Position numbers and translations under genes: made by a program. Of a stretch of DNA of 64,000 bases, positions 1 through 64,000 are shown one piece after another (position 1 is the stretch's first letter; every line of letters begins with the position of its first letter). The notes under the pieces were generated by a model. It was given only the letters and a program-made list of their open reading frames with translations, made no database searches and was not told where the DNA came from. The stretch lies in the NCBI RefSeq assembly GCF_002812805.1, contig NZ_NMUM01000022.1, forward strand, positions 1 to 64,000, in the 5' to 3' direction. This DNA comes from Microbacterium lacus (GTDB lineage Bacteria; Actinomycetota; Actinomycetes; Actinomycetales; Microbacteriaceae).

Positions 1-5
1 GGTCA

Positions 6-1433
6 AGTCCCGTGTTGTGGTGTCAATCCGGCTGCTTCCTTGATGGGTGAGGGTCAGGCGGTGAGGAACAGGTCGGGGCGCTCAGGCTCGGCGTGGTCTT
101 GGAGTGTGTGGACGAGTTTGCGCATGGAGATGTCGGAGAGGTAGCGGCGTTCACCGTATTGCCATTCCTCGTGCTGCTCCTGCAGGACGGCGCCGATGAG
201 GCGGGTGACGGAGTCGCGGTCGGGGAAGATCTGCACGACGTCGGCGCGGCGTTTGATCTCACGGTTGAGGCGCTCGATCGGGTTGTTGGACCAGACCTTC
301 TGCCAATGCTCACGCGGGAGCGGCGCGAATCCGGTGAGGTCTGCTTCGGCAGCATTGAGCATGTCTGCGATCTCCGGGAACGACCCGCGGAGGGACGTGG
401 AGACCTGGTGATACTGGGCGATCACGGCCTCGGGGGTGGTCTGCGCGAAGATCGTCGAGATCAGCGCGTTGACGGGCTTGGAGCGTGCCGATCCGAGCTT
501 CTGGGTGACGTTACGAGCGAAGTGGACGCGGCATCTCTGCCAGCCCGATCCGGGGAGGATCGCTTTGACGGCGGCTTTGATGCCGGCGTGAGCGTCGGAC
601 GTGACGAGGGTCACGCCGAGCGGGTCTGTGTCGGTGGAGACTTTCAGACCGCGGTCGCGGAGGGAGCGGAGGAACTCGGTCCAGAAGTCCGTCGTCTCCG
701 CGTCGCCGAGAGCCATCCCGAGGATCTCCCGACGGCCGTCGCCGCTGACCCCGGTCGCGACGATGAGGGCTTGGGAGAGAACCCGGCCACGGTGGCGCAC
801 GTCGAGGTAGGTGGCGTCCAGGAACAGGTACGGGAACCAGGTGTGATCGAGCCGGCGGTGCAGAAACTCGTGCACCACCTCATCGATCTCGGAGCAGATG
901 CGGGAGACGGTGGACCGGCTGATGCCGGTGTCGTTGCCCAGCGCGCGGACGAGCTGGTCGACCTTGCGGGTGGAGACTCCGTCGATCCAGGCCTGGCAGA
1001 TCACCGCGTAGAGCGCCTTGTCGACACGGCGGCGTGGGCTGAGCAGGCTCGGGAAGAACGACCCCTCCCGCAGCTTCGGAATCTGAATGTCGACCTCCCC
1101 CGCGGGCGTGGCGAGCGTCTTCGCGCGAGCACCGTTGCGACGCGTGGTGCGCTCCGCCGTGCGTTCGTAACGGGCCGCGCCGATCTTCGCGGTCGCTTCC
1201 GCGTCAACAAGGTCCTGCAGCCCCGCCTGCAGCATCCGACGGAACACGTCGGAATGGGCGAGGTCAGGATCGGCGAGGACTTCTGCGATCAGGGTCGTCA
1301 AGGCAGACTGATTCTGGGTCATCGTGGGATCTCTTCTTTGCTTCTTGGCGGAAACAACTGGTCATCCCACGATGGCCCTCCTACGTCAACGACGACGAGA
1401 ACCCCGCAGGAATTGACACCAAGCTACGAGACG
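6..1433 (-). mobile_element. IS256-family insertion sequence, complete
   Basis: The element has one transposase gene and imperfect inverted ends. Positions 6-27 and the complement of 1412-1433 match at 16 of 22 bases and share the core GGTGTCAAT. The true ends may lie a few bases further out. The 8-9 bp target duplication usual for this family cannot be checked because the left flank is cut off by the window. No passenger genes are present. The element lies downstream of the secreted-protein gene at 1606-3003 and does not break any gene visible here. Confidence 0.85.
54..1322 (-). CDS. IS256 (mutator-type) transposase
   Basis: This 422-residue protein is the DDE transposase that would cut and rejoin the ends of the surrounding element. 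The catalytic triad is visible as D169 in FLDATYLD, D243 in TSDAHAG and E350 in NNPIERLNRE, with the Cys/His signature RCRVHFARN between the second Asp and the Glu. The length is normal for the family and no frameshift is seen, so the element may be active. A purine-rich GAAGAGA lies just upstream of the ATG. Long open frames on the opposite strand here are shadows of this gene. Confidence 0.95.
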   Translation of the reverse strand: MTQNQSALTTLIAEVLADPDLAHSDVFRRMLQAGLQDLVDAEATAKIGAARYERTAERTTRRNGARAKTLATPAGEVDIQIPKLREGSFFPSLLSPRRRVDKALYAVICQAWIDGVSTRKVDQLVRALGNDTGISRSTVSRICSEIDEVVHEFLHRRLDHTWFPYLFLDATYLDVRHRGRVLSQALIVATGVSGDGRREILGMALGDAETTDFWTEFLRSLRDRGLKVSTDTDPLGVTLVTSDAHAGIKAAVKAILPGSGWQRCRVHFARNVTQKLGSARSKPVNALISTIFAQTTPEAVIAQYHQVSTSLRGSFPEIADMLNAAEADLTGFAPLPREHWQKVWSNNPIERLNREIKRRADVVQIFPDRDSVTRLIGAVLQEQHEEWQYGERRYLSDISMRKLVHTLQDHAEPERPDLFLTA

Positions 1434-1543
1434 CACCCCATTATGCTCAATTGTGTTCGAGTCCCTCCAGGGGGTCTGTCGGCATTTTTCCGCCTGACCG
1501 GGGATTGCTCTAGGTCGAGCCGTCCGTCATTCGCGCTCCAAAG

Positions 1544-1586
1544 CACACTGCGCCTCCCCGCCTTGGTGACGAGGAGGCGCAGTGTG
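1544..1586 (-). terminator. Hairpin after the secreted-protein gene
   Basis: Arms 1544-1557 and 1573-1586 are perfect 14-base complements around a 15-base loop. The hairpin begins about 20 bases beyond the stop of the leftward gene 1606-3003, separating it from the insertion sequence. A strong T tract is missing, as is common in high-GC actinobacteria. Confidence 0.7.
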
Positions 1587-1605
1587 GCGCGCGGCGCCGG
1601 GAACG

Positions 1606-3003
1606 TCAGTTCAGGATGAACGTGTACGTCGAGGTGTTGCCGGCGACGTCGTAGACGACGAGGGTGTTCTCGCCCTTCACGCCACCGAAGGTGCCCGGCT
1701 TGATGAAGTTGACGTCCGACCACGCGTTGTTCGTGAGGTCCTTGACCTTGCCGTTGAGCGTGACCTTGTCGATCTTGCCTACGTCGCTCAGTTTGAAGCT
1801 GATCAGGTCGTAGCCCGCACCGTTCGCGACGGAGTAGGCGGCGCCATCCTTGATGGTCGCCTTCGGTGCCGTGGCGTCGATCGTGAACGCGAACGTGCTG
1901 GTCTGCGAGATATTGCCTGCGAGGTCCTGCGCGTTGTACTTCACGGTGTAGGCGCCGTCGGGCAGCGTCACCGTGGCGGTGTGCGTACCGCTCGCGGCGC
2001 CGTTCTGCGCGGAATGCGTGCTCTTGACGAGCTTGCCGTCCTTGTAGATGTTCGCGACGATGCGCTGAAGGCCCTTGTTGTCGGTGGCATCGACCTGGAC
2101 CGAGAGTGCCTGGAACGGACCCGCCGTCGTGGGCGAGATCAGCGCGACCTGGGGGCGCACGGTGTCGGGCAGTTCTTCGAGCGTGACGGTGAAGGCCGGG
2201 TTCCAGAAGTAGTTCCACGCCTCAGTGGATGAGAACCAGTAGGCGCCATCGCGCTCGGTCACCGTGATGTCGGGCTCGCCGTGGTTCGACGCTGTGACCG
2301 CCGACACACGGTAACCGGCCGGTGCAGTGACCCGCACCCCGAGATCGCCGGGAAGGTGGCGGATGTAGCCGCTGGGCTGGAACGCCTCGTAGGTGCCGGC
2401 TCCGCCCGCGAAGTCGTACTCGGTGGCCGGGTACCAGTCCTGGGCCGAACCGAGCTCGACGCCGACGCCGGCTGCGGGAGTGCCGTCGGCGTAGACGACG
2501 TTCGCCACGAGACGGAGCGCGCTCATGCCGACGAGACGCTCTTCGCCGTCCTCATCGATCGTGACCTCGAGCAGACCCTGGGGCCCGAAGTACTCGGCGA
2601 CGGGCAGGCGCTCGATGTCGGCGGCGCTGGTCGCGCCCGTCGCATCGAAGAGGACCTCACCGGGAGGGTTGTTCGGGAAACCGAGGTAGAGCTTTGCGGG
2701 ACCGACGGGAATGTCGGTGAAGCGGTACAGGCCGTCCGAGTCTGCGCTGAGGTAGTGCCGAGTGCCGTTCACGTCGATCAGCTGCGCGGCGTGGCTCGTG
2801 TTGAGACGATCGGTGTCGCCGCCCGGCGCCACCTTGGACGTGTCGAACAGCCCGTCGGCGTAACGGTCATCGAATCGCGTGACCGTCAGGTCGCCGGTCG
2901 CACCATCGGTCGGCTCTTCGGCCACGGCCGCCAGCGGTGTCGCCACCATCGCCACGACCAAGCCCGCTGCCGCGGACCATCCTAGAGTTCGTGCAGTACG
3001 CAT
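1606..3003 (-). CDS. Secreted Ig-like domain protein
   Basis: This 465-residue protein is probably exported and acts outside the cell. Residues 1-29 form a signal peptide (Arg-rich start, hydrophobic core, cleavage near AAVA-EE). The middle has short beta-rich segments of SpaA/carboxypeptidase-regulatory type, including YRFTDIPVG. From about residue 280 two Ig-like modules follow, seen in DTVRPQVALISP and TIDATAPKATIKDG. No LPXTG motif or C-terminal membrane anchor is present, so release or non-covalent attachment is expected. GGGGAT precedes the ATG. The exact ligand or role is unknown. Confidence 0.75.
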   Translation of the reverse strand: MRTARTLGWSAAAGLVVAMVATPLAAVAEEPTDGATGDLTVTRFDDRYADGLFDTSKVAPGGDTDRLNTSHAAQLIDVNGTRHYLSADSDGLYRFTDIPVGPAKLYLGFPNNPPGEVLFDATGATSAADIERLPVAEYFGPQGLLEVTIDEDGEERLVGMSALRLVANVVYADGTPAAGVGVELGSAQDWYPATEYDFAGGAGTYEAFQPSGYIRHLPGDLGVRVTAPAGYRVSAVTASNHGEPDITVTERDGAYWFSSTEAWNYFWNPAFTVTLEELPDTVRPQVALISPTTAGPFQALSVQVDATDNKGLQRIVANIYKDGKLVKSTHSAQNGAASGTHTATVTLPDGAYTVKYNAQDLAGNISQTSTFAFTIDATAPKATIKDGAAYSVANGAGYDLISFKLSDVGKIDKVTLNGKVKDLTNNAWSDVNFIKPGTFGGVKGENTLVVYDVAGNTSTYTFILN

Positions 3004-3372
3004 GTGTCATCCCCATTTTCGTATCCGGTGTATCGAGCGGAGCCATTGGCCCCACACCGAACGTAGGCAGGGTGCTGCGCGGAAACGCCGCTGCACGGGG
3101 CTGTTCACGGCATCGTCTTCGAGGCTTCAGGAGACCTTCACTCCTCGACGCGGAGTGCGCAGCCGCGACCTACTTGATGGGGCGACGGCACGCGTGAAGC
3201 TGTGGAAGCGTCAACGCGTTTCGTGCGGGATGCGCAGCCCCTCGAGCTGCGCGCTATGGAAGGCGGCCTCGACCTTCATGCCGCCTCCGATGACTTCACG
3301 CATCCTGTGGGCTAGCCCGACAGCGAGGTCTGCGGACCGACTTCGACTCGCGGCTTCGATACCTTTGCGATC
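3004..3372. other. Intergenic stretch without a clear gene
   Basis: These 369 bases separate a leftward secreted-protein gene from a short rightward membrane gene and must carry the promoter of the former. On the minus strand about 3211-3330 reads as a protein-like tail containing VEAAFHSAQLEGL, with no start site or partner domain. It may be a decayed gene end, but I cannot identify it. Confidence 0.35.
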
Positions 3373-3531
3373 ATGACTACCGACACTGCCCTCTGGCTTA
3401 TCGTCTTCAACGTCGCCTTGTGGGCACTTGTCACGATCTTGTCGCTCCTCGTCGCGTATTTGGTGATCCGTCTCGCCGTCTCCCATGCGCTGCGATCACA
3501 CACTCGCTGGATCGATCGCGGCAAGCCGTAA
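3373..3531 (+). CDS. Small single-pass membrane protein
   Basis: A 52-residue frame starts MTTDTALWLIVFN and stays strongly hydrophobic to about residue 38 (LWALVTILSLLVAYLVI), then ends with a basic tail RSHTRWIDRGKP. This is the usual layout of a small type I or signal-anchor protein with its basic end in the cytoplasm. No clear Shine-Dalgarno sequence precedes the ATG, so the transcript may be leaderless. The function is unknown. The call rests on composition and an intact frame only. Confidence 0.5.
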   Translation: MTTDTALWLIVFNVALWALVTILSLLVAYLVIRLAVSHALRSHTRWIDRGKP

Positions 3532-3737
3532 GCGCCGGACTCTTGACGGGCAAACGGTTGCTGGATCACCCGTTATTGACGGCGTGATCCATCTATTCGC
3601 TATGGTGAGCTGACGCGCCGGGGGGGAGCAGCGGTCCGGCTCATAGAGGAGTCGGTCACCACTCACCGGGGGAAACGGTTAGGCGCGTATGACCGGGGGA
3701 GGATCTGCCCTCAGCGATGCAGCGAAGGGGAACTTCC

Positions 3738-4685
3738 ATGACTAATCCCGATGATGGCCGTCCGACATATGCGGCGGGTTGGTACGCCGACGTAAATGCG
3801 CCAGGTAGTGAGCGCTGGTACGACGGCACGGCCTGGACCGAACACGTCCGCCCGGTCCAGACGCCACTTCCGCCGGAGGTTGCCGCCGCGACTGCGGCGA
3901 CCGCCGCCTACCCCGCGCCCGTCGCCGAGGCTGTCACGACCGCCTACGTCGCACCTCCCTCTCCGTCGGTCACGCCCGCGACGGCGGGGCCCGTAACGAA
4001 ACGCCCCTGGTACAAACGCAAGGGCATAATCATCCCCGTCGCGATCGTCGGTGGCCTCATTGTGGTGTCTGGCATCGGGAGCGCACTGGGCGGTGGCCGG
4101 GACGACATCGTCGCTGACCAGCCTCTCGCAGCGCAAACGCCGGAGGCCGAAACCGAGGTAGTAGTCGAAGCCGTCATGGTTGACGTCCCAAACGTCGTTG
4201 GCATGAGCGGTTCGGATGCGCAGGCCGCGCTATCAGCGTTGGGGTTTCAGATTGATGTCGGCGGTGGCGACGTCACGATGCCCGTGACCGCTCAGGACAT
4301 CGCCGCCGGTGCCCAGGCCGAAGAAGGATCCACCGTTCGGCTGACTCTTCAAGAAAAGCCGAAGCTGACCCTCGGGCAAGAGAATGCGCTTGACGGCGCT
4401 GAGCAGTATCTCGACTTCATGCCGTTCAGCCGCGCCGGGCTCATCGAGCAGCTCACCAGTGAGTACGGTTCCGGTTTTGCCCCGGAGGATGCCGAGTTCG
4501 CGGTCGCCACACTGGAGCAGGCGGGGAAGGTGGATTGGAACGCTGAGGCCGCCGAGGCCGCGCAGTCGTACCTAGACGCGATGTCTTTCAGCCGCGACGG
4601 GCTGTACGACCAGTTGACCAGCTCCTACGGGGCCGGTTTCACGCCAGACCAGGCGAACGCCGGCCTCGCCGCCGTCGGGTACTGA
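3738..4685 (+). CDS. DUF2510-TM-PASTA-Ltp surface protein
   Basis: The 315-residue protein has four visible parts. Residues 8-34 are a DUF2510 module (GWYADVNAPGSERWYDG). A membrane helix lies near 95-115, after the basic stretch KRPWYKRK. Residues about 145-205 are a PASTA-like domain (VDVPNVVGMSGSDAQAAL). The tail from about 215 holds two Ltp repeats, each with a YL(D)xMxFSRxGL core. PASTA domains usually bind peptidoglycan or muropeptides. Ltp modules occur in surface lipoproteins and in phage superinfection-exclusion proteins. AGGGGAA before ATG 3738 favours this start over the ATG at 3717. A role at the cell wall is inferred. Confidence 0.8.
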   Translation: MTNPDDGRPTYAAGWYADVNAPGSERWYDGTAWTEHVRPVQTPLPPEVAAATAATAAYPAPVAEAVTTAYVAPPSPSVTPATAGPVTKRPWYKRKGIIIPVAIVGGLIVVSGIGSALGGGRDDIVADQPLAAQTPEAETEVVVEAVMVDVPNVVGMSGSDAQAALSALGFQIDVGGGDVTMPVTAQDIAAGAQAEEGSTVRLTLQEKPKLTLGQENALDGAEQYLDFMPFSRAGLIEQLTSEYGSGFAPEDAEFAVATLEQAGKVDWNAEAAEAAQSYLDAMSFSRDGLYDQLTSSYGAGFTPDQANAGLAAVGY

Positions 4686-4707
4686 CGGGGATCGCACCAG
4701 GCCTCAT

Positions 4708-4745
4708 ACAAGTGGCCTGTCGAGTCACCCCGGCAGGCCACTTGT
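4708..4745 (+). terminator. Hairpin after the PASTA-Ltp gene
   Basis: Arms 4708-4719 and 4734-4745 are perfect 12-base complements (ACAAGTGGCCTG and its complement) with a 14-base loop. It starts 23 bases after the stop codon. Confidence 0.75.
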
Positions 4746-4858
4746 GGCGGATCCCGCCGGTCGAACTGCTTCTATGACCGGGATGGTCAAACGTCTCTTG
4801 CTCGCTCGGACCAGTGCTCCGCCGCCCCGGCGTCCGGCCGGCGTGGCACGCTGGAACG

Positions 4859-5767
4859 ATGAAACGTCCCGCACTTCGCGCGCGGCTGCTCACCGCGCTC
4901 GCGGGCGATCCAAACGGCACGCCGCGGTGGGTGCGTGAGATCGCCGACGGCGATGACGACGGGTACTTCCCCGACGGGGGCGCGGTCTGGACGGTCCACG
5001 CGGGAACCGCGACCTTCGTCGCCGGCATCCGGGCGCTGCTCATCCAAGCCCTTCATCCCGGCGCGATGGCCGGCGTGCACGACTTCTCGCGCTACCGCGA
5101 GGATCCGATCGGGCGCCTGACCGGCACCGTGCGCTGGATCATCTGCGTCACGTACGGCTCGACGGCGCAGGCGCAGCAAGAGACGGCGCGAGTCGGCCGG
5201 ATGCATCAGCGAGTCGCGGGGACCTACGTGACGGATGCCGGCACTCATGCCTATTCGGCGTCGGACGCCCGTCTCGTGGAATGGGTGCATCTCGCGTTCA
5301 CCGAGGCTTTCTTGGGCGCGCACGAACGTTGGGGCGGGCCGATTCCCGGAGGTGCCGACGAGTATGTGCGCGAGTGGGCGACCGCCGGGCGTCTCATGCG
5401 TCTGCAGAATCCGCCCGAAACCGAGGCCGATCTGCGCGAGAGGATGCGCGGATTCCTCGTCGGCGGAGAGCTCCGCCGCGACGAGCGCGTCGACGAGGTG
5501 GTGCGGTTCTTGCGTGGCGTGCCCTTCACCGGCTCGATGCGAGTTGCCTATCGCGTGCTGTTCGCCGCCGCTGTCGCGAGCCTGCCGCGCCCATACCGAC
5601 AGCTGCTCGGTGTGCGTCGCACGCTCCTGCCCGTCGTGACGGCGACGCGCCTCGTGCTCGCGGTTTCGCAACGCGCTCTCGGCTCGGGTCCTCGCGCGCA
5701 GGATTTCGCTCGAGAACGGCACCGCCGCCTCGTGCTCGAACAGGCCGGAGGCCATCCCGCGGGTTGA
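4859..5767 (+). CDS. Oxygenase MpaB family protein (DUF2236)
   Basis: This 302-residue protein matches the DUF2236/MpaB family, which includes the latex-cleaving b-type haem oxygenase Lcp and fungal MpaB. Features seen are a conserved N-terminal block (AVWTVHAGTATFVAGIRALL followed by QALHPGAMAGV), the TVRWIICVTYGS segment, and MHQRVAGTY with conserved His. The internal ATG at 4859 is preferred because the upstream 15 codons lack family similarity. The substrate is unknown. A soluble haem-dependent oxidoreductase is the family expectation. Confidence 0.8.
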   Translation: MKRPALRARLLTALAGDPNGTPRWVREIADGDDDGYFPDGGAVWTVHAGTATFVAGIRALLIQALHPGAMAGVHDFSRYREDPIGRLTGTVRWIICVTYGSTAQAQQETARVGRMHQRVAGTYVTDAGTHAYSASDARLVEWVHLAFTEAFLGAHERWGGPIPGGADEYVREWATAGRLMRLQNPPETEADLRERMRGFLVGGELRRDERVDEVVRFLRGVPFTGSMRVAYRVLFAAAVASLPRPYRQLLGVRRTLLPVVTATRLVLAVSQRALGSGPRAQDFARERHRRLVLEQAGGHPAG

Positions 5768-5887
5768 GCTTCGCCCCCGCTGTCGGATCAACGGGAGCCG
5801 CGCCTCGGTCACTAAACGTCGGCGCCTTAACTACACGGTGCGCACGTCAGCGAGACTCTTCGTACGCCCGAACGTAAAGGAAGCTCG

Positions 5888-6193
5888 ATGATCACTGTGC
5901 ATCTTCGCTACGAGATCGATCCCCACAAGGTCGACGACTTCACCGAGTACGGCCGTGCGTGGATCAGACTCGTGAACAAGCTCGGTGGCAATCACCACGG
6001 GTACTTCATGCCCAGCGAAGGCGACAGTGACGAGGCATTCGCACTGTTCACGTTTCCGTCGCTGGCAGAGTACGAAATCTACCGAAGCGCCTCGAAGACT
6101 GATCCGGACTGTCAGGCGGCCTTCGAGCTCGCCCGCACGACCGGCTGCATCCTTCGCTACGAACGTCGGTTCCTCTCCCCGGTGTTCTCATAG
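5888..6193 (+). CDS. NIPSNAP family protein
   Basis: A 101-residue single-domain protein with the ferredoxin-like dimeric alpha/beta-barrel pattern of NIPSNAP proteins. Typical features are VHLRYEIDPHKVDDFTEYGRAWI at the start and FTFPSLAEYEIYRSASKTDPD in the middle. AAAGGAAG sits a few bases before the ATG. Bacterial NIPSNAP proteins have no settled function. No neighbour suggests a pathway, and the gene appears to be monocistronic. Confidence 0.8.
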   Translation: MITVHLRYEIDPHKVDDFTEYGRAWIRLVNKLGGNHHGYFMPSEGDSDEAFALFTFPSLAEYEIYRSASKTDPDCQAAFELARTTGCILRYERRFLSPVFS

Positions 6194-6200
6194 CGGTTGT

Positions 6201-6446
6201 TCACCGGGCAGCAGAACGCCCCTTGGCGAGGAGCGCGAAGACGAGCACACCAACTGCAACGAGAGTAACGACCATTGCCGCGCCCATGACGGTTGCATCG
6301 AGGGGGAGCATTGCGCATCCGGCCGACGTATCTTCGTACTCGCAACTGCGCCAGGGCTGAAAGAAGTAAACGACGGCGACTATCGCCCCCGCGAGTGCGA
6401 CGAGCGCACTCCCGCCAACCAACCACCCGCGCACCTTTGGGCCCAT
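6201..6446 (-). CDS. Small two-helix membrane protein
   Basis: The 81-residue protein has two hydrophobic helices, about residues 8-28 and 52-73, joined by a loop with two cysteines (SCEYEDTSAGCAM) that could form a disulfide outside the membrane. The C-terminus is basic (KGRSAAR). It converges on the NIPSNAP gene with a gap of 7 bases. Function unknown. Confidence 0.6.
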   Translation of the reverse strand: MGPKVRGWLVGGSALVALAGAIVAVVYFFQPWRSCEYEDTSAGCAMLPLDATVMGAAMVVTLVAVGVLVFALLAKGRSAAR

Positions 6447-6486
6447 GGTCCAAGCCTACGAGGCGCCATCCGGCGACTCGCGCCGA

Positions 6487-6515
6487 CTGACAGGTACCTG
6501 CTGGTACCTTGAATT
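6487..6515 (+). promoter_or_regulatory. Candidate promoter and operator of the Doc module
   Basis: An inverted repeat AGGTACC-TGCT-GGTACCT occupies 6492-6509, just upstream of the antitoxin gene. CTGACA at 6487-6492 and TGAATT at 6510-6515 are 17 bases apart and could serve as -35 and -10 boxes, so the palindrome would fill the spacer. That position suits autorepression by the antitoxin. This is an inference from sequence alone. Confidence 0.5.
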
Positions 6516-6541
6516 AACAACTGTCGAACTCGGAGGCCCGC

Positions 6542-6745
6542 ATGGCAATGAACTTGCGACTCGACGCCGCACACGAAGAACTCCTCGAGGCGCTCGCCGC
6601 ACAGGAGCGGCGCACCAAGACCGAGATCGTCAAGCTCGCGATAGAGGAGCGTGCCGCTCGCGCGGACAAGAGCGCGCGGACGAGGGCGATCTTCCAGCGG
6701 ATTCGGGACGAGGACGCTGCTCTCCTGGACGCTCTTTCTCAGTGA
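6542..6745 (+). CDS. Ribbon-helix-helix-type antitoxin
   Basis: A 67-residue protein that should neutralise the Doc toxin encoded by the next gene. Residues 1-40 (MNLRLDAAHEELLEALAAQE, then RRTKTEIVKLAIEER) fit a ribbon-helix-helix DNA-binding fold. The charged tail from about 42 to 67 would be the toxin-binding segment. CTCGGAGG precedes the ATG. Its TGA overlaps the toxin GTG in a GTGA junction, which couples translation so that antitoxin is made first. The upstream palindrome is its probable operator. Confidence 0.8.
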   Translation: MAMNLRLDAAHEELLEALAAQERRTKTEIVKLAIEERAARADKSARTRAIFQRIRDEDAALLDALSQ

Positions 6746-7110
6746 CGGACTACCTCGAGCCGGTCGATGTCGAGGACCTCATTGCGTCGATGGGCTTCCA
6801 CCTGCGCGACAGGAATCTGTTGCTCTCGGCGCTCGCCGCGCCGCTGCCCGTGTTCGGCGAAGAGGTTTACGCGAGCGTCCAGAGCAAGGCTGCGGCGCTC
6901 ATGATCGCGATCAACCGCGACCACCCTCTGGCGGACGGCAACAAGCGGCTGTCGTGGATCGTCGCCAAGGCGTTCCTGGCTCTTAACGGGGAGCACCTTG
7001 CCGCCGATTCGGTTCGTGAAGGGGACGCGTTCATTCGCGCGGTCGCTGGCAACCAGATCAAGCTTGACGAAGCAGTGGGTTGGATCGAGGCCCACTCAAC
7101 GCGGCTCTAG
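6742..7110 (+). CDS. Doc-type Fic toxin
   Basis: A 122-residue Fic/Doc protein. The catalytic loop is HPLADGNKR at residues 61-69, which fits the H-x-[F/L]-x-D-[A/G]-N-K-R signature. P1 Doc uses this motif to phosphorylate and inactivate EF-Tu, and the short length is Doc-like rather than that of a larger AMP-transferring Fic protein. The GTG start at 6742 overlaps the antitoxin stop. The loop His and the NKR anion hole are intact, so the toxin looks functional. The target is not proven here. Confidence 0.85.
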   Translation: MTDYLEPVDVEDLIASMGFHLRDRNLLLSALAAPLPVFGEEVYASVQSKAAALMIAINRDHPLADGNKRLSWIVAKAFLALNGEHLAADSVREGDAFIRAVAGNQIKLDEAVGWIEAHSTRL

Positions 7111-7227
7111 GAGAGACAGCCCTCCGGTTCCGCCCATCACTAACGCAGCCAGATGGACGCGCTGATTCCTACTCTGCGAGGGGGCATGACCTCGACGGTG
7201 CAGACGGACTTCGCCGGAACCGCCGAC

Positions 7228-7497
7228 CTACCAGATCGTGCCGCCGCCGATCGAGATGCCGCCCCACGTGAGTGCGATGAAGATCGCCGCGAACACGACG
7301 GGCGCGATGCCCTTGCCGCTCCGCGCAAGGCCCTTGAGCAGCGCGATCACGCCGAGGATCGCCGCGATGATCGAGAGGCCACCACCGAGGATCAGTCCGA
7401 TGAACAGCGGGATCGGCATGAGGACGAGCCCGGCCAGCGCGACCCAGAAGGCGGCCCAGGCGGTTCGATTGGTCAGGCGCTGTGCGGAAGAAGACAT
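7228..7497 (-). CDS. DUF4190-like small membrane protein
   Basis: The frame encodes 89 residues from ATG 7497, or 95 from an upstream ATG at 7515. Two long hydrophobic helices span roughly residues 14-55 and 63-85, with a short SGK loop between. The N-terminus (SSAQRLTNRTAWAAFW) is polar and basic. The layout resembles DUF4190 proteins of actinobacteria. Function unknown. It lies just downstream of the leftward PLP decarboxylase gene with a gap of 33 bases and may be its own unit. Confidence 0.65.
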   Translation of the reverse strand: MSSSAQRLTNRTAWAAFWVALAGLVLMPIPLFIGLILGGGLSIIAAILGVIALLKGLARSGKGIAPVVFAAIFIALTWGGISIGGGTIW

Positions 7498-7530
7498 GGG
7501 TCGATTATCCGGCATCCGTAACGCTCTCGA

Positions 7531-8919
7531 TCAATTGCGTGCTGCGCCAACCACAACAGTCGCGCGACGCACCGCCTCGATGGCACGGCTCACGTCCCGC
7601 TCGCTCGTCTGCCAGTTCGACACCGAGAGCCGCAGCACCGCTCTGCCATGCCACTCGGATCCCGACATCCACACCTCGCCGTCTGCGAGGATCGCGTCAG
7701 TCACCGCTCGTGTTCGCTCGTCGTCTTCGAATGCGATCGCCACCTGGGTGAAGACGACGTCATTGAGGATGCGCGCACCCGGGATCGCGGCGATCCCCTC
7801 GGCAAGCTGCCGTGCTCGTAGGGTCAAACGGTCGACGAGGTCGGCAACGCCCGAGCGTCCGAGGGCTCGCAGCGTCGCCCACACCGGAACGCCACGCGCG
7901 CGGCGGGACATCTCGGGCACATATTCGTAGGGGTTTCCTCCGCCGTCATCGAAGTGGGCGAGATACGGCGCATGCATCGACATGGCGGCCCGGTGAGCTG
8001 CTCGATCTCGCACGATCACCACCCCGCTGTCATGGGGAACATTGAGGGTCTTGTGAGCATCCGTCGCCCAGGAGTCGGCGAGCTCGACGCCCCGCGTCAG
8101 GTGACGCAGCGCCGGCGAGGCAGCGCCCCAGAGCCCGAACGCCCCGTCCACGTGGACCCAGGCGCCGTGGCGGCGGGCCGCGGGGATGAGCGCATCGAAG
8201 GGATCGCTGTCGCCCGAATGGATGTTTCCCGCCTGCAGGAGCACGATCGTCGGTTGGTCGGTGTGAGCTTCGAGTGCAGACTCGAGCGCTGCGGGCAGCA
8301 TCCGTCCCTGATCGTCGACGGAGACGAGTTCCGGCCGGGGCAGGCCGGCGTAGCGGACAGCTTGCAGAGCCGATGTGTGCACTTCTGCGCCCGCGAGGAC
8401 TCGGATGCGCGGACCATCCGCGAGTCCACGGTCTTCGTCCCACTCCGCGCGACGGAGCAGGACACTGCGGCCGACCATGATCCCGGTCAGGTTTGCTGTC
8501 GTCGCGCCGGTGACGAAGGCCACGGTTGCGTCATCGGGCAATCCGAGTAGGTCGAGCAGCCAACGACCCGCGATCCGCTCGGTCGCACTGACGCCGGGCG
8601 TGGGGGAGAGCATCCCGGCATTCTGATCCCAGGAAGACACGAGCCAGTCGGCCGCGATCGCGACGGGGTGTGCTCCGCCGATGACAAACCCGAAGAACCG
8701 GCCGGAGCCGTGCGCCGCCAGACCCGGTTCGATCGCTCGTGCGAGTTCGTCGATCACGTCGGCCGCGTCGGTCGGGCCGTCGGGAAGCACACCGAGTCGG
8801 GACTCCATCTCGGCCATCCCCGCCCGTGGCGTGATCGCTCTCGTGCCGAGCGAACCGATCCACTCGAGAGAATGCGCGTGGGCACGATCCAGGGCCGCCT
8901 GATACTCGAAGTCACTCAT
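7531..8919 (-). CDS. PLP-dependent decarboxylase (DDC/group II family)
   Basis: The 462-residue protein belongs to the pyridoxal-5'-phosphate decarboxylase family that includes aromatic-L-amino-acid and glutamate decarboxylases. The PLP lysine is K290 in DSWATDAHKTLN. The phosphate-side motif VTGATTANLTG lies near residue 136 and the Asp that contacts the pyridine nitrogen is in WVHVDGAFG near 258. The length is typical. ATG 8919 (MSDFEYQAAL) is preferred over an upstream start that adds a non-conserved 73-residue leader. The substrate amino acid cannot be read from the sequence. Confidence 0.85.
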   Translation of the reverse strand: MSDFEYQAALDRAHAHSLEWIGSLGTRAITPRAGMAEMESRLGVLPDGPTDAADVIDELARAIEPGLAAHGSGRFFGFVIGGAHPVAIAADWLVSSWDQNAGMLSPTPGVSATERIAGRWLLDLLGLPDDATVAFVTGATTANLTGIMVGRSVLLRRAEWDEDRGLADGPRIRVLAGAEVHTSALQAVRYAGLPRPELVSVDDQGRMLPAALESALEAHTDQPTIVLLQAGNIHSGDSDPFDALIPAARRHGAWVHVDGAFGLWGAASPALRHLTRGVELADSWATDAHKTLNVPHDSGVVIVRDRAAHRAAMSMHAPYLAHFDDGGGNPYEYVPEMSRRARGVPVWATLRALGRSGVADLVDRLTLRARQLAEGIAAIPGARILNDVVFTQVAIAFEDDERTRAVTDAILADGEVWMSGSEWHGRAVLRLSVSNWQTSERDVSRAIEAVRRATVVVGAARN

Positions 8920-9047
8920 ACCCGAAGCCTGACGCTGCGGGCTGGCGACGGTAAGGCCCGTTCGGGTCATCCTGTCTGGAAGATGAGCACGTTTGCCGCG
9001 CCGACCCGCGCGTCGCGCGGCGACATCGGAACCTCGCTGGTGGTTTT

Positions 9048-9488
9048 CTACTCGCGGCCCGCCGCCTTGCGGATGTGCTGCGCGATCGTCCGCTCCGTCT
9101 CGGGCGTCAGCGAGATGATGGCGAACGAGGTGACCCACAGGTCACCATCGTCGAGCTGCGCCGCTTCTTCGAACCCGAGTGTCGCGTAGCGTGTGGTGAA
9201 CTTCGAGGCGGCTTTGAAGAACACCACGATCTTTCCCGCATCGTCGGCATACGCGGGAAAGCCGTACCAGGTCTTCGGCATGAGGTGTGGGGCGACATCG
9301 GACACGATGCGGTCGATTCCCTCGGCGAGAACCCGGTCGTCGTCGGGCATCGCCGCGATGGCTTCGCGAACCGCTTTCTCGCCTGCGGCGCGGGACTTGC
9401 CCGCCTTCTCTTGCGCGCGCAGTTCGGCAGCGCGCTGTTTGACGGCTTCTCGCTCATCGTTCGACAGCCCGGCAGTCTTCTCAGCCAT
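9048..9488 (-). CDS. DUF1801 (YdhG-like) domain protein
   Basis: A 146-residue protein with a charged N-terminal helix (residues 8-45, many Lys, Glu and Arg) followed by a DUF1801 domain. The domain shows the marks PKTWYGFPAYADDAGKIVVFF and YATLGFEEAAQLDDGDLW. Members are small cytosolic proteins, some called iron-chaperone-like, with no proven enzyme activity. It is a single leftward gene. Confidence 0.75.
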   Translation of the reverse strand: MAEKTAGLSNDEREAVKQRAAELRAQEKAGKSRAAGEKAVREAIAAMPDDDRVLAEGIDRIVSDVAPHLMPKTWYGFPAYADDAGKIVVFFKAASKFTTRYATLGFEEAAQLDDGDLWVTSFAIISLTPETERTIAQHIRKAAGRE

Positions 9489-9581
9489 GCTTGCTCCTGT
9501 TCGATCTCGGGTCTAGCCCTGCGCCCATGATCACGCTAGGACGTGCCATCCGCCAGCGCTTCTCGAATCTTGATCGGTCGC

Positions 9582-10562
9582 TCAACGCGCCGTGGGCTCC
9601 CCGTCCGCGGCCCACGCGACACCTAAGGCGAATAGTGTCGAGACGCCGTACTGCTCCATTGCCGCCGCGATGCGTCGTCGACCCGTGCGCGGATTGATAC
9701 CAAGTCGGCGAGACGCCGCGTCGAGAGTGACGCCCTGCTTCATCAGCGAAAGAAGCGGTGCCCACGGCTCCTGCAAGCCTCCAACCGGCTCGGCGCGGCG
9801 CCAGAGCTCGAGAAAAAGGCTGCGCCCCAGCTCGGCGAGAGACGCGCTCCGCACCCCGACGACGCTCGACGGCCACCCCTCGCCCCACTCGATCGGCAAC
9901 GCGAGTACATCGCCATCGATCCAGAACCAGCTGGGAAGGTCATCGAGCAAGCGAAACTCCACGCCGACCGCCGCGTAGCGCTCGGCGATCGCCACGAGGC
10001 GGGGGTCATCGGCCATCGAACGCGGGACGAGTGAGCGCACCGATCGTTTGCCAGCGAACACCTCGGCAAAGCGGCTGGCGCGCGCGGAATCGGTCTGCAA
10101 GAAGCGCCCGAGATCGGGAAGCACCGACCACGCAGTGTCGCTGTTCTGCTGCGCGATGTCGTACCAGAGGTCTTCGGCCGCCCGCGGGCCGTGCCGTACG
10201 AAGACGGGAACGACGTCACCGGATGCCTCGCCCACCGCCCAGTGCCGCAACAGGCCCGGAAGGTCGGCAAGGAGTGACTCGATCCGCGTGGCCGACGCAT
10301 CCGCCGTCCGCCGCATCTCGCGCACCTCGCGTTCGACGACGTCTGCCGTCCACTTCGCGGGCGTCGGGTAGGAGATGGAATGCCCGCGCACGGAGATCGC
10401 ACCTGACTGTGCGATACGCGCGACGGCCTCGGCGGCTTCGGTCTCGTCCGCGTGCGCGGTGGAGGCGAGTTCCGCCACCGTCCCGGGGCGACTGCGATAG
10501 ATGAGTTCGAGCAGGGTCTTGTCGTCCAAGTCCACCTCCGGAGCGCGGGTGGACACCATCAT
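9582..10562 (-). CDS. TrmB/LuxR-like transcriptional regulator
   Basis: The protein is 326 residues from ATG 10562, with a second ATG directly after it. The N-terminal 60 residues form a winged-helix of TrmB type (DDKTLLELIYRSRPGTVAELA). The central part resembles a phospholipase-D-like effector fold found in such regulators. The end (LKQ-type segment DAASRRLGINPRTGRRRIAAAM) is a second helix-turn-helix of LuxR character. The gene is divergent from the lipoprotein serine hydrolase gene and shares a palindrome with it, so regulation of that gene is a reasonable inference. Confidence 0.7.
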   Translation of the reverse strand: MMVSTRAPEVDLDDKTLLELIYRSRPGTVAELASTAHADETEAAEAVARIAQSGAISVRGHSISYPTPAKWTADVVEREVREMRRTADASATRIESLLADLPGLLRHWAVGEASGDVVPVFVRHGPRAAEDLWYDIAQQNSDTAWSVLPDLGRFLQTDSARASRFAEVFAGKRSVRSLVPRSMADDPRLVAIAERYAAVGVEFRLLDDLPSWFWIDGDVLALPIEWGEGWPSSVVGVRSASLAELGRSLFLELWRRAEPVGGLQEPWAPLLSLMKQGVTLDAASRRLGINPRTGRRRIAAAMEQYGVSTLFALGVAWAADGEPTAR

Positions 10563-10661
10563 GCCGCATATGACCGCATCCGGACGTCCTCTTGCGGTCG
10601 TGGCCGCAAGCGGAGGTTGTCTTGTCCGGTTCCGTCCACCCACACTGACAGAGGGGGATCG

Positions 10662-10703
10662 GGGCCCATGGCTTCGTAAGTGGACGTAGGGAGCCATGGG
10701 TCC
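10662..10703. promoter_or_regulatory. Palindromic operator candidate between divergent genes
   Basis: Half-sites 10662-10673 (GGGCCCATGGCT) and 10692-10703 are inverted copies with one mismatch, 18 bases apart. The site lies 28 bases before the lipoprotein ATG and about 100 bases from the start of the divergent regulator. It is a candidate binding site for that regulator. Confidence 0.45.
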
Positions 10704-10730
10704 GCCACCACACTCGACGGGAGCAGCCAC

Positions 10731-12410
10731 ATGAACGGCATGAGCAGCAGCACACGTAAGGGCGTCATCCGCGCCTTCGCCGTCTCGACGGTGGCATCAC
10801 TCGCGCTGGGAATCACGGCGTGCACGTTCGATTCGAACGACGAAAAGTCGTCAGGGAGCGCGCTGGCCGTCGCCCTCGGCGACGCACCCAACCAGGACGT
10901 CGTCGAGCTCTACACGGATCGCGACACGGCGGTGTCCGCAGCCGTCGATGTGCTCCCCACGTTCATCGAGAAGGCGCTCGAGCAGACGGGCGTGCCCGGC
11001 GCCGCAGTCGCCGTCGTCTCGAATGGCGAGGTCGTGTTCGAAGAGGGATACGGCGTGCGGGACATGACGACAAACGAGCCCGTGGACGTCGACACAGTGT
11101 TCCCGATCGCGTCGTTGTCGAAGCCCCTGTCGTCGAGCATCGTGGCCAAGGCGATCACCGAAGACGACGAACTGTCGTGGGAAGATCCTGTCGTCGAATA
11201 CCTGCCCGACTTCGCCCTGAACGATCCGTATGTGACGGAGCATGGCAAGATCGCGGACTACTTCTCGCACCGCACCGGAATTCCGACCGGTGCCGGCGAC
11301 GACCTCGAAGACATCGGCTTCGATGTCGACTACATCATGGCCCACATGGATCAGATCCCTCTGGCATCGTTCCGAGACACGTACCAATACTCCAACTTCG
11401 GGCTGACCGTGGGCGGTGAGGCGGTCGCGGCGTCGCGCGGTCAGACGTGGGCCGAGACCGCGCAGGAACTGCTCTTCGAGCCGCTCGGCATGACCTCGAC
11501 CACCACTCTCCACGACGAATACCTCGCCGCGGATGACCGCGCAGCGATGCACGCGCGCACTGGCGACGGTCAGTACGAGCAGCTGTTCGACCGCGATGCT
11601 GATGCCGAGGCGCCTGCCGGCGGTGTCGCATCCACTGTCGGCGACATCGCGAAGTGGATGAATATGGTGCTGGCCAATGGAGAGGTCGACGGTGCCGAGT
11701 TCATCGACCCGCTGGTGCTCGCGAACACCTATTCGGCTCACTCGATCACCGGGGGCGACGCGCGGAACCTGACGTCGCGCACCTCGCACTACGCCTTCGG
11801 TATGAACGTCGGCTCCACGGTGACCGGCCGCGTCAACATCAACCACTCCGGCGCATTCGGGTGGGGCACCGCCACGAACGCCACGATGATCCCCGACCTG
11901 AACATCGGGATCGTGGTGCTCACGAACGGAGCGCCGTCGGGAGTACCCGAGGCGATCGCCTCGGAGTTCGTCGACCTCGTCGAGTTCGGCGAAGAGACGC
12001 GACCCTGGCTCGAGCTGTGGCCCGAGCGGTTCGCAGGCTTCGCCGACCCGGCGGGCGACCTCGTCGGCGAGAACCCGCCCACGGGTGCTGCGGCCGCGGG
12101 GCCCGCCGCCGACTACGTCGGGACGTACACGAGCCCCTACTTCGGCAACTTCATCGTGACGGACGACAACGGCACCCTCACCGGTGCGCTCGGGCCCGAG
12201 GGTGGCTACACGTTCGAGATCGATCCCTGGGACGGCGACACCCTGTCGTTCGTGCCGACCGGTGAGAACGCGCTGCCCGGGTCGCTCTCGTCGGCGGTCT
12301 TCGTCCGCGAGGGCGGTCAGATCGCCGGGGTCACCCTGACGTACTTCAACAAGTTCCCGGGTGAGCACCAGGAGCCGAACGGGCTCGGCGTCTTCACCCG
12401 CGCCGGCTGA
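10731..12410 (+). CDS. Lipoprotein serine hydrolase (class C beta-lactamase family)
   Basis: This 559-residue protein is an exported lipoprotein of the beta-lactamase/D-Ala-D-Ala peptidase fold. A signal peptide ends in a lipobox at GITAC, giving Cys31. The catalytic SxxK is S128-L-S-K131 and the YxN is Y220-S-N222. The C-terminal 100 residues, from about ADYVGTYTSPYFG, form a DUF3471-like beta domain. Such proteins are usually peptidases or esterases rather than true beta-lactamases. ATG 10731 follows GACGGGAG, and another ATG lies three codons on. The divergent regulator gene and shared palindrome suggest control. Confidence 0.85.
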   Translation: MNGMSSSTRKGVIRAFAVSTVASLALGITACTFDSNDEKSSGSALAVALGDAPNQDVVELYTDRDTAVSAAVDVLPTFIEKALEQTGVPGAAVAVVSNGEVVFEEGYGVRDMTTNEPVDVDTVFPIASLSKPLSSSIVAKAITEDDELSWEDPVVEYLPDFALNDPYVTEHGKIADYFSHRTGIPTGAGDDLEDIGFDVDYIMAHMDQIPLASFRDTYQYSNFGLTVGGEAVAASRGQTWAETAQELLFEPLGMTSTTTLHDEYLAADDRAAMHARTGDGQYEQLFDRDADAEAPAGGVASTVGDIAKWMNMVLANGEVDGAEFIDPLVLANTYSAHSITGGDARNLTSRTSHYAFGMNVGSTVTGRVNINHSGAFGWGTATNATMIPDLNIGIVVLTNGAPSGVPEAIASEFVDLVEFGEETRPWLELWPERFAGFADPAGDLVGENPPTGAAAAGPAADYVGTYTSPYFGNFIVTDDNGTLTGALGPEGGYTFEIDPWDGDTLSFVPTGENALPGSLSSAVFVREGGQIAGVTLTYFNKFPGEHQEPNGLGVFTRAG

Positions 12411-12515
12411 CGCGCCGCGGACGCGGGGTCGGGGTTCGTTCCTGGCGACCGGGAATAGGTTGGGTTCATCCGGTGCGATGCGCCGTGCTTGCTTGTATCG
12501 AGGGAGTGCAACGAG

Positions 12516-13079
12516 ATGAGACCACTGCGCTACGCGATCAACGTCACGCTCGACGGCTGCGTCCACCACGAGGCGGGGGTTGCTCCCGACGAGGAGTCGA
12601 TGCGGTACTGGGTCGCGGAGATGGAACGAGCGGATGCGCTCCTCTTCGGCCGGGTGACCTACGAGATGATGGAGGCCGCGTGGCGGCGGCCGACCGCGGG
12701 CGGGTGGCCCGACTGGATGCAAGAGTGGGAAGTCCCGTTCGCCGAAACCATCGACCGGGCGAAGAAGCACGTGGTGTCGAGCACGCTGAGTGGGGTCGAC
12801 TGGAATGCCGAGCTCCTGCAGGGTGATCTCGTGGAAGCGGTTGGGCGGCTCAAACAGCAGCCCGGCGAGGGACTGTTCGTGGGGGGCGTGACGCTACCGC
12901 TGGCGTTGGCCGATCAAGGGCTGATCGACGAGTATCTGTTCCTCGTGCAGCCCGTCCTCGCCGGACACGGGCCGACGTTGCTCGCCGGTCTGCGCGAGAG
13001 AATCCAACTCGAGCTCGTCGACCGCTACGAGTTCCGCTCGGGTGCGGTCGCAGTGCGATATCGACCGGTTCGTGGTTGA
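12516..13079 (+). CDS. RibD C-terminal/DHFR-like family protein
   Basis: The 187-residue protein has the dihydrofolate-reductase fold seen in the C-terminal domain of RibD. Typical marks are YAINVTLDGCVHH at the start, ADALLFGRVTYEMM near residue 38, the glycine-rich GEGLFVGGVTLPLAL near 118 and VLAGHGPTLL near 148. These stand-alone reductases bind NADPH, but substrates are rarely known. AGGGAG lies before ATG 12516. A paralogue lies at 16661-17266. The next gene starts 9 bases after its stop, so they may be co-transcribed. Confidence 0.8.
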   Translation: MRPLRYAINVTLDGCVHHEAGVAPDEESMRYWVAEMERADALLFGRVTYEMMEAAWRRPTAGGWPDWMQEWEVPFAETIDRAKKHVVSSTLSGVDWNAELLQGDLVEAVGRLKQQPGEGLFVGGVTLPLALADQGLIDEYLFLVQPVLAGHGPTLLAGLRERIQLELVDRYEFRSGAVAVRYRPVRG

Positions 13080-13087
13080 GTGACCGC

Positions 13088-13894
13088 ATGGAGACGACAA
13101 CATCCGCCGACGGTACGGTCATCGCTTTCGAGCAGTTCGGCGAGGGGCTGCCCGTCGTCATCGTCGGTGGTGCGTTCTCGACGGCGGCCGACGGTGGAGC
13201 GCTCGCCGCGGCGCTCATCGGGGTCGGCTTCCGGGCGGTCACGGTCGACCGGCGGGGGCGAGGTTCGAGCGGCGACAAACGCGGGTCGACTCCCGCGGAC
13301 GAAGCGGACGACATCACCGCGGTGATCGAGGCCATCGGCGGCAACGCGATCGTCGTCGGGCACTCGTCCGGGGCCATCCTCGCCCTGTTCGCAGCCTCGC
13401 GTGGGGCCTCGATCCGGGCGCTCTTCCTCTCCGAACCCCCGTTTCACTTCGACATCGGCGATCCCAAACCCCCGCTCGCGGACCGTCTTCAGCGGCTCGT
13501 CGATGCGGGACAGAGTGACGAGGCCGTCGTGACTTTCCAGCTCGAGGGCGTGGGTTTGCCACGCGAGCGGGTCGAGTCGATCCGGCAGAGCGAGATGTTC
13601 GCGGGACTCGTCGCGATCGCGCAGTCAACGGTCTACGACGCGCGCCTCGCGGCGGAGCTCTCCACCCCGACGCCCGAGATGCTGTCGGTGTCGCAGCCGG
13701 TCACGATCCTGCGCGGTGCGCAGACATTCCCGATTCTCATCACCGCCGCTGATCGTCTCGCCGAGGAGATGGATGACGCGGAGCTGGTGGTCGTACCCGA
13801 ATCAGTCATGCACAGGCTCGATCCTGCGGCCACGGCTCGTATCGTTCTGCGGGCGTCGGATGACGCGGGAGCTCGCTCGCGCCAGCCGGAGTGA
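13088..13894 (+). CDS. Alpha/beta hydrolase
   Basis: A 268-residue alpha/beta hydrolase with the nucleophile elbow GHSSG (Ser93) and an oxyanion region at VVIVGGAFS. The late segment VVVPESVMHRLDP carries a candidate catalytic His. The strand order and length fit small esterase-type hydrolases. ATG 13088 is chosen, and an in-frame TTG at 13076 would add four residues. It closely follows the DHFR-like gene and is probably in its operon. The substrate is unknown. Confidence 0.8.
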   Translation: METTTSADGTVIAFEQFGEGLPVVIVGGAFSTAADGGALAAALIGVGFRAVTVDRRGRGSSGDKRGSTPADEADDITAVIEAIGGNAIVVGHSSGAILALFAASRGASIRALFLSEPPFHFDIGDPKPPLADRLQRLVDAGQSDEAVVTFQLEGVGLPRERVESIRQSEMFAGLVAIAQSTVYDARLAAELSTPTPEMLSVSQPVTILRGAQTFPILITAADRLAEEMDDAELVVVPESVMHRLDPAATARIVLRASDDAGARSRQPE

Positions 13895-14024
13895 GTCGAG
13901 CGCAGGTTCTGTCCGGCACCAGGATCGCGAGGGGCTCAGTCGCCTTCGTCCCCCAGCGCACCGCCACCTCGGCCACGGCGAGCCGCCGACATACGCTGAG
14001 ATGACCGCAAACGGAAGGACCAGC

Positions 14025-14195
14025 GTGCCCGAGAACACTCCGCATGACGCACCACATCACATCCCGGCGCCGGGTGAGCCATCCGTTCCCGAACTCGAAG
14101 AAGACGAGAACATCCCACCCCGCCCCGAGGAAGAAGCCGCCGACGTTCTGCGGGCGCGTCCGGACGTTGAAGATCACTCGCTTCAGCCTGAGTAG
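14025..14195 (+). CDS. Small acidic proline-rich protein
   Basis: A 56-residue frame from GTG 14025, preceded by GGAAGG at good spacing. It is rich in Glu, Asp and Pro (PELEEDENIPPRPEEEAA) and should be disordered. A longer version could begin at ATG 14001. The good ribosome site and intact frame support it, and similar acidic proteins lie at 21621-22088. Function unknown. Confidence 0.5.
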   Translation: MPENTPHDAPHHIPAPGEPSVPELEEDENIPPRPEEEAADVLRARPDVEDHSLQPE

Positions 14196-14287
14196 GCGAA
14201 CGCTGGTCAGACCCGACCCAATCGGTCTCGAACGATCGGGTGCGGATGCCGCGGGGCGAGCAGGCTGGACGTCGTAAGGGGGAAGCC

Positions 14288-15154
14288 ATGATCGCCGTTC
14301 TCAATCGCGTCGTCGAGTACATCGAGCAACACCTCGATGACGAGATGGATGTCGCCTCGTTGGCCACTCGCCTCGGCACGACGGAGTACCACCTGCGACG
14401 GATGTTCTCGTCGTTGGCGGGCATGCCGCTGTCGGAGTACGTCCGGCGTCGCCGCATGTCGGTGGCCGCAGCGGACGTGCTCGGTGACGGCGATCTGTTG
14501 GGCATCGCGGTGCGCTACGGGTACGGGTCGAACGAGGCATTCGGCCGGGCGTTCCGTGCCGTGCACGGTGTGGGTCCGGGTGACGCGCGTCGCAATGGCG
14601 GCCCCCTGCGCAGTCAACCGCAACTCAGGTTCCGCCTGACCGTAGAAGGGAACTCCACGATGGACACTCGCATTGCCGACCGGCCCAACTTCCGCCTCAT
14701 CGGCCACTCCGCTCGTGTGCCGCTGATTCACGAGGGCATCAACTCGCACATCCAGGCGCACATCGCCTCGCTGCCGCCGGAGGCGCACGCTCGACTCAAG
14801 GCACTGAGCGACACCGAACCCGCGGGATTGCTCCAGGTGAGCGCCGACGTCGATCCGGACTACACGGAGGGGACGGACCTGACCTACCTGCACGGCGTCG
14901 CCGTCACGGACGCCACGGCTGTGCCCTCGGATCTCGACACCATCGACGTTCCGGCCGGAGCTTGGGCGGTGTTCCGAACGACAGGCGCGTACCCCGAAGT
15001 ACTGCAGGAGACGTGGGCGGCGACCGCAACCGACTGGTTCCCCTCCAATCCCTGGAGGCTGCGGCCCGGCCCGTCGATCGTCGCCGTGCTCGAGCGCACC
15101 GATGACTTCAGCACCGCAACGTGCGAGTTGTGGCTGCCCGTCGAGCGCGAATGA
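14288..15154 (+). CDS. AraC-family regulator with GyrI-like effector domain
   Basis: The 288-residue protein starts with an AraC/XylS double helix-turn-helix (residues 1-105: MDVASLATRLGTTEYHLRRMF, then IAVRYGYGSNEAFGRAFRAVHG). It ends with a GyrI/BmrR-type ligand-binding domain (about 135-288, with FRLIGHSARVPLIHEG and WRLRPGPSIVAV). This is the SoxS/Rob-like layout for sensing small molecules. GGGGGAAG precedes ATG 14288. No target gene is obvious next to it. Confidence 0.9.
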   Translation: MIAVLNRVVEYIEQHLDDEMDVASLATRLGTTEYHLRRMFSSLAGMPLSEYVRRRRMSVAAADVLGDGDLLGIAVRYGYGSNEAFGRAFRAVHGVGPGDARRNGGPLRSQPQLRFRLTVEGNSTMDTRIADRPNFRLIGHSARVPLIHEGINSHIQAHIASLPPEAHARLKALSDTEPAGLLQVSADVDPDYTEGTDLTYLHGVAVTDATAVPSDLDTIDVPAGAWAVFRTTGAYPEVLQETWAATATDWFPSNPWRLRPGPSIVAVLERTDDFSTATCELWLPVERE

Positions 15155-15264
15155 ACTCGAGGCGTCCGGTGCCTGTCGGTCGGTGATCGGGTGCCCGGAA
15201 GGGGGTTGACCGCTCAGGGAGACGCTCTTACGCTCGCGGGACAAAGCGGACGAAGGATGGGCCG

Positions 15265-15636
15265 ATGAATACGAAAGGCGTGCGCCGCTGGGTGGACCGG
15301 TACGAGCGCGCCTGGCGGGAGCAGAACAGCGCGGCCGTTGCGCGTCTATTCACCGAGCAAGCGCAGTACCTCGATTCGCCGTACGAGGTACCTCGGATCG
15401 GTCACGACGCCATCGCCGCCGAGTGGAACGATCCTCGGCCCTTCACCATGGCTGTCGAATCCATCACCGCCGACGGGTCTCACGCGGTCGTCCGGGTGAA
15501 CGTTTTCTATTCGGAACCCGAGCAGGAGTACGCGGACCTGTGGGAGCTCGACTTCGCCGAAGACGGCCGCGTCGAACGGTTCGTCGAATGGGCGTACTGG
15601 CCCGGCAAGCCGTTCACCGCGTCCTCTCCCGACTAG
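15265..15636 (+). CDS. SnoaL/NTF2-like protein
   Basis: A 123-residue cone-shaped NTF2-like protein, as shown by WVDRYERAWREQNSAAVARLF, YLDSPYEVPRIGHDAI and the strand-rich end DLWELDFAEDGRVERFVEWAYW. GGATGGG lies before the ATG. Such proteins are either small enzymes or ligand binders and the pocket residues do not settle which. It is a single gene. Confidence 0.75.
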   Translation: MNTKGVRRWVDRYERAWREQNSAAVARLFTEQAQYLDSPYEVPRIGHDAIAAEWNDPRPFTMAVESITADGSHAVVRVNVFYSEPEQEYADLWELDFAEDGRVERFVEWAYWPGKPFTASSPD

Positions 15637-15739
15637 CCATTACCTCGCCCGGCGTCAAGCCCCGCGCCGAATCCGCTGACGTGGTTCACGGTGGATGCGT
15701 CGGATCCGCAACGCGGCGGATGCGGCGAGGGAGGCGAAG

Positions 15740-16042
15740 ATGTTTGCGGAACACCCCGGTGACGAGGTGCGCACACCCGAACTCGTGTGGGTCGGTCACG
15801 GCGCCTGGGTCGCCCGGGATCCGGACCTGTCGGACAATGATGCCCGACGGGTTATCGCCTACGTCGAGCATCGTGACCACCGTGTTGACGTCGTCTGGGT
15901 GCGGGAGCGTCGCCCCGTGAGTTGCTTCGAGACTCTGCGCGACGCCATGCACGAGGTGGCGCGCTCGTGCGGCGAGCACGAACAGGAATCCGTTGCGGAT
16001 GCGTCGCGCGACGCCCGCTCGCGCTCCGCGCTCCTCGGTTAG
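15740..16042 (+). CDS. Hypothetical protein
   Basis: A 100-residue protein from ATG 15740, chosen because GGGAGG stands just before it. An in-frame upstream start at 15695 lacks such a site. The core (DEVRTPELVWVGHGAWVARD, then VIAYVEHRDHRVDVVWV) suggests a small alpha/beta fold with strands of the kind found in actinobacterial hypothetical proteins. Its TAG overlaps the TAA of the convergent gene at 16039-16371. Function unknown. Confidence 0.65.
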   Translation: MFAEHPGDEVRTPELVWVGHGAWVARDPDLSDNDARRVIAYVEHRDHRVDVVWVRERRPVSCFETLRDAMHEVARSCGEHEQESVADASRDARSRSALLG

Positions 16043-16371
16043 ATGTCGTCGGCGTCTGCCCAGCCCGTCGGCTCGCGTTCCGACTGGGTTCGCGCGACCG
16101 AATTCAGAGCGGTCTGGACCTGCTTCAGATGTGCGACCGCGTCTTCGTCGATCAGCTCGTCAAACTCGCTTTGCGTGTCTACGGCGACGATCTGGCTCGC
16201 GGGACCGACCAAGAATGTCGCGGTTCCTCGGGACCCGTCGTTTTGGAGGATCGGAATCTCGACCGTCTGCGATGCCTCCGCATTCGCGAGACCCCGGCTC
16301 AGCTCCAGCAATGCAATGGCGATGTCATCGCCCGTCAAGTAGTCGCCCCCGGCGTAGCTGATCACCTTCAT
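16039..16371 (-). CDS. Hypothetical protein, DUF-type
   Basis: A 110-residue protein starting MKVISYAGGDYLTGDDIAIALLELSR. The middle has strands VEIPILQNDGSRGTATFLVGPASQIVAVD and the end is a charged helix. This resembles actinobacterial proteins of unknown role. The stop codon shares two bases with the stop of the convergent gene, so the pair meet tail to tail without a terminator between them. Confidence 0.65.
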   Translation of the reverse strand: MKVISYAGGDYLTGDDIAIALLELSRGLANAEASQTVEIPILQNDGSRGTATFLVGPASQIVAVDTQSEFDELIDEDAVAHLKQVQTALNSVARTQSEREPTGWADADDI

Positions 16372-16463
16372 ACGTGCATTTATACGCGCCGCCAGATTCT
16401 TCGTCGGGGGTCTTGTCTGGACGCAAGACGCGCGCTATGCAACCCAAACGGGACGGCGCCACT

Positions 16464-16651
16464 GGTGGCGTCGATACCGCGTACGCTGCGGCGATCGAGG
16501 CCGGCGCTGCCCCGATCGCGGTTCCGGCGTCGCGGGAGTGGGCGGTCGATCCGGATACATCGCAGACCCCGAGGGAAATCGGTGGGAGATCGCGTGGGCT
16601 CCCAGCGCGCGGTTCGACGCCCGCGGGACGTTGACCGGCTTCGGTGCCTGA
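16464..16651 (+). pseudogene. VOC/glyoxalase-family remnant with frameshift
   Basis: Only the C-terminal half of a VOC (glyoxalase/bleomycin-resistance fold) gene remains. In one frame 16470-16541 reads VDTAYAAAIEAGA then PIAVPASREW. In the next frame 16544-16651 reads GRSGYIADPEGNRWEIAW and on to a TGA at 16649-16651. Restoring one base near 16541-16543 joins the two as EWGGRSGYIADPEGN, a standard VOC ending. No start or N-terminal half is visible upstream. Confidence 0.8.
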
Positions 16652-16660
16652 CGAGCTGAA

Positions 16661-17266
16661 TCAGCCCACGCGCACGTAACGAACGTGTGTCGCGAGGGGC
16701 GAGTGCAAGACATCTACGGGCTCGAACGGGAACTCCTCCGGGCCGTCGAAGATACGCTCGCCGGAGCCGAGCAGCACGGGGGCGATATCGAGCGTGAGCT
16801 CGTCGACAACACCGGCCGCGAGCGCCTGCCGGACGGTGGATGCACCGCCGGCTATGTGAATTCCTTCGTCGCCCGCAATCTCGCGAGCACGAGCGTAGGC
16901 GGCGTCGAAGCCGTCCGTGACGAAGTGGAAGGTCGTCCCGCCCTCCATCTCGATCGACTCTCGCGGGTGATGTGTGAGCACGAAAACCGGTGCGTGGTAC
17001 GGCGGCTCCGCCCCCCACCATCCGCGCCACTCCTCGTCCCATTCACCGCGAATCGGCCCGAACATATTGCGGCCCATGACGTACGCGCGGCGCGGCCGCC
17101 CGAGCCACGCGCTCGCAGTGGCGTCGGCGTCGTTGGCGCGCGGGTCGCCGATGTGCCAACCGTGCAGACGTAGCCCGCCAATCCCGAGCGGGTTCTCGAG
17201 ACTCTGCTCGGGACCCGCAATGAAGCCGTCGAGTGAGATCGAGACGTGGCAGGTGGTGTCAGGCAT
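16661..17266 (-). CDS. RibD C-terminal/DHFR-like family protein
   Basis: A 201-residue stand-alone reductase-fold protein. It has HVSISLDGFIAGPEQS at the start, RRAYVMGRNMFGPIRG near residue 60, APVFVLTHHPRESIEMEGGT in the middle, IHIAGGASTVRQAL near 136 and IAPVLLGSGERIFDG near 160. The family uses NADPH, and the substrate is unknown. It is paralogous to 12516-13079. The VOC remnant lies immediately beyond its stop. Confidence 0.85.
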   Translation of the reverse strand: MPDTTCHVSISLDGFIAGPEQSLENPLGIGGLRLHGWHIGDPRANDADATASAWLGRPRRAYVMGRNMFGPIRGEWDEEWRGWWGAEPPYHAPVFVLTHHPRESIEMEGGTTFHFVTDGFDAAYARAREIAGDEGIHIAGGASTVRQALAAGVVDELTLDIAPVLLGSGERIFDGPEEFPFEPVDVLHSPLATHVRYVRVG

Positions 17267-17359
17267 CCGGGACCTTTCGAGGTCGATCGTGATCGCGCTG
17301 ACCGGAATCTACCCGAGAGGGGGAGCTGGCGACAGGACCCCATGCGTCCCCGAGGGCGA

Positions 17360-17794
17360 TCACGGCACGGTCAGCCGACCGAGACGCATCAGGATCGCGA
17401 ACCGGTCGGGTACGCCCCAATGCTCGACGATGCGCCCGTCCCGTACTCGGGCAACGTCGATAACGGTGAAGTGCACCGACTTTCCGGTAGGCGGACCGAA
17501 GAACGGTCCCGTATTCGTTGCGGCTCCCTCGGCGCGGATCCAGACGATGTCGTCTTGTTCGGCCCAGTCCTCGATCGTGAAAGTCAGATCAGGCATGCCG
17601 CGGTGCACATCGGCGATGCCCTGCTTGATTTTCGCAATCGCCTCGTCGCCTGTGCCGGCGAGCCCGAACTGATGCTCGATCATCTCTGGCGCGCACAACT
17701 CGTCGACGATGTCCTGGTTGCCACCGGCAAACCCCTCGTGCAACATTCGCTCGAGAACGCGCACCGCCGGCGAGCTGGCCCTCTCATCACTCAT
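17360..17794 (-). CDS. SnoaL-like ester-cyclase-type protein
   Basis: The protein is 144 residues from ATG 17794, which follows AGAGGATC. It has the SnoaL/NTF2-like pattern: VRVLERMLHEGFAGGNQDIVDEL, APEMIEHQFG, VHRGMPDLTFTIEDWAEQDD and GRIVEHWGVPD. The conserved H, D and W pattern matches ester-cyclase-type SnoaL proteins of polyketide tailoring, but no such cluster is near. The gene is divergent from a TetR regulator with a repeat-filled gap, so it is probably that regulator's target. Confidence 0.8.
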   Translation of the reverse strand: MSDERASSPAVRVLERMLHEGFAGGNQDIVDELCAPEMIEHQFGLAGTGDEAIAKIKQGIADVHRGMPDLTFTIEDWAEQDDIVWIRAEGAATNTGPFFGPPTGKSVHFTVIDVARVRDGRIVEHWGVPDRFAILMRLGRLTVP

Positions 17795-17822
17795 GAACGA
17801 TCCTCTCGTCAGATGCATTGGT

Positions 17823-17859
17823 AGTGCAGTGAGTGCAGTTAGTGTGCAGTTAACGCAGT
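17823..17859. repeat. Four GCAG repeats in the TetR divergent gap
   Basis: The core GCAG occurs at 17826, 17835, 17846 and 17855, mostly as AGTGCAGT, at spacings of 9, 11 and 9 bases. The array fills the 63-base gap between the SnoaL-like gene and the TetR gene and may be the operator. Confidence 0.55.
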
Positions 17860-18493
17860 GGTTAGTCTGGACCTCGTGGACTCGAGCGTCAAGACCCCCG
17901 CGCTGTCGTACCGGCAGTCGCAAGCGGAATCGACACGGGTGCGCATCGCCGAGGCTGCCCAACGACTGTTCGCACGGGACGGCTACGCGGCGACGAGCAT
18001 GAGCGCGATCGCACACAGCGCCGGCGTGGGCAACAGGACTGTGTATGCCGCCTTCGGCGCCAAGCGCGAGATTCTGAATCTGATTTGCGAAATCTGGCTC
18101 GAGCGTGCAGGTGCCCGATCCCTCGCCCGAGAGATCCTCGCCGACCCGGACCCCCTCCAGCGGCTGCGCGGCGCCGCCCGCTGGTTGACCACCCTCTATG
18201 CGACGGACTTCGACGTGGTGCGCATATTGGATTCCGCCATAGATGAGGATGCGGAGACGCGCGAGGTTCTTCGCGCGAAGCTGCGCGGTCGCAACCGTGT
18301 CATGGACGCGCTGATTGCCTCGGTCGAGAAGGATCTATCGATGTCGCTCGCCGACGCGCAGGCGATCTTCCGTGCCTACGCGGCGGCTGGGGTCTACGGT
18401 GAACTCGTCATGGACTCCGGGTGGTCGGCGGAACGATTCGAGCGTTGGCTTGCCGACACGCTTGTTGCCCAACTGTTCGCCTCCGAGCGCTGA
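17858..18493 (+). CDS. TetR-family repressor
   Basis: The protein is 211 residues from GTG 17858. A GTG at 17876 would give 205 and would leave the whole repeat array upstream, so it is a serious alternative. The TetR helix-turn-helix is at about residues 30-75 (IAEAAQRLFARDGYAATSMS, then AGVGNRTVYAAFGAKREIL). The rest is an all-helical ligand and dimer domain. Neither start has a clear Shine-Dalgarno sequence. Local repression of itself and of the divergent SnoaL-like gene is inferred. Confidence 0.85.
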   Translation: MVSLDLVDSSVKTPALSYRQSQAESTRVRIAEAAQRLFARDGYAATSMSAIAHSAGVGNRTVYAAFGAKREILNLICEIWLERAGARSLAREILADPDPLQRLRGAARWLTTLYATDFDVVRILDSAIDEDAETREVLRAKLRGRNRVMDALIASVEKDLSMSLADAQAIFRAYAAAGVYGELVMDSGWSAERFERWLADTLVAQLFASER

Positions 18494-18546
18494 CCGAGTC
18501 TCTCGCGTTGCTGTTCGTCCGGCAACAATCGGTTGCAGGTGCGCGA

Positions 18547-20535
18547 TCACCGTCGACGCTTGAGCGCCGTGCGCAGGCTCCGGAGCAACAACAACAGTCC
18601 GCCGAGGGCCATGATGCTGCCGAGGAAGGCGAATGCCGGAACGTCGCCGGTCAGCATGGGCCCGCCGTCGTCGACACTCAGGATGATGCCCGAGATCACG
18701 AGGGCGATGCCGATGAGAGTCATCGTCACCCGCCCGAGCAGACCATCGATCCAGGAACGCTCGTCGGGCGTTTCGAACGTGCGAAGTCGCACCGACAGAG
18801 TGCCGTCGTCCAGGGACTGGGTGAGGTTCTCGATGCGGCGCGGCAGCCGGCGGGATTGCTCGATGAGCAAAGACGACCACGTCTGTGCGCTCAGCAGTGC
18901 TTTCGTCGGGGAGAGGAGCGACTGAGCCAACCGCGGCGCAATGTGCAGCGCTCTACCGACCATGTCGTAGTCCGGAACGAGCTTGCGCAAGGTGCTCTCG
19001 AGTGAGGCGAGCGTGCGGAAGACGAGAAGAAGGGATGGCGGCAGAGCCATCCGGTTGCGTCTCAGCACGTCGAGCAGAAGACGGAAGATATTCTCGTCGG
19101 CGCGCGCATTGTCGTTGGAAAGGGCATTATGCAGACGAGTGAGGATCACCCCGATATCGCGCTGCAGAGCCACGGTGTCGAAATCACCGGATGGTCGCCC
19201 GCACATCAGCAGGGCGGCATCCGTCACCGCGACATCGTCTTCGTTCGCCATGCCGATGAGCAACGGCACCAGCAGACGCCGCATGCTGCTCTCGACGATG
19301 CCCACCGACCCGAAGTCGATGAGGGTGATCGTGCTCGAACCGTCGGCGTCGCGGTCCTCGTCCAAGATGAGGTTGCCAGGGTGCAGGTCGGCGTGGAAGA
19401 TCCCGCGTACGACGATCTGATCGACGACGGCATCGACGAGGTCATCCGCGATCTCGACGGCCAGGTCGTGAGGCAGCTCGCCGGGCTGAAGTCGGCTGAA
19501 CGGGGTGCCGCCCACACGCTCTTGCACGATCATCCGGTCGGTGCAGTGGTCGCGGAACATCTGGGGGATCCGCAGATGCGAACGGGGGTTACCCGCGATC
19601 GCCGCGCGGAGCATCTCGCCGTTCGCGACCTCGGTGCGGTAGTCGAGCTCTTCGCGCAGCCCACGAGCGAACTCGGTGACCAGCGGGTGCAGCCCGTAAT
19701 CCTTGGCCCAGTCGGTGCGAGCCTCGGCATCCGACGCCAACCGATCGAGGATGTCGAGGTCCGTCGTCACCTGCGCTCGCGCTCGCGGCCGCTGGATCTT
19801 GACGACGACCTCTTCGCCGCTGATCAGACGCGCAGCATGGACCTGGGCGACGGATGCCGCGGCGAGCGGTTCCGGATCGATCTCGGCGAACACCTGCTCG
19901 ATCGGCACGCCCAGCTCCTCGATGATCGCCGCCTGCGCCTCAGCCCACGGGATCGGCGACGAGTCCATCTGGAGGGTCGAGAGGGCGTCGATGAGCGCGG
20001 GTGGGAGGACATCCTCACGAGAGGAGAGCACCTGGCCGAGCTTGACGAACGTCACACCGGCCTCGTTCATCGCCGACACCAGCGCGGTGGGAAGCTCGCC
20101 GTCGCCACGACGACGGCTTTCGTAGAACGTGAGCCCGTTGCGGGAGCCGATCGCCACGATCTGCGCGTAGCGCCGCGCCCGGTCGCGGCGACGGATGGCA
20201 TCGCGCACCACGCTGATCGGATTGCGCATGCGGTGCGAGGGCCAGAGGAACTCGAGGGTCAGCACGGCGATGACGACCGCGGCGAACATCCATCCGACGG
20301 TGAGCGCGACGAATGCGATCGCCACTCCTGCGGAAGCGATGAATCGTCCGTCGGCGTAGACATCCGCCTCGTTCAGCGTCCAGATGGCGACCGGGGACGC
20401 AAGGAGGAAAACCACGAGGGACGTGATGAACGTGCGCAACCATCCGACCTCGACGTCGAGCAGTCGACGGACGATCCAGGCCGCGGCGAGAGCGAGGACG
20501 ACGATGACGATGGTGAAGATGAGCCAGCTCGGCAT
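18547..20535 (-). CDS. ABC1/UbiB (AarF) atypical kinase, membrane-anchored
   Basis: The 662-residue protein has two or three N-terminal membrane helices (residues 4-100), an ABC1 kinase-like domain (about 150-450) and two C-terminal helices (about 585-655). Family marks are VTFVKLGQVLSSREDVLP (KxGQ), AAASVAQVHAA (Ala-rich nucleotide loop), VVVKIQRPRA (lysine), FHADLHPGNL and LIDFGSVG. UbiB-type kinases have ATPase activity and support quinone or lipid metabolism. In actinobacteria the partner is unclear. The DoxX-like gene upstream is 20 bases away and probably shares the transcript. Confidence 0.9.
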   Translation of the reverse strand: MPSWLIFTIVIVVLALAAAWIVRRLLDVEVGWLRTFITSLVVFLLASPVAIWTLNEADVYADGRFIASAGVAIAFVALTVGWMFAAVVIAVLTLEFLWPSHRMRNPISVVRDAIRRRDRARRYAQIVAIGSRNGLTFYESRRRGDGELPTALVSAMNEAGVTFVKLGQVLSSREDVLPPALIDALSTLQMDSSPIPWAEAQAAIIEELGVPIEQVFAEIDPEPLAAASVAQVHAARLISGEEVVVKIQRPRARAQVTTDLDILDRLASDAEARTDWAKDYGLHPLVTEFARGLREELDYRTEVANGEMLRAAIAGNPRSHLRIPQMFRDHCTDRMIVQERVGGTPFSRLQPGELPHDLAVEIADDLVDAVVDQIVVRGIFHADLHPGNLILDEDRDADGSSTITLIDFGSVGIVESSMRRLLVPLLIGMANEDDVAVTDAALLMCGRPSGDFDTVALQRDIGVILTRLHNALSNDNARADENIFRLLLDVLRRNRMALPPSLLLVFRTLASLESTLRKLVPDYDMVGRALHIAPRLAQSLLSPTKALLSAQTWSSLLIEQSRRLPRRIENLTQSLDDGTLSVRLRTFETPDERSWIDGLLGRVTMTLIGIALVISGIILSVDDGGPMLTGDVPAFAFLGSIMALGGLLLLLRSLRTALKRRR

Positions 20536-20555
20536 GAGCCGATTCTGTCAGCGTG

Positions 20556-20975
20556 TCAGCTCGGGGTGGTGCGGACACGGCGCGCCCGCCAAGCTCGCCA
20601 CGCCCCGGTCGACCAGAGCGCCCACACCACGAGGAGGGGCTGGAAGAGCAGACGGATGCCTCGAGCCACGTCGCTGTTGAGCCCGAAGGCGTCCGTGCCG
20701 CGGACGAACTGCTCGATGTTGCCGGGGAAGACAGCGACGAAGAAAGCCGCGACGATCCATCCGATCAGCACGCGATGCCGCGCCAGCAGGATCAACGACA
20801 GGCCCAACACGATTTCGACAATTCCGGATGCAACGACCACGAAGTCGACCGGGAGTGGGAGCCATTGTGGCACCTGCGCCACGAACGATTCGCGCGCGAA
20901 CGTCAGGTGACCGATACCGGCGAACGTGAGTGCGGTGCCGAGCAGCCGCCGCGCGATCGTGCGGGTGATGCCCAT
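20556..20975 (-). CDS. DoxX-like membrane protein
   Basis: A 139-residue protein with about four hydrophobic helices and the DoxX-family signature GIGHLTFARESFVAQVPQWLP. Members are small inner-membrane proteins linked to thiosulfate:quinone oxidoreductase or oxidative stress. The short gap to the downstream UbiB-type kinase gene (20 bases) suggests an operon concerned with membrane quinone chemistry. That link is an inference. Confidence 0.75.
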   Translation of the reverse strand: MGITRTIARRLLGTALTFAGIGHLTFARESFVAQVPQWLPLPVDFVVVASGIVEIVLGLSLILLARHRVLIGWIVAAFFVAVFPGNIEQFVRGTDAFGLNSDVARGIRLLFQPLLVVWALWSTGAWRAWRARRVRTTPS

Positions 20976-21014
20976 GTCGCGAGCGTAGCCGACGGGTCCC
21001 GCAGCTGGCTCGCT

Positions 21015-21061
21015 CGTAGCGAATGGCGGGTGCGAGACATCCGCACCCGCCGTTCGCTACG
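21015..21061 (-). terminator. Long hairpin after the SRPBCC operon
   Basis: Arms 21015-21034 and 21042-21061 pair over 20 bases with one mismatch around a 7-base loop. The hairpin lies about 35 bases beyond the stop of the leftward gene 21095-21550 and before the DoxX-like gene. Confidence 0.75.
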
Positions 21062-21094
21062 ATTCAGAGGGGGAAGCCGAGCCTCCCCTCGGGG

Positions 21095-21550
21095 TCAAGC
21101 CTCGACGTCGCCTCGCCACGCACCGGTCTCGGTGCCCTGGGACTCGATGAACTTCTTGAAGTTGTCGAGGTCCTTCTTGACGGCGTGCTTGCCGACACCG
21201 ATCAGCGAGCCGGCCTTCTCGAGCAGGCCCTCGGGCTCCCAATCGATCTGCACGGTGACGCGCGTCTCGTTGTCGCTCAGCTTGTGGAACGTCACGACGC
21301 CGGCGTGGTGGGTGTCGCCGCCCGTGCTCTTCCACGCGACGCGCTCGTCCGGGTGCTGCTCGGTGATCTCGGCATCGAACTCGCGCTCGACACCGCCGAC
21401 CTTGACCTTCCAGCGCGTGTGGGTGTCGTCCTTCTGCGTGATCGACTCGACCTCGTCCAGGAAGTGCGGGAACGACTCGAACTGCGTCCACTGGTTGTAG
21501 GCGGTGCGGACAGGAACGTCGACGTCGATTGTCTCGATGATCTGGCTCAT
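21095..21550 (-). CDS. SRPBCC family protein (polyketide cyclase-like)
   Basis: A 151-residue START/Bet v1-fold protein. It opens with MSQIIETIDVDVPVRTAYNQWTQFESFPHFLDEV and continues with WKVKVGGVEREFDAEITEQ and RVAWKSTGG, all classic for this group. A hydrophobic ligand pocket is expected, but no enzyme activity is proven for these stress-associated members. AAGGAGT precedes the start. It follows two acidic small proteins in the same direction and is probably the last gene of that operon. Confidence 0.85.
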   Translation of the reverse strand: MSQIIETIDVDVPVRTAYNQWTQFESFPHFLDEVESITQKDDTHTRWKVKVGGVEREFDAEITEQHPDERVAWKSTGGDTHHAGVVTFHKLSDNETRVTVQIDWEPEGLLEKAGSLIGVGKHAVKKDLDNFKKFIESQGTETGAWRGDVEA

Positions 21551-21620
21551 GGGTGTTACTCCTTCGAAGTTTGGTTCGTAGTCGTGCGTGGTGCGAAGGT
21601 CCGCTCGCGGACCGCGGTGG

Positions 21621-21923
21621 TTACGAGCGGCCAGGCATGTTCAGATCGGCCGGGTCGACGTCGACATCACCGACGTCATCCGGTCCGCCCGTACCCGGAA
21701 CGACGCGAATGTCGTCCTCGTCGATGTCGTCATCGATGGTGTCGGGCAGCGGATCGTCCTGCTTGCGCTCGGTCTCGGTTTCACTCGCCGGGCTGTAGGA
21801 GCGGTCCTTCTCGACCGCATCATCTTCCGAGAGACCGGAGTCGGGAAGATCTGTCGACCGCGGCGGGGGTGGGCCTTCGTCGTTCTCGCCCGCTGCGAAG
21901 CGGGTCTTGTCGTCTGCGTTCAC
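21621..21923 (-). CDS. Acidic disordered protein
   Basis: This 100-residue protein starts at GTG 21923 with GGGAGGA at ideal spacing. It is full of Asp and Glu (DTIDDDIDEDDIRVVPG, VGDVDVDPADLN) with low hydrophobicity and should be intrinsically disordered. It begins 3 bases after the stop of the 53-residue upstream gene and lies 70 bases before the SRPBCC gene. The function is unknown. A stress or hydration role is a guess. Confidence 0.7.
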   Translation of the reverse strand: MNADDKTRFAAGENDEGPPPPRSTDLPDSGLSEDDAVEKDRSYSPASETETERKQDDPLPDTIDDDIDEDDIRVVPGTGGPDDVGDVDVDPADLNMPGRS

Positions 21924-21926
21924 GGC

Positions 21927-22088
21927 TTATCCTCCCGAGGGGTTGTCCACCGGACGACCCTGATCGTCTGTCGTGTCGGGCTGCTCGGGTGAACCGCCCG
22001 AAGCCGTGTCGGCCTCGTCGTGCGCGCCCGTGTCGCCCTGGTCGGGCGTGCCGTGGGTGTTGTGCGTATCGCCGGTGTTTCCGCTCAT
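21927..22088 (-). CDS. Small Gly/Asp/Thr-rich disordered protein
   Basis: A 53-residue protein starting MSGNTGDTHNTHGTPDQGDT, preceded by a near-perfect GAGGAGGAA. It has no hydrophobic core and resembles the hydrophilic, disordered stress proteins of actinobacteria. It is the first gene of a leftward operon with the 100-residue acidic protein and the SRPBCC protein. An upstream in-frame ATG at 22163 would add an unlikely leader. Confidence 0.65.
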   Translation of the reverse strand: MSGNTGDTHNTHGTPDQGDTGAHDEADTASGGSPEQPDTTDDQGRPVDNPSGG

Positions 22089-22301
22089 GGCGTTCCTCCT
22101 CGTGTCGATCGCACCGCCCGTGAGGACGGAGTGGTGCAACCCTAGGCGCGGCTCGAATCGCATGTCGGGGGCTTGACAACCACACTCCGTTCACGCATTG
22201 CACCTGTCGGCCTCGCGCTGGGCGACAGCTCTGTCGACCTCCGTCCGATCACGGTTGTCAACCCCCGCGAACGCATCCGCGAGGAGAGGGACGATGGTGG
22301 G

Positions 22302-23351
22302 GTGAACACCACTGTCGTCCCCGATCGCTCTGTCGAAACCGCGTCCTTCTATCCTCGTGGGCCGCTGAGCGCGCAGCTTCTGGCCATCCTGCGGAAGGAC
22401 CCGGCGCTCTCCGAGGCGGGCGATGTGGCGGGCGCAGCGGCTCGAGCGCTCGAGATCAGCACGGACATCGTGCGGGATGACGACATCCAGCTCGCACTGT
22501 TCTTGCTCTATGCCAGCCACTACGGGTCCCTCGATTTCATCGACGCGGGCTGGGAGTGGCATCCCATGCTCATCGCCGCGCGCGGCATGCTGGAGCGCGC
22601 CTTCGAAGAGACGCTGCGGGAGCGTGTTCAAGTGCCCGCGTCACCGGCGCCCACTCGGGATGCTGTCGCTCGCGCCCTGTTCGCGCTGACGGCACCGACA
22701 CCAGGCCCGAGCCTGTCGCGATTTATCGCGAAAAAGGCGACGGGCGAACAGCTGCGCGAGTTTCTGATTCAGCGCAGCGTCTACACGCTTCGTGAGGCAG
22801 ACCCGCACTCCTGGGCGATTCCTCGCCTGACCGGTGCGGCGAAAGCGGCCCTGGTCGAGATCCAGTCCGACGAGTACGGCACCGGCGACCTGTCGCGGAT
22901 GCACTCGCGAATCTTCGCGCGCACCGTTCGGGCAGCGGGACTCGACGACACCTACGGGGCGTATCTGGACGCCGTGCCCGCGGTCACCCTGGCCTCGCTC
23001 AACATGATGTCGATGTTCGGTCTGAATCGGCGCCTGGTGGGTGCCATCGTCGGTCATCTCGCGGCGTTCGAGATGACCTCGTCGCTCCCGAACCGCATGT
23101 ACGGCGATGGCTTCCGCCGCCTCGGCTTCGGCCCCGAGGCCACCCACTACTTCGATGAGCATGTCGAAGCCGACGCGGTGCACGAACAGATCGCGGGACG
23201 GGATCTCGCGGGTGGTCTCGCCGAGGATCGGCCTGAACTGCTCGATGACATCATGTTCGGCGCCGCAGCATGCCTCACCGTGGACGGTTGGGTGGGCGAT
23301 GAAATGCTTGCGGCGTTCGAAAGCGGCCGCAGCTCACTCCGCGATGTGTGA
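22302..23351 (+). CDS. Haem-oxygenase-like diiron enzyme (HDO family)
   Basis: The 349-residue protein matches the iron-containing redox enzyme family with a haem-oxygenase-like fold. Candidate iron ligands sit in the helices HYGSLDFIDAGWEWH, EIQSDEYGTGDLSRMH and FDEHVEADAVHEQ. Known HDO enzymes oxidise amino acids or fatty acids in natural-product and nutrient pathways. GTG 22302 is chosen because GAGGAGAGGG precedes it and the upstream extension has no similarity. A CDGSH iron-sulfur gene follows 10 bases later and is probably its electron-transfer partner. Confidence 0.8.
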   Translation: MNTTVVPDRSVETASFYPRGPLSAQLLAILRKDPALSEAGDVAGAAARALEISTDIVRDDDIQLALFLLYASHYGSLDFIDAGWEWHPMLIAARGMLERAFEETLRERVQVPASPAPTRDAVARALFALTAPTPGPSLSRFIAKKATGEQLREFLIQRSVYTLREADPHSWAIPRLTGAAKAALVEIQSDEYGTGDLSRMHSRIFARTVRAAGLDDTYGAYLDAVPAVTLASLNMMSMFGLNRRLVGAIVGHLAAFEMTSSLPNRMYGDGFRRLGFGPEATHYFDEHVEADAVHEQIAGRDLAGGLAEDRPELLDDIMFGAAACLTVDGWVGDEMLAAFESGRSSLRDV

Positions 23352-23361
23352 GGGCGAACGG

Positions 23362-23592
23362 ATGACGAACAGCAACGGCTCGACGGGGGGAACCCCCTCG
23401 ATCGAGGCCTACCCGGACGGCCCGCTGATCGTTCGCGGGCACGTCGAGATCGTCGACTCCGACGGCCTGGTCATCGAGCCTCAGCGGCGGACGGTCGCGC
23501 TCTGCCGGTGCGGGGCCTCGCTCATCAAGCCGTGGTGCGACGGCACGCACAAACTCAGCGGCTTCCGCACGGACCCGGTCGATCACGACTGA
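23362..23592 (+). CDS. CDGSH iron-sulfur domain protein
   Basis: A 76-residue protein with the full CDGSH [2Fe-2S] motif: C48-x-C50 in LCRCGAS, then C59 and H63 in KPWCDGTHK. The three Cys and one His ligand set is complete. The cluster would transfer electrons or iron-sulfur units. It starts 10 bases after the stop of the diiron-enzyme gene, which argues for a shared function. A strong hairpin follows. Confidence 0.9.
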   Translation: MTNSNGSTGGTPSIEAYPDGPLIVRGHVEIVDSDGLVIEPQRRTVALCRCGASLIKPWCDGTHKLSGFRTDPVDHD

Positions 23593-23608
23593 CATGCCTT
23601 AACCGCAA

Positions 23609-23641
23609 AGGCCCCCGTCTCTCGGAAGAGATCGGGGGCCT
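23609..23641. terminator. Bidirectional terminator hairpin
   Basis: The sequence 23609-23641 folds with arms AGGCCCCCG-TCTCT and AGAGA-T-CGGGGGCCT around CGGA, with one bulge. It lies between the convergent CDGSH and HesB-like genes and can serve both. Confidence 0.85.
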
Positions 23642-23659
23642 GTGCAGCGCTGCGATGTG

Positions 23660-23944
23660 TCAGCCCTGTACGGCGAGAGCGAAACGGACGGATCCGTCTT
23701 GCTCCATCTGCGCGTCGAGGATCTTGTCATCGAGCGCCAAAGCCGCGCCGGCATCGAGGAAGACGCGTGCGCCCTCGACCTCGACCACCGCGTCTGTCGT
23801 TTCGGGCTGGGGCGATACGCCCAACTCGAATCCTGTCTCGGCCGATCCCGTGTCGCGGATGCGGAGGCCGCCCTGCGGGGCATCCGGAACCTGCTCCACG
23901 ATGGACTTCACTGCCATACTCGCGTTCTCGGTGAGTGTCAGCAT
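23660..23944 (-). CDS. HesB/IscA-like protein without cysteines
   Basis: The protein is 94 residues from ATG 23944, which follows GGAAGGAGAG. The sequence has the HesB/IscA pattern: MLTLTENASMAVKSIVEQ, GGLRIRD, ARVFLDAGAALALDDKILD. Real A-type carriers bind iron or clusters through three conserved Cys, yet this protein has none. It is therefore a non-canonical member that cannot bind a cluster in the standard way. Such Cys-less HesB-like proteins are annotated in actinobacteria, but their role is not known to me. Confidence 0.8.
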   Translation of the reverse strand: MLTLTENASMAVKSIVEQVPDAPQGGLRIRDTGSAETGFELGVSPQPETTDAVVEVEGARVFLDAGAALALDDKILDAQMEQDGSVRFALAVQG

Positions 23945-24070
23945 GCTGCTCTCCTTCCGTTCGTCGAGGTGGCCACGATTCCGAGAATCGGCGCGGCTTG
24001 CAACCTCACACGCGCATGCGGAGGAAATTCCCATGTTGCGGCTGTGCGCCGCTCAGGGCTCGTGCGCCGC

Positions 24071-24427
24071 TCAGGACTCCTGGGCTGCTTCGAAAGCTTC
24101 GATGACGTTCGCGGGAACGCGGCCCCGGTCGGAAACCTGGTGGCCGTTGTCGCGAGCCCACTGACGGATGGCGCCGAAGTCCTGCTGACCCGATCGGCGG
24201 CGGGGGCGCGAGCCCGCGGTCTGCGAACCGGACGTGCGGGAAGAGATGGAACGCGCGGCTGCGACATAGGGCTGCAGCGTGTCGCGCAGCGCCCCTGCGT
24301 TTGCCTCGGTGAGGTCGATCTCGTACGCGATGCCGTCGAGCGAGAACAGGACGGTCTCACCCTCTCCGGCGTCGAGGACGGTGCCGTCGATGTCGTCGAC
24401 GAGCTGATGCACGATTCTGCGGGCCAT
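24071..24427 (-). CDS. lsr2: Lsr2 nucleoid-associated protein
   Basis: A 118-residue Lsr2, the actinobacterial counterpart of H-NS, which bridges DNA and silences AT-rich or foreign genes. The N-terminal oligomerisation domain (residues 1-58) opens [15 protein letters not shown] and contains [19 protein letters not shown]. The C-terminal DNA-binding domain (about 78-115) has [19 protein letters not shown] with the minor-groove RGR. Length and layout are normal. It is a single gene. Confidence 0.95.
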
Positions 24428-24500
24428 CAGGCCACTTTAGCGCGTGCGACCCGACTTCAGCGGGATGATGTGGGTTGTTCGCGCGGTCGGAAAGCTCGCA

Positions 24501-25394
24501 TCAGGGAAGCAGGCCGCTCCGCCGCGCCTTCGTCACGGCCGCGTGACGGGTGGAGGCATCGAGCTTCGACATCGCGCTCGACAGATACGCCTTGACCGTC
24601 CCCTCCCGCAGCGAGAGTTGCGCCGCAATCTGTGCGTTTGTGGCGCCGATCGCCGCGCACGCGAGCACATCCGTTTCCCGCGGCGAGAGGGTCACCGTGG
24701 ACGCCTGATGGTGCGCGTCGCCATCCCCCGAGAGCACCGCCAAGCGCTGCTCGACCTGCTCCAACCGCGCCCGAACGGACGGATCCGTGATCGTGGAGGC
24801 GATGGTCCGCAGCTCGGCGTAGCTCTCGCGCAACTCCTCGCGATGGGCCGCGGGCAGCGACGGATGCTGCGCCGGTGACGCTGCGGGGACGCCCGTCAGA
24901 CCCGGGCCGGCATCGAGGGCGCTCAGCCTCCGCTCGACCTCATCACGCACACGCAATTCGGTGGCCAAGGCATCCGCCACCTGGAACGCCGGCTTCATGA
25001 CCACTTCGCCGACGTTCGTCGATGCCCACGCGCCCCCGTACAGAAGCCCGCGCACCCGCCCGCCGACGATCACCGGAACCGCCAGCAGCGTCGAGATGCC
25101 CTCGCCGAGAATGTGCCTGTCGTAGTCATGCGTGATGTGTCGTGCCGCGCCGTAATCGGGCGTCGCGCGCGGACGCAGCTCGGCCATGGCACGACCGCCG
25201 AGGCCGCGCATGACCTGAACGCTGAGCCCGTCGAGGCTACGTGTGCGGCTGCCGTAGATGGCGCCGATGCGCGCGGTGCCGTCGCTCACGAGCCCGCCGA
25301 ACGACACCGGAAAATGCGTCCGGCGCGCCAATTCGCGGACGGCGCCCGTCAGCGCCGAGGCTTCTGAGTCAGTCCGATCCTGGGTAAGCATCAC
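24501..25394 (-). CDS. RamA-like LuxR regulator with GAF-type domain
   Basis: The 297-residue protein has an N-terminal GAF-like sensor region (about 30-150, with ILGEGISTLLAVPVIVGGRVRGLLYG). A coiled linker follows, then a LuxR helix-turn-helix (about 235-295: LSPRETDVLACAAIGATNAQ, IAAQLSLREGTVKAYLS). This layout matches RamA of Corynebacterium, the activator of acetate metabolism. It is divergent from the DUF485-actP acetate uptake operon, which supports that role. Adjacent GTG (25394) and ATG (25391) starts are both possible. Confidence 0.85.
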   Translation of the reverse strand: MMLTQDRTDSEASALTGAVRELARRTHFPVSFGGLVSDGTARIGAIYGSRTRSLDGLSVQVMRGLGGRAMAELRPRATPDYGAARHITHDYDRHILGEGISTLLAVPVIVGGRVRGLLYGGAWASTNVGEVVMKPAFQVADALATELRVRDEVERRLSALDAGPGLTGVPAASPAQHPSLPAAHREELRESYAELRTIASTITDPSVRARLEQVEQRLAVLSGDGDAHHQASTVTLSPRETDVLACAAIGATNAQIAAQLSLREGTVKAYLSSAMSKLDASTRHAAVTKARRSGLLP

Positions 25395-25404
25395 TACCTA
25401 CTTT

Positions 25405-25411
25405 CGGGGGT
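25405..25411. promoter_or_regulatory. G-stretch candidate RamA site
   Basis: CGGGGGT in the gap between the RamA-like gene and the acetate uptake operon fits the short G-rich motif reported for RamA binding. One short motif in GC-rich DNA is weak evidence. Confidence 0.25.
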
Positions 25412-25566
25412 GACGGCATCCTCGCCGCCTTCGTAGCGTCGACCCTACACCTGCCGGAGCGAAAGAAAAGTGCTCGGGATCGGGCCAATCCGTCGTGCCC
25501 TCGTGGCGGATATTCGGCCGTCTTTCGGGCTTCGCGCAGACCGTGCACTAATGGCAAGGAGGCCAC

Positions 25567-25917
25567 ATGAGTGATCCGAGAACCGAAACCGCCCCACCCG
25601 GCGGGATCGACTACATCGCGGTCGAGGAGTCTGCCCCGTTCCAGGAACTCAAGCGCACGCAACGCAGCTTCGTGTTCCCGCTCGCGGTCGCATTCCTGCT
25701 CTGGTACTTCGTCTACGTCCTGCTCTCGTCGTTCGCGACCGACTTCATGGGCACGCGCGTCTGGGGTGATGTGACGGTGGGGTTGATCTTCGGCCTCGGC
25801 CAATTCGTCACCACCTTCGCGATCACGATGTCGTACGTCGCCTTCGCGAACCGCAAGCTCGACCCGAAGGCCGAGGCCATTCGTGACGCCCTCGAGAAGC
25901 AGGAGCCCACCTCGTGA
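25567..25917 (+). CDS. DUF485 membrane protein
   Basis: A 116-residue DUF485 protein with two membrane helices (about 37-60 and 72-98, VGLIFGLGQFVTTFAITMSYVAF) and polar ends. DUF485 genes almost always stand just before actP. They are thought to assist the acetate symporter. The stop overlaps the GTG start of the next gene in a GTGA junction, so translation is coupled. GCAAGGAGG lies before the ATG. Confidence 0.9.
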   Translation: MSDPRTETAPPGGIDYIAVEESAPFQELKRTQRSFVFPLAVAFLLWYFVYVLLSSFATDFMGTRVWGDVTVGLIFGLGQFVTTFAITMSYVAFANRKLDPKAEAIRDALEKQEPTS

Positions 25918-27533
25918 ACGACATCTTCGCGGCTCTCGAGGCCGCCTCGACGACGGTCGAAAACAACCCCGTCCTGAACATCTCGATCTTCGGCGCCTTC
26001 GTCGCGATCACGCTGTTCATCGTCATCCGCGCGAGCCGGAACAACAAGACCGCGGCGGACTACTACGCGGCGGGGCGCTCATTCACCGGGCCCCAGAATG
26101 GCTTCGCCATCGCGGGCGACTACCTGTCCGCCGCATCCTTTCTGGGTATCTGCGGCGCGATCGCGCTGAACGGATACGACGGATTCCTCTATTCGATCGG
26201 GTTCCTCGTGGCGTGGTTGGTGGCGCTGCTTCTCGTCGCCGAGCTGATGCGCAACACGGGCAAGTTCACGATGGCCGACGTGCTGTCGTTCCGTCTCGCG
26301 CAGCGTCCGGTCCGGATGGCGGCGGCGATCACCACCCTCGCGGTCTGCTTCTTCTACCTGCTGGCGCAGATGGCCGGCGCCGGCGGGCTTGTTTCGTTGC
26401 TGCTCGGAATCAACGACCAGATCGGGCAGTCGATCGTCGTCGCCGTCGTCGGGGTTTTGATGATCGTCTACGTGCTCATCGGTGGCATGAAGGGCACCAC
26501 CTGGGTGCAGATCGTCAAGGCGTTCCTGCTGATCGGCGGCGCCATCGTCATGACGATCTGGGTGCTGGCGATCAACGGGTTCAACATCAACACTCTTCTG
26601 GGAGCGGCAGTGGATGCTTCGACCACGACGCCGCCCGACGCAATCCTCGCGCCGGGGCTGCAGTACGGCGCGAACCCGTGGGACTTCATCAGCCTCGCGC
26701 TCGCCCTCGTGCTCGGCACCGCGGGTCTGCCCCACGTGCTGATGCGCTTCTATACGGTGCCGACGGCGAAGGAGGCGCGGCGTTCGGTCGTGTGGGCGAT
26801 CTGGCTCATCGGGCTGTTCTATCTGCTGACGCTCGTGCTGGGCTACGGTGCCGCAGCACTGGTGGGCCCGGACGTCATTCGCGAGGCCCCGGGAGGGGTC
26901 AACTCGGCGGCTCCGCTGCTGGCCCTGGCGCTCGGCGGTCCGATCCTGCTCGGGTTCATCTCGGCGGTCGCGTTCGCGACAATCCTCGCGGTCGTCGCGG
27001 GTCTGACGATCACGGCCGCCGCATCCTTCGCACACGACATCTATGCGAACGTCCTCAAGAAGGGCAACGTCCCGCCGGACGGCGAGGTCAAGGTCGCCCG
27101 TCGCACGGTCATCGTGATCGGCGTGCTGGCGATCATCGGCGGCATCGGCGTGCAGGGACAGAACGTCGCGTTCCTGGTCGCGCTGGCCTTCGCGGTGGCT
27201 GCGTCGGCGAACCTGCCGACGATCCTGTACTCGCTGTTCTGGCGCGGGTTCACGACCCGCGGCGCGGTGTGGAGCATGTACGGCGGGCTCGGTTCGGCCG
27301 TCATTCTGATCGTCGCCTCGCCGGTGTTCTGGGGCACAGAGACCAGCGTGTTCCCGGTCGGGACGGCACTGTGGCCGCTCAACAACCCCGGCATCGTGTC
27401 GATCCCGCTCGGGTTCTTCTTGGGTTGGCTCGGTTCGGTCACCTCGCGCAAGGCCGAGGATCGGCGCCTGGCCGCGGAGATGGATGTGCGCTCTCTCACC
27501 GGCTACGGGGCCGAGAAGGCGACGAACCACTAG
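25914..27533 (+). CDS. actP: Cation/acetate symporter
   Basis: A 539-residue solute:sodium symporter (SSS family) with about 13 membrane helices. Motifs include YYAAGRSFTGPQNGFAIAGD near residue 47, GTAGLPHVLMRFYTVP near 264 and SAVAFATILAVVAGLTITAAAS. It would take up acetate or other short carboxylates with a cation. The preceding DUF485 gene and divergent RamA-like regulator gene strengthen the acetate assignment. The GTG start overlaps the DUF485 stop. Confidence 0.9.
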   Translation: MNDIFAALEAASTTVENNPVLNISIFGAFVAITLFIVIRASRNNKTAADYYAAGRSFTGPQNGFAIAGDYLSAASFLGICGAIALNGYDGFLYSIGFLVAWLVALLLVAELMRNTGKFTMADVLSFRLAQRPVRMAAAITTLAVCFFYLLAQMAGAGGLVSLLLGINDQIGQSIVVAVVGVLMIVYVLIGGMKGTTWVQIVKAFLLIGGAIVMTIWVLAINGFNINTLLGAAVDASTTTPPDAILAPGLQYGANPWDFISLALALVLGTAGLPHVLMRFYTVPTAKEARRSVVWAIWLIGLFYLLTLVLGYGAAALVGPDVIREAPGGVNSAAPLLALALGGPILLGFISAVAFATILAVVAGLTITAAASFAHDIYANVLKKGNVPPDGEVKVARRTVIVIGVLAIIGGIGVQGQNVAFLVALAFAVAASANLPTILYSLFWRGFTTRGAVWSMYGGLGSAVILIVASPVFWGTETSVFPVGTALWPLNNPGIVSIPLGFFLGWLGSVTSRKAEDRRLAAEMDVRSLTGYGAEKATNH

Positions 27534-27573
27534 CGGCGGTTCGGCGGGGGCGTCGTTTCGTCTCGCTTCGCTC

Positions 27574-27615
27574 GCTCAACGACCGGGTCCTCGTGACGGG
27601 GCCCGGTCGTTGAGC
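27574..27615. terminator. Hairpin between actP and tag
   Basis: Arms 27574-27587 and 27602-27615 are perfect 14-base complements (GCTCAACGACCGGG and its complement). It lies between the convergent actP and tag genes and could end both transcripts. Confidence 0.8.
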
Positions 27616-27622
27616 GCGCTGG

Positions 27623-28246
27623 CTATGCCGACGCCGGCCACACCCCGCTCGACCCGCGCCGGTGACTGCCGACGAGGTGCGTGTCGACGATCCCGACGGC
27701 CTCCATGAGAGCGAACGCGGTGGTCGGCCCGACGAATCGGAAGCCGCGTGCCTTCAGCGCCTTCGCGAGAGCGCGGGATTCATCGGAAGTTGAAGGGATG
27801 TCGGCGAACCTCAGCGGGGTGGGTGTGGCGTTCGGCCGGAACGACCACACCAGGTCGGCGAGACCGCCGTCCGAGCGAAGGGCGACAGTGGCCTGGGCGT
27901 TGGCGATCGTCGCGAGGATCTTGGCGCGGTTGCGCACGATCGCTGCATCCGCCATCAATCGCTCCACCTCTGCGTCGTCGTACTCGGCAACCGTGTCGGG
28001 ATCGAAATCGGCGAACGCCGCACGGAATCCCGGGCGCTTCCGCAGGATGATCGCCCAGGAGAGACCCGACTGGAAGGCTTCGAGGCTCAGGCGCTCGAAC
28101 AGCCCGCGTTCGTCGCGGACGGGCATGCCCCACTCGTCGTCGTAGTAGCTCCGCAGGAGGGGATCGGTCGACGCCCATCGAGGGCGAGCCAGGCCATCGT
28201 CGCCAACCACGAGATCGTCCGACGATGCCGCGGGCGCGTCGGTCAT
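27623..28246 (-). CDS. tag: DNA-3-methyladenine glycosylase I, cysteine-free
   Basis: The 207-residue protein has the Tag fold that excises 3-methyladenine: WASTDPLLRSYYDDEWGMPV, LEAFQSGLSWAIILRKRPGFR (with the catalytic-pocket Glu56), AIVRNRAKI and GIVDTHLVGSHRRG. Tag normally has a zinc snap with Cys near the N-terminus (RCxW) and Cys in HLVGC. Here these read RPRW and HLVGS, and the protein has no Cys at all. Its ATG overlaps the TGA of the upstream alkyltransferase-like gene by 4 bases, so the two are translationally coupled. Confidence 0.85.
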   Translation of the reverse strand: MTDAPAASSDDLVVGDDGLARPRWASTDPLLRSYYDDEWGMPVRDERGLFERLSLEAFQSGLSWAIILRKRPGFRAAFADFDPDTVAEYDDAEVERLMADAAIVRNRAKILATIANAQATVALRSDGGLADLVWSFRPNATPTPLRFADIPSTSDESRALAKALKARGFRFVGPTTAFALMEAVGIVDTHLVGSHRRGSSGVWPASA

Positions 28247-28758
28247 GCCAGGACCCCCTCGATGCCCGACTCGAGGGCGAGCAACGCGCGCTTCACCTCG
28301 GGTCGTCCGCCGTACTCGCCGAGCGATCCGTCCGACCGGACGACACGGTGCACCGGGATCACCACCGAGATGGGCGTGTTGGCGCACGCGGTGCCGACCG
28401 CACGTGCTGCGCGCGGGATGCCGGCGGTGATCGCGACCTCGCCGTAGCCCGCGGTCTCGCCATAGGGGATCTCACGGATCGCCTCGAGCGCGGCGCGGGT
28501 GAAGGGCGTCAGACCCGCGAGATCCAGAGGGATGTCGAACGACCGGAGCTCGCCCGCGAAGTAGTGCTCGAGTTGCGTCACCACGGGATAGAGCGCTTCG
28601 TCGTCGCGCACCGCGGGTTCCCGCCGCGCCGCCATGATCTGATCCAACAAGCGCTCGGGTGATCCCTCAGCGAACCGGAGAGCAACCAGTCCGTCATCGG
28701 ACTCGACGGCGAGGGCGACGCCGACCGGCGTGGGTGTTGTGGTGTAGCGAAGCGGCAT
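28243..28758 (-). CDS. Ogt/MGMT-fold protein lacking the acceptor cysteine
   Basis: This 171-residue protein has the full O6-alkylguanine-DNA alkyltransferase layout: an N-terminal domain (1-85) and a C-terminal domain with TPFTRAALEAIREIPYGETAGYG and GSLGEYGGRPEVKRALL. The active-site motif PCHR reads PVHR, with Val136 encoded by GTG at 28351-28353. The base-flipping Arg expected in the R-N-P segment is Asn127 (ACANTP). It cannot act as a standard suicide methyltransferase. It may bind alkylated DNA like ATL proteins, or be inactive. It is coupled to tag downstream. Confidence 0.85.
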   Translation of the reverse strand: MPLRYTTTPTPVGVALAVESDDGLVALRFAEGSPERLLDQIMAARREPAVRDDEALYPVVTQLEHYFAGELRSFDIPLDLAGLTPFTRAALEAIREIPYGETAGYGEVAITAGIPRAARAVGTACANTPISVVIPVHRVVRSDGSLGEYGGRPEVKRALLALESGIEGVLA

Positions 28759-28927
28759 GGGCCCATCCTGCCGCTGACGCGCGACATCCGAGCGCGCGCG
28801 GGGCATTCGGGGGACGGATGCTTCATAACGACCGTGGGGGAGGAGAGATGGCCTGTCCAACCCGGCAATCCCGCGAAACCCGCCCCGCTTGACCGGTCGA
28901 CGCGCCGTCCGCACGTAGGGTGACCGT

Positions 28928-31900
28928 GTGTGGCGAGCAGACGGCAACGCCGTGGACCTGGGCGAAGACGAGTCCCCCTCGTTCGGCGCGCCCGATAACA
29001 GCGGCGTCGCACCCGATGGCTTGAGTGTCGCCGAGCCCGGCGTGCAGGTCGCGCACGTCGCGGATGTGCTCCGATCGCGGTTGCGCGCCGAGGCATCCGA
29101 GCTCGGTGGACGCTCTCCGTTGCTGCAGTTCGTCGACGTCGCAGACGCCGGAATCGACATCACCAACGCGCACCCCGGCAGCTTGCCGCAGTTCATCACG
29201 GGACAGTCGACGTTGCTGTCCGGGCTCTTCCGCGACGAGGTCGCCCTGCGCACCGCCCGGCTTGCGGCCGAGGCGATCACGGCGAAGAACGTCGAGCTGC
29301 GGACCGTCCGCTCGATCGAAGCCGTCCACCTCGCTGTCGGTCTCGCCGGCTGGCGGATCGGCGGTGTTTCGTACAGTGCACCCGTGCTGCTCCGGCCCCT
29401 GGCGATCCGTCGCCACGGCACCGACTTCGAACTGAAGCTGCACGGCGGATTCCACATCAACCCCGAGCTCGACTCGGTCGCGCGTGAGCACTTCGGTATC
29501 GCCCTCGACGGTCCCGCGCTCGCCGCGCTCGCCCACGAGGGTGGCGTGTTCAAGCCGCAACGGGTCATCGACCGGCTCCGGTCGGTCACGTCCCACATCG
29601 ACACGTTCACGGTGCATCCGCGTCTGATCGTCTCGACGTTCGCCGATGTCGCGCGCGGCATGGCCCGCGACTCCGCGCGAGCAGGCGGACTCGTGCTGAA
29701 CGCCCTTGCGGGCCACGCAGCAGATCGGCAGACGCTTGCCGCACAACCGGGCGAGGTGCAGAGTGTCGGGCCCGACGATCGCCCGCCGGCCGCCGACACG
29801 CTGCTGCTCGATGCCGACTCCGAGCAGGAGCGCGTGCTCGCCCAGATCACCGCGGGACGCTCGATCGCCGTCGCGACGCTGCCCGGAACGGGCGGAACAC
29901 AGACCGTCATCAACGCGATCGGTGCCCTCGTGCACGAGCATCGCCGGGTGCTGGTCGTTAGCGCGCGTCGCTCGACGATCGAGGGCGTGCGGCATCGCCT
30001 CGGTCAGGTCGGTCTACCCGGTCTCGCGTGTTCCCCGACCAACACCGCCCGTGACCTCGTGCGCGCGATCGCCCGCAATGAAAAGGCCAAGGCGCCCCAG
30101 CTCGGCGACGTCGACGACGCACTCGTGCGCTTGCGCGCGTTGCTGACGTCGTACCGCAAGGGCCTGACAACGCCCGTCCCGGGGCTCGGCGTCAGCCCGC
30201 TGCAGACGCTCCATGCTCTCGCCGCGCTGCCGGCCGCCGACGGAATCGCCCCCGTCGACACGCGGTTCGACTTCGCGACGCTGACGAAGCTCGCGAACGA
30301 CCGCACGGAAGCGGCGCGGATGCTCGAGCTCGCCGCAACCCTCGGCGAATTCCGCTTCGGCCCCGGCGATTCACCCTGGTACGGCGTCAACTTTGCGAGC
30401 ACGGATGCCGCGCAGTCGGCGCATGCCCTCGCTCAGAGGCTGCACACGACCGAGGTTCCGCGGTTGCTCGAGCGCGGCTTCGAGCTCATCGCGCAGACGC
30501 GCATGCGTCCCTTCGCCTCGATCGACGAGCTCGGCGAATACCTGCGCCTCTTGATCGACATCCGCGACTCGCTCGATCGCTTCAGCCCCACCGTCTTCGA
30601 ACGCCCGCTGGCCGACCTCATCCGTGCGCTCGGCTCGCGTCGGGACTCCGCGGGCATGAAGGCGGGGGAGCGGCGCCGCCTGCGTCGCCTGGCGCGTGAG
30701 TACGTGCGCCCCGGCGTCCACGTGGCCGATATGCACGAGGCGCTCGTGCGCATCCAGCGTCAGCGCACGCAGTGGCAGCAGTTCGTCGACATCGGGGTCA
30801 CCCCCGAGGTTCCCCTCGGTCTCGCCGATGTGCACGTCGCCTGGCAGCGGGTCACGGCCGAGCTGGCAGAACTCGACGCCCCGCTCGGGCGCGACCGCGA
30901 CAAGCGCCTCGCCTCGCTCTCGGTCAACACGCTGGTGCGTACACTCGCCGGCCTGGCCGCAGAATCCGATGTCCTCGACAACCTGATCGAGCGGACGGCC
31001 CTTCGCGCCGAACTCGCGCGTCTGGGACTCGGCGGGCTGCTCGCCGAACTCTCGGTGCGGCACGTCCCGGCCGATCGTGTCGCGGCCGAGCTCGAGTACG
31101 CGTGGTGGCAGTCGGCGCTCGAGCACATGCTGCGCTCCGACAAGTCGCTGCTCGGCGCCAACACGAGCGTCGTCGATCGTCTGGAACGCGACTTCCGACT
31201 CGTCGACGAGGCGCACGCCGCGGCATCCGGATCCATTTTGTCGTGGCAGCTCGCCCGCGAATGGAAGATCGGCATCGTCGATGAACCGGGTGAGGCCGAG
31301 AACCTCAAGGCGCTGCTGACCCGCGGAACCGCGACACCCGCAACGCTCTCGCTCGGCGCTCCGACCCTCGGTCGCGCGCTCGCACCGGTCTGGCTGGCGT
31401 CGCCCTACGAGGTGCCGAAGATCCCGGACTCGGTCATGTTCGACACCGTGATCATCGCGGATGCCGGGGCCATCTGCCTGGCCGAGGCCGCACCGGCGAT
31501 CCGCCGTGCCCGACAGGTCGTCGTGCTCGGTGACCCGGTGACGCAGCGTCCGTCACCGTTCACTCTGGCGGCCGGTTCGGCGCCGCAACCCGAAGCCGAC
31601 GTCACGTTCGACGACGTCTCGGTGTTCGAGAAGCTGGCCGACCTGCTGCCCGTCTACACGCTGACCCGCAGCTACCGCGCCGGTGGTGAAGACCTGGCCG
31701 AGCTCGTCAACGACGCCTTCTACGGCGGCGAGATCGTGTCGTGGCCGTGGGCCGGATCGTACCTCGGCCGCGGCAGCCTGACCGTCGACTACGTCGAGGG
31801 CGGGTTCGGCGCGCCCGACCCGATCAGCGGCGCCGTCGAGAGCCCCGACACCGAGGTGACACGTGTCGTGACGCTCGTGCTCGAGCACGCGCTCAACCGG

Positions 31901-32668
31901 CCGGACGAGTCGCTCATGGTCGTGACCGCCAGCGCGCGGCACGCGGAGCGCGTGCGTGCGGCCGTCAACGCAGCCTTCGCGAGCCGATCGGATGTCTCGG
32001 AGTTCGCCTTGCGCGACACCGCCGAGCCGTTCGCGGTGCTCACCCTCGAGCAGTCGGTCGCCGAGAGCCGCGACCGCGTGATCTTCTCGCTCGGCTACGG
32101 GCTGACCAAGCACGGCCGCGTGCTGAGCGACTTCGGCGACCTGTCGACCCCCGACGGGGAACGTCTGCTGACGGTCGGCATGACGCGAGCGCGACGCTCG
32201 ATGGTGATCGTGTCATCCATCCGTCCCTCCGCCTTCGACGACGGACGCCTGGAATACGGCGCCGCGACACTCATGACGATCCTCGGGGGCATGGCAGCGC
32301 GCCAGCGCGACGCCCGCCTCGAAGACCTGGCCGATCCGCTCACGCGCCGCCTCGCATCCGAGCTGCGCCGCCTGGGCGTCTCGGTCGATGTCCACTACCG
32401 TGGCCTACTCCCGCTCGTCGCGCAGCACGCCGGCAAGGCCGTCGTCGTCGAGAGCGACCCCGAGACTCACGACGAGTCGCTCCGCGAATCGCTGCGGTTG
32501 CGTCCGCAGCTGCTGCGCCGCCTCGGCTGGCACTACGTCCGCGTGCACTCGTTCGATCTGTATACGGATGCTCCGGCCGTCGCCGCGCGCATTGCATCGA
32601 TCCTGGGGGTCGAGCCCGACGCACCCGCCGTCGAGGCCTCGACCCAGCCGATCGATGGCCTCGGCTGA
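28928..32668 (+). CDS. Degenerate SF1 helicase-like protein with REase-like C-terminus
   Basis: The protein has 1246 residues. Residues 288-345 match the entry of DUF4011/AAA_11-type SF1 helicases, but the Walker A reads LPGTGGTQT (318-326) with Gly323 where Lys is required. The Walker B reads VIIADAGAI (Asp845, Ala846), losing the catalytic Glu. Later motifs survive: RSYRAGGEDLAELVNDAFY, a motif V-like TLEQSVAESRDRVIFSLGYG and LLTVGMTRARRSMVIV (motif VI). Residues about 1139-1230 resemble a restriction-endonuclease-like module (REase_MTES_1575 type) ending RRLGWHYVRVHSFDLYTD. The frame is intact. A DNA-binding or regulatory role without ATP hydrolysis is inferred. Confidence 0.75.
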   Translation: MWRADGNAVDLGEDESPSFGAPDNSGVAPDGLSVAEPGVQVAHVADVLRSRLRAEASELGGRSPLLQFVDVADAGIDITNAHPGSLPQFITGQSTLLSGLFRDEVALRTARLAAEAITAKNVELRTVRSIEAVHLAVGLAGWRIGGVSYSAPVLLRPLAIRRHGTDFELKLHGGFHINPELDSVAREHFGIALDGPALAALAHEGGVFKPQRVIDRLRSVTSHIDTFTVHPRLIVSTFADVARGMARDSARAGGLVLNALAGHAADRQTLAAQPGEVQSVGPDDRPPAADTLLLDADSEQERVLAQITAGRSIAVATLPGTGGTQTVINAIGALVHEHRRVLVVSARRSTIEGVRHRLGQVGLPGLACSPTNTARDLVRAIARNEKAKAPQLGDVDDALVRLRALLTSYRKGLTTPVPGLGVSPLQTLHALAALPAADGIAPVDTRFDFATLTKLANDRTEAARMLELAATLGEFRFGPGDSPWYGVNFASTDAAQSAHALAQRLHTTEVPRLLERGFELIAQTRMRPFASIDELGEYLRLLIDIRDSLDRFSPTVFERPLADLIRALGSRRDSAGMKAGERRRLRRLAREYVRPGVHVADMHEALVRIQRQRTQWQQFVDIGVTPEVPLGLADVHVAWQRVTAELAELDAPLGRDRDKRLASLSVNTLVRTLAGLAAESDVLDNLIERTALRAELARLGLGGLLAELSVRHVPADRVAAELEYAWWQSALEHMLRSDKSLLGANTSVVDRLERDFRLVDEAHAAASGSILSWQLAREWKIGIVDEPGEAENLKALLTRGTATPATLSLGAPTLGRALAPVWLASPYEVPKIPDSVMFDTVIIADAGAICLAEAAPAIRRARQVVVLGDPVTQRPSPFTLAAGSAPQPEADVTFDDVSVFEKLADLLPVYTLTRSYRAGGEDLAELVNDAFYGGEIVSWPWAGSYLGRGSLTVDYVEGGFGAPDPISGAVESPDTEVTRVVTLVLEHALNRPDESLMVVTASARHAERVRAAVNAAFASRSDVSEFALRDTAEPFAVLTLEQSVAESRDRVIFSLGYGLTKHGRVLSDFGDLSTPDGERLLTVGMTRARRSMVIVSSIRPSAFDDGRLEYGAATLMTILGGMAARQRDARLEDLADPLTRRLASELRRLGVSVDVHYRGLLPLVAQHAGKAVVVESDPETHDESLRESLRLRPQLLRRLGWHYVRVHSFDLYTDAPAVAARIASILGVEPDAPAVEASTQPIDGLG

Positions 32669-32903
32669 CGGCTCCGGCGAGCCGGGGACGTCCCCCGATG
32701 TCGAGTCGGGTGACGTGCCGGGCTCGCGACAGCGCGTCGTTCGCGTGCCGGGTGCACGCCGGGCGAAGCTGACAGCCGCGCCCGGGGCAACACCCGAGCC
32801 GGCGCCGCGGGACGAGGCATCCGATCCGACTCCCGAGCCCGACGCGAGCACCGCGGGACCGAACGACGACCGCCTGCGCCAGGACGTACCCCCGCACTAC
32901 TGA
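32655..32903 (+). CDS. Small Pro/Asp-rich protein
   Basis: An 82-residue frame that overlaps the end of the helicase-like gene by 14 bases and runs up to a strong hairpin. It is rich in Pro, Ala, Asp and Arg (RRAKLTAAPGATPEPAPRDE) and ends DDRLRQDVPPHY. It is probably disordered. There is no clear Shine-Dalgarno site, so it would depend on translational coupling. Its placement before the terminator supports it being real. Confidence 0.55.
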   Translation: MASADGSGEPGTSPDVESGDVPGSRQRVVRVPGARRAKLTAAPGATPEPAPRDEASDPTPEPDASTAGPNDDRLRQDVPPHY

Positions 32904-32935
32904 CCGAGCGGGCAAGGAAGGTCGCCCGCTCGGTC
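32902..32935 (+). terminator. Hairpin after the helicase-like operon
   Basis: Arms 32902-32913 (GACCGAGCGGGC) and 32924-32935 are perfect complements with a 10-base loop. The hairpin starts inside the stop codon of the 82-residue gene. Confidence 0.8.
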
Positions 32936-32980
32936 GGGCATCACACCAGCGAGCTCTGTGAGCATCCCGTCCACGTCCGA

Positions 32981-33113
32981 TGTCCCACTTCTACCCGGTA
33001 TAGAGGTGTCAAGCCCTAGAAAGTGGGACACACCACCATCCCATGTCCCCTTTTCTCTCGGTATATCGACGATTTACCGAGAGAAAGTGGGACATGTAGC
33101 GCTAGAAGTGGGA
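32981..33113. repeat. Cluster of five TGTCCCACTT palindromic repeats
   Basis: Related copies of TGTCCCACTTTCT lie at 32981-33001 (+), 33018-33030 (-), 33042-33065 (+), 33075-33096 (-) and 33104-33113 (-). Copies three and four form a hairpin with arms of about 22 bases that include CTCTCGGTA, with a 9-10 base loop. The cluster fills the gap between the helicase-like operon and mscL. It may be a REP/MITE-like element or a cluster of binding sites. Confidence 0.75.
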
Positions 33114-33145
33114 AATGCGGGCACGGCAGCGGCATGCAGCGCGGG

Positions 33146-33577
33146 TCAGGCGCGCGGCGAGGGGCCGGACTGCTGCTTCTCGAGCAGATCGCGGATCTGC
33201 ACCAGGATCTCTTGCTCGGTCGGGAGCTTCGGCTCGTCTTCGGCCGCGCTGAGGCCCGCCCGAGCGGCGGCACGCTGCTTGAGGTGGTTCATCGGATAGA
33301 CGAACACGAAGTAGACAACGACCGCGACGGCGAAGAAGCTGATGACGGCGCTGATCAGGTCGCCGAGCGGGAACGTGACGGGCTGGCCGTAGATGCCGTT
33401 GATCGTCGGACCGAACTGGCCCATCGAATCAGCCTCAAAGAACAGCGCGACGATCGGATTGATGATGCTCGACACGATCGAGTTGACGATCGCGGTGAAG
33501 GCACCTCCGATGACGACGGCGACCGCGAGGTCGATGACATTGCCGCGGAGGATGAACTCCTTGAAACCCTTGATCAT
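33146..33577 (-). CDS. mscL: Large-conductance mechanosensitive channel
   Basis: A 143-residue MscL, the pressure-relief channel opened by osmotic downshock. The N-terminus MIKGFKEFILRGNVIDLAVAVVIG is characteristic. Two membrane helices span about residues 15-46 and 71-96, and a charged C-terminal helix (EQEILVQIRDLLEKQ) closes the protein. GGGAGGAG precedes the ATG. It lies downstream of fmdB on the same strand with a short gap. Confidence 0.95.
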   Translation of the reverse strand: MIKGFKEFILRGNVIDLAVAVVIGGAFTAIVNSIVSSIINPIVALFFEADSMGQFGPTINGIYGQPVTFPLGDLISAVISFFAVAVVVYFVFVYPMNHLKQRAAARAGLSAAEDEPKLPTEQEILVQIRDLLEKQQSGPSPRA

Positions 33578-33611
33578 GCGTTGCTCCTCCCTGCGTGCCC
33601 GGGGGCCCGCT

Positions 33612-33998
33612 TCACGAACCCGTCGAGGCGGGCGAGGACTTCGTCCCCGATGTCGATTCTGACGAAGACGACGACGATCCGCCACCCGAGCCCGAGCCCG
33701 AGCCCGAATCGGACTTCGTGGCAGAGCCGGACGAGCTCGACGATCCGGAGTCCGACTTCGCGGAAGAACCGGACGCATCGGACGATCCCGAGGACTTGCC
33801 CGCCGCGGCCTTCGCGTCGCCGGACCGCGAGTCCGTGCGGTAGAAGCCGCTCCCGTTGAATGTGACGCCGATCGAGCCGTACTGCTTACGCAATACGCCG
33901 CCGCACTCGGGGCACTCGGTCAGCGTCGGGTCGGTGAAGGCCTGGACGGCGTCGAAACGGTGGCCGCAGGACTTGCAGGCGTAGGCGTAGGTGGGCAT
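33612..33998 (-). CDS. FmdB-family zinc ribbon protein with Ser-rich tail
   Basis: The 128-residue protein begins with an FmdB zinc ribbon: C8-x2-C11 and C29-x2-C32 in MPTYAYACKSCGH and LTECPECGG, then the VTFNGSGFYRTD end of the family domain at about residue 56. The remaining 70 residues are low-complexity Ser, Gly, Ala and Lys, probably disordered. Zinc and nucleic-acid or protein binding is expected, with no proven function. It lies between the 5-FCL and mscL genes, a conserved order in this group. Confidence 0.85.
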   Translation of the reverse strand: MPTYAYACKSCGHRFDAVQAFTDPTLTECPECGGVLRKQYGSIGVTFNGSGFYRTDSRSGDAKAAAGKSSGSSDASGSSAKSDSGSSSSSGSATKSDSGSGSGSGGGSSSSSSESTSGTKSSPASTGS

Positions 33999-34021
33999 CG
34001 TGCTCCTGGTTCAGGCGTGGT

Positions 34022-34627
34022 TCAGCGCGCGGAGGGCGCAAAGGTGACGGTTCGAGACGGAGTGACCACGCCCGAGACGGGCTGATCGTGTACCTCGTGA
34101 GGCACCTCGTCGACGAGTTCCGAGTCGAAGATGACGGCGTAGACGGGCGGGCAGCGCTCCATCGAGCCGATGGTCTTGTCGAAGTATCCGCGTCCCCAGC
34201 CCATGCGCATGCCAGTCGCGTCGACGGCGGCGGCGGGGATGATCATCAGGTCGACGTCGTTGACGGCGATCGGTCCGAGAAGTTCGCCCACCGGTTCGGG
34301 AAGACCGAACATGCCCTCGGCGATGTCGCCTCCCGGGACGGCGACCGACCAATCGAGCAGTCCATCGGAGCGGCTGATCGGAAGAAGGACACGGATGCCG
34401 CGGGCCACCGCACGATCGACGAACTCGTGCGTGCCCGGCTCGGTCGACATGGAGAGAAAACACGAGATCGAGCGGGCGCCGTGCTGCTCCACCAGCTGGT
34501 CGAGACGGTCGGCGAGCGCGTGCTCCGCGTCGGCGCGTTGCGCGTCGGAGAGCAGCTGACGACGCTCGCGCAGGTCCGCGCGAAGCGCCCGCTTGACGTG
34601 ATCGACGTCTGTGGACACGGGCACCAT
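34022..34627 (-). CDS. 5-formyltetrahydrofolate cyclo-ligase
   Basis: A 201-residue MTHFS enzyme that converts 5-formyl-THF to 5,10-methenyl-THF using ATP. Family marks are KRALRADLRERRQLL at the start, RSISCFLSMSTEPGTHEFVD, LDLMIIPAAAVDATGMRMGWGRGYFDK (the ATP/folate loop GxGxGYFD) and a late VPHEVHDQPVSGVVTP segment. It heads a leftward group with fmdB and mscL and is divergent from galU. Confidence 0.92.
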   Translation of the reverse strand: MVPVSTDVDHVKRALRADLRERRQLLSDAQRADAEHALADRLDQLVEQHGARSISCFLSMSTEPGTHEFVDRAVARGIRVLLPISRSDGLLDWSVAVPGGDIAEGMFGLPEPVGELLGPIAVNDVDLMIIPAAAVDATGMRMGWGRGYFDKTIGSMERCPPVYAVIFDSELVDEVPHEVHDQPVSGVVTPSRTVTFAPSAR

Positions 34628-34713
34628 CTTAGGCGCGGTGGCGTTGCGGGAAGGTCGGGCCGGATGTCAACCCCGGTAATACGCGCGGTTCTCCGTCACG
34701 GCTTCCCGTTACG

Positions 34714-35610
34714 ATGGCCGACATGCCTCCTATGAAGTTCAAAGCCGTCATTCCTGCTGCCGGTCTCGGCACGCGCTTCCTTCCCGCCACGAAGGCGATG
34801 CCGAAGGAGATGCTGCCCGTCGTCGACAAGCCCGCGATCCAGTACGTGGTGGAGGAGGCAGCCCAGGCGGGCATCGACGACATCCTCGTCATCATCGGCC
34901 GTAACAAGAACGCCGTCGCGAACCACTTCGACTCGGTTCCCGAGCTCGAGGTCAAGCTGAAGGACAAGGGCGACCACGACCGCTTGCGTCGCGTGCTCGA
35001 GTCGAGCGATCTCGCCGACATCCACTTCGTCCGACAGGGTGAGCCGAAGGGGCTTGGACACGCAGTGCTGCGTGCCAAGAACCACGTCGGTGACCACTCA
35101 TTCGCCGTCCTGCTCGGTGACGACTTGATCGACGAGCGCGATGTGCTGCTGACGACGATGATGGCCGAGCACGAGCGCACCGGCGCGGCGATCGTCGCAC
35201 TCATGGAGGTCGACCCCGACCAGATCCACCTCTACGGCGCCGCGGACGTCGAGTCCACCGACAACGCGGATGTCGTCAAGGTCAAGGGTCTCGTCGAGAA
35301 GCCCAATCGCGAGGACGCCCCGTCGAACCTCGCCATCATCGGACGCTACGTACTGAGCCCCGCGATCTTCGAGGTGCTCGAGCACACAGAGCCCGGCAAG
35401 GGCGGCGAAATCCAGCTGACGGATGCGCTGCAGGAGGTCGCCGCAGACCCCAACGGCCCCGGCGTGTACGGCGTCGTGTTCCGCGGTCGTCGCTACGACA
35501 CCGGCGATAGGGTGGACTACATCAAGGCCATCGTGCAGCTCGCCGCCGACCGCGAGGATCTCGGTCCCGAGTTGCGTCCCTGGTTCAAGGAGTTCGCGGC
35601 GGGTCTGTAA
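34714..35610 (+). CDS. galU: UTP-glucose-1-phosphate uridylyltransferase
   Basis: A 298-residue GalU that makes UDP-glucose for cell-envelope glycans. The nucleotide-binding signature AAGLGTRFLPATKAMPKEML is near residue 12. PAIQYVVEEA, FAVLLGDDLID and VKGLVEKPNREDAPSNLAIIGRYVL follow in the usual order. Length is normal. It is divergent from the folate gene and followed at about 45 bases by a RimJ-like acetyltransferase. Confidence 0.95.
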   Translation: MADMPPMKFKAVIPAAGLGTRFLPATKAMPKEMLPVVDKPAIQYVVEEAAQAGIDDILVIIGRNKNAVANHFDSVPELEVKLKDKGDHDRLRRVLESSDLADIHFVRQGEPKGLGHAVLRAKNHVGDHSFAVLLGDDLIDERDVLLTTMMAEHERTGAAIVALMEVDPDQIHLYGAADVESTDNADVVKVKGLVEKPNREDAPSNLAIIGRYVLSPAIFEVLEHTEPGKGGEIQLTDALQEVAADPNGPGVYGVVFRGRRYDTGDRVDYIKAIVQLAADREDLGPELRPWFKEFAAGL

Positions 35611-35654
35611 GCCTCAGGTCTTACCGGCTTCGCCGCCCCGCAAGAGGAGTGGGC

Positions 35655-36296
35655 ATGGAGTTGTCCCTTCCGCGCGAGCACGGACCGATCTCGATCCGGC
35701 TGATCAAATCCCGCGACTCCCGCGTTCTGCAACAGGCCCTTCTCGATAACCGGGGCTGGTTGGAGCAGTGGGAGGCCACGAGCCCCGACGGGGTCGTGTC
35801 GCTCGATATGAGGCTCGGGATTCGCCGGCTGTTGCAGCAGTACCGTGATGGACTCGGTGTGCCCCTCGTCATGGAGCACAACGGAGAAGTCGCCGGCCAG
35901 CTGAACGTGTGGGGGATCGCCCGCGGCTCGCTGGCCTCGGCGACGATCGGCTACTGGGTCAGCGAGAGCTATGCGGGCCTCGGGATCACCCCGACCGCGG
36001 TCGCCCTGGCAACGGACCTGTGCTTCACCGAGCTGCGGCTGCATCGGATGGAGATCTGTATCCGCCCGGAGAACGCCGCGAGCCTGCGCGTGGTCGAGAA
36101 GCTCGGCTTCCGATACGAGGGCCTGCGTCGTCGCTACATCCACATCGACGGAGACTGGCGCGATCACTACGCGTTCGCCCTCACGCGCGAGGACGTCCCC
36201 TACGGGGTGCTCGAGCGCTGGGTCAGCGGCCAGACGCCGCGCGACGCGGCGAACATCCCCGAGGCGGACCGGAACGCGGCGGCATCGGACTCCTGA
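35655..36296 (+). CDS. RimJ/RimL-like GNAT acetyltransferase
   Basis: The 213-residue protein has the RimJ branch of the GNAT fold: GPISIRLIKSRDSRVLQQALL, EVAGQLNVWGIARG, SATIGYWVSESYAGLGITPTAVAL (acetyl-CoA loop) and IRPENAASLRVVEKLGFRYEGLRRRYIHIDGDWRDH. Such enzymes acetylate protein N-termini, for example ribosomal S5 or L12. AAGAGGAG before ATG 35655 decides the start over a GTG six bases upstream. The galU-rimJ order is common in actinobacteria. Confidence 0.88.
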   Translation: MELSLPREHGPISIRLIKSRDSRVLQQALLDNRGWLEQWEATSPDGVVSLDMRLGIRRLLQQYRDGLGVPLVMEHNGEVAGQLNVWGIARGSLASATIGYWVSESYAGLGITPTAVALATDLCFTELRLHRMEICIRPENAASLRVVEKLGFRYEGLRRRYIHIDGDWRDHYAFALTREDVPYGVLERWVSGQTPRDAANIPEADRNAAASDS

Positions 36297-36376
36297 CCGA
36301 CAGAGTTCTGAACGGTTGGTCCTGAGCGGCGCGACACGCCCGGTACATCCCGCTGTTCGCTGCGCGCTCGCATACC

Positions 36377-37294
36377 GTGGTCGGCATGGGCGGGCAGGTA
36401 TTGGGCGGTGGAGTGATCCTTCTGGTCGCCGTCGCGCTCTGGCTCGTCTACCTCGTGCCCACGTGGCACAGCCGGCACCAGTATTACGCCGCCGAACGCA
36501 ACGCCGTTCGTCTCAACCAGGCCATCCGGGTTCTCGCCGAGACGAGCGAAACGCCCGGCGAGGTGCGACTCGAACTCAACGCTCGCACGGCCCTCCAGCA
36601 GCAGCGCCTGGCGCGACGCCTCCAAGCCGAACACCAGTCCGCCGAGCTCGAAGAGTTGCGCGAGCAGGTCGCCCACGCACGATCCGCACCGCTTGCTCGC
36701 CGTGCCCGCGCACGCCGACGCGCGAGGCTCGTCGCCACGACACTCCTTCTCGTCGGACTGAGCGGCACCGGATTCGGCATCTGGCAGGTCGTTCAGGGCG
36801 GTGCGCAGACATTCTTGTGGGCCGGCGCGGCCTCGGTCGGACTCTCTCTGATCGTGCTGCAGCGGATGGCGCATGTTGCCGCTCGTGCCGCCGTTGCCGA
36901 CAGCGCCGCGGAGCAGCCCGTCGCCGTGCGGCGCGAAGCATCCGTCCAGGACCTCGCGCCCGCCATGCCGCAGCGCGAGTGGACGCCGCGGACCCTTCCG
37001 CAGCCCCTGGTGTCGTCCAACGGTTCGCGTGCGGCTGCTCAGCTCGACGCGGCCGACGCTCGCGAGGCTCTGCGCCGCGCGGCCCGCGAAGAGGCCCTGC
37101 GTACGCAGATCGAGCGCCAGCAGTCGCCCTCGCGCCCGCAGCGGATCGACCGCACGGTCGCCCGGGTGGAAGCGCAGGAAGCGCCCGCTGCATCCGTTGC
37201 CCCGGCGCGCTCACCGTACGCGGGCATGGGCGTCGTCGACGACGCCGAGATCGAAGCACACGTTCGCGCTCTCCTGCGCCAGCGCGCCGGCTGA
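36377..37294 (+). CDS. Membrane protein of unknown function
   Basis: The 305-residue protein has an N-terminal helix (about 7-25), a long charged stretch with coiled-coil character (about 55-110: LQQQRLARRLQAEHQSAELE) and two close membrane helices (about 118-160). The tail is Ala, Arg and Gln-rich with a short conserved end (YAGMGVVDDAEIEAHVRALL). Such proteins follow galU-rimJ in Microbacteriaceae. The start may also be ATG 36386. Function unknown. Confidence 0.75.
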   Translation: MVGMGGQVLGGGVILLVAVALWLVYLVPTWHSRHQYYAAERNAVRLNQAIRVLAETSETPGEVRLELNARTALQQQRLARRLQAEHQSAELEELREQVAHARSAPLARRARARRRARLVATTLLLVGLSGTGFGIWQVVQGGAQTFLWAGAASVGLSLIVLQRMAHVAARAAVADSAAEQPVAVRREASVQDLAPAMPQREWTPRTLPQPLVSSNGSRAAAQLDAADAREALRRAAREEALRTQIERQQSPSRPQRIDRTVARVEAQEAPAASVAPARSPYAGMGVVDDAEIEAHVRALLRQRAG

Positions 37295-37330
37295 CCGCCG
37301 TCGTTCGCGACGGTAACGGCTGCGCACGCA

Positions 37331-37364
37331 GAAGCGGCCCGCCCCCGGAGGTGCGAGCCGCTTC
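37331..37364. terminator. Hairpin between convergent genes
   Basis: Arms 37331-37338 (GAAGCGGC) and 37357-37364 are perfect 8-base complements. The hairpin lies 37 bases after the membrane-protein gene and 15 bases before the stop of the convergent CsbD gene. Confidence 0.6.
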
Positions 37365-37378
37365 GTCGTGCAGTTCTG

Positions 37379-37549
37379 CTAGTTGAAGGCGTCCTTGACG
37401 TTGTCGCCAGCCTTCTTCACGTCGGCCTTGGCCTGGTCGGCCTTGCCCTCCGCCTCGAGCTTGTCGTTGTCGGTCGCCTTGCCGAGGCCTTCCTTGGCCT
37501 TGCCGGTAAGGTCTTCGGCGCCGTGCTTGATCTTGTCTCCCATGCTCAT
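37379..37549 (-). CDS. CsbD-family stress protein
   Basis: The 56-residue CsbD protein MSMGDKIKHGAEDLTGKAKE continues with GKATDNDKLEAEGKADQAKA. It is hydrophilic and helical, and in Bacillus the family is under sigma-B general-stress control. AAAGGAG lies at good spacing before the ATG. A near-identical paralogue lies upstream at 37746-37919, so this is a tandem duplication. It borders the Asp23 stress cluster. Confidence 0.9.
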   Translation of the reverse strand: MSMGDKIKHGAEDLTGKAKEGLGKATDNDKLEAEGKADQAKADVKKAGDNVKDAFN

Positions 37550-37745
37550 GATGAGCTCCTTTCGATCAACGTGAACCCAGCCTGCGGGAAGCGCTCCCCA
37601 GATGAAACCGGGTTGTGGTAGCGAGCGAGCTCGTGATACGCCCCGTGGGCTGATGCGGTGAGACAGGAACGGCGTCCGCTCGAAGATGAGCAGACGCCGT
37701 AGGTGCACGCAATTCGGCGCGCTCCCTGTCGTACTAACTGTCGTG

Positions 37746-37919
37746 CTACTTGTCGAAGGCGTCCTTGACGTTGTCGCCGGCCTTCTTCACGTCGGCCTTG
37801 GCCTGGTCGGCCTTGCCCTCGGCGACGAGCTTGTCGTTGTCGGTCGCCTTGCCGACTGCTTCCTTCGCCTTACCGGCAAGGTCTTCGGCTCCGTGCTTGA
37901 TCTTGTCTCCGATACCCAT
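37746..37919 (-). CDS. CsbD-family stress protein, paralogue
   Basis: A 57-residue CsbD protein (MGIGDKIKHGAEDLAGKAKE, ending GDNVKDAFDK), differing from its neighbour by only a few residues and one extra C-terminal Lys. AAAGGA precedes the ATG. The two copies are separated by about 200 bases, so each probably has its own promoter. It sits 55 bases downstream of the DUF6286-like operon. A general-stress role is inferred from the family. Confidence 0.9.
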   Translation of the reverse strand: MGIGDKIKHGAEDLAGKAKEAVGKATDNDKLVAEGKADQAKADVKKAGDNVKDAFDK

Positions 37920-37974
37920 TGGGGGGGTCCTTTCTTCTTCTTTTCTCAGCCTGCTCCGATCAGGAGACAGGGCG

Positions 37975-38529
37975 TCAGTGGGTCGTTCTGGGTCGCGCGA
38001 TACTGCTCCGCACGCCGCTTGTGAGGTGCACAACGAGGGGGATGCGCGTGCCGATGACCTCATCGAGCCGGTCGATCGCGGCGCGGATGGCCGTTTGGAA
38101 CGCTGCCAAGTCCGGCCCGGGGCGAGCCTGAACCCGCACGAGGACGACGGCACCACCAGGGGTTCGGTGCGCGCTCGCCGACACAACCACGACATCCGGT
38201 GCATTCGCGAGTCGCTCGCGCAGAACGGACTGGACGACGGATGCGTCGATCGTCGCCCCCTCGATGCTCAGGGCCGTGGAGGTGCGGCCCCGACCCCGCG
38301 TCACGATCCAGGTGATCGCGAACAGCACCACCACGAGTGCCGCTCCCGCTACGGTCCACACGACGGGTGGCAGTGTCGCATCCGGCACAGCGAGCCCGAG
38401 GTCCTGCCGCGGGATCGTGAACCCGAGCGTGGGCGCGAAGGGCAGAGCGACCACGGCGGCGAGAGCCAGGGCGATCAACCCGATCACCGCGAGGATGATC
38501 CGGTTCGCGAGGCGGTTGGTGCGGGTCAT
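37975..38529 (-). CDS. DUF6286-like membrane protein of the Asp23 operon
   Basis: The 184-residue protein has two N-terminal membrane helices (about 9-30 and 55-77) and a soluble C-terminal alpha/beta domain (IEGATIDASVVQSVLRERLAN, VVVVSASAHRTPGGAVVLVRVQ). The layout resembles AmaP-type anchors that tether Asp23 proteins to the membrane in firmicutes. Its ATG overlaps the stop of the upstream gene by 4 bases. It is the last gene of the leftward operon. Confidence 0.75.
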   Translation of the reverse strand: MTRTNRLANRIILAVIGLIALALAAVVALPFAPTLGFTIPRQDLGLAVPDATLPPVVWTVAGAALVVVLFAITWIVTRGRGRTSTALSIEGATIDASVVQSVLRERLANAPDVVVVSASAHRTPGGAVVLVRVQARPGPDLAAFQTAIRAAIDRLDEVIGTRIPLVVHLTSGVRSSIARPRTTH

Positions 38530-39086
38530 GCGAGCACCCCCTGGCTGTCGACGGCGGTGCGGATGGTGAGGGTCCGAAGCGGCGTCACGGCTGCGACGGC
38601 TCGGGTCGCGTCATCCGTCGCCGAATCCGCGTTCACCGGGAACCCGGCAGACGGACGGACGCGCACGATCGCGCGGCGTCGGCCCACGGTCGTCGTGACC
38701 TGGTCGCGCGAGACTCCTGTGCTGAGGGCTGCGGCACGCGAGATGCCGCCCGCCATCACGTCGTCGTCGATCACGAAGACGGCGCGCTCGTCGCTGAGTT
38801 CGCGACGGGCCCGGCCGCCCGGCGCGAGCGCCAAGACGATCGACCAGATACCGAGAACGGCGAGAGCGGCGATGGCGGTGATGCTCCAGGGAGTGCCCGC
38901 CTGAACCGAGGTGATCAGGTCTGCCGGTGCGATCAGCAGTGCCGGCACCGACAGTGCGGCCAGGACGGCCTCGACGCCGACATATGCGGCGACGACGGCG
39001 ACAACACCGAGTGCGATCGATACCGCGACGCTCCGCGAACGGAATCGCATGCGACGGCTCAGCCGACGCTCGGTACGCGCGTTCAT
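38526..39086 (-). CDS. DUF6286-type membrane protein
   Basis: A 186-residue protein with a basic N-terminus (RRLSRRMRFRSR), two membrane helices (about 21-48 and 68-88) and a C-terminal domain containing DDVMAGGISRAAALSTGVSRDQVTT and RTLTIRTAVDSQGVLA. The same pattern is common beside Asp23 genes in actinobacteria. The ATG overlaps by 4 bases the TGA at the far end of the interrupted Asp23-like gene, showing that the normal operon had continuous coupling. Confidence 0.78.
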   Translation of the reverse strand: MNARTERRLSRRMRFRSRSVAVSIALGVVAVVAAYVGVEAVLAALSVPALLIAPADLITSVQAGTPWSITAIAALAVLGIWSIVLALAPGGRARRELSDERAVFVIDDDVMAGGISRAAALSTGVSRDQVTTTVGRRRAIVRVRPSAGFPVNADSATDDATRAVAAVTPLRTLTIRTAVDSQGVLA

Positions 39087-39415
39087 TGTGCTCTCTTCTC
39101 GCTTTCAGAGGTGATGTCGGTGACGCGGATGGTCACGTCGGTCAGGATGGCGCCGGTGAGTTCGGCGCCGGTCGTCAGGATGCGCTGCCGAGCGGACTCG
39201 ACGCGCTCGAGAACGGTCGAACCCGAGCCGGTGGCGTACACGGGCGCGCGGACCGCGACGGACAGCTAGCCGCTGTCGTCGCGGACGCGCACCCGGGTGC
39301 CCCGGGCCGTTCCGCCGAGCTCTTCGGCCGCGAGGGCTGAGAACACGGTCTCGATGGCCCGGGCGGTGATGACGACCCGGCCGGCGATGGGGCTACCCGA
39401 CGCGGACGCGGACAT
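39083..39415 (-). pseudogene. Asp23-like gene interrupted by in-frame TAG
   Basis: Translation from ATG 39415 gives 49 residues (start MSASASGSPIAGRVVITARA) and stops at TAG 39266-39268. The same frame then continues for 60 more codons (LSVAVRAPVYATGSG, TVLERVESARQRILT, LTDVTIRVTDI) to a TGA that overlaps the next ATG. The two halves together make a normal-length Asp23-like protein of about 110 residues. The break is one codon, compatible with CAG to TAG or similar. It is a recent nonsense mutation, a suppressed stop or a sequencing error. Confidence 0.85.
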
Positions 39416-39603
39416 CAGCCGACCCGGCGCCCACGGGCGGCGTCGACCGCCGCCCGCAGGTTGAGCTGGCCCGTCCAGACCGCACCGGCTACGCCGCCGA
39501 CGATCGCGAAGATCGCGACGAGGACGAATCCACCGAAGCCGAAGGCCAGCCACGCGAAGGCGAGCGCGATGCCCGCCGCGGTGCCCCAGATGATGGCGTT
39601 CAC
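39415..39603 (-). CDS. Small membrane protein of the Asp23 operon
   Basis: A 62-residue protein with one or two tight membrane helices (IIWGTAAGIALAFAWLAFGF, VLVAIFAIVGGVAGAVW) and a basic tail. It resembles the DUF2273-type small membrane proteins of asp23 operons. Its GTG overlaps the asp23 stop (GTGA) and its TGA overlaps the next ATG (TGATG), so it is tightly coupled on both sides. Confidence 0.75.
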   Translation of the reverse strand: MNAIIWGTAAGIALAFAWLAFGFGGFVLVAIFAIVGGVAGAVWTGQLNLRAAVDAARGRRVG

Positions 39604-40028
39604 TGGACTCGCGACTCCTCGACCTCATCGTCCTCGCCGGGCAGGTGCACGTCGACGACGGTCACGTTGATCTCGGCGACCTGCATGCCGACGAGGTCGG
39701 TGATGGCTTCTGCGACCGCGCGGCGAACAGCGGCCGCGACATCCTGAAGCGCCTGCGGGTAGTCGACGACGATCGAGATGTCGGCAGCGACCTCGGTCTC
39801 GCCGACCTCGACGCGCACGCCCTGGCCGTGATCCTTCGCGCCGACGACCTCGCGAAGGTTGCCGAGCACGCGTGCGGCGCCGCCACCCAGGGCGAAGACT
39901 CCGGGGACCTCGCTCGCGGCGATGCCGGCGATCTTCGCGACGACCGGGTCGACGATCGTCGTCTTACCGAGGCCCGTACCGGGGACGTTGTTCGTCGCGG
40001 CGGTGTTGGCGTTGATGGACTGAGCCAT
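39600..40028 (-). CDS. Asp23/Gls24 envelope stress protein
   Basis: The 142-residue protein opens the leftward stress operon. The Asp23 domain (about 22-130) shows IVDPVVAKIAGIAASEVPGV, ALGGGAARVLG, VRVEVGETEVAADISIVVDYP and the end VGMQVAEINVTVVDVHLP. In Staphylococcus Asp23 coats the membrane through AmaP and responds to cell-wall stress. AGGAGA is just before the ATG. The divergent sigma-factor gene is a likely regulator. Confidence 0.9.
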   Translation of the reverse strand: MAQSINANTAATNNVPGTGLGKTTIVDPVVAKIAGIAASEVPGVFALGGGAARVLGNLREVVGAKDHGQGVRVEVGETEVAADISIVVDYPQALQDVAAAVRRAVAEAITDLVGMQVAEINVTVVDVHLPGEDDEVEESRVQ

Positions 40029-40148
40029 GATTTTCTCCTTCGAGGCTCGCAGCTGGTGGCTGTTTTAGTGTGTGTCATAGGTAAGACGCACCGGCCCGGG
40101 AAAACGTCACGGTCGGTTCTCTGTGAGGATGCTGGGAGCACGGGCGAC

Positions 40149-41270
40149 ATGACGGATCTCGGCGGAGCGCCCGATGAGGTCCTCGCGGCCCGCGCCGCCG
40201 ATGGTGATGCGAATGCGTTCGGAACACTGGTCCGCAGACACGCTCCATTTCTCATCGCGTTCGCCACGAAGCTGACCGAGTCCCGTGCCGACGCGGACGA
40301 TTGCGTGCAGGACGCCCTCATCACGGCCTGGCAGAAGCTGCCGGACCTCGAGGACCCGTCGAAGGTGCGGGCATGGCTCACGACGATCGTGTCGCGGAAC
40401 GCGACATCCCGGATGCGGTCACGACGACCGGCCGATTCGATCGACGATGTCGAGGTGGAGTCGGATGAACCCGGGCCGGAGCGATCCGCTATCGCGTCGT
40501 CCCAACTCGACGCACTGAACGCCGCCCTGCAGACCCTGACGCCCGAACAGCGCAGCGTGTGGGTATTGAAAGAGGTCGGCGGCAACAGTTACGAAGAGAT
40601 CGCCGAGCAGGTGGGAGCGAGCGTTGCGACCGTACGCGGCCGGCTCGCCCGGGCGAGACAGGCGCTTCTCGAAACGTATGGAGGAATGGAGGTGAGCATG
40701 GACGACACGATCGGCAACTCGGGCTACACGCTCGAAGACCTCTCCGCGTATCTCGATCGCGGCCGCTCGCCGGCGATCGCGGCGATCGACACGGATGCCG
40801 AATGCCAGGCGGTTTTGGCGTCGCTCGAGCGCTTCGGCTCGCTCTCTCGCGAGCTGGTCGAGCGCGAGGCCGAGCCCGTGCCCCAGGGGTGGTTCGATCT
40901 GGTGATGCGCGATGTCACCCGCGAACTGCGGGCTGGGCGCGACATCCCGTTGACCGCGCCCGACGAGCGGGTCGAAATGGTCATCACCGAGGGAGCGAAT
41001 CACGAGCTCGTGCGGGAAGCGGGGGATGCGGTACCCGGCGTGTTGGTGGGGCGCACCACGATCGATGGGGACATGGACCAGCTCGGTGCCGAGGTTTCGG
41101 TGCGGGTGACGATCAGCGTGCTCTTCGGGCGTCGGTTGGCGGACGCATCCCGTGCCGTGCGCGACGCGGTGATCGATGCCCTCGGGGCTCACACCGCACT
41201 CCGGGTAAGCGGAGTGGACGTGGTGGTCGACAACGTTCACACGGCCGACAAGCTCGAGGGGGAGCGATGA
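40149..41270 (+). CDS. ECF sigma factor fused to Asp23-like domain
   Basis: The open frame has 373 residues. Residues about 1-177 are a sigma-70 ECF factor: region 2 with DADDCVQDALITAWQKLPDL and region 4 with LTPEQRSVWVLKEVGGNSYE and ASVATVRGRLARARQALLE. From about residue 184 (MDDTIGNSGYTLEDLSAYLD) it continues as an Asp23-like protein with an N-terminal anti-sigma-like helix and ends VSGVDVVVDNVHTADKLEGER. GGAGG and GGAGGTGAGC precede the internal ATG at 40698, so a separate second protein may also be made. The stop overlaps the next ATG. Confidence 0.82.
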   Translation: MTDLGGAPDEVLAARAADGDANAFGTLVRRHAPFLIAFATKLTESRADADDCVQDALITAWQKLPDLEDPSKVRAWLTTIVSRNATSRMRSRRPADSIDDVEVESDEPGPERSAIASSQLDALNAALQTLTPEQRSVWVLKEVGGNSYEEIAEQVGASVATVRGRLARARQALLETYGGMEVSMDDTIGNSGYTLEDLSAYLDRGRSPAIAAIDTDAECQAVLASLERFGSLSRELVEREAEPVPQGWFDLVMRDVTRELRAGRDIPLTAPDERVEMVITEGANHELVREAGDAVPGVLVGRTTIDGDMDQLGAEVSVRVTISVLFGRRLADASRAVRDAVIDALGAHTALRVSGVDVVVDNVHTADKLEGER

Positions 41271-41635
41271 GCGAGAGCCTGGACGAAATCGCCTACGCGG
41301 TCGATTCCGCTGCACGGGGCGTCGCTGGGCTCGAGGACGTCTACTCCGCGCGCCCGCTCCTCGCGCGGGCCGCCCGGCGACTGATCGAGGACGACGAACC
41401 GCTCGCGCTCGTTCAGCGTCAGGGAGAGTCGCTCGAGATCACCGTCAGCGTCGCGGTGGCCGCCGACGGTGTCGCGGCATCCGCCGTGGCCACCGCCGTC
41501 GCCGAGGCGGTGCACGCGGTGGTCGATCCGCTCGCAGCATCCGGCTCCCCGCAGGCCCGGGTGCGTGTTCGCGTCAGTCGCGTGCTCGCGCCCTCCGGGC
41601 GCGGCCCCGCGGCAAGTGTCGCCGAAGGACCGTGA
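41267..41635 (+). CDS. Short Asp23-like protein
   Basis: A 122-residue protein from ATG 41267, overlapping the fused sigma gene by ATGA. The middle reads LEITVSVAVAADGVAASAVATAVAEAVHAVVDPL, the amphipathic strand-helix pattern of Asp23 proteins. The N-terminus (LDEIAYAVDSAARGVAGLEDVYSA) matches the start of that domain. It is probably co-expressed with the sigma-Asp23 fusion. The tRNA-Ala gene follows 19 bases later. Confidence 0.72.
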   Translation: MSESLDEIAYAVDSAARGVAGLEDVYSARPLLARAARRLIEDDEPLALVQRQGESLEITVSVAVAADGVAASAVATAVAEAVHAVVDPLAASGSPQARVRVRVSRVLAPSGRGPAASVAEGP

Positions 41636-41654
41636 TAATCTGTCGGAGGTTCTC

Positions 41655-41730
41655 GGGCCTGTGGCGCAGTTGGTAGCGCGCTTCGTTCGCAATGAAGAGG
41701 TCAGGGGTTCGAATCCCCTCAGGTCCACCA
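41655..41730 (+). tRNA. tRNA-Ala (anticodon CGC)
   Basis: All arms fold: acceptor GGGCCTG with CAGGTCC (one G-U pair), D arm with GCGC stems, anticodon stem around loop TTCGCAA giving CGC, and T arm AGGGG-TTCGAAT-CCCCT. CCA is encoded at 41728-41730. A strong hairpin follows directly. The 3' end is duplicated downstream. Confidence 0.95.
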
Positions 41731-41817
41731 AACGACAGACGCCCCCTTGTGGGGCGTTTGTCGTTTGGTCGTGTGTGCGGTGATGAGAACCCCTGGGTGG
41801 GCCCACGCCGCTCGAGG
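41711..41817. repeat. Direct repeat, copy 1 (tRNA 3' end and terminator)
   Basis: These 107 bases begin in the T arm of tRNA-Ala and include its CCA, its terminator and 50 bases more. They match 41861-41967 at 105 of 107 positions, an exact 150-base offset. Confidence 0.95.
41730..41766 (+). terminator. tRNA-Ala terminator
   Basis: Arms 41730-41745 and 41751-41766 pair over 16 bases with one mismatch around CTTGT. The stem starts at the last base of the tRNA CCA. A second copy with an additional change lies at 41880-41916. Confidence 0.85.
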
Positions 41818-41860
41818 CTCCGCGCGCCGCGCAGCGGCGTGTGGAGAAAGCGGTGGGGAC

Positions 41861-41967
41861 GAATCCCCTCAGGTCCACCAAACGACAGACGCCCCCTTGT
41901 GGAGCGTTTGTCGTTTGGTCGTGTGTGCGGTGATGAGAACCCTTGGGTGGGCCCACGCCGCTCGAGG
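41861..41967. repeat. Direct repeat, copy 2 (orphan tRNA 3' end)
   Basis: This copy carries GAATCCCCTCAGGTCCACCA, the tRNA-Ala 3' end, without the 5' part of a tRNA, followed by a second terminator copy. The 43 bases between the copies (41818-41860) are unrelated. It looks like an attachment-site or duplication scar. Confidence 0.9.
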
Positions 41968-41968
41968 A

Positions 41969-42008
41969 AAACGAAGAAGGCGCCCCCGCGAGGGCGCCTT
42001 CTTCGTTT
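41969..42008. terminator. 17-bp perfect terminator hairpin
   Basis: Arms 41969-41985 and 41992-42008 are perfect 17-base complements around CCGCGA. On the plus strand the stem ends in CGTTT. It separates the tRNA region from the leftward small gene at 42017-42184 and can act in both directions. Confidence 0.9.
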
Positions 42009-42016
42009 CGTGCGGA

Positions 42017-42184
42017 TCAGGACGGGCGCTTGGCCTTGTTGACGCCGCGTCGGACGAAGCCGAACACGATCGTCCCGATGATCAGGATGATGCCGATGAT
42101 GCCGAGCCAGAGCAGGCCCTCGAGGGCGAAGCCGACGACGGCCAGAATGGCCCAGGCCACGAGCAGAATGACGATGATAGTGAT
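42017..42184 (-). CDS. Small hydrophobic membrane protein, probable ATC start
   Basis: The frame has 55 codons, reading ITIIVILLVAWAILAVVG, then WLGIIGIILIIGTIVFGFVR and a basic tail RRGVNKAKRPS. It has two membrane helices, typical of small actinobacterial membrane proteins that begin MI or MIT. No ATG, GTG or TTG is in frame at the right place. GAAAGGA stands 7-8 bases before the ATC at 42184, so initiation at ATC is the simplest reading. A strong terminator follows. Loss of the start codon by mutation is the alternative. Confidence 0.6.
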   Translation of the reverse strand: MTIIVILLVAWAILAVVGFALEGLLWLGIIGIILIIGTIVFGFVRRGVNKAKRPS

Positions 42185-42351
42185 GGGACGATCCTTTCGT
42201 GAGTGGGGTGTTCGACGGACGAGAGGAACACCTGAAGAATACGGCTTCGCTCGCAGTGTCGGGCGGTCGCGGGGCTGAACGCAACCCCCCGTCTGGTGTC
42301 GGCGGTTCGGCTTAGAGTGGTGGCCGACTCCAGACCCGGAAGAAGGAAACA

Positions 42352-43209
42352 GTGCAGCAGCGACCCATCGGATCTCGCACCGTCAGCGCGATCGGACTCG
42401 GCGGCATGCCGATGTCGATCGAGGGAAGGCCCGATCGGGTCCGGTCGATCGCGACGATCCACGCCGCGCTCGAAGCGGGCGTCACACTCATCGACACCGC
42501 CGACGCGTACCACGAGCACGCCGACGAGGTCGGACACAACGAGACGCTGATCGCCGAGGCGCTGCGCTCGTACGGCGGCGACACATCGGGCGTGCTGATC
42601 GCGACCAAGGGCGGACACCTGCGGCCGGGCGACGGCAGTTGGACCCTCAACGGGCGTCCCGAGTACATCAAGGAAGCGGCTCAGGCATCCGCTCGTCGTC
42701 TCGGCGTCGAGGCGATCGGCCTGTACCAGTTCCACCGGCCCGACCCTTCGGTGCCCTACGCCGATTCGGTGGGGGCGTTGCGCGAACTGCTCGACGAGGG
42801 GGTTATCGAGATGGCCGGAATCTCCAATGCCTCGATCGCTCAGATCGATGAGGCGAACCGCATCCTCGACGGCCGGCTCGTCTCGGTGCAGAACCAGTTC
42901 TCGCCGGTGTTCCGTTCCAGCCTCGAAGAACTCGAGCACTGTGCCCGCCTGGGTATCGTGTTCCTGCCCTGGTCGCCGCTCGGTGGCATCACTCGCGCGG
43001 CCGATGTGGGCGCGCAGCACGACGCGTTCCAGACGGTGGCGGATGCTCGGGGTGTTAGCCCGCAGCAGATCGCGCTCGCATGGGAACTCGCGCTCGCCCC
43101 GATCGTCATCCCCATCCCCGGGGCCTCGCGGCCCACGAGCATCCAGGATTCGGTGCTCGCGGCCGACATCGAGCTGAGCGACGACGAGCTCGCGTCGCTG
43201 TCCGCCTGA
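42352..43209 (+). CDS. Aldo/keto reductase
   Basis: A 285-residue AKR with the TIM-barrel order RPIGSRTVSAIGLGGMPMSI, VTLIDTADAYHEHADEVGHN (Asp and Tyr), VLIATKGGHLRPGDG (Lys) and LYQFHRPDP (His). The catalytic tetrad is thus complete. VIPIPGASRPTSIQDSVLAA is the NADPH-binding end. AAGGAA precedes the GTG start. The next gene, also an AKR, begins 20 bases downstream, so the two form an operon. Substrates are unknown. Confidence 0.9.
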   Translation: MQQRPIGSRTVSAIGLGGMPMSIEGRPDRVRSIATIHAALEAGVTLIDTADAYHEHADEVGHNETLIAEALRSYGGDTSGVLIATKGGHLRPGDGSWTLNGRPEYIKEAAQASARRLGVEAIGLYQFHRPDPSVPYADSVGALRELLDEGVIEMAGISNASIAQIDEANRILDGRLVSVQNQFSPVFRSSLEELEHCARLGIVFLPWSPLGGITRAADVGAQHDAFQTVADARGVSPQQIALAWELALAPIVIPIPGASRPTSIQDSVLAADIELSDDELASLSA

Positions 43210-43229
43210 ACACGCCTTTCGGAGACGTC

Positions 43230-44159
43230 ATGAAGAACATCACACTTGCAGGAACGCCCGCGCCGAACGTGGTGCTGGGCCTGATGCGAATCCAGGAAAA
43301 GACCGACGATGAGGTGCGCGAACTCGTCGCCGCGGCACGAGACGCCGGGATCGACTTCTTCGACCACGCCGACGTTTACGGCACGGACCTCCACGGCTGC
43401 GAGCGGCGCTTCGCCGAGGCGATGCGGCTCACGCCCTCGCAGCGCGACGAGATCACGCTGCAGACCAAGTGCGGGATCGTTCGTGAGGGGCCCTACTTCG
43501 ACTTCTCGTACGAGCACATCATGTCCTCCGTCGAGGGGTCGCTGCGTGCGCTCGACACCGATCGCATCGACATCCTGCTGCTGCACCGGCCCGACGCGCT
43601 GGTCGAGCCCGAAGAGGTCGCCCGCGCGTTTGATGAGCTCGAAGCATCCGGAAAGGTCCGTGCGTTTGGCGTCTCGAACCATACTCCGCGGCAGATCGAC
43701 CTGTTGCGGTCTGCGGTGACACAGCCGATCATTGCGAACCAGTTGCAGCTGTCGATCACGCACGCGCCGATCGTGGTGCAGGGGCTCGCTGGCAACATGC
43801 AGGGGCTCGACCAGTCGATCGTGCGCGACGGGGGCGGGATCGTCGATTACTGCCGCCTCAACGGCATCACGGTGCAGGCCTGGTCGCCGTTCCAGGCCGG
43901 ATTCTTCGACGGGGTCTTCCTCGGGTCGTCCGACTATCCCGAACTGAACGCCGTGATCGACCGGCTGGCCGCCGCCTATGACGTGCCGGCCATCGCGATC
44001 GCGACGGCGTGGATCACACGTCACCCGGCGAACATGCAGGTCGTGCTCGGCACCACGTCGCCCGAGCGGGTCACCGGGGCGGCCCTCGGCTCAGACATCC
44101 CGCTGGCGCGCGCCGAGTGGTACGAACTGGCGCGTGCCGCGGGTCACCGGGTGCCCTGA
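43230..44159 (+). CDS. Aldo/keto reductase (YdhF-like)
   Basis: A 309-residue AKR of the YdhF type: LGLMRIQEKTDDEVRELV, IDFFDHADVYGTDLHGCERRF (Asp and Tyr), ITLQTKCGI (Lys), IDILLLHRPDALVEPEEVARAF (His) and VQAWSPFQAGFFDG. It follows another AKR gene with GGAGACGTC before the ATG. The 3' end overlaps the convergent AraC-type gene by 16 bases. The physiological substrate is unknown. Confidence 0.9.
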   Translation: MKNITLAGTPAPNVVLGLMRIQEKTDDEVRELVAAARDAGIDFFDHADVYGTDLHGCERRFAEAMRLTPSQRDEITLQTKCGIVREGPYFDFSYEHIMSSVEGSLRALDTDRIDILLLHRPDALVEPEEVARAFDELEASGKVRAFGVSNHTPRQIDLLRSAVTQPIIANQLQLSITHAPIVVQGLAGNMQGLDQSIVRDGGGIVDYCRLNGITVQAWSPFQAGFFDGVFLGSSDYPELNAVIDRLAAAYDVPAIAIATAWITRHPANMQVVLGTTSPERVTGAALGSDIPLARAEWYELARAAGHRVP

Positions 44160-45109
44160 GCCGCCGACCGGCGGCGCCACTCAGTCGGCGTCATACCGAT
44201 CTGTGCGCGAAAGGCGCGACTGAAGTGGGCGTGGTCGGCGAAACCCCAGCGGTAGGCGACGGACGAGATGGACAATAGCCCCCTCGTATCCTGCGCGAGG
44301 GCGGCGGCGGCCAACTCGATCCGGCGAGTGCGCACCCAATCTCCGAGCGAGATGCCCATCCGACTCAGCACCAGATAGACATAGCGTTCTGAGATTCCGA
44401 ACTCGGCCGCAATCGTCCCCGCTGACAGATCCAGATCCGAGATCCGCGCTTCGAGGAACTCGGCCATCCGCATGCCGAGGGAAGAGGCGAGGGCATCGCG
44501 CCCGAAACTCTCGTTCGCCACGCTCACGGTCAACAGAGCTCGCACGAGCTCGATGATCGGTTGCTGCAGTGCGGCGCGCTCCTCCGCAGACGACCCCCGC
44601 ACGGCGGAGGCCGCGCGGGCGAGAAAAGCCGAGGTCACGGAGACGAGGGTCTCGCGGGGGTCGAGGGTGCGTGCGACCTGGGACCGAACGAGTCGATAGG
44701 GAAGCCCCAACCTCTCGATCGGCACCTGGTAGGTCGTCCGCACGGCGCCTGGGGTGAACCGAATCAGGTACGGCTCGGACGAGGTGTACAGCACCATATC
44801 GCCGGCGCGGAGGCGGGCCAGTCGACCCGCCTGGGCGAGCACGGTCGTACCGCTCTCGACGACGCTGATGAGCAGACTCGGCACCGAGGCATCCTGAGCC
44901 AGTCGCGCGGTCCGCTCGATTTCGCCGCCCGCGGCCCGGACGGAGAGCATCTGGATATCGCCGAAGTCTGCGATGAAAGAGCGCACTCGGATTTCGAGGC
45001 CGGGATAGGGGCGTAGCTCGAGAGGGATGCGTCCCGCGAGCATGTGTTCACGGAGGATGTCCACCCGGTCCGTAGCCGGCAGTCCCTCCAGCTCGATGAC
45101 CGCTGCCAC
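44144..45109 (-). CDS. AraC-family regulator (AraC_binding_2 type)
   Basis: The protein is 321 residues from GTG 45109, chosen because GGAGGG is just upstream. Longer frames lack this. The N-terminal effector domain has VRAAGGEIERTARLAQDAS and RLARLRAGDMVLYTSSEPYLIRF, matching the AraC_binding_2 domain. The C-terminal double helix-turn-helix has TIAAEFGISERYVYLVL and ISSVAYRWGFADHAHFSRAFR. It is divergent from the hydrolase gene at 45275 and probably controls it. Confidence 0.88.
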   Translation of the reverse strand: MAAVIELEGLPATDRVDILREHMLAGRIPLELRPYPGLEIRVRSFIADFGDIQMLSVRAAGGEIERTARLAQDASVPSLLISVVESGTTVLAQAGRLARLRAGDMVLYTSSEPYLIRFTPGAVRTTYQVPIERLGLPYRLVRSQVARTLDPRETLVSVTSAFLARAASAVRGSSAEERAALQQPIIELVRALLTVSVANESFGRDALASSLGMRMAEFLEARISDLDLSAGTIAAEFGISERYVYLVLSRMGISLGDWVRTRRIELAAAALAQDTRGLLSISSVAYRWGFADHAHFSRAFRAQIGMTPTEWRRRSAAQGTR

Positions 45110-45274
45110 GGTCCCTCCGATCGGACACGCTGAGGGGTGTGCCGCTGCCACGATGGTAGCGGTCCCAACCACGCCGGTACAGAAGGGGAACAGGTCAATG
45201 CGTCGCGGTTCAAGACGCCAGGCGTTTCGCGCGACAGGGTCGACAGACATCCTCCCGCCACGAAAGGACGCCTC

Positions 45275-46132
45275 ATGACCGCACCCGAAGGTTCGACCCT
45301 CACCGCGCGCGAGCTCGACGAGATCAGCCGCGCCAACGATACGGGCCGCGTACCCGTCGTGTTCGTGCACGGGTTATGGCTGCTCTCGAGCAGTTGGGAT
45401 GCCTGGCGCGACCTCTTCGAACAGAACGGCTACGCCACGATCGCGCCGGGTTGGCCCGACGACCCCGCGAGCGTGGAGCAAGCACGCATCGACCCCGAGG
45501 TCTTCGCGCACAAGATGGTGCAGCAGGTCACCGACCACAACCTCGACGCGATTTCACACCTCAGCGTCAAGCCCGCGGTGATCGGACACTCTTTCGGAGG
45601 CCTCATCGCGCAGAAGATCGCGGGCGAAGGTGCGTCCGCCGCGACGGTGGCCATCGACAACGCCCCGTTCCGGGGAGTCCTACCCCTGCCGATCTCGGCG
45701 CTCAAGTCCGCCGCGCCCGTGCTCGCCAACCCCGCCAATTCGGGACGTGCCGTATCGCTGACTTACGAACAGTTCGCGTTCGGCTGGGTCAACAACCTCG
45801 ATGATGACGAAGGACGGGCTCTTTACGAGCAGTTCCACGTCCCGGCCAGCGGAGTACCGCTGTTCCAGGCCGCCACGGCCAACCTCAACCCCTTTTCCGA
45901 GACGAAGGTCGACACGAAGAACCCCCTGCGCGGTCCGATGCTGATCATCGCGGGAGACAACGACAACACGGTCCCCTTAGCCATCACACACGCGACCCAC
46001 AAACAACAGAGCAAGAATCCGGGCGTCACCGAGATCGTCGAGGTGCCGGGCCGCGGACATTCGCTCACCATCGATCACGGGTGGCGAGAGGTCGCGGACC
46101 TCGCGCTCGCCTTCGTGCAGCGCTTCGTGTGA
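45275..46132 (+). CDS. Alpha/beta hydrolase
   Basis: The 285-residue protein has an HGLWLLSSSWDAW oxyanion segment, nucleophile Ser106 in VIGHSFGG, an acid near IIAGDNDNTVP and a His in VPGRGHSLTIDHGW. This is the lipase/esterase-like alpha/beta hydrolase pattern. CGAAAGGA precedes ATG 45275. The divergent AraC-type regulator gene suggests inducible expression. The substrate is unknown. Confidence 0.85.
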   Translation: MTAPEGSTLTARELDEISRANDTGRVPVVFVHGLWLLSSSWDAWRDLFEQNGYATIAPGWPDDPASVEQARIDPEVFAHKMVQQVTDHNLDAISHLSVKPAVIGHSFGGLIAQKIAGEGASAATVAIDNAPFRGVLPLPISALKSAAPVLANPANSGRAVSLTYEQFAFGWVNNLDDDEGRALYEQFHVPASGVPLFQAATANLNPFSETKVDTKNPLRGPMLIIAGDNDNTVPLAITHATHKQQSKNPGVTEIVEVPGRGHSLTIDHGWREVADLALAFVQRFV

Positions 46133-46156
46133 GGCGCGCGGGCGATCGACGCGGTG

Positions 46157-47209
46157 CTACCGTCCGGCGCCGACGGCCTCGGGGGTGTCCTCTCGTGACC
46201 AGCCGAAGGCGGGCGCGATCTCGCGGGCGATCGTCTCGAGCATGCGTGCGTTGTACTCGACCCCGAGCTGGTTGGGGACGGTCAGCAGCACGGTGTCGGC
46301 TGCCTGGATCGCCGCATCCTGCGCCAACTCCGCCGCGATCACGTCGGGCTCGCCCGTGTAGCTCTTGCCGAAGCGCGCCCGCACACCCTCGAGGATGCCG
46401 ACCTGATCCTCGCTGTCCTCGCGCGAGCTGAAGAGCTGGCGGTCGAGGTCGCTCGTGATCGGGATGACGCTGCGGCTCACGCTGACCCGCGGTTCGCGGT
46501 CCCAGCCGGCTTCGGCCCAGGCCGCGCGGAACATCTGGATCTGCTCGAGCTGCAGCTCGTCGAACGGCACGCCGGTGTCTTCGACCAGCAGGGTGGACGA
46601 CATGAGGTTCATGCCGAGCTCGGCGGTGCGGACGGCGGTCTCGCGGGTACCGGAGCCCCACCAGATGCGGTCGGAAAGACCAGGCGACTGGGGCTGGATC
46701 GCGAGGGCCCCGTCGCCGCTCATGCGCGGGTCGGCTCGGACGATTCGCTCGCCGCTGATCGCGGTGCGAAACAGTTCGGTCTTGCGGCGCGCGAGGTCTG
46801 CCTCGGTGTCGCCCTCGGCCGGGACGTACCCGAACGAGTGGGAGCCGTTGAGCGCGGGCTCGGGTGATCCGCGGCTCAGGCCGAGCTGCAGTCGGCCGCC
46901 ACTGATCAGGTCGGCCACGGCAGCCTCTTCGGCCATGTAGAGCGGGTTCTCGTACCGCATGTCGATGACGCCCGTGCCGAGCTCGATGCGGCTCGTGCGG
47001 GCGCCCGCGGCCGACAGCAGCGGGAACGGGCTCGCGAGCTGCCGCGCGAAGTGGTGGACACGGTAGTAGGCGCCATCGATGCCAAGCTCTTCCGCCGCGA
47101 CGGCGAGGTCGATCGACTGCAGCAGCGCGTCGCCGCCCGTGTTCGTCTGGCTCGAGTGGTGGGGGTGCCAGTGGCCGAAGCTCAGGAACCCGATGCGTTT
47201 GCGGTGCAT
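46157..47209 (-). CDS. LLM-class flavin-dependent oxidoreductase
   Basis: The 350-residue protein has the luciferase-like monooxygenase order: KRIGFLSFGHWHPHHSSQTN, LAVAAEELGIDGAYYRVHHF, RIELGTGVIDMRYENPLYMAEEAA, GRLQLGLSRGSPEPA and IWWGSGTRETAVRTAELGMN. It should use reduced flavin or F420. The two cofactors cannot be told apart here. ATG 47209 is chosen over an upstream start whose leader has no similarity and overlaps an inverted repeat. Confidence 0.85.
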   Translation of the reverse strand: MHRKRIGFLSFGHWHPHHSSQTNTGGDALLQSIDLAVAAEELGIDGAYYRVHHFARQLASPFPLLSAAGARTSRIELGTGVIDMRYENPLYMAEEAAVADLISGGRLQLGLSRGSPEPALNGSHSFGYVPAEGDTEADLARRKTELFRTAISGERIVRADPRMSGDGALAIQPQSPGLSDRIWWGSGTRETAVRTAELGMNLMSSTLLVEDTGVPFDELQLEQIQMFRAAWAEAGWDREPRVSVSRSVIPITSDLDRQLFSSREDSEDQVGILEGVRARFGKSYTGEPDVIAAELAQDAAIQAADTVLLTVPNQLGVEYNARMLETIAREIAPAFGWSREDTPEAVGAGR

Positions 47210-47272
47210 ACCGGGTGGAACGCATGCTGCCGCATGGACATTCCCGGGGTTTGCGGTGCTGACCTCGTCCTG

Positions 47273-47362
47273 GCGTAAGTCTGAAAGGAATCTCGGGCGC
47301 TCAGGTGGCAATCCGGGGCTCTCAGGCATGTTTTGGATGCTTCATTCCTTTCAGATTTACGC
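47273..47362. repeat. 19-bp inverted repeat before the DUF559 gene
   Basis: Arms 47273-47291 and 47344-47362 are inverted copies with one mismatch (core GTAAATCTGAAAGGAAT), 52 bases apart. A third copy of the core, 15 of 17 bases identical, lies at 48349-48365 at the end of the DUF559 gene. The DUF559 gene is thus bracketed by related sequences. Confidence 0.75.
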
Positions 47363-47491
47363 ACTCGCCGTTGCCGGGGCGCAGCAGCGCGTCGTGCCGG
47401 TGTCCGCGCCTGTCCTCCCCAGGGCCCCTTTCCTCGTCGGAGTCTGCAGTTCAGGGGCCCGAACGCCGCGCGCGCTGCGGGCAGGGGTCGG

Positions 47492-48352
47492 ATGGTGCTC
47501 ATGCAGTTACGGCCTCCCGCTCCCATCACCAGCTATCGCACCTCCGCCGACCTGCTCGGTGCCGGAATGACGCGGCGCCGCATCACCGCGGCGGTCGCCG
47601 CGGGCACACTCCTGCGGATTCGCAGCGACGTTTACGTCGATGCGACGGTGGCCGCTCCGGTACTTGCCGCGGCCCGCGCGGGTGGCCGCCTGCACTGCGT
47701 CTCCGCGCTCGCATTGTCGAAAGTGTTCGTGGAGGAACGACCCGGCATCCATGCGCACTACTGGCGCAACGGCGTCCATCGTCCGGCCGGTCGAGACGTT
47801 GTGCGCCACTGGGGTGACCTGATGCGCACGCCACATCCGCGTTCGCTGATGGTGGAGCCGATCGATGCCCTCCGGCAGGCCATCCTGTGCCAGAAGCCGC
47901 GCGCCGCGATTGCGACCATCGACTCCGCGCTGAACCTCGGCTTCATTCGTGCCGACGATCTCCATGAGTTGTTCGGTGCGCTTCCGGAGCGTAAGCATGG
48001 TTTGCGTCCGCACATCGACGGACGCGCCGAGTCCGGGACCGAGTCCCTGGTGCGACTCATCGCCCGGTCGCTCGGTGGTCAGGTCGAGATCCAGGTATCG
48101 ATCCGCGGAGTAGGCAGGGTGGACATCATCGTCGACGGGTGGCTCGTGATCGAGTGCGATAGCCGCGCGCATCACGAGGGATGGGAGGCCCAGCTGGAAG
48201 ATCGTCGCCGGGATCTGGCCCTCGCGGCGCTCGGCTACACGTCGATCCGCCCGGCGGCCGAAGACATCCTCTACCGCCCCGAGGTCGTCGTTGCCGCGAT
48301 CAAGGGGCTGCTCTGGTCTGCGGCGCGCGGTGGTCGACGCGTTCGCGTGTAA
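47492..48352 (+). CDS. AbiEi-like antitoxin-domain protein with DUF559 C-terminus
   Basis: A 286-residue protein of a common actinobacterial type. The N-terminal half has a winged-helix of the AbiEi antitoxin kind (YRTSADLLGAGMTRRRITAAV, LLRIRSDVYVD). The C-terminal part is a DUF559/Vsr-like endonuclease fold (RVDIIVDGWLVIECDSRAHHEGW, EDRRRDLALAALGYTSIRP) that retains Asp and Glu-x-Asp residues. Its function is not established, and no AbiEii toxin gene is adjacent. ATG 47492 is chosen. A second ATG is three codons on. Confidence 0.8.
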   Translation: MVLMQLRPPAPITSYRTSADLLGAGMTRRRITAAVAAGTLLRIRSDVYVDATVAAPVLAAARAGGRLHCVSALALSKVFVEERPGIHAHYWRNGVHRPAGRDVVRHWGDLMRTPHPRSLMVEPIDALRQAILCQKPRAAIATIDSALNLGFIRADDLHELFGALPERKHGLRPHIDGRAESGTESLVRLIARSLGGQVEIQVSIRGVGRVDIIVDGWLVIECDSRAHHEGWEAQLEDRRRDLALAALGYTSIRPAAEDILYRPEVVVAAIKGLLWSAARGGRRVRV

Positions 48353-48361
48353 ATCGGAAAG

Positions 48362-48387
48362 GATTCTGGCCCCGATACGCCAGAATC
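48362..48387 (+). terminator. Hairpin after the DUF559 gene
   Basis: Arms 48362-48370 (GATTCTGGC) and 48379-48387 are perfect complements with an 8-base loop, 9 bases after the stop. A second hairpin (48431-48438 with 48453-48460) follows before the YbaK gene. Confidence 0.65.
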
Positions 48388-48512
48388 TGGAGGGTTTGGG
48401 GTGTAGTTGCCGCCGATGTTCCTTTGAGATTTGCGGCGCAGGGCGGGAACGACGCCGCAAAGGGTGGCGGGCGCCGAAAAGCGGGTGTGCGACGCGGCTC
48501 TAGGGTGGATCC

Positions 48513-48989
48513 GTGAACGCAGACCTCTCGCCCCGCAGCAGAATTGTCGCCGAACGTCTCGTCGAGGCCGGCATCCCCGGTCAGATCGTGGTGCTGCCCG
48601 ATGCCGCCTCGACCGCCGCGCTCGCCGCGGCCGCCCTCGGTGTCGAGGTGGGCGCGATCGCCAACAGCCTGGTGTTCTGGAGCGACGGCGAGCCGTTGTT
48701 GGTCATGACGAGCGGCTCGCACCGGGTCGACACCGCTGCGTTGGCTGCGCGGATCGGCCGGCAGTCGATCACGCGGGCAACACCCGAGCAGGTGCGCGAG
48801 GCGACCGGCCAGGCGATCGGGGGAGTTGCCCCGACCGGACACCCCGCTCCGCTGACGACGATCGTCGACGAGCACCTCGCCACCTACCCGGAGCTGTGGG
48901 CCGCGGGTGGCACGCCGCACACGGTCTTCCCGCTGTCGTTCGACGAGCTGATACGCATCACGGGCGGAGCCGTGACAAAAGTCGACTGA
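48513..48989 (+). CDS. YbaK/ProX-type aminoacyl-tRNA deacylase
   Basis: A 158-residue single-domain protein of the YbaK/EbsC editing family, which hydrolyses mischarged aminoacyl-tRNAs such as Cys- or Ala-tRNAPro. Marks are AALGVEVGAIANSLVFWSDG, LLVMTSGSHRVD, ITRATPEQVREATGQAIGGV and the final VFPLSFDELIRITGG. GTG 48513 is the only sensible start. The specificity cannot be read directly. It converges on a phosphatase gene. Confidence 0.88.
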   Translation: MNADLSPRSRIVAERLVEAGIPGQIVVLPDAASTAALAAAALGVEVGAIANSLVFWSDGEPLLVMTSGSHRVDTAALAARIGRQSITRATPEQVREATGQAIGGVAPTGHPAPLTTIVDEHLATYPELWAAGGTPHTVFPLSFDELIRITGGAVTKVD

Positions 48990-49017
48990 AGCGCGAGTTG
49001 ACTGAGGCGAAGGCCCG

Positions 49018-49515
49018 CTAGTCGGAGTCGCGCGGGATGGCGTAGGTCCAGCGCTCGGGGACGGATGTTTCGAGGTCACGCCAGTCGTCGATGCCGAAGT
49101 CGAAGACCGCGACGGCGCACGTCGGCATGTGCGGGATACCGCCGTCGTCCGGAAATCTCGACCAGTGCCGGGACAGATCCGACAATCCCGGATCGTGCGC
49201 CACCACGATCACGGAGCCTTCTGACCGGGCCGAGACGAGCTCCACGATGCGGCGCGGGGTGGCACCGTAGAGGCGTTCGTCGAGGCGCACGGTCGTGTCG
49301 AGCGCGGCGGCGAAAGCATCGGCGGTGGTGGCGGCGCGGAGCGCGGTGCTCGAGAGAAGAGCGGCACCACGCAGCTCCGGATGCTCAGCCGCTAGCCGTG
49401 CGGCCATCCGGGGCGCGTCACGTATGCCGCGTTCGTTCAGGGGGCGGTCGTGGTCGTCGACGCCGGGATGATCCCAGCTCGACTTCGCGTGGCGGATGAG
49501 CGCGAGCGTCTTCAT
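49018..49515 (-). CDS. SixA-type histidine phosphatase
   Basis: A 165-residue histidine-phosphatase protein. The RHG-type motif is LALIRHAKSSWDHP near residue 4, the second Arg lies in LLSSTALRA and the second His in VIVVAHDPGLSDL. Short length and the RHAKS motif are SixA-like. SixA dephosphorylates phosphohistidine on carrier or relay proteins. No partner gene is nearby. Confidence 0.88.
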   Translation of the reverse strand: MKTLALIRHAKSSWDHPGVDDHDRPLNERGIRDAPRMAARLAAEHPELRGAALLSSTALRAATTADAFAAALDTTVRLDERLYGATPRRIVELVSARSEGSVIVVAHDPGLSDLSRHWSRFPDDGGIPHMPTCAVAVFDFGIDDWRDLETSVPERWTYAIPRDSD

Positions 49516-49538
49516 GCGGCCACCTTACGAGGTCGCGC

Positions 49539-49640
49539 TGGTCCCTTCGACAGGCTCAGCGTTCGGGATGGTCGGGTGGGTCCCTTCGGCAGGTTCAGGG
49601 AGCGGGGGCAGGCTCAGGGACCGGGGGGAGGCTCAGCGGC
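49539..49640. repeat. Four imperfect copies of a CCTTCGACAGGCTCAG element
   Basis: Copies lie near 49539-49560, 49578-49600, 49603-49620 and 49621-49640. The first two share GGTCCCTTCG and the rest keep only the CAGGCTCAG half. Such sequences are dispersed intergenic repeats in many actinobacteria. Confidence 0.7.
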
Positions 49641-49833
49641 CGGCTCGATACGACTCGGCCTGATATATCGCCGTGGTGGTGGACGGTCCCCGCGTCGGTG
49701 CGATACCTATGGAGAGCACCATTTGCGCAGCCGTGACTCGTGTCGCTTCTGCCGTGAACCGCCTGCCGCGCCGCCTGTCGGACCCGAACCGACGGATGCC
49801 GGACGGTAGGTCCCCGCAATATGAGTGGGGGGC

Positions 49834-49878
49834 AGGGGTGCGACCTCGAGGCACCCCCCACCCCGAGGTCGCACCCCT
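49834..49878. terminator. 15-bp perfect hairpin
   Basis: Arms 49834-49848 (AGGGGTGCGACCTCG) and 49864-49878 are exact complements with a 15-base loop. It lies 57 bases beyond the stop of the leftward gene 49935-50309 and probably ends it. Confidence 0.7.
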
Positions 49879-49934
49879 CGGCCCCCCTCTCAGCGGGCGA
49901 GGCGGGATGCCCGGGGTGACCCTCACTCTCAGAA

Positions 49935-50309
49935 TCAGCGCGCCACGTACACCCAGGCGTCGCGGCCGCTCCTCAGCGTGACCGAAACCCGGTTGTACTG
50001 TTCGACCTCGTATTCGTCGGCGGCTTCGAGCTCGGCCTCGGTGATCCAGAGCAGGACGCCGACCACCTTGTCGAGCTGGTTTCCCGTACGGCGGACGATC
50101 GGATGCACGTCGCGGCCGCTGACGCCCGTGACGCGTGCGTCCTCGATTTCGAGATAGTCCGTCGTGAAGCCCGGCAGGACATCGGGTTCGCCGGCGAGCA
50201 GCCGACCGAACGTGTCGAGTTGCACGGCGGGGAGGCGGAGGGTTCCGTAGCTGAACAGAGCCACATCGGGTGTGGCGGCATCGGCGTGGGGCAGGCCGGA
50301 GAGGGCCAT
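49935..50309 (-). CDS. Gamma-glutamylcyclotransferase (AIG2-like) family protein
   Basis: A 124-residue AIG2/GGCT-like protein. The substrate loop SYGTLRLPAVQLDTFGR is near residue 20, LPGFTTDYLEIED follows, and the catalytic-type Glu is in ITEAELEAADEYEVEQYNRV. This is the order of bacterial YtfP-like proteins. The family makes 5-oxoproline from gamma-glutamyl compounds, but many bacterial members are untested. It is a single gene. Confidence 0.88.
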   Translation of the reverse strand: MALSGLPHADAATPDVALFSYGTLRLPAVQLDTFGRLLAGEPDVLPGFTTDYLEIEDARVTGVSGRDVHPIVRRTGNQLDKVVGVLLWITEAELEAADEYEVEQYNRVSVTLRSGRDAWVYVAR

Positions 50310-50384
50310 GTCAGCGGATGCCTCGGGTCACGGCATCAGGCTAGCGATCACCGTCGGTTGCGGCCAGGCTTTTCGGCCCACACG

Positions 50385-51659
50385 TCATGCACCGAAGATC
50401 GCGTGCGCCACCGTGAAGATCGTCAGCCCGGCCAGCGCGCCGACGATCGTGCCGTTGAGGCGGATGTACTGCAGGTCACGGCCGACCATCAGTTCGATCT
50501 TTTCGGTGGTCTCTTCGGGGTCCCACCGCTCGATCGTGTCGGTGATGACCGACGCGATGTCGTGGCGATAGCGGTTGACGGCGAACGTCGCAGCGTCCGT
50601 CACCCACGTGTCGACACGACGCTGCAGCGCGGGCTCGGAAGCGAGACGCCCCCCGATCTCGGCCAGGGCGGCGCGCGCACGCAGTCGGAGCCCGCTCTCG
50701 GGGTCTGCGAGCGACGACAGCAGCCCGTTCTTCGCGGTGTCCCAGAGCTGGGCCGCGAGGTCGCGCACGCGCGGGCTGTCGAAGACGGTCGCTTTCGCGT
50801 TCTCGAGCCGGGCGATGGTGTCGGGGTCGTGCTGCAGGTTGTCGGCGAGACGCGAGAGATAACCGTCGATCGCAATCCGCGCCGGGTGCTTGGGGTCGGC
50901 TCGCACCGCGGCGACGAAGTTCACGGCTTCTTTGTAGACGGTGTCGTCGACAAGACGATGCGCGATGGATGGCACCCAGCCGGGCAGTCGTCGCGAGACG
51001 AGACCGGCGAAGGCCGATTGGTTGCTCTCGAGCCAGGTCGCGATGGAGTCGGCAGCAAGGTCGACGGCGTTGTGATGCGCCCCGGTCTCGACGATGCGAC
51101 CGAGCCAGGCACCGGCCGCGGGGCCCCACTCGGGTTCGATCACGTGCGAGCGTGCGAGGTCGGCGATGAGGTCGCGCACGTCGTCGTCGCTGACGGCGCG
51201 GAGCACGGCAGACGCGAGAGCAGAACCCTCAGTGGCGACGCGCTCGGCGTGCTGCTCTTGTGCAAGCCACGTCCCGAGTCGCGAGGCGACGCCGATGCTC
51301 TCGAGCTTCTCACGCACCACTTCTGCCGAGAGGAAGTTCGTCTCGACGAATTCGCCGAGGCTGCGCCCGATCTCGTCTTTGCGGTGGGGGATGATCGCCG
51401 TGTGCGGGATCGGGATGCCGAGCGGATGCCGGAACAGTGCCGTCACCGCGAACCAGTCCGCGAGCGCACCCACCATGCCACCCTCGGCCGCCGCGCGGAC
51501 GTATGCCAACCAGGGCACGTCCTGTTGGAATGCGAAAGCGAACACGAACACGACGGCCATGAAGAGCAGTGCGCCGAGCGCGACGGCCTTCATCCGCGTC
51601 AGCGAGCGGCGGCGAGCCTGGTCGGCGGGGCTCAGGAGGGCCATCGGGGTGCGTGCCAT
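50385..51659 (-). CDS. DUF445 membrane protein
   Basis: A 424-residue DUF445 (YheB/YjiN-type) protein. A helix lies near residues 23-45 and the diagnostic AAAEGGMVGALADWFAVTALF follows, then RHPLGIPIPHTAIIPHRKDEIGRSLGEFV. A long helical middle leads to a final membrane segment LNGTIVGALAGLTIFTVAHAIFG. The function of the family is not known. The internal ATG 51659 is preferred to an upstream ATG with an unrelated leader. It is divergent from the CsoR-like gene. Confidence 0.9.
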   Translation of the reverse strand: MARTPMALLSPADQARRRSLTRMKAVALGALLFMAVVFVFAFAFQQDVPWLAYVRAAAEGGMVGALADWFAVTALFRHPLGIPIPHTAIIPHRKDEIGRSLGEFVETNFLSAEVVREKLESIGVASRLGTWLAQEQHAERVATEGSALASAVLRAVSDDDVRDLIADLARSHVIEPEWGPAAGAWLGRIVETGAHHNAVDLAADSIATWLESNQSAFAGLVSRRLPGWVPSIAHRLVDDTVYKEAVNFVAAVRADPKHPARIAIDGYLSRLADNLQHDPDTIARLENAKATVFDSPRVRDLAAQLWDTAKNGLLSSLADPESGLRLRARAALAEIGGRLASEPALQRRVDTWVTDAATFAVNRYRHDIASVITDTIERWDPEETTEKIELMVGRDLQYIRLNGTIVGALAGLTIFTVAHAIFGA

Positions 51660-51742
51660 CCGGTCATCCTCGCACGGCGAACCGTGCCTCAGGCGGGGGT
51701 TGCGTTGCCCGACCCACCCGCCCACGGCGGTAATCTTGCGGC

Positions 51743-52015
51743 GTGATCGATGACATCAAGAAGCGCGCCCTGCACCGCACGAGCATCCTCGAGGGTCAGC
51801 TGCGCGGGCTGACCAAGATGATCGAGAACGAGGACTACTGCATGGACATCATCGGGCAGTCCCGCGCCATCGAGAAGGCGCTCGAATCTCTCAACCGTCT
51901 GCTGCTCGAGAACCACCTGCGCACCCACGTGACGACGATGTTCGAGCAGGGCGGCACCGAGCGCGAGCAGGCCGTGGCGGAGCTCTTGCGCGCGTTCGAC
52001 TTCGACAAGCGCTGA
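51743..52015 (+). CDS. CsoR/RcnR-family metal-sensing repressor, Cys-His-His type
   Basis: A 90-residue DUF156 all-helical tetramer protein. The metal ligands are read as Cys33 (EDYCMDII), His58 and His62 (LENHLRTHV). Copper-sensing CsoR has Cys-His-Cys at these places, while RcnR-type nickel/cobalt sensors have Cys-His-His, so a non-copper metal is more likely. No transporter gene is adjacent, so the target is elsewhere or is the divergent DUF445 gene. The GTG start has no strong Shine-Dalgarno. Confidence 0.88.
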   Translation: MIDDIKKRALHRTSILEGQLRGLTKMIENEDYCMDIIGQSRAIEKALESLNRLLLENHLRTHVTTMFEQGGTEREQAVAELLRAFDFDKR

Positions 52016-52040
52016 GCCGGGCGCCGTCCAGGCCGGGCGA

Positions 52041-53078
52041 TCAGGACGGCTCGCCGCGCAGGCTCGTCCAGTTGCGGTCGAAGCTGCGCGCGCCGTGCAC
52101 GCGGTCGGCGAAGCCGTCGAGGCGCTCCATCGTCGCGGCGTCGAGCGTCACACCGACACCGCCCATCCATCCGTCCACGTGCGCGGCGAAGCGCGACCCG
52201 GGAATCGGGGCGATCGGGATGCCGAGGGTAGCGGCGCGGGAGAAGAGCCAGGCGAAGGCCAGCTCGGTGCCGGTCAGGCCCGCGTCGCGCGCGACAGCCA
52301 GGTACTCGTCGCGTAGCGCCGCGTTCGCCGTGAGGTTCTCGGGCGCGAATCGCGGAAAGTTCGGCCGCATGTCACCCGGGCCGATGCGCGTCGCGTCGAA
52401 GTCGTCGCCGAGCAGTCCGCGACTCAACGGCGAGTAGGGCACGAAGCCGGTGCCGGTCTCGATCACCGCGGGGATCACGGCGCGTTCGACATCGCGACTG
52501 AGCACGCTCCACTCGGTCTGCAGTGCGGCGATCGGGTGGACGGCATTGGCGCGTCGGAGCTCATCCGCCGTCGCCTCGGAGAGCCCGAGGTGGCGCACCT
52601 TGCCCGCCGCGATGAGCTCGGCCATCGCTCCGACGGTCTCTTCGATGGGCGTATCGGGGTCCACCCGGTGCTGGTAGTAGAGGTCGACGTGGTCGGTGCC
52701 GAGGCGCTGCAGGCTCAGGTCGATCTGCTCGCGCACGTACTCGGGCGTGCCGCGCACCCCGCGTTTGCCGGCCGAGCCGCCGTGGATGCCGAACTTCGTG
52801 GCGACGACGACCTCGTCGCGCCGGGTTCGGAGCAGTCGCGAGATGATCCGTTCGCTGCGGCCGTCGCCATAGACGTTCGCGGTGTCGACGAAGCGGATGC
52901 CGGAGTCCACCGCGTGCGTGAGAGTCGCGAGCGCCGTGTCGTCATCGACCGGGCCGTAGACATCCGTGAGGCTCATCGCCCCGTATCCGAGGGCGGTGAC
53001 AGTTAGTCCGTCGCCGAGTTCCACAGGGGGCAGGGCGACCGAGGGCAGGGCGACAGGGGGCAGGGAGTCGGCAGGCAT
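52041..53078 (-). CDS. Aldo/keto reductase with repeated N-terminus
   Basis: The 345-residue AKR has all catalytic residues: VDTANVYGDGRSERI (Asp, Tyr), VVVATKFGIHGG (Lys) and VDLYYQHRVDPDTPIEETV (His). IAPIPGSRFAAHVDGW is the cofactor end. The first 20 residues hold an unusual LP-x-VA repeat (LPPVALPSVALPPVE), mirrored in DNA by GGGCAGGGCGA units. The true start could therefore vary by slippage. It resembles ion-channel-like AKRs. Substrate unknown. Confidence 0.88.
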   Translation of the reverse strand: MPADSLPPVALPSVALPPVELGDGLTVTALGYGAMSLTDVYGPVDDDTALATLTHAVDSGIRFVDTANVYGDGRSERIISRLLRTRRDEVVVATKFGIHGGSAGKRGVRGTPEYVREQIDLSLQRLGTDHVDLYYQHRVDPDTPIEETVGAMAELIAAGKVRHLGLSEATADELRRANAVHPIAALQTEWSVLSRDVERAVIPAVIETGTGFVPYSPLSRGLLGDDFDATRIGPGDMRPNFPRFAPENLTANAALRDEYLAVARDAGLTGTELAFAWLFSRAATLGIPIAPIPGSRFAAHVDGWMGGVGVTLDAATMERLDGFADRVHGARSFDRNWTSLRGEPS

Positions 53079-53107
53079 GCCTCCGATCCTGCCAGGCGGA
53101 CGAGGGG

Positions 53108-54280
53108 TCAGCGCGCGATCGGGCCGAGCCAGGCGGTCGCGACGGTCGAGTGCGCCGATTCGGGGTCGGAGGGGTGGAACTGGCCCGCGAGCACGTCGCG
53201 GTACAGCCGCGCGAGCTCGGACCCCGCGAAGTACGACGAGCCGCCGGCGACGAGGATCGCGTCGTCGACCACGGCCTTGGCGGCCACGACCGCGCGGTGC
53301 TTCAGCCCGGCGAGCAACGAAAACCACTTCGCGCCATGGTCGGCGAGTCCGTCGATGTCGGCGGCCAGCGCGGCGATCTGCGGCGGCAGGGCGTCGTAGG
53401 CGAGCGCCATGTCGGCGATGCGCCAGCGGATGTCGGGATCCTGGCTGTACGTCGTGCCGGTCTTCTTCGACGTGCGGGTCTGGGCTGTCGCGACCGCGAC
53501 GTCGAGTGCCCGGCGCGCGATGCCGGTGTAGACCGAGGCGAGCAGGATCTCGAAGACGCTGAAGATGCCGAACACCAACGGGTCGGGCTGGGGGCCCGGG
53601 TCGATGCGGCGCACAACGCGGTCCGCAGGCGCAACGGCCGCGTGCAACTCGGTCGTGCGGCTCTGGGTGCCGCGCATGCCGAGGGTGTCCCAGTCGTCCC
53701 GCGTCGTGATGCGGCCCGCGGTCTCTTCGTCGCGCGAGACGAAGGCGTAGACCATCTTCGGGCCGTCGGCGGATGTCGTGTCGAGGCCGTGCAGGCCCAG
53801 ATGCGACCAGACGGGTGCGAGCGAGGTGAAGATCTTCGTGCCCGTGAAGCTGTACCCGCCGTCGGTGAGCGGTGAGGCATCCGTGTCGCTTCCGAATAGC
53901 ACGAGGTCGTTGCCGGCCTCGCTGATGCCGAAGGCGAAGACCTCGCCCGCGGCGGCGCCCGTCTGGACGAAGGCGAGGTCGTCGATGCCGCGGTCTTGCA
54001 GTACCTTCGCGACCCCTGTCCACACCAGGTGCATGTTGATCGCGAGGGCGGTCGCGGGTGCCGCGCCCGCGAGACGCTGCTGCAGAACGGATGCCTCGGC
54101 GAGGCCGAGTCCGGCGCCGCCGCGGTATTCGGGCACGAGGATCGCGAGGTAGCCCGCCGCGCGCAGATCGGCGAGGTCGTCCTCGGGGAAGGTGTTCTCG
54201 CGGTCGTGCGCTCCCGCCCGCGAGCGGATGCGCTCGATCAGGTTGTCGGGCAGGTAGGCGGTGGGGTCGAAGTCGGGCAC
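53108..54280 (-). CDS. Acyl-CoA dehydrogenase family protein
   Basis: A 390-residue flavoprotein of the acyl-CoA dehydrogenase fold. Features are AAGYLAILVPEYRGGAGLGLAEASVL, VFAFGISEAGNDLVLF, YSFTGTKIFTSLAPVWSHLGLHG, DTLGMRGTQSRTTELHAAVAP and VDDAILVAGGSSYFAGSELARLYRD. The end resembles DszC or hydroxylase-type members as much as true dehydrogenases, so a monooxygenase role is possible. It is immediately upstream of the AKR in the same direction (gap 29 bases). Confidence 0.88.
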   Translation of the reverse strand: MPDFDPTAYLPDNLIERIRSRAGAHDRENTFPEDDLADLRAAGYLAILVPEYRGGAGLGLAEASVLQQRLAGAAPATALAINMHLVWTGVAKVLQDRGIDDLAFVQTGAAAGEVFAFGISEAGNDLVLFGSDTDASPLTDGGYSFTGTKIFTSLAPVWSHLGLHGLDTTSADGPKMVYAFVSRDEETAGRITTRDDWDTLGMRGTQSRTTELHAAVAPADRVVRRIDPGPQPDPLVFGIFSVFEILLASVYTGIARRALDVAVATAQTRTSKKTGTTYSQDPDIRWRIADMALAYDALPPQIAALAADIDGLADHGAKWFSLLAGLKHRAVVAAKAVVDDAILVAGGSSYFAGSELARLYRDVLAGQFHPSDPESAHSTVATAWLGPIAR

Positions 54281-54346
54281 GCCTCTATTGTCCCGCCGCC
54301 GGGGACCGAGCGGGCCGAGCTTTCGCGACGACCCGACCGGGCAAAG

Positions 54347-55117
54347 TCAGCCGCCGAGCACGCCGAGCACGCCGAGCAACTGCCGTACTGTCTCGTCGGG
54401 CTTGTCGCGGTGCGGTGAGTGCCCGGCCCCCGCCACGATGGACATCGTGAACCGAGGGTTCGCCGCGAGCACCCCCGCGGCCACGTCGCCCGTAAAGAGG
54501 CTGTAGACCTCGGGGTCGGCGCCGATGACGTGCGTCGGCACGGTGACGCGCGCGCACGCGTCGCGAACGTCCCAGTCGGGGTTCTGCACGGCGACCTGGT
54601 CGACCGCCCAGCGGCTCGCCCGCGCGACCGCGTCGACCTTCAGTTCGATGTCTTGCGGGTGCCACTCCGGGTGCTCCGCACGCACGAGCTCAGCGCGATT
54701 GTCGGCGAACGCCTGTTCCTGGCTCACGCGGACTGCCTCGGCGTCGGCCCCGAGCACGACGATGCCCGGATCGATCAGCACGAGTCGCCGTGCCCAGCCT
54801 GGTTGGCCCGCCGAGGCGACGACGGCCGCGGCGCCGCCGAGCGAGTGTCCGATCACGAGGTCCCACGGGCCGCCGTGCGGGGGAGTGGTGGCCGAGACAT
54901 CCGCTGCGAACGCATCGATCGTGTAGTCGAGCGCGCGGGGCGCCGAGCCGTGTCCCCGCAGATCCACGGCGCTCGCCGCCCAGCCCGCCTCGCCGAGGGC
55001 CGCTCCGAGGCGCCACATCAGCGCGCCGCTCGAGCCGAGACCGTGAATGAGCAGCGCTCGGCGGGGCGCGTCGGTGGGGCCCCATGTGAGGGAGGGCAGC
55101 GCGAGGGGTGCGGTCAT
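54347..55117 (-). CDS. Alpha/beta hydrolase
   Basis: A 256-residue hydrolase: ALLIHGLGSSGALMWRLGAAL (oxyanion HG), nucleophile Ser92 in VIGHSLGGAA, VTVPTHVIGADPEVYSLF with the acid, and IVAGAGHSPHRDKPDETV with the catalytic His. This is a complete triad of the Lip/MhpC type. It lies upstream of the acyl-CoA dehydrogenase and AKR genes on the same strand, 66 bases before the former, so a loose catabolic operon is possible. Confidence 0.88.
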   Translation of the reverse strand: MTAPLALPSLTWGPTDAPRRALLIHGLGSSGALMWRLGAALGEAGWAASAVDLRGHGSAPRALDYTIDAFAADVSATTPPHGGPWDLVIGHSLGGAAAVVASAGQPGWARRLVLIDPGIVVLGADAEAVRVSQEQAFADNRAELVRAEHPEWHPQDIELKVDAVARASRWAVDQVAVQNPDWDVRDACARVTVPTHVIGADPEVYSLFTGDVAAGVLAANPRFTMSIVAGAGHSPHRDKPDETVRQLLGVLGVLGG

Positions 55118-55209
55118 GCATCCAGCCTACGAACACGCAGCCGTGGGGAGGGCGCGCTGCCGCGCTCCGTTCCGGCCCCGCCGGCCTTCGGCGACGGCAA
55201 GATGGATGC

Positions 55210-55614
55210 ATGATCTCGACCGAGCTGGCGAGCGCGCTGCGCGAGACGGGACTCGTCTGGCACCCCGCGTCGGGTGACCGATTCCAGCTCGACGAACCCG
55301 AGTTCGAGGCCGACATCTTCACCGTCAGCGAGATGACGATCGAGCCGCGCGAATATCCGACCGGAATCATCCTGGCCTTCAACGGCACGACCGAGTGGGC
55401 TCTGGATTCCGTCGCGCTCGAGGATGCTCTGTGGCTACCGCGCGAAGATCAGCTACGCGAACTGCTGCGGGGCACCTTCCGCGTGCTGCGGCGCCTGGCC
55501 GACACGCACGAGATCGAGATCGAGATAGCGGGGGAGGCGGCCGTGTTCACGCATCCGGAACCGTCGGATGCGTACGCCCTGGCCCTCCTGCACGTGCTGC
55601 GCCGCATCGCGTGA
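55210..55614 (+). CDS. Conserved hypothetical protein
   Basis: A 134-residue soluble protein: MISTELASALRETGLVWHPA, then GDRFQLDEPEFEADIFTVSEMTIE, GTTEWALDSVALEDALWLPREDQLRELL and a C-terminal helical part ending LLHVLRRIA. The same pattern is widespread in actinobacteria and is often labelled a pilus assembly protein, for which I see no support. Function unknown. Confidence 0.75.
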   Translation: MISTELASALRETGLVWHPASGDRFQLDEPEFEADIFTVSEMTIEPREYPTGIILAFNGTTEWALDSVALEDALWLPREDQLRELLRGTFRVLRRLADTHEIEIEIAGEAAVFTHPEPSDAYALALLHVLRRIA

Positions 55615-55625
55615 CCTGCGGGGCA

Positions 55626-56831
55626 TCACGTGATGGTGTGCACGGGCTCTGTGTCGGGGAGGGGGCTCGCGTCGCGGCCGCGCAGGTCGGGGAACGAGCG
55701 CACCCAGACGACCGAGACGATCACGCCGAACACCGCGAAGATCGCCGCGGCCCAATAGGCGGCCGTCGGGCCTGCGCCATCGATCACGAATCCCGCGATG
55801 GCCGATCCCGCGGCGGCACCGATGAGCTGCCCGGTGCCGATCCATCCGTAAGCCTCGGCCGTGTCGCTGAATTTCACACTCGCGCTCGTGATCGCGAACA
55901 CCACGGCAAGGGCCGGGGCGATGCCGATCCCCGCGAGCATCAGCGTGCCGCCGATCCAGAAGACATTGAGCGAAATCGTCGTCAGTGCGAGGCCGATCGC
56001 GACAACCGTCAGGCGACGTGCCATCGCCCACGACCCGATCGGGATGTGCCCGAAGCTCAAGCCCCCCGCCAGGCTGCCGATGGCGAAGAGGGCGAGCACG
56101 ATGCCGGCCTCGAACCCGCCGTGACCGAACGTCGCGACGACACCCGCCTCGACCGCCGCGCACGCGCCGATCAAGAGGAACCCGATGACGGTCGCCAGCA
56201 GCACGGGCGGTTTGGCCAGCACCTTGCCGATCGTGCGGCGGCTGCGCGGGATGCGGACGCGCCCGATCTCGGGCGACATGATGAACCACGCGCATCCGCC
56301 CAGCAGGATCACGACGATCAGGAGCATGGCCGTGGTCGTGCCCGCCTGGAGGGCGACGAACGTGATGACGACGGGTGCAAAGACCCAGATGAGCTCTTGC
56401 AGGGAGGCATCCAGGGAGAAGAGCGGTGTCAGCTGACGGGAGTTGACCATCTTCGGATAGACCGTCCGCACCGCCGACTGCACCGGCGGGGTGGCAAGGC
56501 CCGCGACGAGACCGAACGCCATGGTCAGTGGGAGTGCCATGGGGAAGAGCCCGAGCACCAGCAGTGCGGCGGCGCAGACGAGGGTGGTGAGCGTGAGGAC
56601 GCGGCGCATGCCCCAGATACCCATCCAGCGACTCGTGACCGGTCCGGCTGTCGCCTGACCCACCGAGGTGGCGGCCAGCACGAGGCCCGCGGCGCCGTAC
56701 GATCCCGTCAACTGCTCGATGTGGAGCAGCAGCGCGAGCGAGATCATCCCGTTCGGGAATCGCGCCGTCAGTTGCGCGGCGATGATCCGGCCGACGCCGG
56801 GCGTCTTCAGTAGTTCCCGATATGCGCCCAC
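55626..56831 (-). CDS. MFS transporter
   Basis: The 401-residue protein has 12 predicted membrane helices in two halves. The loop between helices 2 and 3 reads GPVTSRWMGIWGMRRVL, close to the MFS A-motif. It looks like an exporter of the drug-efflux type, with no substrate signature. The end (VWVRSFPDLRGRDAS) is cytoplasmic. It converges on the hypothetical gene at 55210 with a gap of 11 bases. Confidence 0.85.
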   Translation of the reverse strand: MGAYRELLKTPGVGRIIAAQLTARFPNGMISLALLLHIEQLTGSYGAAGLVLAATSVGQATAGPVTSRWMGIWGMRRVLTLTTLVCAAALLVLGLFPMALPLTMAFGLVAGLATPPVQSAVRTVYPKMVNSRQLTPLFSLDASLQELIWVFAPVVITFVALQAGTTTAMLLIVVILLGGCAWFIMSPEIGRVRIPRSRRTIGKVLAKPPVLLATVIGFLLIGACAAVEAGVVATFGHGGFEAGIVLALFAIGSLAGGLSFGHIPIGSWAMARRLTVVAIGLALTTISLNVFWIGGTLMLAGIGIAPALAVVFAITSASVKFSDTAEAYGWIGTGQLIGAAAGSAIAGFVIDGAGPTAAYWAAAIFAVFGVIVSVVWVRSFPDLRGRDASPLPDTEPVHTIT

Positions 56832-57224
56832 GAGAGGTCAATGGTAGTCCCGGTGTGCGACACGCCGACACTGTTCACGACACGCCGGTGCGAAGGTGCG
56901 ACACGCCGTGTCGACGTTCTCCACAGGAATCCGGATGTCGGAGGCCCCCCATAACGTCGTGCCTGTGGATAGCTCGGGCCGAGGCATCCGAATGCGGCGT
57001 TATTCAGCGATTTTTCAGGTTCGAAATCGGACCGCCGCCTGTGGATGAATCGGTGGACAACCTGTGTTGTTAAGGGGAGAGGCGGTGGAGAACTACACGA
57101 ATGTAACTACTACCCCTTGTGGTGCCTTCCGGTGTCGGTACCCATATGTAGTATTGGACTCCCGGTGGGGGGACGCCGGCTCAAGCAACCAAGAAGACCG
57201 ATGAATAAGGGGATGAAGGCCGAA
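56832..57224. promoter_or_regulatory. Regulatory region upstream of nrdHIEF
   Basis: The 393 bases before nrdH hold no gene. CGACACGCCG occurs three times (56858, 56878 and 56899). AT-richer sequence from 57061 carries the likely promoter. Within it, 57107-57122 and 57141-57156 (CCCATATGTAGTATTG) are two candidate NrdR-type boxes about three helical turns apart. The box assignment is tentative. Confidence 0.45.
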
Positions 57225-57458
57225 ATGGCAATCACCGTTTACACGAAGCCGTCCTGCGTCCAGTGCACCGCGACCTACCGCGCCCTCGACTCGAAGGGCC
57301 TCGAATACGAGGTACTCGACCTGTCGCAGGACCCGTCCGCACTCGAGCAGGTCAAGGCCCTGGGTTACCTCCAGGCGCCCGTCGTCATCACCGACGGCGA
57401 CCACTGGTCGGGCTTCCGTCCCGACAAGATCGACGAACTCGCAACGCGCCTGGCCTGA
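57225..57458 (+). CDS. nrdH: Glutaredoxin-like NrdH redoxin
   Basis: A 77-residue NrdH, the electron donor for class Ib ribonucleotide reductase. The redox motif is C11-V-Q-C14 in YTKPSCVQCTAT, with APVVITDGDHWSGFRPDKI the NrdH-specific C-terminal block. ATG 57225 follows AAGG. Two other in-frame ATGs at 57201 and 57213 would add up to eight residues. It is the first gene of the nrdHIEF cluster. Confidence 0.95.
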   Translation: MAITVYTKPSCVQCTATYRALDSKGLEYEVLDLSQDPSALEQVKALGYLQAPVVITDGDHWSGFRPDKIDELATRLA

Positions 57459-57482
57459 GGCCCGGCGCACGGGAGGTGCGAC

Positions 57483-57895
57483 GTGAGCAAGCTGGCTACG
57501 AAGGCACCCCTGCTCGTCTTCTTTTCGAGCGTCTCGGGCAACACGGCCCGGTTCATTGAGAAGCTCGGGATGCCGGCGGTCAGAATCCCTCTGCAGGGGG
57601 AGTCCACGCCCGTCATCGATGAGCCGTTCGTGCTCGTCACCCCGACGTACGGCGGGGGACAGGGGCGGGGCGAAGAAAAAGGCGCCGTGCCCAAGCAGGT
57701 GGTCCGCTTCCTCAACGAGGAGCGCAACCGCCAGCTGATCCGGGGAGTCATCTCCGCAGGCAACACCAACTTCGGTGAGTCATTCGGACTCGCCGGCGAC
57801 ATCATCAGCCGCAAGTGCAACGTGCCGCACTTGTACCGGCTCGAACTGTTCGGCACGCCAGAAGACATCGATCGCGTGAGCGACGGATTGGAACG

Positions 57896-57914
<19 letters not shown>
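57483..57914 (+). CDS. nrdI: NrdI flavodoxin-like protein
   Basis: A 143-residue NrdI, the flavodoxin that supplies oxidant to build the Mn(III)2-tyrosyl radical in NrdF. FMN-loop features are [39 protein letters not shown] and [27 protein letters not shown] precedes the GTG start. The 3' end overlaps nrdE by 19 bases, so translation is coupled. Confidence 0.95.
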
Positions 57915-61058
<3,144 letters not shown>

Positions 61059-61100
61059 GCCCCGTCTGCTGACTCGGTCCCTCCGGTCCCGCAATTGCAG

Positions 61101-61167
61101 CGAAACACCCCTTCTGCTTCCAAACACCCCTCGACAGGGGGTGTCTCGACGCAGAAGGGGTGTTTCG
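61101..61167. terminator. Two-storey hairpin after nrdF
   Basis: Outer arms 61101-61117 (CGAAACACCCCTTCTGC) and 61151-61167 are perfect 17-base complements. An inner stem pairs 61124-61130 with 61138-61144. It lies between convergent nrdF and the methyltransferase gene and can serve both. Confidence 0.85.
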
Positions 61168-61186
61168 GCGTTTAAGGGCGACGAGC

Positions 61187-62311
61187 TCAGCGCCGGGTCG
61201 AGAATGTCACCGTGAACTTCGACGTGCGGGCGACCTGACGCGTCGGGCCGACCAGACTCTCCAGCGGCTGGCGGTACTGCAGTGCGGAGTTCCAGACGGT
61301 CCACAGCTCGCCGCCCGGTCGCAGCACGCGGGCCGCGTCGGCGAACAGGTGCCGCGCGATCGTCTCGTCGATCGCTCCGCCCCGATGGAACGGCGGATTC
61401 AGGGCGATGAACGACGCGCTCGCGTCAGGCAACGTCGACAGGGCGTCGTCGCGGACCACAGACATCCGATCCTCGATCCCGTTCGCGACAGCGGTCGCGC
61501 GAGCCGAAGCGACGGCGGCGGATGATTCGTCCGACGCGTAGACGCGCAGGCTCGGATACCGGAGGGCCAGCGTTGCGCCCACGATCCCGTTACCGCACGC
61601 CAGATCGATAGCCGCATCGTCGTCTTCACCCAGGATCGTCTCGGGCAGGTTGTCGATCAGGAGCCGTGTGCCGATGTCGAGCGAGGAGCCCGCGAAGACG
61701 CCTCCGAACGCGCAGACGACCACGCCGTCGTGCTGCGCGCGCGAGGCGAGCGGGTCGCGTCCGTTCTGCGGATCGCGTGCGATGAGAACCCGCGACTTCT
61801 GCCGAGCGTGCGAGACATCGAGCGTGGCGAAATACTCGCGCAGCACATCGTTCATGCCGAGGCTCATGTGCTTCAGGCGTCCGCCCGCGAATACGACGAC
61901 GTCGGGCGATGCATGCGCGGCGATGAGGCCCGCGATGTCCCTCAGCGACTCGAGCGAGCGCGGCAGCCGCAGCAACACCACGCGAGCGTCGCGCACGAGT
62001 TCCGCGTCGAGAGGCAGCGAGGCGACGGATGCTTCGAGGTCCAACGACCGCGCGTTCGCGTCGAGCCCCCGCTCGGCCGACAGGGGGTCCTGGTGCACGC
62101 GCACCACACCGGGCGAGTCATCCGTCTCGCTCGCGACCGTGAGCGCGAGCGCGCCGTACATGTCGCCGATGACGACGACGTCCTGCCGCTCGAGGCCCGC
62201 TCGCGCGGCGGCGGACTCGTCGAGCAGAAGGCGATCCGCGGCGTCGTGCGCGCGCAGATCGGGGTCGTCGGAATCGGGGAACGGGCGTAGCGCGTCGAGG
62301 TCGAGGGTCAC
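61187..62311 (-). CDS. RsmC/RlmG-like rRNA guanine-N2 methyltransferase
   Basis: The protein is 374 residues from GTG 62311. The C-terminal half is a class I SAM methyltransferase: AIDLACGNGIVGATLAL binds SAM and FIALNPPFHRGGA is the NPPF motif of N2-guanine methyltransferases. The N-terminal half is a degenerate methyltransferase-like domain (VVVIGDMYGALAL), giving the tandem layout of RsmC and RlmG. These methylate 16S G1207 or 23S G1835. Which target applies here cannot be read. Confidence 0.85.
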   Translation of the reverse strand: MTLDLDALRPFPDSDDPDLRAHDAADRLLLDESAAARAGLERQDVVVIGDMYGALALTVASETDDSPGVVRVHQDPLSAERGLDANARSLDLEASVASLPLDAELVRDARVVLLRLPRSLESLRDIAGLIAAHASPDVVVFAGGRLKHMSLGMNDVLREYFATLDVSHARQKSRVLIARDPQNGRDPLASRAQHDGVVVCAFGGVFAGSSLDIGTRLLIDNLPETILGEDDDAAIDLACGNGIVGATLALRYPSLRVYASDESSAAVASARATAVANGIEDRMSVVRDDALSTLPDASASFIALNPPFHRGGAIDETIARHLFADAARVLRPGGELWTVWNSALQYRQPLESLVGPTRQVARTSKFTVTFSTRR

Positions 62312-62439
62312 CGCACCCACGCTATCCCGGGGACGTCGCGCCCCAGACCACGCCAGCGCCGGCCGGGTGGCGCGCTGCCGGCTCCTTTCGGAGGCCAGTG
62401 TCGGAGGCCCATGTCCGAGGGCAGTGGCAAACTGACCGC

Positions 62440-63963
62440 ATGCTGTTCGACGAACTCGCGGCAACGGCCGCCGCGGTCGGCGCGACGCGCTCCCGGCTCG
62501 CCAAGGTCGAGGTGCTCGCCGCCTTCCTGCGCGCGCTCGAGCCCGACGAGATCATTCCGGCCACCGGCCTTATGCTCGGCAGGCCGAGACAGGGAAAGGT
62601 CGGCGTCGGGTGGCGGAGCCTGGCGGCGACGCTCGAGGCGGCCGCCCCCGCACCGACGCTCACGATCGCGGATGTCGACGCCGCGTTCACGCGGTTGGTC
62701 GAGGCGTCCGGTTCAGGCTCCGCGGCGCGACGCTCGACGATCCTGCGCGAGCTGATGGATGCCGCCACCGAACGGGAACGTGATGCGCTGCGGGGTGCGC
62801 TGCTCGGCGAGGTGCGGACGGGCGCGCTCGAAGGTGTACTGACCGACGCGATCGCCCGCGCCGCCGAGCGTCCTGTCGCGGACGTGCGCCGAGCGGCAAT
62901 GCTGTCCGGGGACCTTGCGAGCACGGCGCGAGTTGCCCTGACCGGCACGCCGGAAGATCTCGCGAACACCGGACTCGTGGTGGGGCGCGCCATCCAGCCG
63001 ATGCTCGCGAGCACGGCCCCCTCGATCGCCGAAGCCATCGGGACGGTGGGTGAGGCATCCGTGGAGTACAAGCTCGACGGGGCTCGCATCCAGGTCCACC
63101 GGAGCGGCGACGACGTGCGGATCTTCACCCGCAACCTGGCGGACATCACGCACCGGCTGCCCGAGATCGTGGATGTCGTCAGACGGATGCCCGTGCACGA
63201 TGTCGTGCTCGATGGCGAAACGCTCGCGCTCGACGAGAACGATGCACCGCGCGCGTTCCAGGACACGATGGCGCGCTTCGGGGCCGAAACCGCGCGAAAG
63301 ATCGCGCTGCGGCCCTGGTTCTTCGACGTGCTGCACCTGGACGGTCGCGACCTGATCGACGAGCCCCTCGCCGCGCGGCTGGACGCGCTCGCAACGATCG
63401 CGCCGGACCACCGCGTTCCCGGTGAGATCACGGCGGATGCCGAAACGGCCGAGCGCATCGGGCGCGAGGCGCTCGCGGCAGGTCACGAGGGCGTGATGGT
63501 CAAGGGCATCGACTCGCTCTACGCCGCCGGGCGCCGCGGTGCGAGCTGGATCAAGGTCAAGCCGGTCCACACGCTCGACCTCGTCGTGCTCGCCGTCGAG
63601 CCCGGTTCGGGACGCCGGTCGGGCATGCTTTCGAACATCCATCTGGGCGCGCTCGACTCGACAGGAGAATTCGGGCCCCCGGGTGGATTTGTCATGGTGG
63701 GCAAGACGTTCAAGGGCATGACCGATGAGACGCTCGCGTGGCAGACCGCGCACTTTCCGACGATCGAGGTGCGCCGCGACCCCTACGTGCTGTGGGTTGA
63801 ACCCGTGACCGTCGTTGAGATCGCGATCGACGGCGTTCAGCGTTCGTCCCGCTACCCGGGCGGCATCGCGCTGCGTTTCGCCCGGGTCAAGGGGTATCGC
63901 AGCGACAAAGAACCGCGCGACGCCGACACGATCCAGACGCTTCGGGGGATGCTGCGCGGCTGA
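62440..63963 (+). CDS. ATP-dependent DNA ligase (LigB type)
   Basis: The 507-residue enzyme has an N-terminal DNA-binding domain (1-200), then an adenylation domain with the nucleotidyl lysine in EYKLDGARIQVH, VHDVVLDGETLALD, LRPWFFDVLHLDG and GHEGVMVKGIDSLY. An OB-fold end (VGKTFKGMTDETLAWQ) follows. This is the layout of mycobacterial LigB, an auxiliary ligase beside the essential NAD-dependent LigA. ATG 62440 is chosen since upstream codons lack similarity. About 37 bases of the window remain after it. Confidence 0.92.
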   Translation: MLFDELAATAAAVGATRSRLAKVEVLAAFLRALEPDEIIPATGLMLGRPRQGKVGVGWRSLAATLEAAAPAPTLTIADVDAAFTRLVEASGSGSAARRSTILRELMDAATERERDALRGALLGEVRTGALEGVLTDAIARAAERPVADVRRAAMLSGDLASTARVALTGTPEDLANTGLVVGRAIQPMLASTAPSIAEAIGTVGEASVEYKLDGARIQVHRSGDDVRIFTRNLADITHRLPEIVDVVRRMPVHDVVLDGETLALDENDAPRAFQDTMARFGAETARKIALRPWFFDVLHLDGRDLIDEPLAARLDALATIAPDHRVPGEITADAETAERIGREALAAGHEGVMVKGIDSLYAAGRRGASWIKVKPVHTLDLVVLAVEPGSGRRSGMLSNIHLGALDSTGEFGPPGGFVMVGKTFKGMTDETLAWQTAHFPTIEVRRDPYVLWVEPVTVVEIAIDGVQRSSRYPGGIALRFARVKGYRSDKEPRDADTIQTLRGMLRG

Positions 63964-64000
63964 TGCGTCGTAAGCCCGCCGGCTGGTGAAGCTCAGCCGG

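Follow-up and report, generated by a model that had tools for sequence, protein, structure and literature searches.

A near-universal, apparently non-hydrolysing Upf1-like helicase gene and a small overlapping gene in Microbacterium and related actinobacteria

Upf1, Ighmbp2 and Dna2 are SF1B helicases that hydrolyse ATP. RecC and AddB are inactive helicase subunits of RecBCD and AddAB, whose active partners are encoded next door; they offer a parallel to the protein described here in that an inactive helicase is retained to serve as a scaffold. The giant ProA/MTES_1575-type protein (NF058533) combines a DUF4011 region, an SF1 helicase and an MTES_1575 restriction endonuclease (REase) domain in the same order as our protein, and the ProA copy at one of our loci (L299; 2167 aa) has HEPN_Swt1 and DUF3320 domains, an intact Walker A Lys and a score above the family cut-off. 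The Hhe DUF4011 domain anti-phage protein (NF042953) is similar in the helicase core. In PMC3710099, MTES_1575 carries HEPN and wHTH domains, and relatives with HEPN and REase domains are proposed to act in defence. PMC10250203 describes a large DUF4011 gene beside the Pseudomonas aeruginosa defence hotspot cDHS1 that is present in every isolate of the species and has a small, conserved hypothetical gene close by; this gene belongs to another phylum, and its likeness to our locus is one of description. For the Deinococcus radiodurans PriA pseudohelicase, inactivity and DNA binding were measured according to PMC4504706; it is a vertically kept helicase that has lost Walker A and B, with a Lys to Arg change that we also saw in one family (f38). 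PriA is a different helicase, and the presumed inactivity of the protein described here is read from its sequence.

We analysed a window of 64,000 nucleotides from Microbacterium lacus. At 28928..32668 on the + strand, a gene with a GTG start remains open over 1246 codons, as the initial annotation had stated in calling it giant and intact. Its product is a DUF4011-derived/Upf1-like SF1 helicase/REase protein that lacks catalytic residues. In a profile search its best matches were ProA (E 8.4e-80), Hhe (E 6.4e-40) and PDC-S37, which bears out the proposed link of its relatives to defence. The scores were far below the cut-offs (268.8 bits versus 1500 for ProA and 136.5 bits versus 2000 for Hhe). 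Unlike ProA, the window protein has neither HEPN nor DUF3320 (no Pfam matches at E up to 1), and it is missing the catalytic residues of both ProA and Hhe. Compared with Upf1, Ighmbp2 and Dna2, it shares the core fold (Z 20-21) but has lost the Walker A Lys, the Walker B DE and the motif III Gln, and its core is followed by a Vsr/Hjc-like REase domain. Our search of the open literature, judged by titles and the beginnings of abstracts, found no publication about this protein.

Domains and catalytic motifs of the large protein

The N-terminal region (residues 47-290; 29066..29797, +) is probably derived from DUF4011. The Pfam scan gave no DUF4011 match in the window protein, and DUF4011 matched the N-terminal part of two orthologues (L070 and L105) and of an accessory relative (L301). 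An AlphaFold2 (AF2) model of residues 47-1243 had a pLDDT of 71.7 and a pTM of 0.46, with a poor domain 2A. Among the folds within the VIA lists, to which the comparison was confined, the helicase core of the model matched Dna2 (Z 21.2), Ighmbp2 (20.8) and Upf1 (20.3), and at this moderate model confidence the core is predicted to have a Upf1-like SF1 helicase fold. Foldseek with the full model gave low global TM scores, about 0.2 or less relative to query length in the rows shown.

The residues on which an active SF1 helicase depends were absent throughout the family of the window genome, represented by 143 unique sequences that are related to each other, so that the counts are not independent. 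The Walker A equivalent (residues 319-326; 29882..29905, +) reads PGTGGTQT, with Gly323 in place of Lys as the initial annotation had reported; Lys was found in 0/143 sequences and PGTGGTQT in 138/143. An assembly or frameshift artefact was considered and rejected, because the same Gly occurs in 138/143 family sequences. The Walker B equivalent (residues 838-848; 31439..31471, +) reads FDTVIIADAGA and aligns without gaps to FDVVIFDEASQ of Lys-containing relatives. This alignment corrects the earlier assignment of the Walker B Glu to Ala846, which was misregistered: the lost pair is Asp to Ala844 and Glu to Asp845, and Ala846 is the ordinary Ala of DEA. Of the two positions suggested for a conservation check, Gly323 thus proved conserved, whereas Ala846 is not the Walker B Glu site. 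Asp was present at 844 in 0/143 sequences and at 845 in 142/143. This Asp, standing where the catalytic Glu would be, could be read as a rebuilt site. In the motif III equivalent (residues 866-876; 31523..31555, +), Gln is replaced by Thr872, and Gln was found in 0/143 sequences.

The claim that later helicase motifs are kept held for motif IV (31661..31678, +; Arg917, 143/143), which falls inside the 15-residue stretch of highest conservation in the protein, and for motif VI (32180..32197, +; Arg1087, 141/143). It failed for motif III and for the motif V equivalent (32048..32074, +), where QGDERD has become VAESRD with Val1044-Ala1045 in place of QG. Gln300 and Asp1177 were each present in 143/143 sequences. 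From general SF1 knowledge, we take the kept Gln to lie on the adenine side and the two kept Arg on the phosphate side of the nucleotide. Motifs IV, VI, V, Ia, I and III are among the most conserved 15-residue stretches of the protein, so the helicase site looks repurposed rather than decaying. ATP hydrolysis is apparently absent. Under the definition modelled on D. radiodurans PriA, namely clear helicase descent with loss of catalytic motifs, the window protein would count as a pseudohelicase.

The C-terminal domain (residues 1126-1243; 32303..32656, +) had been described as a degenerate endonuclease-like tail, and this description stood. Residues 1161-1224 matched Pfam MTES_1575 (PF18741) at 23.4 bits (E 6.6e-5), below the gathering score of 38.2 that was reached by L105 (71.7) and L301 (98.7). 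The AF2 model of the domain (pLDDT 82.4) matched 3hrl (Z 9.3), Hjc (8.3) and Vsr (6.8), and a PD-(D/E)xK/Vsr-Hjc REase fold is predicted; Foldseek returned no match to this model with E below 0.001. The first Asp of the nuclease site is replaced by Pro1162 and was found in 0/143 family sequences, while E1175 and D1177 are kept. More widely, the REase Asp was present in 17/19 Lys rows versus 16/81 Lys-less rows, and in these sequences its loss accompanies that of the Walker A Lys. Because some Lys-less families retain this Asp (7/9 rows in family f6), the nuclease is perhaps not dead everywhere.

Distribution, selection and phylogeny

Matches to the large gene were found in 52/52 good genomes of the genus, 109/109 of the family and 186/188 of the order, the last count mixing orthologues and accessory relatives. 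The gene was retained in reduced genomes of 0.8-0.9 Mb, most order orthologues that we fetched were full length, and the gene was usually single-copy and, in the fetched loci, usually in one neighbourhood. Among the 30 least diverged pairs (lowest dS), dN/dS was 0.015-0.10 in 25; in the other five, which were more diverged and whose dS is possibly underestimated, it was 0.32-0.38. Between the window gene and its nearest named relative (L212), dN was 0.039 and dS 0.81. The large gene is under purifying selection. The initial annotation had raised a conserved, non-hydrolysing SF1 helicase, and the sequences agree with this description.

The conserved neighbourhood continues at 33146..35610 (mixed strands), where Pfam and synteny identified mscL (-), a Zn_ribbon_8 gene (-), a 5-formyltetrahydrofolate cyclo-ligase gene (-) and a nucleotidyltransferase gene (+); FmdB-like and galU-like are names that we assume for the second and the last. 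In tblastn searches with window proteins, the neighbourhood was shared by 34/40, 19/20 and 79/79 loci. It was absent from 11/11 accessory or second-copy loci, a weak control since most of these had a flank of about 1-3 kb. The L301 accessory locus has a flank of about 5 kb. Seven neighbours were scanned (a symporter, Tag, Ogt, MscL, the Zn ribbon protein, 5-FCL and the nucleotidyltransferase), and among them there was neither a sign of a defence island nor an active partner gene of the RecC/AddB type. Ogt and Tag were considered as partners and rejected, being found in 0/40 loci of other families.

Eight orthologues, in two families, contain the Walker A Lys, and six of them have essentially complete motifs. 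On the tree, Lys-less rows formed one 72-row clade and separate groups, and outside the window family the Lys position takes many different letters. The Lys/no-Lys label requires three changes on the tree, two of which are forced by starred branches, and from these sequences there were at least two changes between Lys and no Lys, and probably three. The tree count alone allows gain of Lys. The tree was built by a quick method (LG+G4) with the motif columns omitted and 10 redundant rows dropped beforehand, and it carries flags for composition bias and for long branches (L161; L304 together with L312). Since the GPPGTGKSQT of L292 and L293 had been missed in the alignment, these two rows were assigned Lys manually. 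Long ProA-like relatives with intact Lys were separate from the core gene and occurred in 3/59 genus genomes, one of these copies scoring as ProA.

The small overlapping gene and its tail peptide

At 32655..32903 (+), with a 14-base overlap at the helicase stop, lies a gene for an 82-aa low-complexity protein with a conserved C-terminal tail. Scans of four members assigned the protein to no Pfam or NCBIfam family. The tail, NDDRLRQDVPPHY (32862..32900, +), was defined by alignment and, within the class, is usually matched once per genome; its class-wide consensus is E/D-D-T-D-x-G-W-G ... D-E-R-L-L-x-x-x-P-P-H-W. A check of this gene in related genomes, which had been suggested earlier, bore out its conservation: with a profile, the PPHW/Y tail peptide was found as a separate gene 3' of the helicase at 182/213 loci and at 0/213 in two controls. 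A regular-expression search found it at 118/161 loci, or 108/140 unique loci with 0/140 in both of two controls, and recovered the diverged tails PPHFGKI/PPHFGKL that the profile misses in L128, L131, L133 and L140. The start of the small gene overlaps the helicase stop in many lineages, and on this sequence evidence the gene is real. A strong hairpin without a T run stands at its stop (32900..32937, +; 14-pair stem, -30.7 kcal/mol, z -5.5). The consensus scan did not call it a terminator, and it could possibly mark the end of a two-gene transcript.

At 18/231 unique loci, in six families that include Lys-intact and Lys-less members (among them f6), an in-frame fusion joins the tail to the C-terminus of the helicase. 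No fusion was seen among nine long accessory relatives. Separate or fused, the tail was present at 196/213 loci; the profile found none nearby or fused at the other 17, two of which are accessory copies. Fused and separate states require at least nine switches on the tree, eight of them forced by starred branches, a count that left out the rows without a known tail state (30/100). These fusions make a functional link between helicase and tail peptide likely, as the initial annotation had supposed in naming the small gene a possible partner.

Across the class, a tail match was found in 152/221 good genomes versus any helicase match in 77/221, where tail matches were counted at E up to 0.01 and include some false ones, since three of the 20 tail-only loci that we fetched (L205, L207 and L211) resemble chance matches. 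Twelve of these 20 loci lie in the shared neighbourhood. The tail protein was found without the helicase in other orders, and is therefore not exclusive to it.

Proposed role and alternative explanations

We consider it likely, with a probability of about 0.7, that the large gene is a domesticated DUF4011/Upf1-like SF1/REase core gene from a ProA-Hhe-type ancestor, and that its product serves as a non-catalytic scaffold with the tail peptide. Its near-universal retention, usually with the tail, indicates that a defence-type enzyme was probably turned into a non-catalytic core part. The ancestor would have been an active helicase-nuclease resembling ProA and Hhe that was recruited as a core chromosomal gene; ATP hydrolysis would have been lost, and in the window family DNA cleavage as well. 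The kept surroundings of the helicase cleft may hold nucleic acid, and perhaps nucleotide, fixed while other proteins act. The tail peptide would belong to the same working unit and is a candidate for docking, either onto the helicase or onto a third protein that is shared. We infer nucleic-acid binding, most likely a scaffold role, and physical contact between the large and small proteins. Housekeeping DNA or RNA metabolism is our guess for the cellular process, made from universality only.

The initial annotation saw in the gene its best candidate for an undescribed system and linked its relatives to defence. The data do not support a defence system, but the protein could still act against phages by sensing foreign DNA without hydrolysing ATP. 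The profile matches to ProA, Hhe and PDC-S37 and the defence role proposed for HEPN- and REase-containing relatives (PMC3710099) fit this explanation, but the scores fall far short of the cut-offs. The gene was found in all good genus and family genomes searched, reduced ones among them, usually as a single copy within one shared neighbourhood, a pattern unlike that of a patchy defence gene. The long ProA-like copies, with their restricted occurrence in the genus, also count against it, and we regard a present defence role as unlikely. It is very unlikely that the protein is an active ATPase in which Asp845 serves as the base and Arg917, Arg1087 and the TQT loop handle the phosphate. The near-invariance of the altered P-loop, Gln300, Asp845, Arg917 and Arg1087 in the family is what such a rebuilt site would show, but the Lys, the Walker B Asp and the motif III Gln are missing from all 143 sequences, and the many letters at the Lys position in other families fit poorly with one shared rebuilt active site.

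The small gene might adjoin the helicase through ancestral gene order only and have an unrelated function. The excess of tail over helicase matches in the class and the tail-only loci in the shared neighbourhood are in line with this, but the in-frame fusions, confined to loci other than the long accessory relatives, the repeated switching between fused and separate states and the start/stop overlap in many lineages argue against it, and we judge it quite unlikely. That the large gene is a decaying pseudogene left open by chance is hardly credible: the loss of catalytic residues would suit it, but it was rejected on the dN/dS values and the retention of the gene across genomes, reduced ones included, and full-length orthologues contradict it as well.

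Beyond the domesticated scaffold, we tentatively propose, at slightly less than even odds, that in this order a helicase-nuclease of anti-phage type became a core part that does not hydrolyse ATP, with two or three losses of the ATPase that often took the nuclease with them, and that the class-wide tail docks this unit to a class-wide protein in an undescribed housekeeping complex of actinobacteria. Motor-less helicases are already known; here almost every sampled member of an order retains a non-catalytic form. Sister lineages carry the same gene in a catalytic-looking form, which provides a natural before-and-after series from a defence-type enzyme to a non-catalytic part. The tail protein, usually encoded once per genome where it is found, offers another concrete target and, judging by the fusions, belongs together with the helicase. 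These findings point to an actinobacterial function without ATP hydrolysis that is kept even in very reduced genomes.

Altered catalytic residues in an intact helicase gene

The ORF at 28928-32668 (+) begins with GTG and is open throughout its 1246 codons, in agreement with the initial annotation. By its named relatives, the genome falls in or near the genus Microbacterium; the nearest of them was 'Microbacterium sp. isolate UBA9898' (locus L212; 93% in the best segment). Pfam matched AAA_12 at residues 976-1097 (E 2e-4), with a trace of AAA_11 at residues 298-378 (E 0.07), and found REase_MTES_1575 at 1161-1224 with a score short of the gathering threshold (E 6.6e-5). Because orthologues L070 and L105 and the second copy L301 carry Pfam DUF4011 in their N-terminal parts, we assigned the window protein the architecture DUF4011 / SF1 helicase / REase. 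Modelled with AlphaFold (mean pLDDT 71.7, pTM 0.46), residues 47-1243 matched Dna2, Ighmbp2 and Upf1 (Z 20-21 over ~260-340 residues). The REase part modelled alone (pLDDT 82) matched an endonuclease-like protein (Z 9.3), Hjc (8.3), a homing endonuclease domain (7.9) and Vsr (6.8), where a Z below 8 is weak by itself, and gave no Foldseek match with E < 0.001.

The motif register was taken from an ungapped alignment with Lys-containing relatives, in which the window protein has PGTGGTQT instead of PGTGKSQT in Walker A, FDTVIIADAGA instead of FDVVIFDEASQ in Walker B, GDPVTQRP instead of GDERQLPP in motif III, VAESRD instead of QGDERD in motif V, and LLPLV instead of AVDLA around the first REase Asp. 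The residues changed are, in the helicase core, Lys323, Asp844 and Glu845 of Walker B, Gln872 of motif III and the Gln-Gly of motif V and, in the REase part, the first Asp, at position 1162. The Walker B Glu had been placed at Ala846, one residue too far.

We then tabulated 143 unique family sequences, which are not independent: the window, 35 from genus genomes, 36 from further genomes of the family and 71 named loci, almost all of them Microbacterium and two labelled only Actinomycetota or Actinomycetes. Residue 323 was G in 138, as previously read in the window, and otherwise S (3), V (1) or Y (1). Asp at 844 and Gln at 872 occurred in 0/143, and residue 845 was Asp in 142/143. Residue 1162 was P (108), A (25), G (5), S (2), T (2) or Q (1) and never Asp, which bears out the earlier description of an REase-type tail without a clear D-ExK set. 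Gln300, Arg917 and Asp1177 were kept in 143/143, Arg1087 in 141/143 and Glu1175 in 133/143. Motifs IV, VI, V, Ia, I and III are among the best conserved 15-residue stretches, and the motif II segment had the lowest conservation of the segments tabulated. From this sequence pattern, the altered helicase site looks like one put to new use rather than one decaying. In SF1 enzymes, joint loss of the Lys, the Walker B acid and the motif III Gln makes hydrolysis very unlikely, and, judged from these residues, ATP hydrolysis by the window protein is very unlikely.

Lys-containing relatives and the history of the loss

In families f5 and f18, eight rows retain both the Lys and the DE of Walker B. Six (L085, L087, L105, L123, L086 and L103) additionally have Gln in motif III, QGDERD in motif V and (I/V)DLA ... 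E.D in the REase part; in the other two (L111, L116), motif III or V deviates. With near-complete helicase motifs and the tail (the conserved PPHW/Y end of a small protein) adjoining or fused, these six form a natural catalytic comparison set. The Lys is also intact in ten long accessory relatives and in L301:4752-8654 (+), a second stand-alone copy of 1301 aa in family genome G151, with intact GPPGTGKSQT and REase. L301 lies outside the core clade, has no tail and was probably gained by horizontal transfer. L299, which exceeds the ProA cut-off, has HEPN_Swt1, DUF4011, REase and DUF3320 domains, an arrangement close to the MTES_1575 architecture given in PMC3710099. Long copies were found in 3/59 genus genomes (G007, G049, G058).

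In a tree of 100 rows, built after removal of the motif columns, 72 Lys-less rows grouped in a single clade (SH-aLRT 100) that no Lys row entered. Outside it, the Lys is Arg in f38 and f25, and Val, Ala and Ala in three f18 rows. On this tree the position must have changed at least three times, with starred branches forcing two of the changes, and Lys-less rows carry G, Q, A, S, L, V, T, D, P, R or Y there. The first REase Asp was present in 17/19 Lys rows versus 16/81 Lys-less rows (Fisher p 2e-8, ignoring relatedness); the main exception to this paired loss was f6, with the Asp in 7/9 rows.

A core gene and its probable small downstream partner

The helicase is a core gene. Matches, counting orthologues and accessory relatives together in the order, were found in 58/59 genus genomes (52/52 good ones), 119/120 family genomes (109/109) and 193/198 order genomes (186/188), and it is retained in genomes of 0.8-0.9 Mb (G073, G227, G351). 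Nei-Gojobori dN/dS for the 30 lowest-dS pairs among 31 sequences was 0.015-0.10 in 25 pairs and 0.32-0.38 in five more diverged pairs (window versus L212: dN 0.039, dS 0.81). At least one of MscL, FmdB-like, 5-FCL and GalU lay within the fetched stretch at 79/79 named loci, 19/20 family and f6/f7 loci and 34/40 other-family loci. Accessory or second copies, mostly fetched with short flanks, had none of the four nearby (0/11 loci).

The small gene (32655-32903 (+), 82 aa) shares 14 bases with the end of the helicase gene; in relatives, overlaps of 4, 8 or 14 bases occur in many lineages and gaps elsewhere. The encoded proteins are short (mostly 50-125 aa) and of low complexity, with the conserved end (N)D(D/E)RL..(D/E/Q).PPH(W/Y). 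Among the 213 of 231 unique helicase loci with at least 700 bases downstream, a profile placed this tail in a reading frame of its own, no more than 2 kb downstream, in 182; the opposite strand and the 2 kb upstream each gave 0/213. It terminates the helicase frame itself in 18/231: seven in f6, three each in f14 and f10, two in f16, two Lys-intact f18 loci (L085, L087) and one deep family member (L161). These natural fused forms are L071, L072, L074-L078, L085, L087, L107, L112, L118, L134, L161, L305-L307 and L315; the fused tail was found in 0/9 long accessory relatives. With the 14 fusions that fall within the 213, the tail is present, separate or fused, in 196/213. The profile found none in 17 (L082, L088, L090, L091, L093, L097, L100, L101, L122, L128, L131, L132, L133, L140, L160, L301, L302), of which L301 and L302 are accessory-type; in L128, L131, L133 and L140 a regular expression picked up a diverged PPHF tail. 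In the f38 cases compared (G553, G576, G503, G538, G465), a tail match lies a few kb off on the helicase contig. L160, in the 0.9-Mb genome G073, keeps the dead helicase, with no tail found adjoining or fused.

Fused and separate states switched at least nine times among 70 tree rows, eight switches being forced by starred branches. When genes that otherwise stand apart fuse repeatedly, this is a classical sign that their products act together, and the in-frame fusions support the earlier suggestion that the small gene may be a partner. Because fusions occur with and without the Lys, the tail-helicase link either predates ATPase loss or does not depend on it.

Across the class, the tail matched in 166/246 genomes (152/221 good ones), usually once per genome, and any helicase in 80/246 (77/221). 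Among 20 tail loci lacking the core helicase in the fetched stretch (up to 14 kb), 17 tails were convincing and three chance-like, and 12 shared the helicase neighbourhood. Four tail proteins scanned had no credible Pfam or NCBIfam family. Examples of this class-wide PPHW/PPHH-tail microprotein, which occurs without the helicase too, are L192:6841-7212 (-), L197:6855-7160 (+) and L206:6696-6875 (+).

In the window, a strong hairpin without a T run starts at the small gene's stop codon, consistent with a two-gene transcript ending there. Further downstream, a palindromic element (32980-33116; best copy 33042-33096, 27-base arms, 89% complementary) contains GAGAAAGTGGGACA and folds as RNA with z -8.5. 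It had 11 genome matches (≤1 mismatch) versus 0 for a reversed control, some copies being paired face-to-face, and is a small dispersed repeat family.

A proposed scaffold role

Pseudohelicases are an already known kind of protein. Pseudomonas aeruginosa has a core DUF4011 gene (PMC10250203), likened here by its published description, not by sequence. The open literature searched gave no account of this helicase family, its spread or its series from catalytic-looking to non-catalytic orthologues, nor of the tail protein or its helicase fusions.

The initial annotation saw a candidate for an undescribed system, with active relatives linked to defence or DNA processing, and the anti-phage proteins ProA, Hhe and PDC-S37 (NCBIfam, PADLOC) are distantly similar to the window protein, far under NCBIfam cut-offs. 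A defence role is less likely, because the helicase is universal, syntenic and kept in reduced genomes. We favor a scaffold role without ATP hydrolysis, in a housekeeping process that involves nucleic acid. The remaining Gln300, GTG.TQT, Arg917, Arg1087 and surroundings of motifs Ia, IV, V and VI would form a cleft locked around nucleic acid, possibly also holding nucleotide. D. radiodurans PriA, without ATPase or unwinding activity, still binds DNA, with evidence of DnaB contact (PMC4504706), a precedent showing that a non-hydrolysing DNA-bound helicase is possible. The tail peptide would be part of the scaffold unit. Tails without a helicase occur in other orders too, which makes a binding target common to the class probable; the helicase may be the cargo that the tail brings to this target.
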